Virus record (IMG/VR): IMGVR_UViG_3300031224_000023
Span: 1 to 41,288 of that record
Direction: 5' to 3' (one strand)
Length of the DNA: 41,288 bases
DNA from: a virus
How positions within the stretch are numbered: position 1 is the stretch's first letter; each line of letters opens with the position of its first letter. The translations under genes and the position numbers were made by a program. Below, piece by piece: positions 1 through 41,288 of the stretch. The notes beneath the pieces were generated by a model, which saw nothing but the letters and a program-made list of their open reading frames with translations, did not search any database and was not told the DNA's origin.

Positions 1-2
1 AT

Positions 3-74
3 AATGCAGTAGCATTGCAGCTAGCACATGATGCTCTCGAGGAAAGTTATAACAGAGTGGATGTATCATTATGA
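3..74 (+). CDS. C-terminal fragment of a small hypothetical protein (complete copy at 40893-41114)
   Basis: This is the end of the 73-residue reading frame that begins at 40893 near the right end of the window. It is split here only because the contig is linearised inside it. The last residues are RVDVSL, and its TGA overlaps the ATG of the next gene in an ATGA junction. The function is unknown; see the complete copy for its description. Confidence 0.7.
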   Translation, partial: NAVALQLAHDALEESYNRVDVSL

Positions 75-280
75 AAAAGAAATTAAAAGTGATATGTCGT
101 GGCTCATACGGCTACAACCTGACTGTAGGCGCAACCTATGATGTTGTAGAACTCATTGGGCTATTGATGACTAGAAACTTCACTTTCCCGCGCTATGTCA
201 CAGTGATTGACGACGATGGGAGACGGGCTTCAGCCCACGCTACGAGGTTTGAGCTGGAAAATGGATTATATAAAGACTAA
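71..280 (+). CDS. Small hypothetical protein, long allele
   Basis: A 69-residue basic protein of unknown function whose ATG overlaps the stop of the previous gene. The pattern of an N-terminal beta strand with VICRGSYGYNLTVGATYDV followed by a V-I-D-D-D-G turn resembles small SH3-like beta-barrel proteins that are common in phage early regions; this is only a pattern impression. At the right end of the contig the same gene has lost 157 bp and encodes only 26 residues, so the protein is apparently dispensable in part of the population, or the two ends come from different variants. Confidence 0.65.
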   Translation: MKKKLKVICRGSYGYNLTVGATYDVVELIGLLMTRNFTFPRYVTVIDDDGRRASAHATRFELENGLYKD

Positions 281-304
281 CGTATCAGATACAAAGGACA
301 TTAG

Positions 305-901
305 ATGAGTATGACAATTAATAGAGAAGACTGGCTAACGCGCGCGGCTATGATAGCAAGCGATATGTTGTTTAAACGTGCCGGATACACTGTGCCCAAC
401 AACGTGCGTTACTCGATGTCACTTCCTAGTCGCAATGCAATGAGCGCAAAGCGAACTACAATAGGGCAATGCTGGTCAAGCGTAGCATCGAGCGACGGTA
501 ACATCGAAATATTCATCACGCCCTTAATCGACGATGCCAGAAGCGTCTACGCCACGCTAGTCCACGAGATGGTTCACGCAGTAGTAGGCAATGAGCACGG
601 ACACGACAAGATATTTAAGCGATGCGCTCTAGCCGTGGGGCTGGAAGGCAAGATGACCGCGACGACAATAACAGATGCAGCATGGGATGAAGCAAAACCA
701 ATACTAGAGAAGCGCCTAGGTGCATATCCTCACGGCAAAATGGGAAACCTTAGCAGTAAAAAGAAGCAGACGGCTAGGATGGTAAAGATAGAGTGCGCTT
801 GCGGTTACGGGCCGATAAGAGCAAGCCGTAAAATAATTAACCATGAGGCTGGACTGCCCTTGTGTCCGTCATGCGGCGACTGCATGATGGCAATGTATTA
901 A
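305..901 (+). CDS. SprT-like zinc metalloprotease with C-terminal zinc ribbon
   Basis: A 198-residue protein. The zinc-protease helix motif HEMVH is at residues 87-91, followed by GNEHGHDKIF, which supplies a third histidine ligand (H98 or H100). This spacing is typical of SprT/Spartan-type domains. The C-terminus holds a likely zinc ribbon with cysteines at 164, 166, 187, 190 and 193. Family members in cells cleave proteins crosslinked to DNA; in phages the role is not settled and could be protection of replicating DNA or attack on a host protein. The ATG at 305 has an AAAGGA site 7 bases upstream. A truncated 5' copy recurs at 41188-41288. Confidence 0.88.
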   Translation: MSMTINREDWLTRAAMIASDMLFKRAGYTVPNNVRYSMSLPSRNAMSAKRTTIGQCWSSVASSDGNIEIFITPLIDDARSVYATLVHEMVHAVVGNEHGHDKIFKRCALAVGLEGKMTATTITDAAWDEAKPILEKRLGAYPHGKMGNLSSKKKQTARMVKIECACGYGPIRASRKIINHEAGLPLCPSCGDCMMAMY

Positions 902-1002
902 AAGGTTTTGTGATCCGCCAAGGAAGGCGCTAGCTAACCGAACTATTAATTCTTATCACGGAATTTTAACGATAGCAAATTAATGCTATAAGGAGCAACG
1001 CA

Positions 1003-1365
1003 ATGAGCGCAAAGCAGCAGATTATAGACAAGATTAACGATGATTTTAAAGGCAAGGCGCTTAAGGATGGATGTAGTAGTTCTTGCGCCTATCTTAATAA
1101 CAGTGATCAGCGCTGCGTAGTCGGCTTATTCATCGGCGACATAGGGCGAGTTAAAAACAGTGACGAATCGGCAGATGATGTGCTGTACGAGAACAGCGAT
1201 ATCCTTCTCGATATGCCAAGTCATAGCATCAAGTTTTGGCAAGCTGCGCAGGAACAACACGACGAATTAAATATTGACGACGAACTAGACTTTCAAAAGG
1301 GAGTACTAACGCAATGGGTTGAATCTAATTTTGATCTATTTGAGCACACAGAAAAGGAAGGATAA
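1003..1365 (+). CDS. Hypothetical acidic protein
   Basis: A 120-residue acidic protein of unknown function. The N-terminal half contains C24, C28 and C38 around a short Gly/Ser-rich turn, and the C-terminal half is helical and rich in Asp and Glu. An AAGGAG site at about 990-995 precedes the ATG. It is the first gene after a 100-base gap and lies one base upstream of the Gp88-like gene, so the two are probably co-translated. Nothing in it allows a specific function. Confidence 0.7.
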   Translation: MSAKQQIIDKINDDFKGKALKDGCSSSCAYLNNSDQRCVVGLFIGDIGRVKNSDESADDVLYENSDILLDMPSHSIKFWQAAQEQHDELNIDDELDFQKGVLTQWVESNFDLFEHTEKEG

Positions 1366-1366
1366 T

Positions 1367-1966
1367 ATGAAACTATTAACGCAGAACAGCAAGATGAAAA
1401 AAAGCGGAATGCGTGTCTTTAACTTCACGCTACCCGCCATAGATACATGCCCAAACCTGGGCGCTTGCGCAAGAGGGTGCTATGCAATGCAAGGCGCATA
1501 CCGATGGAGTAATGTTTACGCAAAGCATAAGTCCAATCATGACGCGACGTTCAGTCCAGAGTTCATAGGTAATATTGTTCAGGAAGTCAGAGCGAAGCGT
1601 GTAAACATAGTCCGCATTCATGATGCTGGTGACTTCTACACTAGGGAGTACGCAAGCAAGTGGATATCTATAGCAGAAGCATGTCCCGATATAGAATTCT
1701 ATGCTTATACGAAAATGGTGCAGTTATTTAAGGAGGAACTCTTTGACTTGCCGCATAACATGACAATCATCTATAGCTATGGTGGCAAGCAGGATGCCAT
1801 GATTGATCCTAGCACTGACCGCCATAGCCAAGTGTTTAAACACATCGATGACCTTAAGCTTGCTGGATACGTCGATGCAAGTAGCGACGACTCGAAAGCA
1901 TTAACACCTAATAAGAGGGTGGGACTTGTCTACCATGGCGCGAAGTCAAAAGCGTGGGGGGAATAA
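1367..1966 (+). CDS. Gp88-family phage protein (radical-SAM-like, function unknown)
   Basis: A 199-residue protein counted from the ATG at 1367, which has an AAGGA site; the frame is open upstream to 1319, but that would overlap the preceding gene. The N-terminal signature LLTQNSKMKKSG, then CPNLGACARGCYA with C28, C34 and C38, then the HDAGDFY and FYAYTKM segments are characteristic of the phage Gp88 family. The cysteine cluster and the strand-helix pattern resemble the radical-SAM-like phage Gp37/Gp68 proteins; that link is my inference, and the spacing (C-x5-C-x3-C) is not the classical CxxxCxxC. The last base of its TAA is the first base of the methyltransferase ATG, so the two genes are tightly coupled. 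Confidence 0.82.
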   Translation: MKLLTQNSKMKKSGMRVFNFTLPAIDTCPNLGACARGCYAMQGAYRWSNVYAKHKSNHDATFSPEFIGNIVQEVRAKRVNIVRIHDAGDFYTREYASKWISIAEACPDIEFYAYTKMVQLFKEELFDLPHNMTIIYSYGGKQDAMIDPSTDRHSQVFKHIDDLKLAGYVDASSDDSKALTPNKRVGLVYHGAKSKAWGE

Positions 1967-2499
1967 TGGGAAAGATAGGAAATGCAACAACTCCAGCGCC
2001 AATGTATATGTTTGACAATGACGCGGCAGGTAGGACATGCATCGGGAGGAGTCGAGTGTCGGCTCCTACAAGGTGGTTAGCTTGCGACGGTTATCTAGAC
2101 AGATCTCAAAAGATACTAGACTTTGGGTGCGGTAAAGGTGATGAAGCGTTTATACTCAAAAGAGATGGCTTCAAAATCAAGGCTTACGATCCATATCAAG
2201 AGGCGTTTAAACGCAGGCCAAGTCTTAACGCATTCGACGTGGTGCTATGTACTTATGTTCTGAATGTGAGTGCGGACGATAGGCAGATGCAAGCCATGAT
2301 TCTCGACGCGTACTCCCATCTCAGAAAGGGTGGCAAGGTATTCTTTGCTGTGCGAAGGGACATAAGACCAAAGAGGGCAGGACTTCAGCGGTGCGGATCG
2401 CATCAACGGCTAGTCTACCCCGACCAATTGTTTCCTGAGATGATCGAGAAAATCTATGAGAGGACAAAAGGTTTTGCTATCTATATGGCGACACATTGA
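1966..2499 (+). CDS. SAM-dependent methyltransferase related to DNA-phosphorothioation-associated methyltransferases
   Basis: A 177-residue protein starting at the ATG at 1966, next to a GGGGGG ribosome binding site; an in-frame GTG at 1954 is less likely. The class I Rossmann motif I is LDFGCGKGDE (51-60), with acidic residue D75 in AYDPY as motif II and LRKGGKVFFAV as the late strand. The N-terminal stretch GRSRVSAPTRWLACDGYLD before motif I is reminiscent of the N-terminus of methyltransferases found with dnd systems. The target (DNA, tRNA or small molecule) is unknown. No dnd or dpt genes are present in the window. Coupling to the Gp88 gene suggests that both act on the same substrate. 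Confidence 0.82.
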   Translation: MGKIGNATTPAPMYMFDNDAAGRTCIGRSRVSAPTRWLACDGYLDRSQKILDFGCGKGDEAFILKRDGFKIKAYDPYQEAFKRRPSLNAFDVVLCTYVLNVSADDRQMQAMILDAYSHLRKGGKVFFAVRRDIRPKRAGLQRCGSHQRLVYPDQLFPEMIEKIYERTKGFAIYMATH

Positions 2500-2561
2500 A
2501 CGCGCAGCGGATTTACCTATGAGATATGAACGTATAACTTTTAAAAACAAAAGAGGAATAA

Positions 2562-2906
2562 ATGATTAAAGTAGAAGACCTTTCAGTAATTAATGCTCAC
2601 CCCGTGAATTCATATCATGACACGGTCGAGATTAGTAGAGCAACTCTTTGCAATATAGTAGAGAAGTGTAAGAGATACGAGCAAGCACTAGTAAATTGCT
2701 TGTCAGTGGTAGATAAGGCATGCGAGAGCGAGACCTACACCACCAACGAGACGGCCATGAAGGTGGCAGTGCTTTCTTCAAAGATTAACTATGAGTACTA
2801 CGCGGCAATGCGAGCGCCTATTATCTCATCAAGTTTTGATTACACAAAAGCAGACGATAATAAGTATAAATCAATAGTGATTAATAAAATGGATTCATCG
2901 GGGTAG
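2562..2906 (+). CDS. Hypothetical protein
   Basis: A 114-residue protein of unknown function. Its middle (about residues 20-90) looks helical, with an evenly spaced pattern of Leu, Val and charged residues (LCNIVEKCKRYEQAL and following). An AGAGGAA site precedes the ATG. It is followed after 5 bases by a small zinc-finger gene. No motif is recognisable. Confidence 0.65.
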   Translation: MIKVEDLSVINAHPVNSYHDTVEISRATLCNIVEKCKRYEQALVNCLSVVDKACESETYTTNETAMKVAVLSSKINYEYYAAMRAPIISSSFDYTKADDNKYKSIVINKMDSSG

Positions 2907-2911
2907 GAGGT

Positions 2912-3082
2912 ATGAAAGAAAAGCAATGCACTAAGTGCGCAAGTAAGATGAAGCTTAGTAGTTTTAATAAGGACAAGAGAAGCAAGGATGGTTACAGATC
3001 CGAATGCAGACTTTGCCATTATATTATGCAAGCAGACAGTTTAGTCAAAAAAATAAAGGAGCTAGAAGATGAGCGCAAGTAA
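2912..3082 (+). CDS. Small zinc-finger protein
   Basis: A 56-residue protein with two CxxC pairs, CTKC at 6-9 and CRLC at 32-35, separated by 22 residues, with the connecting segment LSSFNKDKRSKDGYRS. This pattern is common among tiny phage proteins related to the zinc-binding part of HNH nucleases; the HNH catalytic part itself is absent. The C-terminal 20 residues form a charged helix. A GTAGGAGG site stands 1-2 bases from the ATG, and the gene overlaps the exonuclease gene by 14 bases. It probably binds nucleic acid, but the partner is unknown. Confidence 0.75.
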   Translation: MKEKQCTKCASKMKLSSFNKDKRSKDGYRSECRLCHYIMQADSLVKKIKELEDERK

Positions 3083-3746
3083 GTTATACGCATACGATAT
3101 TGAGACCGCGACCATTGGCAAGAGAGCTAACGGATACACGGATACTAAGCCTTATAAATTAGGCAACGTAAAGGACGCAGTTAAGATTGAAGCTAAACTA
3201 AAAGAGAAGAGGGCAGACGCAAGAGACAAGCACGCTTTGTCGTGGTTCACTGGCCGTATAATATCGGTATCTTTCGTTGATGTTTTTGGCAACGAAGAGG
3301 ATGAAGTCTTTGCCTCGCATGATGAGACGGAGATCCTCGCTAAGATTCAAGATAAGGTAGCTAAGGATTGCAAACTAATAGGCAAGACAAGCGACCTATT
3401 CGACAACGGTTTTGTGATAGGTAGGTTTATGGCCAACGCCATGAATGTTCCGAGTGTGTTTAAACAGAGTAGCAGGTTGCTTGATGTAGATAAATTCTTT
3501 GCATTCTCATCACAGTCTAGTCAGAGGGGAAGGCTTGACGACTACGCATTTGGCATAGACTACAAAGCTAAGCCAATGACTGGAGCAGGAGTGGCTGTCT
3601 TATGGAACGAGATATGCATGGCAGCAGTGAACTCTGACACAAAGAAGGAAGCGGCTGCTTGGGATAAGCTTAAGGATTATAATCTTCACGACTCTAAGGT
3701 GGTTGCGATGCTAGCAAAACTTTACTACGGTGATTCGTTTCAATAG
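3069..3746 (+). CDS. DnaQ-like 3'-5' exonuclease
   Basis: A 225-residue protein with the three signatures of the DEDD exonuclease fold: YDIET (D10 and E12) as motif I, LFDNGFVIGRF around D112 as motif II, and YNLHD at 204-208 (Y204, D208) as motif III of the DEDDy type. It resembles the stand-alone exonucleases related to family B polymerase proofreading domains. It lies first in the DNA-metabolism cluster, before the ATPase, SSB and primase genes. It could trim DNA ends for recombination or degrade host DNA. Because no phage polymerase was found, a proofreading role with a phage polymerase is unlikely. Confidence 0.78.
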   Translation: MSASKLYAYDIETATIGKRANGYTDTKPYKLGNVKDAVKIEAKLKEKRADARDKHALSWFTGRIISVSFVDVFGNEEDEVFASHDETEILAKIQDKVAKDCKLIGKTSDLFDNGFVIGRFMANAMNVPSVFKQSSRLLDVDKFFAFSSQSSQRGRLDDYAFGIDYKAKPMTGAGVAVLWNEICMAAVNSDTKKEAAAWDKLKDYNLHDSKVVAMLAKLYYGDSFQ

Positions 3747-3755
3747 GGGGAACAC

Positions 3756-4466
3756 ATGGAGATCAGGAAAAGTACAGAGTTAATCGAAGGCGCGAAAGTT
3801 AATACGCTATCCATAGGCGACAGTGGCAAAGGCAAGACGTGGTTCGCTGGTACTATAGCAGACTACGGCAAGCCTTTTATTATTGATAGTGAGAAGGGAT
3901 TGATGACGGCAGCGACCAAGGTTTTTGATTATGTTGAAGTCAACACCTTTAAGGAATTCCAGGAAGCTTGCGTGTGGTTCATGAAGAATGCAGAGAAGGA
4001 AGGCTACACTCATCTAGTTGTTGACTCTGTCACACGACTGCAGCAATACTTGGCCGAGTCTATCAGCAAGGACATGAAGCTATCACAGCAGCAATGGGGT
4101 GAGATACTAGCCACGTTACGCAAGACAGTTAACTGGCTTACAAAGGAATGCCCTACTCATGTTCACGTTAGTGCGATGGCCATGGAAAGTAAGGACGAAC
4201 TGACAGGGGGAGTTAAGATTTTCCCAAACATCATGGGAGCATTTAAGTTTGACCTAGCTGGCTACTTTGATGTTGTTCTTTATCATGACTGCGGTATCAA
4301 CAAGAGTAACGAGCAAGCTTACTGGGTGCAAACAAAGGGCGACAGCAGAATACCGGCACGCTCGAGACTGGATGCAATCAAGCCATTAAAAAAATTTGAA
4401 CGCAATGATTATGGAATCATAGCAGACATTCTTAACATCAAGGAGAACAAGAATGAAACCAAGTAG
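3756..4466 (+). CDS. RecA-like phage ATPase, Sak4/AAA_24-type recombination protein
   Basis: A 236-residue protein with Walker A GDSGKGKTW at 21-29 and Walker B HLVVDSV at 86-92. The layout (short N-terminus, P-loop, FIIDSEKG segment, then SAMAMESKDE as a sensor-like strand) matches the phage nucleotide-binding proteins that include Sak4, a RAD51-like ATPase that stimulates strand annealing together with phage SSB. The SSB gene two positions downstream supports this. A replication initiator or helicase-loader role is the main alternative. It overlaps the next gene by 14 bases. Confidence 0.8.
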   Translation: MEIRKSTELIEGAKVNTLSIGDSGKGKTWFAGTIADYGKPFIIDSEKGLMTAATKVFDYVEVNTFKEFQEACVWFMKNAEKEGYTHLVVDSVTRLQQYLAESISKDMKLSQQQWGEILATLRKTVNWLTKECPTHVHVSAMAMESKDELTGGVKIFPNIMGAFKFDLAGYFDVVLYHDCGINKSNEQAYWVQTKGDSRIPARSRLDAIKPLKKFERNDYGIIADILNIKENKNETK

Positions 4467-4818
4467 AGATCACAAACAGATGCAGAAGAGTATTGAGAGG
4501 ATCAAGAAAAACATGTCAACAGATGAGAGGCAAGAACTTATGGACGAAGCCGCTCGAGTTGAAGAGATCAGAACAGACAAGCGTATGTATGACATGGATT
4601 CAGAAATGTTTATCCAAGCTATGTCTCAATTCCTAACGTCTATCGTTAACGGAAGGGTCTCGCAGATAGGAGCATACAATGAGGAGACCATGTTTCAAGC
4701 TGACTTGGACACAGCCAAGAGCATGGCTGCATTCATGGTGAGGGATATGAATGCCTATAGAGATAGCAGAGAAGCCAATTACATTTATAAAGGTTCAACA
4801 GAGGAAGGGGTACAATAA
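4453..4818 (+). CDS. Hypothetical helical protein between ATPase and SSB
   Basis: A 121-residue protein rich in Met, Glu, Arg and Lys, predicted by eye to be almost entirely helical. It overlaps the ATPase gene by 14 bases and shares one base (TAATG) with the SSB gene, so it is probably made in a fixed ratio with both. It could be an accessory of the recombination complex; no motif shows this. Confidence 0.7.
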   Translation: MKPSRDHKQMQKSIERIKKNMSTDERQELMDEAARVEEIRTDKRMYDMDSEMFIQAMSQFLTSIVNGRVSQIGAYNEETMFQADLDTAKSMAAFMVRDMNAYRDSREANYIYKGSTEEGVQ

Positions 4819-5267
4819 TGGATATTTTCAAGCCGACTAAAGATCAGATCGAAGACGCACTTTCAGGGGGCATACCCAGATGGGAGAGCGGAACGGAAGT
4901 TCATATGATAGTAACCGACATCGAAGAGAAAGAGCAGGACGATGGCCTACTTCTTATTATCGAATGCGAGGTTCTTAACACCAAGCATAAAGGTAAAAAG
5001 GTTAAGCACTTTATTAGAACATGGAACCCAGCAGCAGCAAGACAATTCTACGACATGGTTCAGGCCTTCGTCGATCAGGATGCAATGGTTTTACTGGGGC
5101 AGTCAGGCGAGCTTAAGACATTCCTTATTGGCAAGTCTTTAGGTGGGCAGACTGATAACTACACCGCAGCAAGCGGCAAGGTTTACACGAACTACAAGAA
5201 CTGGACTGCAATCGAGGGATCTGGCGGATCAGCTCCAGACCTTGATTCTTCCGACATTCCGTTTTAA
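4818..5267 (+). CDS. ssb: Single-stranded DNA-binding protein
   Basis: A 149-residue protein. Residues about 20-110 form alternating beta strands compatible with an OB fold (EVHMIVTDIEEKEQ, LLLIIECEVLNTK, VKHFIRTW). The low-complexity linker GSGGSAPDLDSS leads to the tip SSDIPF. This acidic tail ending in D-I-P-F is the hallmark used by bacterial SSB to recruit exonucleases, helicases and primase. The OB part does not match classical bacterial SSB in detail and looks closer to phage DUF669-like proteins. It is coupled to the upstream gene. Confidence 0.82.
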   Translation: MDIFKPTKDQIEDALSGGIPRWESGTEVHMIVTDIEEKEQDDGLLLIIECEVLNTKHKGKKVKHFIRTWNPAAARQFYDMVQAFVDQDAMVLLGQSGELKTFLIGKSLGGQTDNYTAASGKVYTNYKNWTAIEGSGGSAPDLDSSDIPF

Positions 5268-5282
5268 TTAGAAGGGGGGTAG

Positions 5283-6239
5283 ATGTATAAGTACGTTACA
5301 TGGAGCGAAGGAAAGTATTTTTCAGGCGGTAAGCTATTGCCTATGGCGACCGTCTCAAGGCTTGTCGGTTCTATCAGTAAAACGAAGAAGGATCTTTTCA
5401 CTACTGTTCAGGACTACGATGCCGAGGGAAATATTATCGGATGCCCATTGTACTTCGACATCGACTCTCCCTCTCTTTACGATGCATACAATGATGCTAT
5501 CGGATTGTCTAACGCACTGGAGTGTGAGCTTGGAGTTAAGGCTTTCGCTTTCTTCAGTGGAAGTAAAGGCTTTCATATCATGGTGCCATTGTATGTTAGG
5601 CATAAGAGATGTCACGAGATAGTCAAACTTATAGCAGAAGACATATGTCCTCAGGTCACGGTTGATCCGAAGGTATATAGAACGAGATCTATGTGGAGAG
5701 TTAATAATAGCTGGAACATTAAAGGCGAGAGATACAAGATAGCCGTTAGTCTTACCGAGCCTCTCGATCAGATCATCGAGGCGGCAGAGAGGGGGCGTTT
5801 AAACAGCGAATGGAAAGCGAAGTGGATGAGTGCCTTGGGGGAATTTCCAGTCAGTCAGTATGAAGATAAGCTTCCAGTTTTTAAGCCGTCGAATCCGAAC
5901 GAGAACACTCACTTCTGGCGCGACATGATGCCATGCCTAGCCAAGCTATGGCGTGCAGATGCACCACCAGAAGGAGGTAGACACGAGCTTGCTTACATGT
6001 TCATCCGGCATTGTTACAAGTCAGGTCTAGATAGGGATGAAGCGGCATCGTACTTTAGTGTTCACCCATTTTGGAAAAATGTTGACGAGAACGATTACAC
6101 AAAGATAATTAGATCAGTATACACAACAGGCAATGCAGCCATGGGTTGCAAGCATAACGAGATGTTACAGTCAAACTGCATTAAGTACTGCAGATATAAC
6201 ATTGGTAATTTTAATTTAGCAGACCTATTAGGAGGTTAA
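5283..6239 (+). CDS. Archaeo-eukaryotic-type primase with PriCT-like and zinc-binding C-terminus
   Basis: A 318-residue protein. The AEP catalytic motifs are visible: YFDID at 57-61 (D59 and D61), FFSGSKGFHIMVPL at about 90-103, the nucleotide-binding motif with H98, and VDPKVYRTRSMWR with D128 and R133. The segment GGRHELAYMFIRHCYKSGLD (about 230-250) fits a PriCT-like helical domain, and the C-terminus carries CKHNEMLQSNCIKYCRY, a possible zinc site. It probably makes primers for phage DNA replication. A very strong GAAGGGGGG site precedes the ATG. Primase-polymerase activity is possible, which would matter as no separate DNA polymerase is present. Confidence 0.85.
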   Translation: MYKYVTWSEGKYFSGGKLLPMATVSRLVGSISKTKKDLFTTVQDYDAEGNIIGCPLYFDIDSPSLYDAYNDAIGLSNALECELGVKAFAFFSGSKGFHIMVPLYVRHKRCHEIVKLIAEDICPQVTVDPKVYRTRSMWRVNNSWNIKGERYKIAVSLTEPLDQIIEAAERGRLNSEWKAKWMSALGEFPVSQYEDKLPVFKPSNPNENTHFWRDMMPCLAKLWRADAPPEGGRHELAYMFIRHCYKSGLDRDEAASYFSVHPFWKNVDENDYTKIIRSVYTTGNAAMGCKHNEMLQSNCIKYCRYNIGNFNLADLLGG

Positions 6240-6240
6240 G

Positions 6241-6918
6241 ATGTTTTGGTGTTGGGAAAGAAAGAAGGCGCAGACAAGAAACGAAGTAGCAGACGATGGC
6301 CAAATCGAGCAAGAGATGGAAGCTCAGAAAGATCCTCTCGTCAGATCAAGGCAAGTGTTCCCAGATGGCTACAAGTCTTATGCTATTAGAAAGTTTGCAC
6401 AAATGAGCGTGGGCGTGAACCTATTGAAAGGACAGACTAGAGGACACATAGCTTGGTATGTCAACAGATTAAGGAATGGTCGCCCCAAGTACGAAGGTGC
6501 TTCAACTCTAACGGGGATTCCTTGGGAGATTATCGGAGTTCTTCATGGTCTAGAGTCAAGCTTTAATTTCGACAAGCAAATCCTTAATGGCCAGAAGTGG
6601 TGGAAGGTAACGAATTTGGTGCCAAGAGGACTAGGGCCATGGGCTAATTGGGAGGAGTCTTGTGTGGCAGGATTTAGGCATGAGCTTAAGCACAATCCAA
6701 TGCCCATCGAATGGTCAGTTGAAGCTACTGCCTTGTTCCTAGAGAGATGGAATGGCATGGGCTACTGGAGAATGAAGAGAGCATCACCTTATCTCTGGTC
6801 TTATACTTCAGTACAAGAGCAAGGCAAGTATGTCAGCGACGGAAGATACGACAGGAATGCAGTCAGCAAGCAGGTTGGCGGCATGGCCATGCTTAAAGAG
6901 GTAGGCTTCTTTGGTTAG
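6241..6918 (+). CDS. Endolysin (lysozyme-like peptidoglycan hydrolase)
   Basis: A 225-residue protein with a lysozyme-type segment IPWEIIGVLHGLESSFNF, in which E105 is the likely catalytic acid. It is followed by a C-terminal half with WNGMGYWR, SPYLWSYTS and GKYVSDGRYD, a pattern common to phage endolysins of this type. There is no signal peptide or N-terminal anchor, so export would need a holin; two candidates lie at 27.1-27.5 kb on the opposite strand. Its position in the rightward replication block, right after the primase gene, is unusual for a lysis gene. Confidence 0.75.
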   Translation: MFWCWERKKAQTRNEVADDGQIEQEMEAQKDPLVRSRQVFPDGYKSYAIRKFAQMSVGVNLLKGQTRGHIAWYVNRLRNGRPKYEGASTLTGIPWEIIGVLHGLESSFNFDKQILNGQKWWKVTNLVPRGLGPWANWEESCVAGFRHELKHNPMPIEWSVEATALFLERWNGMGYWRMKRASPYLWSYTSVQEQGKYVSDGRYDRNAVSKQVGGMAMLKEVGFFG

Positions 6919-6922
6919 CATA

Positions 6923-7126
6923 ATGATAATAGCTCGATTGATATCTGGCATGCAGGTCAGTCAACAATACAAGGCGTGGTTATCTGACTGCGTCCTGTAT
7001 GGGCAAAGGAGAGGAGCACAAGTCGATCTATTTAAACGACTAGAAGAATGCAAGGGGGTAAGGAGTGGCAAGCATGGCGGAAGCAATCAACATGATGAAC
7101 AAGGTCTTCGATCAAGGATTCGGTAG
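6923..7126 (+). CDS. Hypothetical small basic protein
   Basis: A 67-residue frame from the ATG at 6923, just after the endolysin stop; an in-frame TTG lies at 6911. The N-terminal half is hydrophobic to amphipathic, and the C-terminal half is very basic and Gly/Ser rich. Its last 53 bases overlap the better supported gene at 7074, so the C-terminal part may be compositional noise. No convincing ribosome binding site is visible. Function is unknown. Confidence 0.4.
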   Translation: MIIARLISGMQVSQQYKAWLSDCVLYGQRRGAQVDLFKRLEECKGVRSGKHGGSNQHDEQGLRSRIR

Positions 7127-7238
7127 AGGTAACGTAATAGCACACTGGCCAGACAAGGCATTCCAATCGTTCACAAAAGAAGAGATGGGAAAGTTTTGCC
7201 AGATGGTCAAGGAAGAACTAGAGGAAACGGAGGACTAA
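7074..7238 (+). CDS. Hypothetical 54-residue protein
   Basis: A 54-residue protein beginning MAEAINMMNKVFDQG and ending in a charged helix with ELEETED. The AAGGAG site at 7059-7064 has ideal spacing to its ATG, which makes this the more likely gene of the two overlapping frames here. The segment AHWPDKAFQSFTKEEM suggests a compact helical fold. Function is unknown. Confidence 0.6.
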   Translation: MAEAINMMNKVFDQGFGRGNVIAHWPDKAFQSFTKEEMGKFCQMVKEELEETED

Positions 7239-7241
7239 CTA

Positions 7242-7295
7242 ATGAACGAAAAAAACCCACCAATAATGGCGGCACACATAAGAGGGAAAATATGA
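7242..7295 (+). CDS. Possible 17-residue leader peptide
   Basis: A 17-codon frame (MNEKNPPIMAAHIRGKI) begins 3 bases after the previous stop, has a GGAGG 8 bases upstream, and its TGA overlaps the ATG of the next gene in an ATGA junction. It could serve to couple translation of the next gene. Such a short frame can arise by chance, so this is a weak call. Confidence 0.3.
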   Translation: MNEKNPPIMAAHIRGKI

Positions 7296-7558
7296 AAAAG
7301 GTAGTACAGGTGATTGAAACAAACGAAAGCGCACTAGAGTCATTGATGGGAAAACGGGTTACGTTTTTATGTCTTAATTATATCTATGTCGGTGAGTTAA
7401 TTGGAGTAAACGACACAAGCGTATGTCTAAAAAATCCTGCAATAGTTTACGAAACAGGTAAATTTTCAGATAAGAGCTACAAGGACGAGCAAAGTCTTTG
7501 CGTTGAAGAGTTCTTTATCTCTATGAACTGCATTGAGAGTTTTGGCGAGTTGAAATGA
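7292..7558 (+). CDS. Hypothetical beta-barrel (LSm-like) phage protein
   Basis: An 88-residue protein from the ATG at 7292 with a GAGGGAAA site. The pattern GKRVTFLCLNYIYVGELIG, then VYETGKFSDKSYKDEQ and CIESFGELK, recurs in small early phage proteins and looks like a five-stranded Sm-type barrel. The function is unknown. Its TGA overlaps the ATG of the serine-repeat frame downstream, and in some phages I recall a related domain being followed by a Gly/Ser/Tyr-rich tail; that recollection is not verifiable here. Confidence 0.68.
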   Translation: MKKVVQVIETNESALESLMGKRVTFLCLNYIYVGELIGVNDTSVCLKNPAIVYETGKFSDKSYKDEQSLCVEEFFISMNCIESFGELK

Positions 7559-7821
7559 TTAGAGGGAAAAGACAGAAGTGGTCTAGGTCTTGGTCTGGGT
7601 ATAAGTCTGGGTATGGGACTTGGTCTAAATCTAGATCTGGGTCTGGCCATTATTCTTATTCTTATTCTGGGTCTTGGGCTTGGTCTGGGTCTTGGTCTAG
7701 GTTTGGGGCTTGGTCTAGGTCTTGGTCTGGGTATAAGTCTGGGTATGGGACTTGGTCTTGGTCTGGGTCTTGGTCTAGGTTTGGGTTAGAAGAACGAAAT
7801 GATAAAGGAGGTGAGGAATGA
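7555..7821 (+). CDS. Alternating-serine repeat protein (X-Ser dipeptide repeats)
   Basis: An 88-residue frame joined to the upstream gene by ATGA. Between residues about 9 and 77 nearly every second codon is TCT or TAT and the others are TGG, GGG, AGG or AAG, giving W/G/R/Y/K alternating with Ser, for example SWSGYKSGYGTWS, which occurs twice. It ends in a charged tail with LEERNDKGGEE, and the ribosome binding site of the next gene lies inside its end. Its translation is plausible but not proven; the repeat is also open in the other two forward readings for long stretches (a Leu-Gly reading in the frame of the upstream gene). Confidence 0.5.
   Translation: MIRGKRQKWSRSWSGYKSGYGTWSKSRSGSGHYSYSYSGSWAWSGSWSRFGAWSRSWSGYKSGYGTWSWSGSWSRFGLEERNDKGGEE
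7579..7758 (+). repeat. GGTCT-based tandem repeat with an exact 48-bp duplication
   Basis: The region consists of degenerate hexamers around GGTCTN with a strong G+T bias on the plus strand. A 48-bp block is exactly repeated at 7579-7626 and 7711-7758, an offset of 132 bp (44 codons, in frame). Between them lies a TAT/TCT-rich stretch. The offset being a multiple of three suggests expansion under coding selection. Confidence 0.9.
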
Positions 7822-8159
7822 ACGAGAAGGTAATAGAAAACCTGTTGTTGGAATGGCTTAACTATCAGAGAGGCTGCTTTGCTTGGAAGAATAACAGCAT
7901 GGGGGTCTATGATCCAATCAAGAAGACATTCAGAACAAATAAAAATAAGTATGTGCATAATGGAGTGAGCGATATCTTAGGTATATATAAAGGAAGGCTC
8001 CTCGCTGTCGAAGTCAAGACTAGTAAAGGCGTAGTGAGTCGGGCGCAGCAAATATTTATCGACAGAGTCATAAAAGAAGGGGGCATAGCTGGTGTAGCCA
8101 GAAGCCTTCAAGATTTAGAAAAACTAATCAAGGGAGGTGATGATGAGACCAGATCTTAG
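7818..8159 (+). CDS. VRR-NUC domain nuclease
   Basis: A 113-residue protein made of a single VRR-NUC (PD-(D/E)XK) fold: GVSD at 49-52, the catalytic EVK at 65-67 and Q77 after it. Members cut branched or flapped DNA, and phage versions are stand-alone like this one. The AAAGGAGGTGAGG ribosome site is nearly perfect. The gene overlaps the helicase gene by 17 bases, so a nuclease-helicase partnership is likely. Confidence 0.88.
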   Translation: MNEKVIENLLLEWLNYQRGCFAWKNNSMGVYDPIKKTFRTNKNKYVHNGVSDILGIYKGRLLAVEVKTSKGVVSRAQQIFIDRVIKEGGIAGVARSLQDLEKLIKGGDDETRS

Positions 8160-9708
8160 ATACTATCAGAAGGATTGCGAAGACGCAGTCGTTAGGGATA
8201 TTGCATATGGACACACTAGACTTGCATGCGTACTCCCGACAGGAAGCGGAAAAACTACAATCTTCGGGAGCATTTGTAAAAACTACACCAAGTCTTTCCC
8301 TAACAAAAAAGTACTTATTGTCTCCCACCTCGGGCTACTTGTTAGTCAGACGGGACAGAGGTTCGATACAGAATGGGGCATTAAGACAGGCATTCTTCAA
8401 GGGCAGAGGCTACCGAACAAGGGCGATCGAGTTATTGTCACCACCATGCAGTCATCAAGAGAGAGGGGAAAGATTGAGCGATGGGCAAGATCAGAAGGCT
8501 CGTTCAGTTCAGGTGCAGACAAGCTAGACATTGGCATGATTATTATCGACGAATGTCATTATGCACAGTCAGCATCATACACGGCCATCATCGAGATGTT
8601 CCCAAAGGCAATAATCTTAGGTTTTACTGCAACACCATTCAGACAGAACAAGCTAATGACGGACATGTTCGAGAAGGTGAGCTACACAGTATCGATGCGC
8701 GAACTAATAGACAAAGGCTACTTAGTTGAACCTCGCTTAAACCTTGTCCCTTTCGACACGACAGATGAGGCAGACATGTACAACAAGATGATTAACATCT
8801 ACAAAGACAGGCATCTTGGACAGAAGGCCGTGATTTTTTTGCGCACAATTGAAGAGGCCAATCTCTGCCGTAATGTGTTCGACAAGGCTGGCATATCATG
8901 CAGCGCTGTCACATCTAAACTCATTGGCGAAGGACGCGATGATGTTCTCACAGCATTTAAAATGGGAGGAGGGCCAGACGTTTTGACTACAGTTGATGTC
9001 CTCACTGCAGGATTCGACTCACCAAACTTGTGCGCTATCTTTATGCCATTCAAGATTGGATCTGTTACGACCTACCTGCAGAGAGTAGGAAGAGGCTTGC
9101 GTCCATTCAAGGACAAGGATCATTGTGACATCTATGCCGGATCTACTACACCAAATATTGAAGACGGATTCTGGGAAAGAATGAATAAGAAGATGCTGCA
9201 TGGAGGCAGGAAGAGCATCGAAGACTACGACAGTTTTCTTGAGATCATCGAATACGCGAAGGAGAAGCTTAGCGAGGAGAGATACAGGTGGACGATTGAT
9301 GTCATTAACATGGCTAACGCTGTCAAGAATAAAGGTATGCAAAATGTTCACGACATGATTATCTATCAGCAATTCCCTGAGGATATGTTGGACGTTTTTG
9401 TTAACAGCCCACCCACTACAACGAAGAAGGGAGCCAAAATTAAAGCTACCTCTGCTCAGAGAAAATGGCTTGAAGACATAGGCCTGTGGAACGATAAGCT
9501 AACTAAACCCGAAGCCAGTGCAATTATCACTGGACATAGAAAGGCTAAGGGATTGGTACAGGAATGGGAGAAGGTGCCTGCCGGAAAGCACACAGGCAAA
9601 CTGTTCTCTGAGGTTCCGCCAATGTACTGGAGGCAGCTGGCGTATAAATTCTCAGGATCAGAAGCATACAAGGCTTATAACGCGTATAAAAAAAGGATAG
9701 GAAAATGA
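8143..9708 (+). CDS. SF2 DEAD/DEAH-type DNA helicase
   Basis: A 521-residue protein from the ATG at 8143, chosen because the AGGGAGG site at 8131-8137 sits 5 bases ahead; GTG 8137 and ATG 8140 are alternatives. Motifs, numbered from this start: Q-motif-like YYQKDCEDAV, Walker A LPTGSGKT (31-38), DECH (136-139), TATPFR (162-167), and motif VI QRVGRGLRP (313-321). It resembles UvrB/RecG-related and type III restriction-like phage helicases. The C-terminal 130 residues are a separate charged region of unknown role. It probably unwinds the phage origin or replication forks. Confidence 0.92.
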   Translation: MRPDLRYYQKDCEDAVVRDIAYGHTRLACVLPTGSGKTTIFGSICKNYTKSFPNKKVLIVSHLGLLVSQTGQRFDTEWGIKTGILQGQRLPNKGDRVIVTTMQSSRERGKIERWARSEGSFSSGADKLDIGMIIIDECHYAQSASYTAIIEMFPKAIILGFTATPFRQNKLMTDMFEKVSYTVSMRELIDKGYLVEPRLNLVPFDTTDEADMYNKMINIYKDRHLGQKAVIFLRTIEEANLCRNVFDKAGISCSAVTSKLIGEGRDDVLTAFKMGGGPDVLTTVDVLTAGFDSPNLCAIFMPFKIGSVTTYLQRVGRGLRPFKDKDHCDIYAGSTTPNIEDGFWERMNKKMLHGGRKSIEDYDSFLEIIEYAKEKLSEERYRWTIDVINMANAVKNKGMQNVHDMIIYQQFPEDMLDVFVNSPPTTTKKGAKIKATSAQRKWLEDIGLWNDKLTKPEASAIITGHRKAKGLVQEWEKVPAGKHTGKLFSEVPPMYWRQLAYKFSGSEAYKAYNAYKKRIGK

Positions 9709-10004
9709 TTATTATACCAAACGGATTGCTTTATAATCAGAAGTTCGTTGCATCTTTTGCAAAATTAATGGAGTATCGTGAGTTTACACCCTCGCTTAAG
9801 ATGAAGCTCGTTAAGCTCAAGAGACAAATGATTCAGGTTGTTAAAGATATGCAGGAGTTTAGGGGAGATCATGAAGCGATGCGAAGTGTATTGGAAGAAG
9901 GAACAGAGTACAATTTTAATAAGATAAGTCTTAACGATGCCCTGTCTAACCACTTGGCAGCAGAAGACATTTTTAACCTTGAATCCCTATTGGAGGAATT
10001 ATGA
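9705..10004 (+). CDS. Hypothetical protein downstream of helicase
   Basis: A 99-residue protein with a basic N-terminal half (LKMKLVKLKRQMIQVVKDM) and an acidic, helical C-terminus (EDIFNLESLLEEL). It overlaps the helicase gene and the following gene through ATGA junctions, so it is part of the same translational unit. Function is unknown. Confidence 0.65.
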   Translation: MIIIPNGLLYNQKFVASFAKLMEYREFTPSLKMKLVKLKRQMIQVVKDMQEFRGDHEAMRSVLEEGTEYNFNKISLNDALSNHLAAEDIFNLESLLEEL

Positions 10005-10324
10005 ACGAAGAGCCAGAAGTTGAAGTAAGTGAAGTAACACCAGAGAAAGTAACAATCAAGGAGTCACTTGAGATCATCAAGGGTCTTGACCTTCTAGCCG
10101 ACACAGCAGTGGCAGTTCTTGCTGATGGAGCTGTTAATGGTTCAGATCTTATGATAGTCGTTGAGAAATTTAAAAGTCTTAACGTATTAGTGGAAGCATT
10201 TGAAGATTCTGACAAGGCATTGGCTGAACTTAAAGACCTCGATCAAGAAGAGCTTATTCAACTTGGTCTTGCTGGATACTCTCTAGTTAAGAAGGTTGCG
10301 CTCGCAGTTAAGTCAAAACGATAA
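10001..10324 (+). CDS. Hypothetical acidic helical protein
   Basis: A 107-residue acidic protein. The first 20 residues are Glu/Val rich, and the rest is helical with a hydrophobic pattern (LDLLADTAVAVLADGAV). The C-terminus turns basic (VKSKR). The strength of the overlaps suggests co-expression with the helicase. Similar small acidic proteins in phages are often inhibitors or DNA mimics, but nothing here proves that. Confidence 0.65.
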   Translation: MNEEPEVEVSEVTPEKVTIKESLEIIKGLDLLADTAVAVLADGAVNGSDLMIVVEKFKSLNVLVEAFEDSDKALAELKDLDQEELIQLGLAGYSLVKKVALAVKSKR

Positions 10325-10343
10325 TTTAACCACAAGAGGGGTC

Positions 10344-10562
10344 ATGTTCAAAGAGTTAGTAATTACATTGAGAATGGCCCTCACCTTGTGGAATACAAAA
10401 GAGAGCCGTAAATATATGGACGAGGTTATCAGGCTTGAGAAGGATAAGTATGAGGAAGAGAACAAGTACCGCCCTGATCATGCTGTTATTGACAATCTTG
10501 ACTTTAGGTTGCTCACTCTCAGCAAAGCGATTAATTCCGATTTTAAGAAATCGAACTCTTAG
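10344..10562 (+). CDS. Hypothetical protein, partner of the embedded lipoprotein gene
   Basis: A 72-residue protein from the ATG at 10344, with an AAGAGGGG site; an in-frame ATG at 10296 would overlap the previous gene. It begins with an amphipathic segment (MFKELVITLRMALTLW) and continues as a charged helix with KYMDEVIRLEKDKYEEENKY. The lipoprotein frame begins inside it in another reading frame, the layout typical of spanin pairs. A true inner-membrane segment is not evident, so an i-spanin label would be overcalling. Confidence 0.6.
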   Translation: MFKELVITLRMALTLWNTKESRKYMDEVIRLEKDKYEEENKYRPDHAVIDNLDFRLLTLSKAINSDFKKSNS

Positions 10563-10725
10563 AATTCACCCAACAAAACCGGCCTTGTATTATGACTACT
10601 GCGTTAAGGAGAAGTTCTTGGGCAAGGAATGCAAGCAATGGCGTACAGACTTCTACGATCTAAATGACAAGGAACAGCGTGTCAAGCTTCGTAACATGGG
10701 CTTCAGGTGCCGAGTAATTAACTAG
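10450..10725 (+). CDS. Small phage lipoprotein (o-spanin-like)
   Basis: A 91-residue protein from the ATG at 10450, preceded by AGAAGGA at ideal spacing. The signal peptide has the basic start MRKR, a hydrophobic core (LIMLLLTILT) and the lipobox LTLGC with C21 as the lipidated cysteine. The mature part has Cys54- and Cys62-like residues in YYDYCVKEKFLGKECKQW and a conserved-looking EYDL-type motif (FYDLNDKEQR). Over 110 bases overlap the preceding gene in another frame. It may act as an outer-membrane spanin in lysis, which would also tell that the host is Gram-negative. Confidence 0.65.
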   Translation: MRKRTSTALIMLLLTILTLGCSLSAKRLIPILRNRTLRIHPTKPALYYDYCVKEKFLGKECKQWRTDFYDLNDKEQRVKLRNMGFRCRVIN

Positions 10726-10730
10726 CAGGT

Positions 10731-10759
10731 TTGCACCAGCATAGGTTTCCCTATACAAT
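10731..10759 (+). promoter_or_regulatory. Sigma70-like promoter for the metallophosphoesterase gene
   Basis: TTGCAC at 10731-10736 and TACAAT at 10754-10759 with a 17-base spacer match the bacterial consensus closely. Transcription would start near 10766, giving a short leader with an AAAGG site before the ATG at 10778. Thus the last rightward gene may have its own transcript. Confidence 0.7.
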
Positions 10760-10777
10760 GTCCTCAAAGGATAATTA

Positions 10778-11527
10778 ATGGGCAAAACCATATATGTCAT
10801 ACCAGACACTCAGGCTAAAACTGGTGTCTTTAATCCGCTCGAGCCAGTCGCTTACCACATAGCGGCTATTAAACCATCGTACATTATACACCTAGGCGAC
10901 CATTGGGACATGCCTTCACTTAGTCAGTACGACAAGGGAAAGAAATCTCATGCAGCCAAGACATATCTAAAAGATATTATCGCAGGCAATCAAGCTATGG
11001 AACAGTTCTTTGCTATACTTGACCGAGCATGGCCTGAGCATGCTAATGTTTGTAGGAAAATCATCCTTCGCGGTAATCATGAGTATAGGATTGATAGGGC
11101 CAAGGAGTATGGCTCCGCTGATCTTCTCGACTTAATGAATCAAAATCCTCCCGACTACACAGGATGGGATGAGCGTATTGAATTTCTAGAAATAAAGACC
11201 GTCGAGGGTATAGATTTTTGCCACTATTTCCAGAACGACAACAGCGCCAGACCTATAGGCGCAGCTAGACAATTACTACTTAAGAAGCATAGAAGCTGTA
11301 TCGCTGGACACATGCAAGGATTTGACTACGCTGAGGGTCTTGTGGGGAAAGATAAGCGCATACAGGCTATCATAGCGGGCTCTTGTTATTATCACAACGA
11401 GGCGTATAAACATCACACCAACCACCATTGGCGAGGATCACTTGTCCTTACCGACGTTACCGAGGGAATGTTTGACTTTAGCCGCCATAGTCTTACATTG
11501 CTTGATGCACGTTACCTGAGGCGATAG
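10778..11527 (+). CDS. Calcineurin-like metallophosphoesterase
   Basis: A 249-residue protein with metallophosphoesterase motifs: IPDTQ (D10; the usual histidine of D-x-H is replaced by Q12), GDHWD at 40-44, GNHE at 99-102, AGHMQG with H178, and a His-rich HHTNHHW further on. The substitution of Q for H occurs in phage members of this family. It could be a nuclease or phosphatase; substrate is unknown. It is the last gene of the rightward block and is preceded by its own promoter. Confidence 0.82.
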   Translation: MGKTIYVIPDTQAKTGVFNPLEPVAYHIAAIKPSYIIHLGDHWDMPSLSQYDKGKKSHAAKTYLKDIIAGNQAMEQFFAILDRAWPEHANVCRKIILRGNHEYRIDRAKEYGSADLLDLMNQNPPDYTGWDERIEFLEIKTVEGIDFCHYFQNDNSARPIGAARQLLLKKHRSCIAGHMQGFDYAEGLVGKDKRIQAIIAGSCYYHNEAYKHHTNHHWRGSLVLTDVTEGMFDFSRHSLTLLDARYLRR

Positions 11528-11544
11528 AATTTAGCATGGATGAA

Positions 11545-11588
11545 AGCCCCACCATGGATGGATAGCGTGGTTAAAAATCGCTAGGGCT
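11545..11588. terminator. Possible bidirectional structure at the convergence of the two gene blocks
   Basis: AGCCC at 11545-11549 and GGGCT at 11584-11588 enclose TAGCG (11563-11567) and CGCTA (11579-11583), allowing a 10-bp coaxial stem with a 13-base bulge and an A-rich loop (TGGTTAAAAAT). It lies between the convergent stop codons at 11527 and 11587. A clear U-tract is lacking, so this is weak as an intrinsic terminator. Confidence 0.35.
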
Positions 11589-11856
11589 ATTTAATCTTAA
11601 GGATTATCTCAATCATCTTGCCTACCTGACTGATTTCAGAAGACTCATCTTCCCCTTCATCCTCTTTGCCTTTGCCCATAAGTTCACTTAAGTCGTCTAC
11701 TGTAGGCAATCCATCCTCTCTCTTGACTTTAACTCTTGGCATGTCGTCTTGATGGATAGTCCCACCGTTCTTAGGGTAGATGTCTGATCCCATTTCTTTA
11801 GCAGCTTCCATACACTCTTGGCATTCGCAGCCTTTCCCGTGTTTATCTTCCATCAT
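11587..11856 (-). CDS. Hypothetical acidic protein, last gene of the leftward block
   Basis: An 89-residue acidic protein with CECQEC near the N-terminus (C10, C12, C15) and an Asp/Glu-rich stretch (KGKEDEGEDESSE). The start is at ATG 11856 or the next codon at 11853, 6 bases after AAGGAG. It overlaps the large upstream gene. A function cannot be assigned. It could be a virion accessory or a late regulator. Confidence 0.6.
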   Translation of the reverse strand: MMEDKHGKGCECQECMEAAKEMGSDIYPKNGGTIHQDDMPRVKVKREDGLPTVDDLSELMGKGKEDEGEDESSEISQVGKMIEIILKIK

Positions 11857-14800
11857 CTTCTCCTTGGCAGTATGTTGCCGGATTCTAGCGTGTTCTGATT
11901 TCTCATTCGTTGCCTAAATAGTCGCATTCTTTGCTGCTGCGTAGAGAAGTTTGTTTTAACTGGAGTAAATTGCCTAAGGATAGGATTCTCAGCATCTCTA
12001 AAATCTCTATCAATCGCTGGCCTTGTGATTAGTTGATTGACTATCGGTACGTTTAAAGGCGAATCAGTGAACACCTTCCCAAGAACGGCCGCTGAGTCAG
12101 ATGAGGTATAAAGTCTCCCGTCTCGAGGATCTACAGTAATACCCATAGCTTCTAGTGTTGCTGGGGAGAACTTTTTAATCAGTCCGGTTAACGCGTTGTC
12201 CTGCATTCTGACGACTGGCCTGCGCTCTGTAGGTCTAATCTGCGAACCAAATGAATTTTCGTTTCTAAGAAGCTCAGTAGGCACTCTAATGGCAGGTGCG
12301 AGATTCCCTGTTATGTTAGTCTCAGCTTCTGAGAATGGATTAATTTCATCAATAAACTTCGCTGCGGCTGTCATAGGAAGAGACGGTGCAGACATGAAAG
12401 AATCCCCTCGTACTCTTGGCCCTTGCTGCAATAAAAACCTAGGCATTTGAGACCTTTCCTCATCGGTGGGGGCTCTGCCTATTCCTTGTTGCACTGCTTC
12501 AACTCCTCCCACAAGTCTTGTCTTGGTAGGGTCGAATACGGCTCGTGACCAGAATTCTACGTCTTTGCTTAGAAAGCTATAGAATGGTACGAGGCGCTTC
12601 ATAACATATTTCTCTAGAGCATTTACGTTTCCATAGTCATAGAAAGCGTCTTTGGTTTGAGCTGCCGAATTCTTCATTAGTCTAAGGGCTGTTCTACGCG
12701 CCTCGTTAAACTCGTTGGCTGGCATCTTCTCTAGTCCTAATTGTTTTTGTGTCGATCCGATAATATCTTCAGGTGATTTCGTGTTAAGGAATTTTCTCTG
12801 ACTCGTAGTGAGGTCTGCGAACTTAAGTTCGTTCTTATATATGGCCTTGAATGTTTCAAGCCTCGCTGTATCCTCGAAGGTGGTAGCAATTCTTGCAAAA
12901 GGTGATCTCCACAAAGTATTCGTAATAGCTTCAGCAGCATCTCCAGCGGAGACCGCCCCAGCCATGATCTTTTCACCAAGCCCATCTCCTTTTATATCGG
13001 TAAACCCCTTAGCAAGTGCGTCTCTCGCGTCACCAAAGCCAGACTTACCTGAAAGCTTCCCTACGAGTTCAACGACTTCATCGCTATTAGCGCCTCGAGC
13101 TAGGTTGCTCACGTCGTCAAGACCTTTCTTTGCCTCTTGTACAAAATTAGAACCAACTACGCCTAGGTCTTGACCGACATTCAGCCAAGGATCTCCAGCA
13201 TCTATCTTTACAGCAGAGCCTTCGTTAGAGGCTAGTCTTGCCATTTTCCTAAAGAAGCCGTCGTCCACTAGGGAGTTTGCCTTCTTGAGTTGATTTATAT
13301 TTCCTATTGAATAAATGCTTGCGCCAAGACCATTGCCCATAGTTTTTATAGCAGCCTTAGGCCCAGCCATCCCATACGATTTTAGTATTGTCTCTGGCAA
13401 TGTGTTAATCACCCAACTTACACCGCCAGCCAGCCACATAGATTTGCTTAATCCCAAGAATTGATCATACACCTTCAAGGCTTTCGCCCCGTAAGTACTA
13501 GGATTTTGCCTAGCCAAAGCAAGATCTCTCATCATCGATCCCGCTTCTTTCTCGGCTTCGGTTAGGTATAATGCTGCGTGTCTATCAGCTCCAATTTTAT
13601 TAACCTGTTCAGGAGTCAATCCCTCTATGAAAGATTTAACTTTTGAGCTTGTTCTCATCTTAGCCCCTTCCGAAAAATTGGTGCTTCCAGCCTTAGGCAT
13701 CATACTGTCTACGTTCTTAAGATCTACCGTGTGGAAATTTATAGGAGTAAAGGTTAGGTCATCCCTGCCCCTCTTAACCATTGTAGAGTTAAAATCCCCT
13801 ACTAGTCTTCGCTGAACATTCGTGTATTTCTCTATGGAATCCTTAAGAATATTTTTCTCTGTCAGAGATCTTCCCGTTCTTTCAACAAGCTCCTCTGCAA
13901 ATGATCCTCGACCAGCAATTTCTGCAGCAGTCTTAGACATCTTCGTATTAAATAACTCATTTACGAACCGAGTAGAAAGTTTTAAAACCTGCTCTTCTGT
14001 ACCAGCCTCCCTACTAGATGCCATTATAGCGCCAATAACGTCCTTCGGTACTGCACCGACTTCTTGGCTGGTAAAATTTACGAGGTCTGATACTGCTTCG
14101 TCTGCGCTTTTGCTTCCGTCTCTTACTGCTTTGATCGATCTCTGAGCAAGATTTCTAGCTGTAATTATTGTCGAAAACCCCTCACCAAGAAGCTCTCTAA
14201 ACTGGTTTTGCAAACCTACCGCATCTTTTGGGCTAGCTCCGTTCTCTATCGCCTGCTTGCGTATATTATCTGTGACATCATTAACGCCTTTGTAATATCT
14301 TCGAGATGCTCCAGCAACTTCGTCTCTTGAGAATGACGCTTTATTTATCTCGAACGATTTAGAGAAATCCTTTGCGTCAATCTTCCCAAGCACTTCTGGA
14401 AAAGTTCCCTTCATTAAGTTGTCCATAACGGGGGTCGCCAATCTCTTAACGCCCCTTCCCGCAGCCCTTAATGCAGGATTTAACGTAGCTCCAGCTGCCG
14501 CTCCTGTTCCTAATTTAGTGAGAACATCTGTAAAATCATCGTCTTTTTCTATGCTCAAGGCTCCGAATGTTGCGCCAACAACAGCTCTCTGCGCCAATGG
14601 GCTTTTGATAACCTTACCCGCCTTTAATAATTTAGCAGGCAATCCGATGATGCCATCAAGAGGGGATGCTACTAGGTCTACAGCAAAATCTCTCGCCATA
14701 ATCCCTGCGACCTCACCCTTGGTCATCTGCTCAAATGTCTTATCGTTTGTTAGGTCTACGAATCCATTGGTAGCTTTCTTGAGTTGCTCTATAACCTCTT

Positions 14801-14960
14801 CAGATTCTACTTTTTTTTCGCCAGTTAGTGCTGCGATAGTGTCATCTAAACTAAACCTCTTTCCGCCCAATGCGCCTTTCATGAGGCCCCTGCCCACTGT
14901 TCCGACTCTGTTAAATGGCTCGAGTACCGTTTCAATCAGCGAATTATCTGGGCCTTCCAT
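11853..14960 (-). CDS. Large internal virion / DNA-ejection protein
   Basis: A 1035-residue protein, the largest product in the window. It is mainly helical, with a Gly/Ala-rich amphipathic stretch near residues 90-160 (KLLKAGKVIKSPLAQRAVVGATFG, LGTGAAAGATLNPALRAAGRG) and another hydrophobic stretch at about 500-560. Such proteins in podoviruses sit inside the capsid and are injected with DNA to form a channel through the envelope. It is preceded by three other probable internal proteins, a layout typical of an ejection module. No lysozyme motif was seen, unlike T7 gp16. Confidence 0.65.
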   Translation of the reverse strand: MEGPDNSLIETVLEPFNRVGTVGRGLMKGALGGKRFSLDDTIAALTGEKKVESEEVIEQLKKATNGFVDLTNDKTFEQMTKGEVAGIMARDFAVDLVASPLDGIIGLPAKLLKAGKVIKSPLAQRAVVGATFGALSIEKDDDFTDVLTKLGTGAAAGATLNPALRAAGRGVKRLATPVMDNLMKGTFPEVLGKIDAKDFSKSFEINKASFSRDEVAGASRRYYKGVNDVTDNIRKQAIENGASPKDAVGLQNQFRELLGEGFSTIITARNLAQRSIKAVRDGSKSADEAVSDLVNFTSQEVGAVPKDVIGAIMASSREAGTEEQVLKLSTRFVNELFNTKMSKTAAEIAGRGSFAEELVERTGRSLTEKNILKDSIEKYTNVQRRLVGDFNSTMVKRGRDDLTFTPINFHTVDLKNVDSMMPKAGSTNFSEGAKMRTSSKVKSFIEGLTPEQVNKIGADRHAALYLTEAEKEAGSMMRDLALARQNPSTYGAKALKVYDQFLGLSKSMWLAGGVSWVINTLPETILKSYGMAGPKAAIKTMGNGLGASIYSIGNINQLKKANSLVDDGFFRKMARLASNEGSAVKIDAGDPWLNVGQDLGVVGSNFVQEAKKGLDDVSNLARGANSDEVVELVGKLSGKSGFGDARDALAKGFTDIKGDGLGEKIMAGAVSAGDAAEAITNTLWRSPFARIATTFEDTARLETFKAIYKNELKFADLTTSQRKFLNTKSPEDIIGSTQKQLGLEKMPANEFNEARRTALRLMKNSAAQTKDAFYDYGNVNALEKYVMKRLVPFYSFLSKDVEFWSRAVFDPTKTRLVGGVEAVQQGIGRAPTDEERSQMPRFLLQQGPRVRGDSFMSAPSLPMTAAAKFIDEINPFSEAETNITGNLAPAIRVPTELLRNENSFGSQIRPTERRPVVRMQDNALTGLIKKFSPATLEAMGITVDPRDGRLYTSSDSAAVLGKVFTDSPLNVPIVNQLITRPAIDRDFRDAENPILRQFTPVKTNFSTQQQRMRLFRQRMRNQNTLESGNILPRRR

Positions 14961-16042
14961 TATCTTCCTAGGTTTTTAACTATCTGGGCGTTTCTCTTTT
15001 CTAATCGCTCAAGAATTGGATCCATCTTGGCTTTGACATCTTCACGCTGAGATGGTGACATATTCGGGGTAGACTTCAGTAGTTTTAAAAATTGATCAAG
15101 CTCTACTCCGGCAGCATCTAGCGCCACTTTGGCTCTAGCAAAACCTGCCCTCTGTTCAGCCATGTTTACAGCTGCCTCTGCTTGGGCGATCTGTGCCTCT
15201 GCAGTTATAATAGCTCTCTGCACGTTAGTTCTTATCTGTTGATTCTGGAGATCAAGACCTTTGTTCCCTCTTTTCGACTGTCCAATAGCCGATAGCGTCG
15301 TTAAAACGTCACGTTCTCCTTGGCGCTCTACGTCTCTAGGATTTCCCCGCTCCCCTCTAAATGCATTACTCTTGCTTAGATTCATAGAAGGCTGTCTTCC
15401 AGCTCTACGTTCACTAAACCCTCTGAGCAAGTCTGCACTTGTGGCTTCTGGAGAAAGATCTTTTCTAAACCTTTGAGCAACGTCGCTGCTTTTTAGTATT
15501 GCATCAAGAGCCTTGACAGCTCCTTCAGTATCTCCAGCTTGTACGCTTCTAGAGAAAATATCTTCTAGGCCTTTGCTTGGAGTTGGCGCTATCCCGTCAA
15601 TATTAATCATTGGCGATTCTAGCGGTACTCTTACTTCAAAGTTAGCAGGGAGGGTTGGTGCCTGAATGTTATCCGTATTCATCTGGATTGCGTTACCAGA
15701 CGGCTCGTCTTGAAGCGTTCTAAGTTGAGCCTCTGCAGGATTCCCCGAAGGAGTTAGTTCTTGAAGATTCTCATCGGGAAGGCCTTGTTGATTGATTGTT
15801 GCTTCGGGAATGTTTATTTCTTTTGGTATTACAGGAGCGTCTAGCCCAGCCATTATAGCCTCAGAAACCATTGGTGGAGCGTTAAAGCTAAAAACTCCAT
15901 CTGCAGCTTGCGCTACTAGCGCGCCATCAGATGATCTTCTCTCTACTTTTGCATCACCAACAAGAGACTTAATTATTCTCGTCGCCCGAGTTACGTCGTT
16001 AGGAAGCTGTATAAACTGCTCTGAAGTTAAGTCTCCAATCAT
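14960..16042 (-). CDS. Probable internal virion protein with coiled coil
   Basis: A 360-residue protein. The C-terminal third (about residues 270-355) is an Ala/Glu/Gln-rich coiled coil (QRAIITAEAQIAQAEAAVNM), and the middle is Pro/Asn rich and probably extended. It shares one base with its neighbours at both ends. By position between a glycine-zipper protein and the 1035-residue protein it is inferred to be part of the ejection complex. Confidence 0.5.
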   Translation of the reverse strand: MIGDLTSEQFIQLPNDVTRATRIIKSLVGDAKVERRSSDGALVAQAADGVFSFNAPPMVSEAIMAGLDAPVIPKEINIPEATINQQGLPDENLQELTPSGNPAEAQLRTLQDEPSGNAIQMNTDNIQAPTLPANFEVRVPLESPMINIDGIAPTPSKGLEDIFSRSVQAGDTEGAVKALDAILKSSDVAQRFRKDLSPEATSADLLRGFSERRAGRQPSMNLSKSNAFRGERGNPRDVERQGERDVLTTLSAIGQSKRGNKGLDLQNQQIRTNVQRAIITAEAQIAQAEAAVNMAEQRAGFARAKVALDAAGVELDQFLKLLKSTPNMSPSQREDVKAKMDPILERLEKRNAQIVKNLGR

Positions 16043-16521
16043 TACGCTTTCCTTGCCGCTAATATTTTATCGTCTAGTGTTTGTTGTAGGTTCTGGTTCT
16101 GCAAGTCTACATTTTTAGCAGACGCTTCGCCAAACTTATTTAACAAGACCTGTACTCTATCTCTCTCTTCGGCAGCTTGCTTAAGTGCCATGCCTTCGCC
16201 TATTGCAGCAATAGCATCTCCGCCACCCGGCCCTTGCTCAAATGCATCGAGGATAGATCCCTTGGCAAATGGCGCGGTAGCAGCTTCTACTGCAGCCAAG
16301 TCTCCTTTGATGTTTCGTGAGCTTATGTCTCCAAGAGCGCCAGCAACTTGCTGACCAAGAAGGACATCGCCAGAAGAAAGTCCAGAGAATAATCCCCCAC
16401 CAGTGTTTGCAGTACTTTCACCACCACCAAGCATAAAAGGAGTTTGCCTTAAACCTCCAGCTGCCTGACCATTGCCAAATGAAGAACTTAACTGCGAACC
16501 GTCTAAAAAATTAAATGCCAT
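16042..16521 (-). CDS. Probable internal virion protein, Gly-rich N-terminus
   Basis: A 159-residue protein. Residues 1-60 are Gly/Ser rich (SSSFGNGQAAGGLRQTPF, NTGGGLFSGLSSGDV), and the rest forms a helix with LLNKFGEASAKNVDLQNQNL. It lies between two other probable internal proteins, with a 9-base gap and a 1-base overlap. A specific role is not evident. Confidence 0.5.
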   Translation of the reverse strand: MAFNFLDGSQLSSSFGNGQAAGGLRQTPFMLGGGESTANTGGGLFSGLSSGDVLLGQQVAGALGDISSRNIKGDLAAVEAATAPFAKGSILDAFEQGPGGGDAIAAIGEGMALKQAAEERDRVQVLLNKFGEASAKNVDLQNQNLQQTLDDKILAARKA

Positions 16522-16530
16522 TTTATGCTC

Positions 16531-17226
16531 CTATCCAAACATCGAGAATATACTCTTTCCTGCGCCTGCGCCAACTGCTGCACCCATGGGCCCACCTAGA
16601 GCAAATCCTGCTCCGGCTCCAACTAGTGATCCTAGGCCACCCATTTTGCCTTTATTGTTTGCGTCCGTTAATGCTTTTGCTCTCATGTTTGCAGCCGCTG
16701 CTGCGTTCTGTATCTCTAATGGAAGCGCACTTAATTGTGGCAACCTCAGTGTAGATTCAAATTTCTGTTGCTCTTGCCCTGCAAAATCCTGCGCTCTAAT
16801 TCCAGCTTCTGCTGTATTAGCCCCGCCAAGAAGTTCCTGTTGTCCGAGGTTAGCGTTTCTATTGCTATCTCTTGCTAGCCTTTCTGATGCGCCAGAGTCT
16901 AATCCGCCTTGCTCAGATATTGCGTCTTGCATTGCCATGAACCTTCCAGAAGCTGCTCCACTTATTTGGCCAAGCGCCTCGTCTGTCCCTCTGTTTAGCT
17001 CATCAACCGCAGTCGTCGCAGACAATCTATTTCCCTTAATATCTTTTGTGCTTAGGCCCCTAACTCTACTAATGTCGTCTTCGAGTTGTTGAGTGTCGGG
17101 ATTAAATGAAGGAGCTGTCTGGTTTGCGCCAATCAATCCTTTGACATGTCCGCCAATACTTTTCCCTGTGACCTTCTTACTTAATGCGTTTGCGGCAAGG
17201 CCAGCTGCTATTGAAAATAAAGGCAT
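16531..17226 (-). CDS. Internal virion protein with C-terminal glycine zipper
   Basis: A 231-residue protein. The C-terminus (about 195-231) is a hydrophobic Gly/Ala zipper (GGLGSLVGAGAGFALGGPMG), suited for inserting in a membrane. The body is helical and Asn/Gln rich, and the N-terminus is amphipathic (FSIAAGLAANALSKKV). This matches podovirus ejection proteins that form a transenvelope channel. The Gly-zipper pattern is seen directly; the role is inferred. Confidence 0.6.
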   Translation of the reverse strand: MPLFSIAAGLAANALSKKVTGKSIGGHVKGLIGANQTAPSFNPDTQQLEDDISRVRGLSTKDIKGNRLSATTAVDELNRGTDEALGQISGAASGRFMAMQDAISEQGGLDSGASERLARDSNRNANLGQQELLGGANTAEAGIRAQDFAGQEQQKFESTLRLPQLSALPLEIQNAAAAANMRAKALTDANNKGKMGGLGSLVGAGAGFALGGPMGAAVGAGAGKSIFSMFG

Positions 17227-17930
17227 TAGTATTCCCCTCCGACGCTATCGATATAGTGTTCCATGTCCATGTCTAGTTCATTATCCCCATCTGGAACCAT
17301 TTCCGAGAGAGTATCAATCATGTCTTGCTTATATTGTTCTTCTAGTATTTTAGAGTCATCTGCCCTTGAGTCGCCATCTTTAAGAAAGGCTTTGGTCTTC
17401 GCGTATTGCACTACATAATGGGAGAACTCATCCACTTCGCAAACGTCGTCATCTAGTACAAGCTGATTCATGGCTCTTATATACCAAATAAAGAGATTGC
17501 CGGATCTTCCCGTCTCTGGGAATAATCTAAGTTTCCTGCCTACTCCGGCTTTGTTTACAGGAGACCACTTAAGTATGGCCTGATCTGTATCGCTCGAGTA
17601 AAGGTCTGCGCTTTTAGCATTGATTAGGCTTTTTATTCTTCTGACTTCATGGCTTGCTGTGCTATTCCCTAGGCCATCAGTAAAGATTACTTTTCTAACC
17701 TTAGTCGCATATATATCAGCAGGATAGTCAACAAGGTTTTGCCCTTTAATAATTGTTATCGCATCTGACTCGCAGAGAAAGTAGTCTTCATAAAGTGTAT
17801 GAATCTGGGCTTCTGCAGACTTAATCCCTTCGTTGATCCAGACGTTTATTTCTGACTCGCTAATCCATTCTTCTTCTTGAAGGTCTAAATCCGATATGAC
17901 TTGATCTCTAAGTTGTTTTAATGTTTTCAT
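17226..17930 (-). CDS. Head-tail connector / tail adaptor protein
   Basis: A 234-residue protein starting MKTLKQLRDQVISDLDLQEE, then SESEINVWINEGIKSAEAQI and LCESDAITIIKGQNLVDYP. This N-terminal helix-turn-strand pattern is typical of podovirus tail adaptor proteins such as P22 gp4 and related connectors. It lies just downstream of the large tail protein with only a 48-residue gene between. It likely binds the portal on one side and the tail tube on the other. Confidence 0.65.
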   Translation of the reverse strand: MKTLKQLRDQVISDLDLQEEEWISESEINVWINEGIKSAEAQIHTLYEDYFLCESDAITIIKGQNLVDYPADIYATKVRKVIFTDGLGNSTASHEVRRIKSLINAKSADLYSSDTDQAILKWSPVNKAGVGRKLRLFPETGRSGNLFIWYIRAMNQLVLDDDVCEVDEFSHYVVQYAKTKAFLKDGDSRADDSKILEEQYKQDMIDTLSEMVPDGDNELDMDMEHYIDSVGGEY

Positions 17931-18073
17931 TCTAGAGCCTCTAGTCTTGCGTTTATAGCATTAAGAGCATCTTCTATAAGCTTTAAGCTTTCCTGAATTG
18001 CTACATAATTATCTATGTTTGCATCGTCTGTGTCTAGTCTAAGATCAGTTACTTGAATATCATAATCACTCAT
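17927..18073 (-). CDS. Small coiled-coil protein (48 residues)
   Basis: A 48-residue acidic protein with a heptad pattern of Ile and Leu (IQESLKLIEDALNAINARLEALE). Its ATG overlaps the stop of the large tail protein (ATGAGTGA) and its TGA overlaps the ATG of the connector gene, so it fits perfectly in the operon. It could be a trimeric or dimeric virion accessory. Function is unknown. Confidence 0.7.
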   Translation of the reverse strand: MSDYDIQVTDLRLDTDDANIDNYVAIQESLKLIEDALNAINARLEALE

Positions 18074-20387
18074 TCCCGCCACCCGATGTAAACTCATTCC
18101 CTTCATTATCTATCGCGGCAACCCTGATTGTCAGAGCATTAACCTTGACTTGAGATTTTTTATACTTGCCAGATATCTGCCATTTTAAACCATTACCAGT
18201 AATTATTCCACCTGATAACACTATGTTGTTTCCTATAACTTTAAGGATATTATATTTATTCGCATACTCGTCGCTCTCAAATGATATCTTATACCCGTAA
18301 ATATCGTCCGGCCATGCATCCCCACTTGCCAGCGAGACATTCACCTCTGTTGGATCAGTAGGAACAACGTATGAAATATTACTTAGACCATATGTGTCAG
18401 ACTTATATATGACTACCTCTGCAGGCTTCATCGTAAGTTGGCGGGTCTTTGCCCTTGACGTGCCGCGTGGTGTATGCCTCTTATATCTTATTGTTTTTGC
18501 TTTACTCCAAACTATCTCAGGATCTCCCCATACAAAGGAAGGATCTCCCCAGAAGAAGTTGCCCCATGATCTTACAAATTTGCAGTCTTTCTGAACTCTA
18601 CCATCGTCACAATCTACCCCTACAGCCACTCCGTAGTTAGTCTCCGATTGTATTTGTGGGCTAAAATGTGAAACCCAATTGGTCAAGGCAGGGTCACCGA
18701 AGTCTATCCCTACCGATTTATAAAGCCATTCTATGTGCTTATCAAACCACTGACCTATCGGTCGAGTTACGTCTCTCACAGGATCAGAAGTTGTACCGTT
18801 TTCATGCTTGTAAATATAACCAAGCTCATCGGCTCTATATAGTGAATCATTAAGTATATGAAGTGCTGAAGATGGCACGTCGCTTGCGGTTGTAAACCCA
18901 AGAGTATTGAGATTTAAAACAAGCCATTCGTCGTTGTCAAGATTATCTTTATTAACACCCCAGATTATACGCTCATTATTCTCGTCGTAGCGACCATTGA
19001 TTGTCCTTGCTCTTGCCAAGTCTTTCGTTAGTTCTCTGATCGTCTTTAGTAGATCGATTGAAGCTGGAACCTTTTCGACTTTATAACCGTTTGTAAAGTA
19101 AACAGCACTATCCCCTATCCAATACAACGCGTTATTTGCAGTAACAATAGAATTATGCGACGCGCATCCGGCCGTCTCTGATATTGTTCTTGTCCTGATC
19201 CCGCCGCCGCCAGTGTTATTGAACGCCCCCTCAAGCCTATATATCTCAGAAGCTGTAAAAGCTATAGGGAAACCGTTTACTTCTCCTATGCCTCTTACCT
19301 CGTCATCAAGGTCTACGAAAGAGGCTGGGTCGTGAGAGTCTGCTATTCCCGAGTATCCTTGGATCACCCTGAAAGGTTTTACGTCACCACTTGTCTCGTC
19401 GGCCACATATCCCCAATAAGGAGTATCGTTAATGAATTTAACATACTTAGCTTTAGGTGAGGCGAATCTATCTAAGACACCGCCACTTGTATAAATAGGC
19501 TCTGCTGTGACAAGGATTTCATCTTTAATATTGTCGGTAAACGTAGCCGTTCCATTAGCTACCTCGCCTACTTTAAAGAATGAAGTACCGCCATTAACGG
19601 ATCTAAATATCTCAACCCTTACTCTGCTGATGTCATACTGTGTCGATACACCAGACAGAGCAGGGATGCCTGATATAACCATCCGCTGGCCCGTTCCTGC
19701 ATCTATTTCTGTATTGGTATATACTATGTTCGTAAACCTAACGTCGCTCACGACTCTATATGTAGATCGTTGTGTCTGATATTCGTAGATATAGTGAAAT
19801 CCATAAATATAGGTCGCTGCAAAAGCTGAGGCGTTTGGTGGAGGCACAGGACTTACTGGATTATATGTTACTAGGTTGCCATTGTCTCGAGCGAATCCTA
19901 CGCCAGACATTAGAAAGTCTGAAATACCAGTGAGCCCCATCTGGGATAGTTGAAGCGCATCCAGCTCATCTCTATAGACGCGCATCGGTCTGTTTAAATC
20001 ATCGCCCTCGTCGCTATGCACAAGAATTAACTGATCCTGCCATGTGTCTGCTGAGATTGAAGTAAATCCTGTGGTATTATTCCAGATAGGAGATCCGGCT
20101 TGTGGTCTATTTGGCTGAGTAAGTACGCCACCGACCTCATCAAAGAGCCATACTAGCGAGTCTCTGACGGCAATAATGTCTTCTGATAAATTGTTGATAT
20201 AGTTTATTTTTACGTCGACCTCTCTATCGTAGACAGGCACGCTTCCGTACCTGCTCTCGAAAGACCGATCTTCTTTAATGAAAAGATTGTCGCCAAACTC
20301 GTATCTATTGAGAGGCATGTTAATGTAGTTATCGCTAATCCCTGCAGAGAAATCTCTAAGGACAACGTCTGAGTAGTTTAAACTCAC
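18066..20387 (-). CDS. Large tail tubular / nozzle-like structural protein
   Basis: A 773-residue beta-rich protein. It begins MSLNYSDVVLRDFSAGISDN followed by NMPLNRYEFGDNLFI, a start typical of podovirus tail proteins (tail tubular protein B-like or P22 stabilisation-like), and shows many WD- and VxGxG-type strand repeats, for example GEVNGFPIAFTASEIYRLEG. It lies between the fibre genes and the connector genes. It likely forms the tail tube or nozzle. The C-terminal 100 residues may be a separate Ig-like domain. Confidence 0.65.
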   Translation of the reverse strand: MSLNYSDVVLRDFSAGISDNYINMPLNRYEFGDNLFIKEDRSFESRYGSVPVYDREVDVKINYINNLSEDIIAVRDSLVWLFDEVGGVLTQPNRPQAGSPIWNNTTGFTSISADTWQDQLILVHSDEGDDLNRPMRVYRDELDALQLSQMGLTGISDFLMSGVGFARDNGNLVTYNPVSPVPPPNASAFAATYIYGFHYIYEYQTQRSTYRVVSDVRFTNIVYTNTEIDAGTGQRMVISGIPALSGVSTQYDISRVRVEIFRSVNGGTSFFKVGEVANGTATFTDNIKDEILVTAEPIYTSGGVLDRFASPKAKYVKFINDTPYWGYVADETSGDVKPFRVIQGYSGIADSHDPASFVDLDDEVRGIGEVNGFPIAFTASEIYRLEGAFNNTGGGGIRTRTISETAGCASHNSIVTANNALYWIGDSAVYFTNGYKVEKVPASIDLLKTIRELTKDLARARTINGRYDENNERIIWGVNKDNLDNDEWLVLNLNTLGFTTASDVPSSALHILNDSLYRADELGYIYKHENGTTSDPVRDVTRPIGQWFDKHIEWLYKSVGIDFGDPALTNWVSHFSPQIQSETNYGVAVGVDCDDGRVQKDCKFVRSWGNFFWGDPSFVWGDPEIVWSKAKTIRYKRHTPRGTSRAKTRQLTMKPAEVVIYKSDTYGLSNISYVVPTDPTEVNVSLASGDAWPDDIYGYKISFESDEYANKYNILKVIGNNIVLSGGIITGNGLKWQISGKYKKSQVKVNALTIRVAAIDNEGNEFTSGGGNE

Positions 20388-20797
20388 AGAGTTACCACCC
20401 GTAGATTGGCGATTGCTTCACTCGCAAAGACCTTGAAAGAGCTAGTGCTTATTTTTTCAACAGTAGGATAGAACTCGTTAAAATTACCATCCTCTCCAAC
20501 GAAAAACTTCCTGATGCTTAGGTCGTAACTGGTTCCAGCTGGCACTGCTACAGTTGCCTCGAACTGATTACTGCCTAAGTCAACCCAGAAAATAGTAGAT
20601 CCTTCAACTAGGTCTTCAATATCTTTCTGAATGTTTAGACTTATGCTATTAGAATCTGCGCCACTGTGAGAGTGAGCAGCCATTCTGTCCATAAATTCTT
20701 CGAGGCGGTCAAAGATATTATCACCCTTGTCTCCATCTGTTGGCTTTGTATAAGGGCCATTAGTGAAGGCTTCTGTTCCAGCAATATCCTGTGCCAT
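20384..20797 (-). CDS. Small tail structural protein
   Basis: A 137-residue protein with an acidic N-terminus, a short HSHSG motif (about residues 42-46) and a beta-rich C-terminal half (FEATVAVPAGTSYDLSIRKF). It overlaps the large tail protein by ATGA and the upstream gene by one base. It may join fibres to the tail. No specific family recognised. Confidence 0.5.
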   Translation of the reverse strand: MAQDIAGTEAFTNGPYTKPTDGDKGDNIFDRLEEFMDRMAAHSHSGADSNSISLNIQKDIEDLVEGSTIFWVDLGSNQFEATVAVPAGTSYDLSIRKFFVGEDGNFNEFYPTVEKISTSSFKVFASEAIANLRVVTL

Positions 20798-21534
20798 TAT
20801 AATCCCTCGCTTGCTAAGTACGTTACAAGTTTATCACGAAGAGCGACAGGAGCCAAAACCTCATCCGTAGCTAATGACTCGATAATTCCCTTAAATTTAA
20901 GTGGTCGCCATTGCCTTAGGGCTTCCATCGCATCAGCATACAAGGCAAGTTGACTGTCCTTCTGTGCTGCTGTCAATCCGCTAGCGATATTAAACTCCAC
21001 CACGATCCTGATGCATTCGTTACAGGCCCTAATAACTAAAGCCGTTCCAAGCGCGACAGGATCTGGGGCTTGTTCCGCTAGAAGCTCAGCTGTGAATACC
21101 TCAAGCTGGGACAAAAGAGCCTCGTCGTTGGTCGCTATAATATCTCTTCTTGTAAGCGCCGCGTTAGGCTGGTCAATTCCTGCTCTGAATGCTGCCGCTG
21201 GAAGCATAAGTGCTGCCACCCTCGCTAGCCATGCGTCTCTAATTGCTTTCGCTGCGGCCATTTCTGCCTGATATGCTGCCATCTCATCAAGTCTTGCCTG
21301 CTCTTCGACTCTAAGCTCTTCTCGATATTGCTCTAGTTCAGCAGTAAAAATCTCGTCAGCTGGCCTATTCAGGCGCGTGTTTAGGAAAACTCTTTCTAGG
21401 AAGGGCTTCTCTTCTGCGCGGTCTAAGCTGTATGGGGTTTCGTTATCAGGGATAATGGCGAGGTCGAAGATGCGATCAACGATTACATCAAACGCCTCGA
21501 TCATAGTTAATTCTGTAATCTCCTCTAGAGTCAT
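20797..21534 (-). CDS. Hypothetical virion protein with coiled coil
   Basis: A 245-residue, mostly helical, acidic protein. The middle (about 70-115) is a Glu/Ala/Arg coiled coil (LEQYREELRVEEQARLDEMA), and the rest is Ala-rich. It shares one base with its neighbours at each end. Small Ala-rich proteins after fibre genes are sometimes fibre chaperones; this is only a possibility here. Confidence 0.5.
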   Translation of the reverse strand: MTLEEITELTMIEAFDVIVDRIFDLAIIPDNETPYSLDRAEEKPFLERVFLNTRLNRPADEIFTAELEQYREELRVEEQARLDEMAAYQAEMAAAKAIRDAWLARVAALMLPAAAFRAGIDQPNAALTRRDIIATNDEALLSQLEVFTAELLAEQAPDPVALGTALVIRACNECIRIVVEFNIASGLTAAQKDSQLALYADAMEALRQWRPLKFKGIIESLATDEVLAPVALRDKLVTYLASEGL

Positions 21535-24038
21535 TATCTTACCTTTGTGATTTTTAATTGGGTATATACTTCACTTACTCCAAAGTTTGAAGCGAGACCA
21601 AAGCCTGTTGTTGACTGAGTTCTATTACATCGGTGTTGAATTTCAAATACTTTAGATGCGTTAATATTTAATATGCCTTTAAGCAGCGAGTTTGTCGACA
21701 TTGTCACGGAACCAACAGCATCATCTGCCATAGCAGAACCGCCAATAATGCTATCGACTGAATCTGTAATATTTCTAATTTTTGCTTTATGAATGTTAAC
21801 AAAATGGCCGGGACTATATCCTTCAACAATGTATCTACCTGAGTCTAAAATAAATTGATTTGCAGATAATGATAAGAAAGAGGAATCACCCTCTAAAGTA
21901 TTTAACTCTCTAGTGATCCAAGCTCCGGAAGTGAAGGTTCCTCCCGCGCTATTGTTTGCCTTAATGTCTTTCAAAAAAGCTACGGGTTGCCCGAAGGTTC
22001 CGATGAATGCGCCACGATCTCCGTAGGACTCGTTGATGTTGAGGTAGTGGTAAAGCGAACTGTTTGAGAGAGTGCCCGCAACAGGCGTATGAATAGAAAT
22101 CTTGTCATTAACAGAAAACTCGCCCCGTTTGCTTTCATAACTAAATACATGATTAGCGCCTACTGAGCTTGCGCCTATTCTTTTATAAAAAACATTATTT
22201 ATATATAATTCCGCAGAGGTTCCGATTGAAGTGGTAAACCTCATCCCGCCTGCAATGGCAACGATACTATTGCTTTTTTGTACCTCATAGTAGTTACCGG
22301 TTAATCCAGTAGAGCCATCTAGACCACTTGTCCAACCTATTCCTGCGCCGCCAAACGGTATCGATTCCGTATTTACGGTAATCGCCCTCCCGTCATTCCC
22401 AGAAAGCCCTATGCTGTTACCGGTCATGTTATCAACTGGCACCGTGTAAACCTTATCGGTTTCTTTTATGTAGTCGGGTGCCATTTTCGTAATTGCGCAA
22501 TGGTAGTTTCCGTCTACGTCAACATCGGAGCTGGCAATATATGTCCTTACGTCAAAGCCAGTTGCCGTTACATTTTTTATCTCTGCATTTACGTTCCCAA
22601 AATCATCACTTGTGCATCTTACAGATGGAATCTTTGTTAAGGACAATCCTGGATATGCTATAGAGGTGCTTCCTGTGGCAGACCTAGACACTCCGAAGGT
22701 TCCGACAATGGACTCTTCGCTAATGACGGCTGCTCCGTTATTCGTTACCCAAAAATCAAAATTATTCTCCACGCTGCTAGAATCTGTGCGGTTTTTAACC
22801 ACTACGCCCTTATTAGGCTTGTTCGCACTTATCTGTATGTAGGTATTGCTCCTAGAGCCTGTACCGACTATGAAGTTCGATCCGTTAGCTGAAGCGTTAA
22901 AGTAAAGATTTTCAGTTTTTGCAACAAAAGAAAAAGACACCGACCTGCTTTCAACCTTCTGACCACTGCCATCGTCATAGAAGACAATGCTACCGAAAGT
23001 ATTACCAGCGGAGCCTGCTTGATCATAAAAAGCAACAACGCAGTTTGTTAAGCTGTTTGCATATATCTGCCCCGTGACATAGTAAGTTTCACCTATCTCT
23101 AGATTGTCAAACGTAAGTCCTGCTATGTCGCCTGATGTAACAGCGTTAGTGCCAAGTATCTTCTCGTCCACAACCTTAAATTTGTTAATCTCTGTCGGAA
23201 CTAACGGGTTAGCCTTAAATTCGATGTCATCAATAGCCAACACTGCCCCTGCATTCTCAAGCTTAACCTGAAGGCCCCATTGCATCTGCGTGCAAGTCTC
23301 TGGCATAATAAAGTGATATTCGTGCTTAAGGAATTTGCCTGCTGTGTTTCTTATCTCAACAGGAGCGCCTTCTATAATTTGCGCATTTGTAACATCGTAT
23401 GCAAAGAAGTCAATCTCTGAGTTATTTCCGTCGTATTCAAAGTACCCTGTCATTGAGCAATATTGCCCACGGTTTCTAGGTAGAACCTCAAACACCTCGC
23501 CTGCGATATAATCGTTAAGCGACCCTGATGCTTGCGTGTATGTCACAGAGCGAAGCCCGTTTGCTGGAGTTATTATATTATTAACTAACGCGCCCGTAAG
23601 CACAGAGGCACCACCCAAGAATATTGGATCGTTGCCAGTAAACATGTCTGCCGCGTCGTTTATTTCAAAGTTTTCCTTATAGAAGAAGTCTAGACTCCCC
23701 CCGCCTGATTCGCCAAACTCATAGCCTAACTCGTCTGGTCTTACGATAAGCGCCTGCCCTGCTTTGCCCAAGATATCATCTATGCCTGTGCCGCCAAGGG
23801 GGTGAGGCAAAACCCCTGTGATCTCGTTTCCTGTGAGTGCGTCGTCTAGCTGAACCTTAGTGTCTCTGCGAGCTTCAGGTAAATGCTTCTCTAGCATAAG
23901 CTGACTAACGTCTGTGCCGTCGTCAAGATATGGTCTATCTATATCGCTTCTAAAGTAGATAAGGCCTTTAACTGCAGACGCAATAACGCCCGTTAAGTTT
24001 TCAAGCCTAGCTTTAATCAGCTCCGAGTAGTGTTTCAT
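21534..24038 (-). CDS. Tail fibre / receptor-binding protein
   Basis: An 834-residue protein. The N-terminal 25 residues (MKHYSELIKARLENLTGVIA) form an attachment helix, then TGNEITGVLPHPLGGTGIDD, a pattern typical of fibre N-termini with the LPxxxGGTG motif. The rest is beta-rich and Ser/Asn/Gly rich, with several ENFEINDA- and GTFG-type repeats, as in trimeric fibres. It overlaps both neighbours. It is the best candidate for binding the host receptor. Confidence 0.7.
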   Translation of the reverse strand: MKHYSELIKARLENLTGVIASAVKGLIYFRSDIDRPYLDDGTDVSQLMLEKHLPEARRDTKVQLDDALTGNEITGVLPHPLGGTGIDDILGKAGQALIVRPDELGYEFGESGGGSLDFFYKENFEINDAADMFTGNDPIFLGGASVLTGALVNNIITPANGLRSVTYTQASGSLNDYIAGEVFEVLPRNRGQYCSMTGYFEYDGNNSEIDFFAYDVTNAQIIEGAPVEIRNTAGKFLKHEYHFIMPETCTQMQWGLQVKLENAGAVLAIDDIEFKANPLVPTEINKFKVVDEKILGTNAVTSGDIAGLTFDNLEIGETYYVTGQIYANSLTNCVVAFYDQAGSAGNTFGSIVFYDDGSGQKVESRSVSFSFVAKTENLYFNASANGSNFIVGTGSRSNTYIQISANKPNKGVVVKNRTDSSSVENNFDFWVTNNGAAVISEESIVGTFGVSRSATGSTSIAYPGLSLTKIPSVRCTSDDFGNVNAEIKNVTATGFDVRTYIASSDVDVDGNYHCAITKMAPDYIKETDKVYTVPVDNMTGNSIGLSGNDGRAITVNTESIPFGGAGIGWTSGLDGSTGLTGNYYEVQKSNSIVAIAGGMRFTTSIGTSAELYINNVFYKRIGASSVGANHVFSYESKRGEFSVNDKISIHTPVAGTLSNSSLYHYLNINESYGDRGAFIGTFGQPVAFLKDIKANNSAGGTFTSGAWITRELNTLEGDSSFLSLSANQFILDSGRYIVEGYSPGHFVNIHKAKIRNITDSVDSIIGGSAMADDAVGSVTMSTNSLLKGILNINASKVFEIQHRCNRTQSTTGFGLASNFGVSEVYTQLKITKVR

Positions 24039-24655
24039 ACGCCTAAGTCCCTATTGATTTTAATGAAATAGTTAACCGTTACACTTTTCGGGGCGGTCTC
24101 GGTGCTACCAGCCCCTATACTGGTTCTAGTTGTATCTACGTCTGTTGTGTAAATAAACGGTTCACCGCTGTTGCTAGTTCTGTTACATCTTGCATTTTGC
24201 TGAGCGCCACCAACAGTAGCACTTATGTCCACTGTTGAGTCATTGTACAAGTGATTGTGGAGTTCATACTTATCACTTGTAAATTGACCAAGAGGTAAGT
24301 CTCCGTCTGGATTTATGCCTCGACCGTTATCTTTACCTCTTAAGAAAACTCCTCTCAAGTCTGGTGCGAAAGTCTCTGTTAATAATATAGCTAGGTCAGA
24401 TCCTGTTATATCTCTGCCGTCTGCTATAATCCATTCGGAACCATTCTCTATTTGAAATTGAGTCTCGGTAAGGATAGACGATCGTATATCCCCTAGGGCG
24501 GTTTCACTTGCTATAGACTTCCATACGAATCCGTTACCAATGTAAACCTTAAATGTTGAGGTATCTAAAACAATCCGCGCGAGCTTCGGTGTTTCACTAG
24601 CTATTGCCGATACATGCTCGAGTTGCGCATCTTCCAGTTGGCCTATTACTTTCAT
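24035..24655 (-). CDS. Tail-collar-domain fibre tip protein
   Basis: A 206-residue protein. Residues about 75-150 carry the phage tail collar signature: EWIIADGRDITGSDLAILL, then FAPDLRGVFLRGKDNGRG and ELHNHLYN with a metal-type His-x-His. The N-terminus (QLEDAQLEHVSAIAS) resembles fibre attachment sequences. Collar domains are found in T4 gp12 and similar short-fibre tips. It lies between two large fibre genes, overlapping each by 4 bases. Confidence 0.7.
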   Translation of the reverse strand: MKVIGQLEDAQLEHVSAIASETPKLARIVLDTSTFKVYIGNGFVWKSIASETALGDIRSSILTETQFQIENGSEWIIADGRDITGSDLAILLTETFAPDLRGVFLRGKDNGRGINPDGDLPLGQFTSDKYELHNHLYNDSTVDISATVGGAQQNARCNRTSNSGEPFIYTTDVDTTRTSIGAGSTETAPKSVTVNYFIKINRDLGV

Positions 24656-26781
24656 ACTTGTATTCCTATTAGTCGATATGATCCTGCAGGTAGCGGTACT
24701 GTGTTTGCTATTGTAACAGATGTTGTTGTCTTTTGGATAGGCACTGCCATTATTTCTTCGTTACCCGCTATATCACACAGTTGCCATATACAATCTCTAG
24801 CATCATCAACTCCGGCACTGACATCAATAGCAGCGAGTAGCTCTATGTTTGTGTGCGTAGCGTTGTAACTATTGTTGCCAACGCGTTTAAACTCTGCTCC
24901 GTTGTTCACATAAAGGAATCCGTCAGCTGTATTAAACGCTGCTCTACCGATATCTGCTGCATTGAAAAGTGGAACAGGGTTTGCAGTGTTCTCGAGTCTT
25001 AACCCAAAAGCTTGCCCTGTCATATGAAGGTCGGTGAACCTGTTGGCTGCTCCGCCTAATTGCAGCGTTTCGTCGCCTACTGGCTGAACACTTCCTGCTG
25101 TGATTGCTAAGAGGTTTCCTGTAGAGCTAGAACCTAGTGTTAAGTTACCGGATCCACCGCCATCATCGCCTAGAATCGATTGACCACCAGTTCGTCCTGC
25201 GAGCATTGCGAATTGTGTATGGCCAGCGTCTGTGGAGGTTAGTCCTGTAAGTACTGCATGATCAATTTCTGTGTCAGGCGCTGACGCAAGCCACTTCCCA
25301 CTTACAGTATCGTAGAATAAAACATCTCCGGCCTGTGCTGGCTGTGTCTTGGCAACATCTCTGTATGCATTCCGGCTCATTCTCATTAAATCTACAGATA
25401 GGTAATCGCCTGTACCGTCACTTATGAATCCTGATAAATATATATTGTTCCATTTAAGGGCTGCTGATCCAATGTTCAGCGTACCGTCTACTGTTGGGAC
25501 GATTGAGTCAGCAAAACCTACGTCTGCTGTTGAGCTGATCGTTGAGCCACTAATCGTAATATCATTAAGTATTGCGTTACCTGTTCCGAGTACCGTAAGG
25601 TTTCCACTTAGCTCTGCATTGATCCCAGATAAGTCAGATAAGATATCGACCACACCAGTACCGTTAGCGCCAAGATTGAGATTAGTATTAAGCGTCGTGA
25701 TGCTGACAGAATTACCATCAATAGACACATCATCGACAAGAACACTAGTAGCTGTAATTTGTCCCGCACCAAGAGTTCCTGTAGTTAGAAGATTTTCGTC
25801 AGCAAAACTGATTAACCCTGTCGTGTCTGTTATTAGCCCTCCGGCCATGGCCATAGTTTGTATAGTCGCTGTTCCAGATGTGCTTAAGTTATTACCGCCG
25901 AAAGATAAAGCACCTGAGCTACTAATAATTGAAGTTGCAGTGGCCGTGAGGATATTAGTAGTATCATCAATAACAAGACTAGTAGAAGCCTGAAGAATGG
26001 AAGCATTCACGTTCCCTGTCGTTAAAAGGTTTTCGTCGTCAAAAGTAATTACGCCACTAGTGTCTGTGATAGAACCTGTGGCAGCACTAGATGTTATAGT
26101 CATTGTGCCAGTACCGATTATAGCAGTACCCATATATACTTCGAGCCATCTTTCGGCCGCTGTTCCTGAGCTAAAGACCAAGTCATCATAAGGTCTAAAC
26201 TGACCTCTAACCTGAACAAATCCTGTGTTTACACCTGCATCATCACCATTAGTAGGATTTAAGGTAAGGTTTTGATTCGGTGCATTACCACCAAATATAG
26301 CTTGCCCAGCGTCCTTCCCTGCTAAGGCAATTCCAGTGTCCTGATCGAAATCCGTAGATCCCATTTTTCTTGCAAATAAGTATTGAGTCTGATCCAGCAA
26401 GCCTTGTATAACTGTGTTTGCCCCGTAGTCAAGGTCGCCCACCTTGTTCCACTGAGAGGCTGGCTGTCCGTCCATTTTGTAAAACATGTAGATTGCCGCA
26501 CTGCCGTCACCGTCGTCAGACACAAGCCTCTGCTCGTATTCTGCTGGGGCAATATCCCCTAGGTTTGGCGTATCAATCCCTGTCGGAAGGTCTGCTGGGG
26601 TAGCCACTTGTACTGCAACTCTGGGGTATAGAACCTCAAAGATGTAGTCAAGTGCCTGCTCTATAGTTAATGAACCGCTTGGCAAGGCAGGGTGGCCGTA
26701 GGTGAACTCATCTAAACCGTGTTGGTAAAGGTGTTGAGATCTTTGTACGACTTTATATCTATTGTGATCGTTAAAGCTCAT
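24652..26781 (-). CDS. Tail fibre with internal repeats
   Basis: A 709-residue protein. The N-terminus (about 1-130) is a mixed domain starting MSFNDHNRYKVVQRSQHLYQ. From about 200 to 480 it is made of beta-strand repeats: GSITDTSGVITFDDENLLTTG recurs as GLITDTTGLISFADENLLTTG about 80 residues later. Another pair is AGKDAGQAIFGG and AGRTGGQSILGD. The C-terminus contains LRLENTANPVPLF, a peptide-like cap motif. It is the first fibre gene transcribed. The repeats fit a triple-stranded beta-helix shaft. Confidence 0.65.
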   Translation of the reverse strand: MSFNDHNRYKVVQRSQHLYQHGLDEFTYGHPALPSGSLTIEQALDYIFEVLYPRVAVQVATPADLPTGIDTPNLGDIAPAEYEQRLVSDDGDGSAAIYMFYKMDGQPASQWNKVGDLDYGANTVIQGLLDQTQYLFARKMGSTDFDQDTGIALAGKDAGQAIFGGNAPNQNLTLNPTNGDDAGVNTGFVQVRGQFRPYDDLVFSSGTAAERWLEVYMGTAIIGTGTMTITSSAATGSITDTSGVITFDDENLLTTGNVNASILQASTSLVIDDTTNILTATATSIISSSGALSFGGNNLSTSGTATIQTMAMAGGLITDTTGLISFADENLLTTGTLGAGQITATSVLVDDVSIDGNSVSITTLNTNLNLGANGTGVVDILSDLSGINAELSGNLTVLGTGNAILNDITISGSTISSTADVGFADSIVPTVDGTLNIGSAALKWNNIYLSGFISDGTGDYLSVDLMRMSRNAYRDVAKTQPAQAGDVLFYDTVSGKWLASAPDTEIDHAVLTGLTSTDAGHTQFAMLAGRTGGQSILGDDGGGSGNLTLGSSSTGNLLAITAGSVQPVGDETLQLGGAANRFTDLHMTGQAFGLRLENTANPVPLFNAADIGRAAFNTADGFLYVNNGAEFKRVGNNSYNATHTNIELLAAIDVSAGVDDARDCIWQLCDIAGNEEIMAVPIQKTTTSVTIANTVPLPAGSYRLIGIQV
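25765..26085 (-). repeat. Degenerate DNA repeat inside the fibre gene
   Basis: Two blocks, around 25770-25840 and 26010-26080, are similar at DNA and protein level: both encode ITDTxGxIxFxxENLLTTG. The copies are about 240 bp apart. This fits an internal duplication of the shaft unit. Confidence 0.75.
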
Positions 26782-26789
26782 ATTGTTCC

Positions 26790-27089
26790 CTAGGGTACTG
26801 TGTTAATATCTTCTGCGTCTGTACCACCAATGCTAGTATAGCCCGGCCATACTCCAACAGTTTCTTCGTATGCAATGATCTGTCTGCTTGATCCAGCATC
26901 CCCATCTACAAACTTATATACCGTTATTAAACAGCCGTCTCCAAGCTCTGCATTGAGTGGTGCTTCGTAAACTATAGAAGATCTTCCCGCTAGGTCGAGA
27001 GTAGTTATGGACTTCATCCCGCCACCCATCATGCTGCTGAGATGGTCTCTAGTTATACTGTCTTTAAATTCTGTCTCTTGCTTAGCCAT
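26790..27089 (-). CDS. Hypothetical virion protein
   Basis: A 99-residue protein with a Met/Gly-rich N-terminal part (SSMMGGGMKS) followed by a beta-rich part (SSIVYEAPLNAELGDGCLI). The ATG overlaps the stop of the membrane-protein gene. It may be a baseplate- or tail-associated protein. Function is unknown. Confidence 0.55.
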   Translation of the reverse strand: MAKQETEFKDSITRDHLSSMMGGGMKSITTLDLAGRSSIVYEAPLNAELGDGCLITVYKFVDGDAGSSRQIIAYEETVGVWPGYTSIGGTDAEDINTVP

Positions 27090-27325
27090 TATTTATCACC
27101 CTGTTTTTTTATGAAATGCCAGTAGATTTCTCTAACCATTCTGCGAATTTCTTTAATATCATCGCCTTTGTCTCTATCGTTTTCCTCTAATTGTTCTACC
27201 TGCTTAGATACTACAGCAAAATCTCTCCAAAGGAACACTGCATTTGCGGCTCCGCCTGTAAACATTGTTATAAGCATTGCGGTCGCTATTGCTGCCCTCA
27301 TTGGGTTATTTCTTTTTCTACGCAT
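27089..27325 (-). CDS. Small membrane protein, possible i-spanin or holin accessory
   Basis: A 78-residue protein with a basic N-terminus (MRRKRNNPM), one transmembrane segment at about 10-31, then a charged coiled coil (VEQLEENDRDKGDDIKEIRRM). This layout, one N-terminal membrane segment and a periplasmic helix, is that of an Rz-type i-spanin, although holin-accessory proteins look similar. It overlaps the next upstream two-helix membrane protein by 28 bases. Confidence 0.55.
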   Translation of the reverse strand: MRRKRNNPMRAAIATAMLITMFTGGAANAVFLWRDFAVVSKQVEQLEENDRDKGDDIKEIRRMVREIYWHFIKKQGDK

Positions 27326-27537
27326 TCTATATTAGTATAGATGTCATCAGTGCGCATAGACCAGAAAAGATGGCCTAGTAGTATTCCAAAAAGAAGAGTA
27401 ACAAGAGGCATTGCTTTAGAGAGCCTAATAACCTCTGCTGACAATGAGGCTGGCTTACCTTTCTTTGCAATGATCCAAGCGTCAAAGATCGCTACAACGA
27501 TCACAAGAACAATGATGAATATTAAAGATAAGCTCAT
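27298..27537 (-). CDS. Two-helix membrane protein, putative holin
   Basis: A 79-residue protein with two hydrophobic segments, about 3-22 (SLIFIIVLVIVVAIFDAWII) and 43-61 (MPLVTLLFGILLGHLFW), with a basic loop between. This size and topology match class II holins. It is encoded with virion genes and far from the endolysin gene, which is on the other strand. It could also be a non-lysis membrane protein. Confidence 0.55.
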   Translation of the reverse strand: MSLSLIFIIVLVIVVAIFDAWIIAKKGKPASLSAEVIRLSKAMPLVTLLFGILLGHLFWSMRTDDIYTNIECVEKEITQ

Positions 27538-27538
27538 A

Positions 27539-28174
27539 TTAAACCTGTGTAACTACTTCATGAAATATTAAATTAAAGCCGACTTCCGTATCTATAGCGG
27601 TATCGTTCTTATAAAGAATAACAATTTGAAAGCCTGCGTATACGTCTGCATCGTAGTCCGACTTATCTGAGTATAGAAAGTCTGAGACGATAACATCAAA
27701 GCCGAATTGATTAAGCATTATATTAGCTGGCATACCGTAAGCCGATGCTGTTGCAGGATCAACTGGAGAGCTAACAGAAAGGTCTACGCGGTCTAATGAA
27801 TTGGCCCCTATGATTTCAAGCTTGTTAATCTTTGCTCTGCCATAAGGACATGTAAATATAACTGCTGCTGTGGTGTTTGCTGCTATAGTCTGTTTCTTCC
27901 CTTGCTTTCTTCTGAAAAGATTAGATCCATCCCTAAGTGTCTTGGCGGCAAACGGCTCTCTTGAATAAAAAGATCCTAACTTCTTGTTAGATTCTGCTAG
28001 ATAGTTTGCCTCAAAGTCTGCAACATCATCAACATCAAGGTCGTGTGTATATGTTACGGCTCCATCAATGGCAGACAATATATAACTACCCTTTCTAATA
28101 TAGGAAAAATAAGGAATGGCCTTGTCTGCTATCTCTGCTTTCCATTCTGTATAAGAGGATATCTTTATTTTCAT
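27539..28174 (-). CDS. Hypothetical virion protein
   Basis: A 211-residue protein, mostly beta. The C-terminal half contains INKLEIIGANSLDRVDLSV and GFQIVILYKNDTAIDTEVG, like small jelly-roll domains found in phage fibres and decorations. It is the last of the series of small beta-rich proteins. Function is unknown. Confidence 0.5.
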   Translation of the reverse strand: MKIKISSYTEWKAEIADKAIPYFSYIRKGSYILSAIDGAVTYTHDLDVDDVADFEANYLAESNKKLGSFYSREPFAAKTLRDGSNLFRRKQGKKQTIAANTTAAVIFTCPYGRAKINKLEIIGANSLDRVDLSVSSPVDPATASAYGMPANIMLNQFGFDVIVSDFLYSDKSDYDADVYAGFQIVILYKNDTAIDTEVGFNLIFHEVVTQV

Positions 28175-28587
28175 TATGCTTCCTCTCTGTTCACAATAAC
28201 TTGATATCCCTTAAGCTTCTTTGTTTTGTTGCGATCATTAGTTTTAGCAAAGAACTCGATGCCCTCTGTGTACTGAATAGGCATAGGGAACTTAATTATC
28301 AATAGTTTGTTTTTTTCATCATAAAGGATACTTGCATTGTAAGCAGGGGCATACTCATCACTACCACTAAAATCTCTAAGCTCCTTAACATCAATATCGA
28401 TAAAGACCCCTTCGCTCAAGGACGCTCTAAATGAAATCTTCTCGCTATCAAATCTAAAGGCCGCCTCAATGAACTGCCCTCTCCCTGATATTGAAAGAAT
28501 TGATTCGTAGTTCTGATCTTCTCTAGGCAAAGTGTTATCGTCAAAGTTTGACTCGTAAAGAATGTTGCTGCCTATATCTATTCGCAT
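28174..28587 (-). CDS. Small beta-sandwich virion protein, paralogue A
   Basis: A 137-residue protein. The segment IDIDVKELRDF, the following ...NKLLIIKFPMPI and the Ile-rich ends align by eye with the neighbouring 172-residue protein (FDLDISKLRDLLDW, ...NLKAFYFTPAFPI). This supports a tandem duplication. A location in the virion is inferred from the operon. Its role is unknown. Confidence 0.55.
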   Translation of the reverse strand: MRIDIGSNILYESNFDDNTLPREDQNYESILSISGRGQFIEAAFRFDSEKISFRASLSEGVFIDIDVKELRDFSGSDEYAPAYNASILYDEKNKLLIIKFPMPIQYTEGIEFFAKTNDRNKTKKLKGYQVIVNREEA

Positions 28588-28588
28588 A

Positions 28589-29107
28589 TTATCCTACCTG
28601 TATTATCCCACCGACATAAGCTCGCGTTCCCGTTCTACCTCGGGCTTGAATCGCTATGCTGGTGGTTGATTTAATTGGAAAGGCAGGAGTGAAATAGAAA
28701 GCCTTTAAGTTGTCGTTCCATGATACATAAAACGGCGGCAAAGAAGCTTGATTCCAGTCTAGCAAATCTCTAAGCTTTGATATGTCGAGATCGAAAATAG
28801 TAACACCATCAAGCAATAATCGTACGACAACATTTCTATTACTAAACTCTAAAGCAAAGCCCGAGATGGTTTTAATGCCAGTGTCAGAAAAGATCGTGTA
28901 GTAAGTAACATTGTTCAAAGTCTCATTAACATCAATCTGCTGAATGATAGCAAGGTCTGTGCTTATGGAAGTCTCGGAGTCTACAAGCAAGCGTCTACTG
29001 CCGTCAGGCTTTAGAACGACTTGCGCATACTCCGATTCTGTGCCATCAGCAGAGGCACCCACCAACTTAGTGGAGCCACTAGCTTCAAGATCGTTTAAGT
29101 CAGCCAT
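28589..29107 (-). CDS. Small beta-sandwich virion protein, paralogue B
   Basis: A 172-residue protein related to the neighbouring 137-residue one in the core (DLDISKLRDLL, then WNDNLKAFYFTPAFPI). It has an additional N-terminal part (about 40 residues) with SASADGTESEY-like composition, similar to the N-terminal region of fibre attachments. It overlaps the next upstream gene by one base. Confidence 0.55.
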   Translation of the reverse strand: MADLNDLEASGSTKLVGASADGTESEYAQVVLKPDGSRRLLVDSETSISTDLAIIQQIDVNETLNNVTYYTIFSDTGIKTISGFALEFSNRNVVVRLLLDGVTIFDLDISKLRDLLDWNQASLPPFYVSWNDNLKAFYFTPAFPIKSTTSIAIQARGRTGTRAYVGGIIQVG

Positions 29108-29874
29108 TATGCCATCTCTAATCCCTTGATCTGTGAGTAAAGATCTTGAGGTTGATTATCTAGGTTTGTTCTAACCACTCTAACAATAATACCAGCTTCC
29201 ACAGCCCTCTTGTACTTAAACTCTACATTAGGATTTGCGGCACTGTTAAACTTAACCATTACTGAGTCGAATGTTCCGGCTGCAACACCAGTTTCCACTT
29301 GTAATTCAAACCTAGCTTTACCTGAAGCAGAAGCATCTACCTCGATAGATTTAAAATTAAGCCCGCCTGTAACGGTGTAAGTATGGTTTGACGACGAATT
29401 CTTAATAATGTCTACTGCTTGGTCAAAAACGTCTACTTCTGTTGCTGGAGGTTCAGCGACGTAAACCGGAAGGGGGTTAGTTTCATCAAAGAGCTGACCG
29501 TTGCCATCATGTAAAGCGATGTCTTGGCAAACTGTATCAGCTTCTCCGGCGACAGCTGTTGGTCTTTTATTCATTGTTGCTTCTGAAGGAAGAGAGTCTC
29601 TATCAGATAAAATCAACCCCTGTGAAGATGGTCGCTTATTAGATGCTGCATCGTAGTCACCGTTAGTTAAGCTATGGCCTTCTTGTGAAACCAAAACTTC
29701 TTGGTCAGCGCCATCAGAATCTTTATTGAATCCACGGACATGAGCTTTTTTCTCACTAACTTCAACTGTGCGACCCGTTCCTGACGGATCATCTCCATCC
29801 TGAAACTTAACTAAAAGCCTCTCATCTATATCTTGTTTACTTCTTACTGGTAGTTGTGAGTCATAATCTGCCAT
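29107..29874 (-). CDS. Virion protein, possibly fibre or decoration
   Basis: A 255-residue protein from the ATG at 29874, which has an AAGGAG site; an upstream in-frame TTG at 29892 is unlikely. The N-terminal half is Asp/Gly/Ser rich and probably extended (RLLVKFQDGDDPSGTG), and the C-terminal half (about 150-255) is a beta domain (IKNSSSNHTYTVTGGLNFKS). It may be an attachment arm with a jelly-roll head. Function is unknown. Confidence 0.55.
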   Translation of the reverse strand: MADYDSQLPVRSKQDIDERLLVKFQDGDDPSGTGRTVEVSEKKAHVRGFNKDSDGADQEVLVSQEGHSLTNGDYDAASNKRPSSQGLILSDRDSLPSEATMNKRPTAVAGEADTVCQDIALHDGNGQLFDETNPLPVYVAEPPATEVDVFDQAVDIIKNSSSNHTYTVTGGLNFKSIEVDASASGKARFELQVETGVAAGTFDSVMVKFNSAANPNVEFKYKRAVEAGIIVRVVRTNLDNQPQDLYSQIKGLEMA

Positions 29875-29875
29875 T

Positions 29876-30052
29876 TTACTCTCCTTCTGCAAGCTCAGAA
29901 CTAAGCTTGACTATAAGTTTTTCTTGTTTTTCAATATGGGTTTGTATCCTTGCTATATCCGCTTGCCTCTCGAGGATCTTAAATTCAAGCTCAGCTACGT
30001 TAACTTCAGCCTTTTTAATGCCTAGCTTCTTTTCTGCCTTCTTTAAATCCAT
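29876..30052 (-). CDS. Small coiled-coil protein (58 residues)
   Basis: A 58-residue charged helical protein (KKAEKKLGIKKAEVNVAEL and on) with heptad-spaced Leu and Ile. Its ATG at 30052 shares a base with the stop of the previous gene (TAATG), and an AAGGAG of the next gene lies in its last codons. It is likely a structural accessory; it could be a minor virion component. Confidence 0.7.
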   Translation of the reverse strand: MDLKKAEKKLGIKKAEVNVAELEFKILERQADIARIQTHIEKQEKLIVKLSSELAEGE

Positions 30053-30717
30053 TATACTATTCCTATGCTTGCCTCAAAATTGGCTAAGTTTTCACCGAGG
30101 TTCGTGGCTCTAACCTCTATAAGTTCTTCACTTTGGAAAATTATACCTCCGTTTGAAGTATTAAACCAGAAGTCTGTGTCCCATTTTGTCCACCAAGTTC
30201 TCTTGGTTGCTATTGGTTGACCATTCACAAGTACTTGAAATTTGGCTATACAATCTCCGCCGACCATAACATGTCTAAAATATATAAACTCGTCTGGCAA
30301 AAGCTGCTTAGTATATACTGACACACTGTTCCCAACTGGTACACTGCTAACTTCTCCATAAAGATATGTCGTAGAAGATTTTGATACGTTTATTGCGCCA
30401 TCTCCACCGCTAGGAAGAGATCCTTGTGCTGCATCTTCACATGCCTGTGTCCACTCTTTAACATCAGGAAGGCTTGCTAAAGCGTTGCCTCCATCATCAT
30501 AGGTGAAGCTTCTATATAGCGACGGTGCCGCTATTGATATTTGGCCACCTGCGTTAAATAGTGCATTGCCGACAGGACGAGTATTGATCCTAGCTTTAAA
30601 TTGCTGGACAAGAAGACCGTCTTCATCAAAAAGATTACATTCCTTCTGTAGCAGACCTTCATTCTCTAAGCGGAGCCAAGTTTCAATGTCGTAGTTTTCT
30701 CTTTTGAAAGCCAACAT
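30052..30717 (-). CDS. Virion protein downstream of capsid, possible decoration or stabilising protein
   Basis: A 221-residue protein with a mixed N-terminal part and a beta-rich C-terminal half (YFRHVMVGGDCIAKFQVLVN, GIIFQSEELIEVRATNLG). It starts 10 bases after the terminator that follows the capsid gene, with a GGAG site before its ATG. A decoration or tail-attachment role is possible. Function is unknown. Confidence 0.55.
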   Translation of the reverse strand: MLAFKRENYDIETWLRLENEGLLQKECNLFDEDGLLVQQFKARINTRPVGNALFNAGGQISIAAPSLYRSFTYDDGGNALASLPDVKEWTQACEDAAQGSLPSGGDGAINVSKSSTTYLYGEVSSVPVGNSVSVYTKQLLPDEFIYFRHVMVGGDCIAKFQVLVNGQPIATKRTWWTKWDTDFWFNTSNGGIIFQSEELIEVRATNLGENLANFEASIGIV

Positions 30718-30726
30718 AAGCTCCAG

Positions 30727-30751
30727 AAAAAAGAAAAGGGGCCGAAGCCCC
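30727..30751 (-). terminator. Intrinsic terminator after the capsid gene
   Basis: Read on the minus strand this is GGGGC-TTCG-GCCCC followed by TTTTCTTTTTT. The cUUCGg tetraloop is extra-stable, and the U-tract is textbook. It lies 9 bases after the capsid stop and would reduce transcription of the downstream small virion and tail genes relative to capsid, which needs hundreds of copies. Confidence 0.9.
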
Positions 30752-30759
30752 CCGTCTTA

Positions 30760-31998
30760 TTAGTAGTTGATACCGTAGATAATACCATTGTGTGATGGCT
30801 TATTTACAATCAAATCTCCATACATTCTAATATCAACAATATACTTGTATCCATTAGTAGTACGAATCTCGTAGAAAGACTTCCCTTCTGGTGAAGTTCT
30901 TCTTTCAAACATCTCGTTTGTGTGCATCTTAACTGAGCGCCAATCTAGGATGTGCATAACATCATCATCCATTTCCTGAACGCCAACAAATTTAAGTTGC
31001 CCTTTTACTCCAACAACAGAGATTTCAGTCCAACCGTAAACGTCAGCTTTAGTATCAGAGATTGTGTACTCTCTAGCAGTTTCAAGTTGCTTCATTACGT
31101 TACCAAGATGCTTAAAGCTCATGATAACTTCTGTAGGCATACCCTTACCAATAGTTCTAGTTTCGTTGTACGCATCAAAGATTTTCTCTAAGATGTTGGT
31201 AGCAGTTACGCCAGAACCGTCATAGTTAAATGCCTGTAGATGAGGATAAGAAAGCTTAGTAACGCCAAATAATGCGGCGCTTCCGCCATTAGCAAGAGAT
31301 AAACTCTGGTCTCTAAGCGATGTAAAAGCTCGTCCTGCAGTTAATGCACTTCTAACGAAACCTTTGTCGCCTGCGCCTATAGCAGAAAGATCAACAGCAC
31401 CGCCAGAAAGATCTTTGTTAGCTACAAGGCTAAAGGCTTTTGTACTCATGTCGATAGCTGCAATATAACCTGCGGCTTGTGGAATTCCGACCTGCCCTAG
31501 CTCTAAGTATTGACCAATTGAAAGACGCGCTGGTCTATCACATACAATAACGCCAGCAGCTAAAGAAGAAGCAGGAGCAGCAGAGTCAAGAGTTACAAGG
31601 TGCGCCCCGTTAAGAAGGTTAACAGAAACGATTTCTTTCATGTCATCAACAAACTCTTCGATAGTATCGGGAAGGATTTTAATGAATGAAGTTTCCATGT
31701 CACCGTGACGAGAAAGGTCATGGTCATTAAAGATCATTGATCCCCAAATCTCTTTGTAATCAGAAACGATTCCTTTTACATAACGGTTTTCGACGATATC
31801 ATTAACGTCAGTCAGTTCGCCAAAAGCAAAAGAAGTCGCCTTTCCGCCTTTAAATGGAACCTCTAGTTCTCCGCCTTTCCACTTATTATCAAACTCGACT
31901 TTAGTTAGAAAGTAATCTCTCTTAGTCATCTCTTCCCTAAGGAGCTGGTAAGGCATATAGCGTTTAAGCATATTATCAAATGATTTTTCAGTACTCAT
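30760..31998 (-). CDS. Major capsid protein
   Basis: A 412-residue protein with an uninterrupted alpha/beta composition. It begins MSTEKSFDNMLKRYMPYQLL, then GGKATSFAFGELTDVNDIV and GSMIFNDHDLSRHG. It lies directly downstream of the scaffold gene and is followed by a strong terminator; this position is typical of the major capsid protein. A fold of the HK97 type is expected but not shown by a motif. Confidence 0.82.
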   Translation of the reverse strand: MSTEKSFDNMLKRYMPYQLLREEMTKRDYFLTKVEFDNKWKGGELEVPFKGGKATSFAFGELTDVNDIVENRYVKGIVSDYKEIWGSMIFNDHDLSRHGDMETSFIKILPDTIEEFVDDMKEIVSVNLLNGAHLVTLDSAAPASSLAAGVIVCDRPARLSIGQYLELGQVGIPQAAGYIAAIDMSTKAFSLVANKDLSGGAVDLSAIGAGDKGFVRSALTAGRAFTSLRDQSLSLANGGSAALFGVTKLSYPHLQAFNYDGSGVTATNILEKIFDAYNETRTIGKGMPTEVIMSFKHLGNVMKQLETAREYTISDTKADVYGWTEISVVGVKGQLKFVGVQEMDDDVMHILDWRSVKMHTNEMFERRTSPEGKSFYEIRTTNGYKYIVDIRMYGDLIVNKPSHNGIIYGINY

Positions 31999-32011
31999 TG
32001 TATTCTCCTAA

Positions 32012-33049
32012 TTATCCAAGTCTCTTGGCCAAGGCCTTTAACTCATCCATTGTCATCGGTTTTTCTACTGCAGCTTGTCCAGTTCCGTTAATAGATGGAA
32101 TCGTAGGCTTCTTTACGGCGGGAGCTTGATTCGTGTTTGTTGTTGTTTGTGCCTGTGTTGCTTGTGCTGGCGCTGGGGGCATAGGAGCCTGAGGTTGTTC
32201 GATGAGGTAGCTATGCTGCTGGGCTATTCTAGAAACCACAGACTCTATAGACGGTTCAACGCCAGTCTTGTGAAATTCCAGATTACCCATTGCCATAACG
32301 CTATCGACAAAATTTAAGCCACGCGCTGCCATTGCCTGCGCAATTGGTCTGACAGAATCGGTATTGACTAAGGATCTGAGTTGGTTGATGTCTCCTTGAA
32401 TAGCAGCTTCTTTTTGCTGTTCTTCAAAAGAGCTAACCTTCTGCTCATACTCTGCCATTTTCTCTTCTTGTACTCTTTGATTTTGAAGTTGCGCTCTTTG
32501 CTCTTCTGGCATTTCATGCTCAGTAGCTCTCTGCATCGCCCATTCAATAACGAAGTCGTCGTCAATCCCAAGTGCTTTTTGTAGCTTTAGAAATTCTTTG
32601 TCGTTCCTGAGTGAAGCCATTTTCTGATAACCCTGCGTAAGGTTTTCTGAATACCCCTTTAACTCATTATACTCTTCGTCTTTCTTGGTAAACTTTTGCT
32701 TATAGCTTTCAAGGCCATCGGCTTTGGTATATAAATCCCTAAGATGATCTTCGGTTTCCTTATCCTTAATGCCTGCTACTAGTTTCTCGTTGAAAGATTT
32801 TTCCTCGTCCTTGATCTTGTAAGTTGTGTTTGGCGTATAGTCTTCCAGAGTTTTCGGCTCTTCTTCCTTTAGTCCCTCGCTTTCGGCTTGGGGTGCAACC
32901 ACATCTTTCTCAGCTAATTCTCTGAGACGTTCGAGACTTACGACCTCTTCGTCCTCTCCTGATTCTTTAATTTCAGGATCTTCCTCTGCTGCGATTTCTT
33001 CGATCTGAGGTTCAATAATTTCTGCTTCATCATTCCCTAATTCCTGCAT
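32012..33049 (-). CDS. Scaffolding protein
   Basis: A 345-residue protein with an acidic N-terminal 90 residues (EIIEPQIEEIAAEEDPEI), a charged coiled-coil middle with many Lys, Glu and Gln (EYNELKGYSENLTQGYQKM), a Pro/Gln/Thr-rich linker (about 285-310) and a basic C-terminal helix (MTMDELKALAKRLG). Such a composition just before the capsid gene is typical of scaffolds, whose basic C-terminus binds the capsid protein. Confidence 0.8.
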   Translation of the reverse strand: MQELGNDEAEIIEPQIEEIAAEEDPEIKESGEDEEVVSLERLRELAEKDVVAPQAESEGLKEEEPKTLEDYTPNTTYKIKDEEKSFNEKLVAGIKDKETEDHLRDLYTKADGLESYKQKFTKKDEEYNELKGYSENLTQGYQKMASLRNDKEFLKLQKALGIDDDFVIEWAMQRATEHEMPEEQRAQLQNQRVQEEKMAEYEQKVSSFEEQQKEAAIQGDINQLRSLVNTDSVRPIAQAMAARGLNFVDSVMAMGNLEFHKTGVEPSIESVVSRIAQQHSYLIEQPQAPMPPAPAQATQAQTTTNTNQAPAVKKPTIPSINGTGQAAVEKPMTMDELKALAKRLG

Positions 33050-33050
33050 T

Positions 33051-35090
33051 CTAAACTCCTTGGGCTTGCGGCCCTAAATTTGCTGTAGACGCTTGCGGCG
33101 CTTCCTGCGTTAATATATTTGCTTGGCTATCTTGCGGAAGGCCAGCGTTTTCTTGTATTACATTCCCTTGTGCTGTGAGCTTATCTACTAACCATTGTAT
33201 TGCATTACTTGGTACCTTGATTCTCTCGACTCTGTTTGTCTGAGGATTGAAAGCACTTGCATTCACGGTGGTCAGGAAACCTCCTGTTGGGATCATGCCA
33301 TTTTCTATCATAAGTTTTTGCTGAGCTTCTTGCCTTGCGAGCTGTTCATGCTGAGCCATTACTTGCATATAGTTATTTTTAATATCTTCTGCTAAGAATC
33401 GAAAGTCACTCTTCTTCATTCTGTGATTAAGAGCCGTAATCATGAACTGATGATCTTCATTTACATTAACATTTGGTACGCTTCCTCTGTCTAGCGCAAG
33501 GATAGTGTTCATTGCGTTATCTGTACTGATGGTCATCGTGCTAAATAACTGCTCGTCATTCCCGAAAGGAAGCTGTCTAATGAGAGATCCTATCTGCTCG
33601 GGATTTAACTGTCCGCCTGTATACTGAAGCGTCTGAGTGATACCCAATATTTTGCCAAACTTAGTTTCAATATCTCCAGACTGAGGCTTGATTTTTATTT
33701 CGAAACCATTGTCTTTGCTCTCGACAAACTCAGGGATATTTACAGCTTCGCTTCTTCCATTTATCTTAATGATATGTTGCGGAGTTAGATACTTCTTAGA
33801 CATCTTGAGTACAGTCTCGAATATTCGCTTTTCAAATCTGCCAAACTTTCCGACGTATTTTACAAACCGCTTCTTCTCTTTCATTGTTCTGAATAATAAT
33901 TGATAGGGATCACCAACGCTCTCCTTATCCTGCATGATATGTTCAAGGTTTGCAGCTTCGTACATTTCTCTAATTTGAGATAGTTGATACTCTAGATACT
34001 GCGCTCCTGACCTGCCTGCCTGAACAATGGGCTGCTGTCCTGATATCTGGAAGGCACGCACGCCATGCATGTACCCCCCGTTGCTTATTTTTGTTCCTTT
34101 CTGGATGAATACTTTGTCATCGCCGAGCGTAATCTGGTGTTCAGCCATCTTGCTAGACGAACGATTGATCTCAACCTGATAAGGACGACATACACGGACG
34201 ATACTAGTTGAACGAGGCGAAGTAGTAAGTTCATCGAAACCTTCTGTTACGACTGGATAGATACCAAAAGGAAGCTCCCCTTGGAACACAACAAGTTCGT
34301 CTGTATAAAGAGCGTACCACCCTTTAGGATATCTTATGCTTGGCTTATAAAAGAGTTCCATAATGAGAGTCTGATCCTTGGCCGTTCTATATTCACCGCT
34401 ATTAGAATCAAATATCTTAAATGTACCCTTGCTACTTGCTGTAAATGTTTCTGGATCAATATCAGGATTAAGGTCTTTTACTAAAATCTTAAAGTCCTCA
34501 ATGTCAACCATTGTATCTTTAATCCAATACCTAGTTTCCTTGGAGTCTCTAGCGTTTGGATCTCTCCTCATATCAAAACCAAAAACTCTATCGATGACAA
34601 ACTCGCCAAGTCTTGATACGGCACCCTGCTCGTCTTCAGTCTCAGCGCCAAGGCTGTAATCGAACCTTACGATACCAAACACTTCGCCGATAGTTGTAAA
34701 GTCGTGGGCATTCTTTTCTTGCCTATCTTCCCAATCGTTAGTCGCCTTAACCCAATCAATGATTCCTTGAGCCATTTCCGCCTCTTTAACATCTTGAAGC
34801 TCGTCTTTATTGTACGGCTCGGCCATGCTAGAGGGGTTTGTCTCGAGAATAGAGTTCTGATATACGTTACAGACTCTGTGGATATGGTTCTTCGTTAGTC
34901 TAATCTTCTGTTTCTTGCTTATAACACCTCTTGATCTGAGGTCTTCAAACAGGCTTTCTGCTTTCTGTCTATTGTAATGCTCACCAGATCGTAGAAGTAT
35001 GTTGGTTCTTTGCTCAGAAAACAGTTTTTTGTCTGCGATGTCTCCATCTTTGTGCATCTTTTTTAGTTTTTCTAGCGTAAAGTCAGCCAT
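33051..35090 (-). CDS. Portal protein
   Basis: A 679-residue protein with the length and layout of podovirus portals: N-terminal helices, a mid region with YRVCNVYQNSI-type and MELFYKPS strands, the segment FGFDMRRDPNARD typical of P22-like portals, and a C-terminal Gln-rich helix for the barrel (QLARQEAQQKLMIENGM). It lies between terminase and scaffold genes. It forms the dodecameric channel for DNA. Confidence 0.85.
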   Translation of the reverse strand: MADFTLEKLKKMHKDGDIADKKLFSEQRTNILLRSGEHYNRQKAESLFEDLRSRGVISKKQKIRLTKNHIHRVCNVYQNSILETNPSSMAEPYNKDELQDVKEAEMAQGIIDWVKATNDWEDRQEKNAHDFTTIGEVFGIVRFDYSLGAETEDEQGAVSRLGEFVIDRVFGFDMRRDPNARDSKETRYWIKDTMVDIEDFKILVKDLNPDIDPETFTASSKGTFKIFDSNSGEYRTAKDQTLIMELFYKPSIRYPKGWYALYTDELVVFQGELPFGIYPVVTEGFDELTTSPRSTSIVRVCRPYQVEINRSSSKMAEHQITLGDDKVFIQKGTKISNGGYMHGVRAFQISGQQPIVQAGRSGAQYLEYQLSQIREMYEAANLEHIMQDKESVGDPYQLLFRTMKEKKRFVKYVGKFGRFEKRIFETVLKMSKKYLTPQHIIKINGRSEAVNIPEFVESKDNGFEIKIKPQSGDIETKFGKILGITQTLQYTGGQLNPEQIGSLIRQLPFGNDEQLFSTMTISTDNAMNTILALDRGSVPNVNVNEDHQFMITALNHRMKKSDFRFLAEDIKNNYMQVMAQHEQLARQEAQQKLMIENGMIPTGGFLTTVNASAFNPQTNRVERIKVPSNAIQWLVDKLTAQGNVIQENAGLPQDSQANILTQEAPQASTANLGPQAQGV

Positions 35091-35473
35091 TAGGTATCAC
35101 CCTCGTTCTTCATTATTTCTTCGTAAAGCTCAGGATTTGAGAATGCAAGCTCATCAATATCCTCTTCAGTCAGCATTGGCTTGAATTGTTCCTCTACTTC
35201 GGTGTCACCATTATTATACACTTCTTCCTGCAATTCAACTCTTTGCGTCGATTGATGAAAATTACTTGCAGGAGTTAAGGCCACTTGTCCACCTATAACT
35301 AGTTCTAAATCAAGCCCACCGTGTTTAAACGACATGTGCTTAACTCCAACCTCTCCTGCAGCCCTAATGATTTCGCATACTTCAGTCGAAGAGAAGGTCG
35401 TCCCATTCGCCGATTTCGCTCTCGATCGACTCCCAGTCGCTGTCTTGGTCTTTTTTTGTTGCCCAGTAGTCAT
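35090..35473 (-). CDS. Small packaging-region protein overlapping the terminase gene
   Basis: A 127-residue protein whose N-terminal 30 codons (92 bases) overlap the end of the large terminase in a different frame. It begins with a basic Lys/Thr/Ser-rich part, then CEIIRAAGEVGVKHMSFKHG, like small proteins found between terminase and portal in other phages, and ends acidic (LTEEDIDELAFSNPELYEEI). ATG 35473 is the only ATG before the conserved part; ATG 35335 is the alternative. It may help packaging. Confidence 0.65.
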   Translation of the reverse strand: MTTGQQKKTKTATGSRSRAKSANGTTFSSTEVCEIIRAAGEVGVKHMSFKHGGLDLELVIGGQVALTPASNFHQSTQRVELQEEVYNNGDTEVEEQFKPMLTEEDIDELAFSNPELYEEIMKNEGDT

Positions 35474-36959
35474 TTGGTCTTACCTCTTCAAAGTTAGAAC
35501 GGCTCGCTTCCTCTACTTTTCGAGGAGCTGCTCCGTTTAGTATAGTTTCCCAATCAATTGGTATCTCGCATATTGCATATCTAATGCTGTCAATAAAGTC
35601 GTCTTTGGCGTGTCGCTTATTACTGTTGATTCCCAGAGTCTCAAACTCTCTAACAATTTTGAGTGATTCATCCTCTACATCTTCAGGGTCGTAATATACC
35701 TGAAACATGCCAGACTTAAGTGCGGTATTAAGGGCCATCTCTCCAAACTCATGATTTTTTTCAGCTTTCTTAAAAGGCCTTCCCGCTCTGTTTGATATCG
35801 TACCAAAGTCTTTTGATGCCCAATCGTAAGCTTCAACTGATGGCTGTAATGTACCACAGTCCCTAACGTAGTGTTTATAGATATCCTCAGCAGTGGTTTC
35901 GATTCCATCAAGTCTCCTTCCTTTAAACCATCTTATTTTTGTGAGTGCTGCATTAACCATAAGAAAGGAATAAGCTGCAGGGTGATTGTTGTCACCGCCG
36001 CTGCCAACGTCAACAGCACTGTATACGCTCCAACCTTTTGGAACCCCCTTAAATAACTTTCCGCTCGAGTCTCTAGGAAACGGTTTATAGTTTCGCTCTC
36101 TATCAAATCCAGAGTACTTAAGCCCCTCGTCTTTAATAAAGCGTCCCTTAATTCTTCGCTCCACTTCAGCTTTACTTTTGCAGTTTTTAACAGCTTGCTC
36201 GATTCTTCCAATCGTCCACGGGGCTTTAGTCCCGTCATGATATTTAAGACAGTCGTACATCGAGATTTGCCTCTTCCATGCGTCTTTCCACATTTCATCT
36301 GGTTCTCCTCTTCGCTCGATAACTTTATACCAGAATTCTTGACCGAGTGTTGCTGTAAATGCCATAGAGAAGTATCCATCGGTAGCGAACAACCTAGCCT
36401 GCAATTCGGGCAGGAGATTCTCTGGAAGCTCTTCGTCGCAATCGATTGCAAAGACTGTCCCTGATTGGAGATCCTGCGCATTTTGATTGTAGGTTTTAAA
36501 ATAGATTTTATAGCCACTATTGAACTCGATGTACTTTAGTACTTTGTTAACGATGGCTTCTTTCCATCCAAATATTTCATGGTCTTTGTATTCGCCTCGA
36601 GGCAAGTAATACGGCTCCCACTTTTCACGAAACTCCGTCATCACTGTGTCTTGATTTGGGTATAGGTACCAGCTGTACGGTCTAGTCTTTGGATTTACAG
36701 CGAACTGTGATGGCCAAAGATCCTCCCATATATCTGGGTCTGTAGCAATCTCAATCCTATCGCAGATCTGAGCGGTTGACTTACCAATCTGGTTAGCTGC
36801 ACATATAAGACGTTTCTTAATATACTTAGCTTCATCATACTCCTTCTGCCAAAGGTATCTTTTTAATCCGTATCGATGGGGCAAGCCTTCTTTAAGCTTT
36901 AGCTTTTCCTCTAGGAGTCTTAGCTTTTCCATCTTCATCTGCAATAATTCTTTCTTCAT
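35382..36959 (-). CDS. terL: Terminase large subunit
   Basis: A 525-residue protein with the two TerL domains. ATPase: Walker A AANQIGKST (54-62, a variant with Q), Walker B VFAIDCDEE (169-177), and coupling motif FTATLG. Nuclease: SAVDVGSGGDNN (first Asp about 317), EAYDWASK and the C-terminal AKDDFIDSIRYAI. It packages DNA into the procapsid through the portal. The C-terminus ends with an acidic tail (EIGEWDDLLFD). Its start overlaps the previous gene by 68 bases. Confidence 0.95.
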   Translation of the reverse strand: MKKELLQMKMEKLRLLEEKLKLKEGLPHRYGLKRYLWQKEYDEAKYIKKRLICAANQIGKSTAQICDRIEIATDPDIWEDLWPSQFAVNPKTRPYSWYLYPNQDTVMTEFREKWEPYYLPRGEYKDHEIFGWKEAIVNKVLKYIEFNSGYKIYFKTYNQNAQDLQSGTVFAIDCDEELPENLLPELQARLFATDGYFSMAFTATLGQEFWYKVIERRGEPDEMWKDAWKRQISMYDCLKYHDGTKAPWTIGRIEQAVKNCKSKAEVERRIKGRFIKDEGLKYSGFDRERNYKPFPRDSSGKLFKGVPKGWSVYSAVDVGSGGDNNHPAAYSFLMVNAALTKIRWFKGRRLDGIETTAEDIYKHYVRDCGTLQPSVEAYDWASKDFGTISNRAGRPFKKAEKNHEFGEMALNTALKSGMFQVYYDPEDVEDESLKIVREFETLGINSNKRHAKDDFIDSIRYAICEIPIDWETILNGAAPRKVEEASRSNFEEVRPNDYWATKKDQDSDWESIESEIGEWDDLLFD

Positions 36960-37119
36960 ATAGCAAAATCCCGACGATATGATTAGGCCCTACACCAATT
37001 TTAAATTCTCTAATTACAGATCCAGCTTCCTCGAGCTGTCCAGCGAACTTGTTATAATTCCTGTCAAACTCTTCTGGGTAGCTTGTTCTTGCGATAAACG
37101 ACTTTGCTTTTAATGACAT
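36892..37119 (-). CDS. Small Cse60-like protein
   Basis: A 75-residue protein with the pattern SFIARTSYPEEFDRNYNKF, then FKIGVGPNHIVGILLYEE, typical of the small beta-alpha-beta family that contains Cse60 and similar phage proteins. It is encoded between the TerS-like and TerL genes and overlaps TerL by 68 bases. The C-terminus is basic. The role is unknown. Confidence 0.6.
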   Translation of the reverse strand: MSLKAKSFIARTSYPEEFDRNYNKFAGQLEEAGSVIREFKIGVGPNHIVGILLYEERIIADEDGKAKTPRGKAKA

Positions 37120-37238
37120 ACTCTGATCCTTCGTCTCTTATTAGAGAGCGTTTCAATTACTTCTTCACACTTAGATTTCCAGTACACGTTTACAGTTATC
37201 AGGTCTTCTATTTCTCTACTCTTTCTTGAACTCAGCAT
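37110..37238 (-). CDS. Hypothetical small basic protein
   Basis: A 42-residue basic protein if started at the ATG at 37238 (MLSSRKSREIEDLITVNVYW); the frame is open to 37328, but a longer form would overlap the upstream gene by over 110 bases. It ends in NKRRRIRVCH. Its stop overlaps the next ATG. The call is tentative. Confidence 0.45.
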   Translation of the reverse strand: MLSSRKSREIEDLITVNVYWKSKCEEVIETLSNKRRRIRVCH

Positions 37239-37929
37239 CAAAGGTCTTGTACTCTCCAGACTCAAGATCCTCTCCTTCACTGTCTCCAACATCTTCTCCG
37301 CGAATTCCTTCTTGCCCATTTGTCTCATTAAGCTGCTCCTCTAGTTCAATAAGTCTGCTATTGACCGCATCCATATCTAGCTCGCCCTTGGTTTTCTTAG
37401 AAGGCTCATTAGTATTAATATTAATTTGTCTTTGTACTGCTGTACCTTTAATACGATCTTCTAGATTCTTAATTACCTGAAGTAGGACTAGAGCTTTTTT
37501 GGGGCAGACCTCTTGATATTCTTCCCACTCTCCGTCAACTTTTCTTTTCTTGGTAGTATTGATATCCATCGAAATAAGATCCTCATAACGCTGAGTAACC
37601 ATATCCAAGGCTGCTTTTGACTTGTCTTCGTATGAATCTAGGGGGCTTGTGATCCACGCCATCTTCGCGGGGTTGCTAATTATGTCTCTATAGAAGTATT
37701 CTTTTGAACAACAGTTATCGTATACGCGCCAGTTGCGCATTCGCTTACCACGTTCTTGAGCCACAAGAAGCTCTTCCCAGAACTTCCGTTTGATCTCGTA
37801 CATCTTAAGGGTAGGCTTTACTCTACCGATAAGCTGATTCTCTGATAACAAGTATAATTCTTGCGGAATTACCTCTATAGCTTCCTTTACCCTGTCACTG
37901 TAGACGGATAAATTCTTTTCCTCATCCAT
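37216..37929 (-). CDS. Putative small terminase subunit
   Basis: A 237-residue protein with an N-terminal helical part that includes PTLKMYEIKRKFWEELLVA, a central helical region and an acidic C-terminus (EGIRGEDVGDSEGEDLESGE). The position before TerL, length and helical N-terminus match TerS-type DNA recognition subunits, which are too divergent to identify by eye. A packaging-associated protein of another kind is the alternative. Confidence 0.5.
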   Translation of the reverse strand: MDEEKNLSVYSDRVKEAIEVIPQELYLLSENQLIGRVKPTLKMYEIKRKFWEELLVAQERGKRMRNWRVYDNCCSKEYFYRDIISNPAKMAWITSPLDSYEDKSKAALDMVTQRYEDLISMDINTTKKRKVDGEWEEYQEVCPKKALVLLQVIKNLEDRIKGTAVQRQININTNEPSKKTKGELDMDAVNSRLIELEEQLNETNGQEGIRGEDVGDSEGEDLESGEYKTFDAEFKKE

Positions 37930-37962
37930 TACTCATACTAGCATAAAGGAGAATCTACGCAA

Positions 37963-38307
37963 CTATACTTGGTCAATAACAGGTAGTCCCACCGCGTCAG
38001 AAGCGACCTGCTGTTGTTGAGGGGCAAATCCATCTACTACGTTGCCTCCAATTGCCATTGGCCCCTGCTGTTGCCCATCAATCATGGCCTTAAGGATATC
38101 CTTATTGAGTTGCTCTGACTTACTTTCGGTCGCGATATCTGCACGAACTTTCTTTTGTTGTGCCTGAGCCATCTTTAGCTCACCAAGCTTCTGATCAATT
38201 CCTTGCGTAAGCATTTCCTTGTCAGCTTGGATTTGAGTAATCTGGTTATTGATATCACTCATGTTTTTATCGTTAACTACTTTTGCCATCTCTGTGAATT
38301 TTGACAT
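37963..38307 (-). CDS. Hypothetical coiled-coil virion protein
   Basis: A 114-residue protein with an N-terminal helix rich in Gln, Lys and Met (INNQITQIQADKEMLTQGI, LKMAQAQQKKVRADI) and a Gln-rich, Gly/Pro-containing C-terminus (DGQQQGPMAIGGNVVDG). It overlaps the previous gene through TAATG. It may be a head protein. Function is unknown. Confidence 0.55.
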   Translation of the reverse strand: MSKFTEMAKVVNDKNMSDINNQITQIQADKEMLTQGIDQKLGELKMAQAQQKKVRADIATESKSEQLNKDILKAMIDGQQQGPMAIGGNVVDGFAPQQQQVASDAVGLPVIDQV

Positions 38308-39182
38308 TACCTAAGATCCTTTGATATTTTTTCTAACTCTCTGAGGGCGCGTTCTGTTCTGCTGCTACCCCTTGAGCCTCTCTTTGGCCCCGCTGCTTTC
38401 TTTGTATTTTTTAATGCATCAAGCACTGGGTCTACCTTTTCTTCTACGATCGGAACCTCTTCTTCCTTTTCGTCATCTCCGCCAAACATCTGGTTAAGAA
38501 GTGCTAGTCCGCCAAGAATCATCGCTCCTTTTTTACCGCCACCCTTAACTGCACCTAGCATTCTAGAGAAAAATCCACCGCCTTCTTCTGCAGTCTCCTC
38601 GAGGATTTCTTTACCAATCTTCTCGCCAGCTTCCTCTACTCCACCTAGCTTGCTTGTCCCTGCACCGTCAACTGATCCGCGTAATGCTTCCTTAGTAACA
38701 TTAGCAACTTTTCCAGCGTTTATCTTTGGGATATCTAAAACATCCGTACCGCCAGACTTAATTAGGTTCATCACTTCTTTAATGGGAAGCGGTGGCAGTT
38801 TAGCAATACGAGGAATCTGTCTTATTGCTTTATTGCGCAGAGAATCTTCCATGCCGTTAATTTCAGTTAAGAACTTACGCAAAGGAATCAACTCGTCTTT
38901 TCTTATACCTAACGAGCGAACTATGCCTCTGAACTCACGCTCATCTACTGGCCCATTCTCGCTCATAGTAAAGATAGCGCCGAGAGCTTTTCTCATTCCG
39001 TCAGATACTTTAGATGGGGCAATCCCGCCAGTCGCAGTTAAAATTAATCCGCCAGCACCAGTCTGAATAAGCTTGCTAATTTCCTCGCTTTCCCCTGCGC
39101 TTTGCGATTCTAACACGTCTCCAACCGGGCCAAGAAGCCCTAATCCAAGACTCGCAATAGTGTCATCATCAAATATAGCCAA
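38307..39182 (-). CDS. First gene of the leftward block; hypothetical virion protein
   Basis: A 291-residue protein if it starts at the TTG at 39182, which has AAGGAG 6 bases upstream. The frame is open to 39239, but the promoter found at 39239-39211 would place transcription start after that codon, so the longer form cannot be made from it. It has a Gly-rich hydrophobic segment (IQTGAGGLILTATGGIAP), a possible membrane helix (GGKKGAMILGGLALLNQMFGG) and a basic C-terminus (PKRGSRGSSRTERALRELEK). An ejection or head-interior role is possible. Confidence 0.6.
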   Translation of the reverse strand: MAIFDDDTIASLGLGLLGPVGDVLESQSAGESEEISKLIQTGAGGLILTATGGIAPSKVSDGMRKALGAIFTMSENGPVDEREFRGIVRSLGIRKDELIPLRKFLTEINGMEDSLRNKAIRQIPRIAKLPPLPIKEVMNLIKSGGTDVLDIPKINAGKVANVTKEALRGSVDGAGTSKLGGVEEAGEKIGKEILEETAEEGGGFFSRMLGAVKGGGKKGAMILGGLALLNQMFGGDDEKEEEVPIVEEKVDPVLDALKNTKKAAGPKRGSRGSSRTERALRELEKISKDLR

Positions 39183-39210
39183 ACCATTCTCCTTAAAGTT
39201 AATTGATTTT

Positions 39211-39239
39211 ATAATAGCAGAGGAGGTAAGCGGAAACAA
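39211..39239 (-). promoter_or_regulatory. Leftward (late) sigma70-like promoter
   Basis: On the minus strand TTGTTT (39239-39234) and TATTAT (39216-39211) are separated by exactly 17 bases. The expected start point is near 39204, followed by a ~20-base leader with AAGGAG and the TTG start at 39182. It would drive the whole leftward virion block. Confidence 0.65.
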
Positions 39240-39372
39240 GTGAGAAGAAGGCGCAGCGGTCTAAGCAAATCCCGAAAGCAAATCCACGTCGGCGAGGGCT
39301 TAGGGAAACCTCCCACTGAAGGGCGGCGGCGGCGGCTTCTGTTTGCTGCTGTCTCTCGGCGGGATTGTTCGC

Positions 39373-39387
39373 GGGAACCATGTTCCC
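39373..39387. promoter_or_regulatory. Perfect palindrome upstream of the late promoter
   Basis: GGGAAC-CAT-GTTCCC is a perfect inverted repeat with a 3-base centre. It lies ~135 bases upstream of the leftward promoter and is fused to a run of nine C (39385-39393). It could be a regulatory binding site or the base of a hairpin. No protein is known to bind it. Confidence 0.45.
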
Positions 39388-39510
39388 CCCCCCTCTTCTT
39401 CCTTTATAGTAAACCGTCTAAAAATAGCGTGTCAATACCGAGCGCATTACTTTTGGCGATTTATTTTCGATATCTCAATGATTATGGGGTTTTACGATAA
39501 AAATAAAATG

Positions 39511-39525
39511 CCGCCAGATTTGCGG
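39511..39525 (-). terminator. Weak leftward terminator candidate
   Basis: On the minus strand CCGC and GGCGG-type arms (39525-39511, loop of 7) are followed by CATTTTATTTTTAT. The stem is only four pairs. If real, it would separate the two small leftward genes and the tRNA-like gene from the late promoter. Confidence 0.3.
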
Positions 39526-39575
39526 TCTGACGACATAAGAGTGAAAGGATGAGCTGATGAAGGCTACAATTCATT

Positions 39576-39788
39576 CTAGTATTGCTCTTCTACCCACGCA
39601 AGATATAAATGCTTGGCCTTTATTATGTCGAGCATCGCGGAGGCAAGTAGGAAATAATAAGGATCTTCCATATCCTCGTAGCACGACATCGTCTCTATCG
39701 TGGAATCTATTCTGTTTAGATTTATCTCGTGGTCGTCAAGGGGTTCAGGCTGTTCGTGGTTTTCTGTAACAAGATAGAGTTTCGTCAT
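39576..39788 (-). CDS. Hypothetical small acidic protein
   Basis: A 70-residue acidic protein from the ATG at 39788 (MTKLYLVTENHEQPEPLDDH), with an in-frame GTG at 39803. A helical region with YFLLASAMLDIIKAKHLYL follows. It overlaps the zinc-finger gene upstream by 44 bases. No clear ribosome site is visible, so translational coupling is likely. Function is unknown. Confidence 0.5.
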   Translation of the reverse strand: MTKLYLVTENHEQPEPLDDHEINLNRIDSTIETMSCYEDMEDPYYFLLASAMLDIIKAKHLYLAWVEEQY

Positions 39789-39987
39789 ACAATATATTAA
39801 CACAGTCTTCGTCTATCGATAGGATCAATTCTCCATCTATAAACCTATAGTTCCTGACTATGTGCATACCCATATGCCGCTTCGTTTCACAATCTAGGCA
39901 GTCGTCGCAGAGGCCGTCGTTCTCGTAATAATCAATTTCATCCAGCTCGCAGCCGCAGTGATCGCATTCCATAGTAACAGCGTACAT
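39745..39987 (-). CDS. Small zinc-finger protein in the divergent control region
   Basis: An 80-residue protein starting MYAVTMECDHCGCELDEIDY; the zinc pattern is C8, C11 and C13 with C27, C30 and C33 (CDDCLDC). A strand-rich part follows (HIVRNYRFIDGELILSIDED). It is encoded leftward like the virion genes, but in the control region. It could be a transcription regulator; the nearby palindromes would be its possible targets. The ribosome site is weak; an internal ATG at 39972 is the alternative. Confidence 0.55.
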   Translation of the reverse strand: MYAVTMECDHCGCELDEIDYYENDGLCDDCLDCETKRHMGMHIVRNYRFIDGELILSIDEDCVNILYDETLSCYRKPRTA

Positions 39988-40015
39988 GAGGTTTTACTAA
40001 AATGCGATAGGGAAA

Positions 40016-40123
40016 TGGAAGGGACGGACAGGACTTGAACCTGCAACCTTCCCGCAACGAATCCTGTCGATTTTACTGACTAAAGACTCCAGCAAGCTGC
40101 TCTACCGTTGAGCTTCCGACCCC
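40016..40123 (-). tRNA. Atypical tRNA-like gene with very long anticodon-variable region
   Basis: On the minus strand an 8-bp acceptor stem (GGGGTCGG with CCGTCCCT; first pair G-U, one T-T mismatch), a discriminator T and an encoded CCA (40018-40016) can be drawn. The D arm is GCTC-AACGGTA-GAGC (40113-40099), and the T arm is GCAGG-TTCAAGT-CCTGT (40044-40028). Between D and T arms lie 54 bases, against ~23 in normal tRNAs and ~30-40 in long-arm types. The best central hairpin is TTGCTGG-AGTCTTTAG-TCAGTAA; if G32-A38 is the loop, the anticodon would be CTT, but with an unusual base 37. An 8-bp acceptor and this T arm recall tRNA-Sec; the TCA anticodon is absent. The identity is left open. Confidence 0.6.
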
Positions 40124-40365
40124 ATTGATAGCTGCAGAATACCGCAAATGGAGGGGAGGTGTCTAGGTTTTGCTAGTAGTTTTTTTCGGGGAGGATTCTC
40201 GGGAAGGGTTGGCAGATCGGAGGGATTTTTTGGGGTGGGTGTGTGGCGGACATTACATTGGGCATATAGTATCTAGACCCCCAGCCCCCCCCTCCGTTTC
40301 CAGCCTGTCACATTGCGGACTGCGTGAAGCAAGTGCACCTCGGTATCGTACAATCCCCCGCGTTG

Positions 40366-40393
40366 TATAATCTCCGCACCTATAATCTCCGCA
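40366..40393. repeat. Two direct copies of a 13-mer
   Basis: TATAATCTCCGCA occurs at 40366-40378 and 40381-40393, separated by two bases. Each starts with a perfect TATAAT box, but no -35 element stands at the right distance. They may be iterons or paired binding sites. Confidence 0.7.
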
Positions 40394-40537
40394 GTTATAC
40401 ATAAGCTAGATTAGGCAGCGCGTCCGCTTAAGCATTGAGTCATGTGCATCGTGTCATACCGCACCGTTCCTACTGCGTATGGTCGTGGGGGAGAGGGAGG
40501 TAGTCGGTGGACGCTCACCTGTAATATACGAACCTAC

Positions 40538-40565
40538 CATATCCGCCATATCCGCCATCTCCCGC
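40538..40565. repeat. Three tandem 9-mers
   Basis: CATATCCGC is repeated at 40538-40546 and 40547-40555, followed by a degenerate third unit (CATCTCCCGC) at 40556-40565. The spacing is close to a helical turn. The pattern is like iterons of a replication origin or cooperative binding sites. Confidence 0.7.
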
Positions 40566-40625
40566 CTCACCGCATCAACCCTTAGCAAAACAGGAACGCC
40601 GCAACACCCCTTGATCTCCCCTTTA

Positions 40626-40640
40626 TGCAAGTCACTTGCA
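40626..40640. promoter_or_regulatory. Palindromic operator-like site 1
   Basis: TGCAAGT-C-ACTTGCA is a perfect inverted repeat of 7-base halves around a single base. It shares 11 of 15 positions with site 2 (40687-40701), giving the consensus TGCAAGYCWSTTGCA. It is about 80 bases upstream of the first rightward promoter. Confidence 0.6.
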
Positions 40641-40686
40641 ACAACCCTCATGTGCAGTAACAGCGCCCCGCCTTGACATTCCACAT

Positions 40687-40701
40687 TGCAAGCCTGTTGC
40701 A
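40687..40701. promoter_or_regulatory. Palindromic operator-like site 2
   Basis: TGCAAG-CCT-GTTGCA is an inverted repeat with one mismatch that matches site 1. The centre lies 61 bases (about six helical turns) from the centre of site 1 and 17 bases upstream of the -35 box at 40718. A dimeric regulator could bind both sites and loop the DNA. Confidence 0.55.
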
Positions 40702-40717
40702 TAATGAAATTGCGCAC

Positions 40718-40745
40718 TTGACCTATACATAGCAAAACCTTTAAT
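40718..40745 (+). promoter_or_regulatory. Rightward sigma70-like promoter P1
   Basis: TTGACC (40718-40723) and TTTAAT (40740-40745) are separated by 16 bases. Each box has five of six consensus bases. It would produce a leader of about 140 bases before the first rightward gene. Confidence 0.6.
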
Positions 40746-40821
40746 GGTATTCGCGCGCCCGCTCCCTAGGTAAACTTCTCACCATAGACAATAATAAATC
40801 GAATAAAAGTTATAATAAAAC

Positions 40822-40850
40822 TTGCCATAGCATTACGTTCGACGTAGATT
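40822..40850 (+). promoter_or_regulatory. Rightward sigma70-like promoter P2
   Basis: TTGCCA (40822-40827) and TAGATT (40845-40850) have a 17-base spacer and an AT-rich upstream tract (40790-40820) like an UP element. The start would be near 40857, with a short leader to the ATG at 40893. Confidence 0.65.
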
Positions 40851-40892
40851 ACCTTTATCGAATCAAACGCAGCAAACAAAGAGAGATGCTAA

Positions 40893-41114
40893 ATGGAAAC
40901 TGAAGAAACAAAATCAAGGCGCAAAGTGTTAAAGATTCTCATCAATATGATTGAGGCGGAGAAGAAAGAGACTGTTGAATGGAGCAGCGAGTTAGTCTGT
41001 GTGGGATTCAGTTCTCCCTCGGCAGCAACTCTCCACGCCAATAATGCAGTAGCATTGCAGCTAGCACATGATGCTCTCGAGGAAAGTTATAACAGAGTGG
41101 ATGTATCATTATGA
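40893..41114 (+). CDS. First rightward gene, hypothetical protein
   Basis: A 73-residue protein, complete here and continued as a fragment at 3-74 in the other copy. It has a basic N-terminal helix (METEETKSRRKVLKILINMI) and an Ala-rich helix (ANNAVALQLAHDALEESYN). An AAAGAGAG site stands before the ATG. The first gene after the early promoters is often a host-takeover protein; no motif supports that here. Confidence 0.7.
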   Translation: METEETKSRRKVLKILINMIEAEKKETVEWSSELVCVGFSSPSAATLHANNAVALQLAHDALEESYNRVDVSL

Positions 41115-41191
41115 AAAAGAAATTAAAAGTGATATGTCGTGGCTCATACGGCTACAACCTAAACGTATCAGATACAAAGGACATTAGATGA
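41111..41191 (+). CDS. Truncated allele of the second rightward gene (26 residues)
   Basis: Because of the 157-bp deletion, the frame of the 69-residue gene continues for only 26 residues (MKKKLKVICRGSYGYNL then NVSDTKDIR). Its TGA now overlaps the ATG of the SprT-like gene, so the three genes are joined by two ATGA overlaps. It may be non-functional, or a working minimal peptide; the first is more likely. Confidence 0.6.
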   Translation: MKKKLKVICRGSYGYNLNVSDTKDIR

Positions 41192-41288
41192 GTATGACAA
41201 TTAATAGAGAAGACTGGCTAACGCGCGCGGCTATGATAGCAAGCGATATGTTGTTTAAACGTGCCGGATACACTGTGCCCAACAACGT
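41188..41288 (+). CDS. 5' fragment of the SprT-like gene (window end)
   Basis: The first 33 codons of the gene that is complete at 305-901, identical in sequence. It is cut only by the end of the contig. Confidence 0.85.
   Translation, partial: MSMTINREDWLTRAAMIASDMLFKRAGYTVPNN

What the first reader, a model, noticed from the sequence alone, without database searches (positions are those of the whole stretch)
40016..40123. Atypical tRNA-like gene with 54 bases between D and T arms
Acceptor, D and T arms and an encoded CCA are clear, yet the central region is far too long for class I tRNA and longer than normal long-arm tRNA. The 8-bp acceptor and the T arm recall tRNA-Sec, but the anticodon is not TCA. 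It may be a new type of phage tRNA (such as unusual allo-tRNAs), an intron-containing gene or a tRNA-shaped RNA with another use, such as a packaging or replication signal.
Basis: partly seen in the sequence, partly recalled or inferred. Interest (0 to 1): 0.6.

Follow-up and report, generated by a model that had tools for sequence, protein, structure and literature searches.

The report
Phage tRNA-like RNA without anticodon loop
A virus of bacteria carries a gene for an RNA built like a transfer RNA except that the arm that reads the genetic code is replaced by a long irregular arm; similar misfit tRNA genes turn out to be common in phages, so this is probably a tRNA look-alike with another job, or a tRNA with an insert or in decay.

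Summary
On the minus strand, 40123-40016, lies a tRNA-like gene with acceptor, D and T arms and a 54-nt stretch where 25-28 nt are usual. Rfam's tRNA model scores it 38.5 bits (cut-off 29). Zero of 1.2 Mb of shuffled relatives' DNA scored as high in my arm-based scan. No reading gives a good anticodon arm: allowing one excised insert, it scores no better than shuffles (p = 0.24). The most natural fold is a 5-bp stem closing a 36-nt loop. It is not tRNA-Sec or a normal long-arm tRNA. No homologue was found, so there is no covariation for this element itself. The context is informative. Over-long tRNA genes are common in IMG/VR phages. Of 90 examined, 39 become proper tRNAs if one insert is removed (2% of shuffles do), including a covarying family also present in cultured T4-like phages; 39 others, among them the window's, do not. 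In the window's own podovirus clade other tRNA-like genes lack a proper anticodon loop, including a small covarying family upstream of terminase, where the window's element also lies. Best reading: a tRNA-shaped, non-decoding RNA (0.45). A decaying tRNA (0.27) and an intron-bearing tRNA (0.22) remain open.

The parts
40016..40123 (-). tRNA-like gene, whole (108 nt incl. CCA)
   Evidence: RF00005 38.5 bits; arm scan score 42, none >=34 in shuffles
40116..40123 (-). acceptor stem, 5' strand GGGGTCGG
   Evidence: pairs with 40020-40027 (CCGTCCCT): 7 of 8 pairs incl. one terminal G-U; one U-U mismatch
40114..40115 (-). positions 8-9, AA (U8 replaced by A)
   Evidence: read from sequence; 88 of 90 over-long phage tRNA-like genes have T8, only the window and L150 have A8
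40099..40113 (-). D arm GCTC-AACGGTA-GAGC
   Evidence: 4-bp stem, A14, G18G19, A21 present
40092..40096 (-). 5' strand of the stem that closes the central domain, CTTGC
   Evidence: pairs with GCGGG 40051-40055 (2 G-U); minimum-energy fold
40056..40091 (-). 36-nt insert-like loop TGGAGTCTTTAGTCAGTAAAATCGACAGGATTCGTT in place of a 7-nt anticodon loop; inner stem GAGTCTT/AGGATTC predicted
   Evidence: fold; stability not significant alone, z = -1.1, p = 0.14; no good anticodon arm by the split model, p = 0.24
40051..40055 (-). 3' strand of the central stem, GCGGG
40045..40050 (-). short variable region AAGGTT
   Evidence: read from sequence
40028..40044 (-). T arm GCAGG-TTCAAGT-CCTGT
   Evidence: 5-bp stem with a standard T loop
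40020..40027 (-). acceptor stem, 3' strand CCGTCCCT
40016..40019 (-). discriminator U and encoded CCA
   Evidence: TCCA read directly
40136..40165 (-). promoter-like TAGACA-18-TATTCT just upstream
   Evidence: 9 of 12 consensus match; not evidence of function

Best explanation
A phage-encoded tRNA-like RNA that is not used for decoding. Shown from sequence: acceptor, D and T arms and CCA are kept, and the anticodon arm is replaced by a longer arm without a 7-nt anticodon loop. Inferred: it is transcribed from its own promoter at the head of the leftward (packaging/structural) gene block, trimmed by host RNase P and 3' processing like a tRNA (RNase P reads mainly the acceptor and T arms), and persists as a stable L-shaped RNA. 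Its likely job is to engage host factors that recognise the tRNA elbow or acceptor (decoy or competitor), or to mark the transcript for RNase P cleavage. Which of these two is not decided by any evidence here.
For: Acceptor/D/T domain far beyond chance. No anticodon arm can be read, even allowing one excised insert: best candidate GCTTG-CTGGAGG-CGGGA has 4 of 5 pairs, p = 0.24. In relatives sharing the portal protein, other tRNA-like genes also lack a proper anticodon loop: G042 (TCCTG-GACG-CAGGA tetraloop), G037 (CCC-GGCA-GGG), G062 (13-nt loop). A family of four elements (L208, L230, L232, L234) has a covarying 4-bp stem and an invariant core CCGAAACKGGT. In the three of these where terminase and portal could be located, the element lies on their strand, 2.7-5 kb upstream of terminase, as the window's lies 3.2 kb upstream. 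The same A8 + D-arm sequence with an over-long middle occurs in only two other IMG/VR loci, L150 and L240; both have a GAAA-capped hairpin and no anticodon loop.
Against: No homologue of this element, hence no covariation. The middle folds only marginally better than shuffles (z = -1.1). The U-U mismatch and A8 could be signs of decay. L150 and L240 were found by a pattern that already demanded A8 and the D arm, and their phages are not visibly related to this one. No transcript data.
Confidence: 0.45

Rival explanations
1. A decaying (pseudo-)tRNA: a phage tRNA whose anticodon arm was disrupted by an insertion and which is drifting.
For: U-U mismatch in the acceptor, A8, marginal fold of the middle, ARAGORN default negative, no conserved homologue. 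Automatic annotation calls a comparable gene in Aeromonas phage Ahp1 'tRNA-Pseudo'.
Against: D and T arms, T-loop and nearly all conserved D-arm bases, and CCA are intact; drift should hit these equally. Phage genomes lose useless DNA fast (general knowledge). Comparable over-long genes have perfect acceptor stems and, in families, covariation.
Confidence: 0.27
2. A functional tRNA whose anticodon loop carries a short intron-like insert that is removed after transcription, e.g. tRNA-Ser(GGA) with a 31-nt insert after position 37 (or tRNA-Arg(UCG) with the insert at the 5' side of the loop).
For: 39 of 90 over-long phage tRNA-like genes give a proper anticodon arm after removal of one insert, against 2.4% of shuffles. 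One family, split at 28-30 of the anticodon stem, shows strong covariation of both the split stem and the insert's hairpin and occurs in Vibrio phage nt-1 and Synechococcus phage B23. ARAGORN with introns allowed proposes tRNA-Ser(GGA) here.
Against: The window scores 19, reached by 24% of its own shuffles. With the family model it scores 51 bits, like an ordinary tRNA in the same searches, while members score about 77-118; many pairs of the insert hairpin are broken. No RNA ligase, RtcB or tRNA endonuclease found among the proteins searched. A Ser tRNA would need a long variable arm.
Confidence: 0.22
3. A decoding tRNA of an unusual type (Sec-like or allo-tRNA) that works unspliced.
For: 8-bp acceptor plus 5-bp T stem recalls bacterial tRNA-Sec; irregular tRNA sequences were reported from soil metatranscriptomes (PMC7609411).
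Against: No 7-nt anticodon loop; D stem 4 bp; short variable region; the ordinary tRNA model is the best match.
Confidence: 0.04
4. A tRNA-shaped cis element in the genome, such as an integration site or a packaging or replication signal.
For: Lies in a ~0.8-kb non-coding region between divergent gene blocks.
Against: No integrase found; the whole tRNA body including D arm is present, not only a 3' half as at att sites; nothing indicates a DNA-level role.
Confidence: 0.02

Closest known systems
Phage-encoded tRNAs (Rfam RF00005)
   Same: acceptor, D and T arms, CCA; scores above the curated cut-off
   Different: no anticodon stem-loop of 5 bp + 7 nt; 54 nt instead of ~25 between the arms; A8
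RNAC and RNAD of phage T4 (small RNAs from the T4 tRNA region, role unknown; PMC3014915)
   Same: phage small RNA of unknown role, associated with phage tRNA genes
   Different: not compared by sequence here; the window has a single, isolated element
allo-tRNAs and other irregular tRNAs (Mukai et al. 2017, as reviewed in PMC7609411)
   Same: irregular cloverleaf from environmental sequence, some not chargeable in E. coli
   Different: those have 8/4 or 9/3 acceptor/T arms and keep an anticodon loop; here the acceptor/T is 8/5 and the anticodon arm is what is altered
tRNA-Undet / tRNA-Pseudo entries of T4-like phages (Synechococcus phage B23, Aeromonas phage Ahp1)
   Same: over-long phage tRNA genes that annotation programs cannot assign
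   Different: those carry a conserved hairpin insert that splits the anticodon stem and yield a sensible anticodon when it is removed; the window's does not
CCGAAACKGGT tRNA-like family of related podoviruses (L208, L230, L232, L234; described here)
   Same: tRNA body, no ordinary anticodon loop; same phage clade and same position upstream of terminase where this could be checked
   Different: normal total length; invariant 11-nt core absent from the window's element

Membership tests
tRNA (RF00005) | acceptor, D and T arms scoring above the gathering threshold | tested here: met
   38.5 bits, cut-off 29
tRNA (RF00005) | anticodon arm of 5 bp and 7-nt loop with U33 | tested here: not met
   none in sequence; split model p = 0.24
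tRNA (RF00005) | U8, pairing with A14 | tested here: not met
   position 8 is A
tRNA-Sec (RF01852) | 6-bp D stem, long variable arm, UCA anticodon | tested here: not met
   4-bp D stem, 6-nt variable region, no anticodon loop; the ordinary tRNA model is the best match of its clan
class II tRNA (Leu/Ser/Tyr) | normal anticodon arm followed by a paired variable arm | tested here: not met
   no anticodon arm adjacent to the D stem
tRNA with split-anticodon insert (class B, described here) | 5' anticodon strand split at 28-30 by a ~40-46-nt insert with a covarying hairpin; proper anticodon after removal | tested here: not met
   R1 score 51 bits, as ordinary tRNAs, against about 77-118 for members; hairpin pairs broken
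intron-containing tRNA | removal of one insert restores a 5-bp/7-nt anticodon arm | tested here: inconclusive
   4 of 5 pairs, no better than shuffles
intron-containing tRNA | spliced RNA product | not testable with these tools
   needs RNA data
CCGAAACKGGT tRNA-like family (described here) | invariant 11-nt core in a 4-bp stem | tested here: not met
   motif absent from the window's element
allo-tRNA | 8/4 or 9/3 acceptor/T arms with an anticodon loop | tested here: not met
   8/5 arms and no anticodon loop
tmRNA | tag-peptide frame, pseudoknots, reduced D arm without a stem | tested here: not met
   paired D arm, only 108 nt, no tmRNA hit

The most novel reading that the evidence does not exclude
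Phages encode a broad, largely undescribed set of tRNA-shaped RNAs whose anticodon domain has been replaced by other structures. They are matured by the host tRNA machinery but do not decode, and serve as tRNA mimics in the phage-host conflict. The window's element is one of them.
Probability: 0.3. Interest if true: 0.75.

Novelty: new variant of a known kind. Interest (0 to 1): 0.45.

Why it matters
Phage tRNA counts and codon-compensation studies rely on programs that skip such genes or label them undetermined or pseudo. If they are tRNA mimics, they are a new tool by which phages act on host tRNA biology, for example on tRNA-cutting defences. If they carry removable inserts, as one covarying family in cultured T4-like phages suggests, phages have small tRNA introns of a type I could not find described in the papers searched. 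Both can be tested in phages that can be grown, such as Vibrio phage nt-1.

Tried and rejected
A direct search for the element with its own flanks: none in viral contigs, none among isolate phages. Orthologues at the same place in the nearest relatives: none scored. No relative of a neighbouring protein (37216-37929) found. The portal has no relative among isolate phages; its only genome-collection hits are two MAG contigs labelled Bdellovibrionales and Acidobacteria, so the host is unknown. A tRNA-Ser(GGA) with a 12-nt intron, proposed by ARAGORN in intron mode, was not accepted: its anticodon stem has two mismatches, and in a looser run the same program reports 327 'genes' in the window. Membership in the split-anticodon family: rejected. 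Stability of the middle as proof of structure: not significant. Integration site: no integrase found among the proteins searched. BLAST with the L150 element led only to ordinary tRNA pieces and two plasmid tRNAs. A search of bacterial genomes by pattern failed for lack of a valid centre and was not repeated.

Full report
WHAT IS THERE. The window is an IMG/VR virus record of 41,288 bases with a P22-like portal, a terminase and a leftward structural block. Its ends repeat: 1-120 equals 41041-41160 and 279-405 equals 41162-41288, so the genome is close to complete. On the minus strand, 40123-40016, a tRNA-like gene sits near the head of the leftward block. Acceptor, D and T arms are clear, and the central stretch is 54 nt. 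Rfam's tRNA model matches with 38.5 bits, above its cut-off of 29. A scan for T arm + acceptor + D arm gave it 42 points; no shuffled sequence (1.24 Mb, both strands) reached 34.

THE CENTRAL DOMAIN. No 5-bp/7-nt anticodon arm is present. The minimum-energy fold closes the domain with CTTGC/GCGGG and puts an irregular stem GAGTCTT/AGGATTC inside a 36-nt loop. Alone this is not more stable than shuffles (z = -1.1, p = 0.14). If one insert is allowed anywhere in the anticodon arm, the best reading is GCTTG-CTGGAG|31 nt|G-CGGGA, anticodon GGA, with 4 of 5 pairs; 24% of shuffles do as well. Further departures from a working tRNA are A at position 8 and a U-U mismatch in the acceptor.

RELATIVES. 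Portal-based searches brought in about 90 related contigs and two MAG contigs labelled Bdellovibrionales and Acidobacteria. None has a recognisable orthologue of the element. Of 80 records searched with the tRNA model, 8 had a match over Rfam's cut-off, and several of those genes are odd: arms with tetraloops (G042, G037), a 13-nt loop (G062) and, in three phages (G059, G064, G077), an invariant CCGAAACKGGT core. A pattern search found a fourth member, L232. In four aligned members the stem below the core changes on both sides while staying paired. In the three members where terminase and portal could be located, the gene lies on their strand upstream of terminase, as in the window; for L232 this was not established.

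THE WIDER SET. In the first table of 83 matches, 61 had perfect 7-bp acceptors, so over-long tRNA-like genes are common in phages. Of 90 distinct elements passing acceptor and T-arm filters, 12 have an intact anticodon arm (mostly Ile-UAU-like with a paired variable arm), 39 give a proper arm after removal of one insert (2.4% of shuffles do), and 39, including the window's, fit neither. The 39 split ones include a family whose 5' anticodon strand is cut at 28-30 by a ~40-46-nt insert with a hairpin and usually ACAGCAA. In 19 sequences, 96% of pair cells are paired against 66% in shuffles, and 22 of 28 pairs, those of the split stem and of the insert hairpin among them, show changes on both sides. 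Members occur in Vibrio phage nt-1 (unannotated), Synechococcus phage B23 (tRNA-Undet), Synechococcus phage BUCT-ZZ01 (unannotated) and Aeromonas phage Ahp1 (tRNA-Pseudo). With the family's model (R1) the window scores 51 bits, like ordinary tRNAs in the same searches, while members score about 77-118, so it is not a member.

CLOSEST LOOK-ALIKES. Requiring A8 and the exact D arm with an over-long middle, only L150 and L240 match in all viral contigs. Both have a stem, a small internal loop and a hairpin capped by GAAA, without an anticodon loop. They resemble the window in layout, but the shared A8 and D arm were part of the search pattern, and their phages show no detectable protein relation.

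MECHANISM. Shown: a tRNA body without a decoding end. Inferred: transcription from the promoter-like site 40165-40136, maturation by RNase P, and a role as a tRNA mimic or as a processing mark. Against: no homologue, no RNA data, two small defects. I give 0.45 to a non-decoding tRNA-like RNA, 0.27 to decay, 0.22 to an insert-bearing tRNA, and little to the rest.

LITERATURE. Searches of open papers found no description of phage tRNA-like RNAs without an anticodon loop or of short inserts in the anticodon arms of phage tRNAs. The nearest are T4's RNAC/RNAD of unknown role (PMC3014915) and irregular tRNAs from soil metatranscriptomes (PMC7609411). Absence from these searches is not proof of novelty.

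Noticed in passing
L122:4649-4768 and 4862-4980; L046:10535-10651; L114:5-124; L040:1175-1293 (-); L140:1461-1582; L236 (Vibrio phage nt-1) 1495-1610; L237 (Synechococcus phage B23) 1194-1306; L238 (Aeromonas phage Ahp1) 1195-1311: Phage tRNAs whose 5' anticodon strand is split at 28-30 by a ~40-46-nt insert with a covarying hairpin and usually ACAGCAA; removal restores a perfect anticodon arm with U33 and sensible anticodons. Looks like an undescribed small intron or insert family.
   Followed up: partly
L208:696-774; L230:10421-10497 (-); L234:10897-10973 (-); L232:1431-1509 (-): tRNA-like family with invariant CCGAAACKGGT core and covarying stem; three of the four lie upstream of terminase in podoviruses related to the window.
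   Followed up: yes
L198, L234, L232 and L208 around their tRNA-like genes: GCATCCTTTGC(GC) repeats: 7 copies in L198/L234, 3 in L232, 2 in L208, some flanking the tRNA-like gene; not present in the window.
   Followed up: no
L053, L063, L065, L087, L089, L097, L100, L104, L109 and others: Ile(UAU)-like phage tRNAs with a long variable arm whose loop reads CAGATTA/AGATNR.
   Followed up: no
L037 around 1383-1625 (record G028): tmRNA-like or permuted-tmRNA-like element in a podovirus relative, below both Rfam cut-offs.
   Followed up: no
L241 (Shinella plasmid NZ_CP086614.1) about 600-680; L242 (Agrobacterium plasmid CP039918.1) about 600-680: Unannotated tRNAs with an 8-nt anticodon loop (TTTCCTAC / ATTCCTAC) on two rhizobial plasmids, possibly CUA or four-base readers.
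   Followed up: no
L038, L067, L129, L155: Over-long phage tRNA-like genes sharing a TCA(T/A)GGTGAAGGnCC..AAA.GC core in the central domain.
   Followed up: no
window 1-405 and 41041-41288: End repeat interrupted by a 158-base indel: the record is a nearly complete circularising genome with a strain variant at the join.
   Followed up: partly
window 40124-40890: About 0.8 kb of non-coding DNA with runs of C and G between the divergent gene blocks.
   Followed up: no
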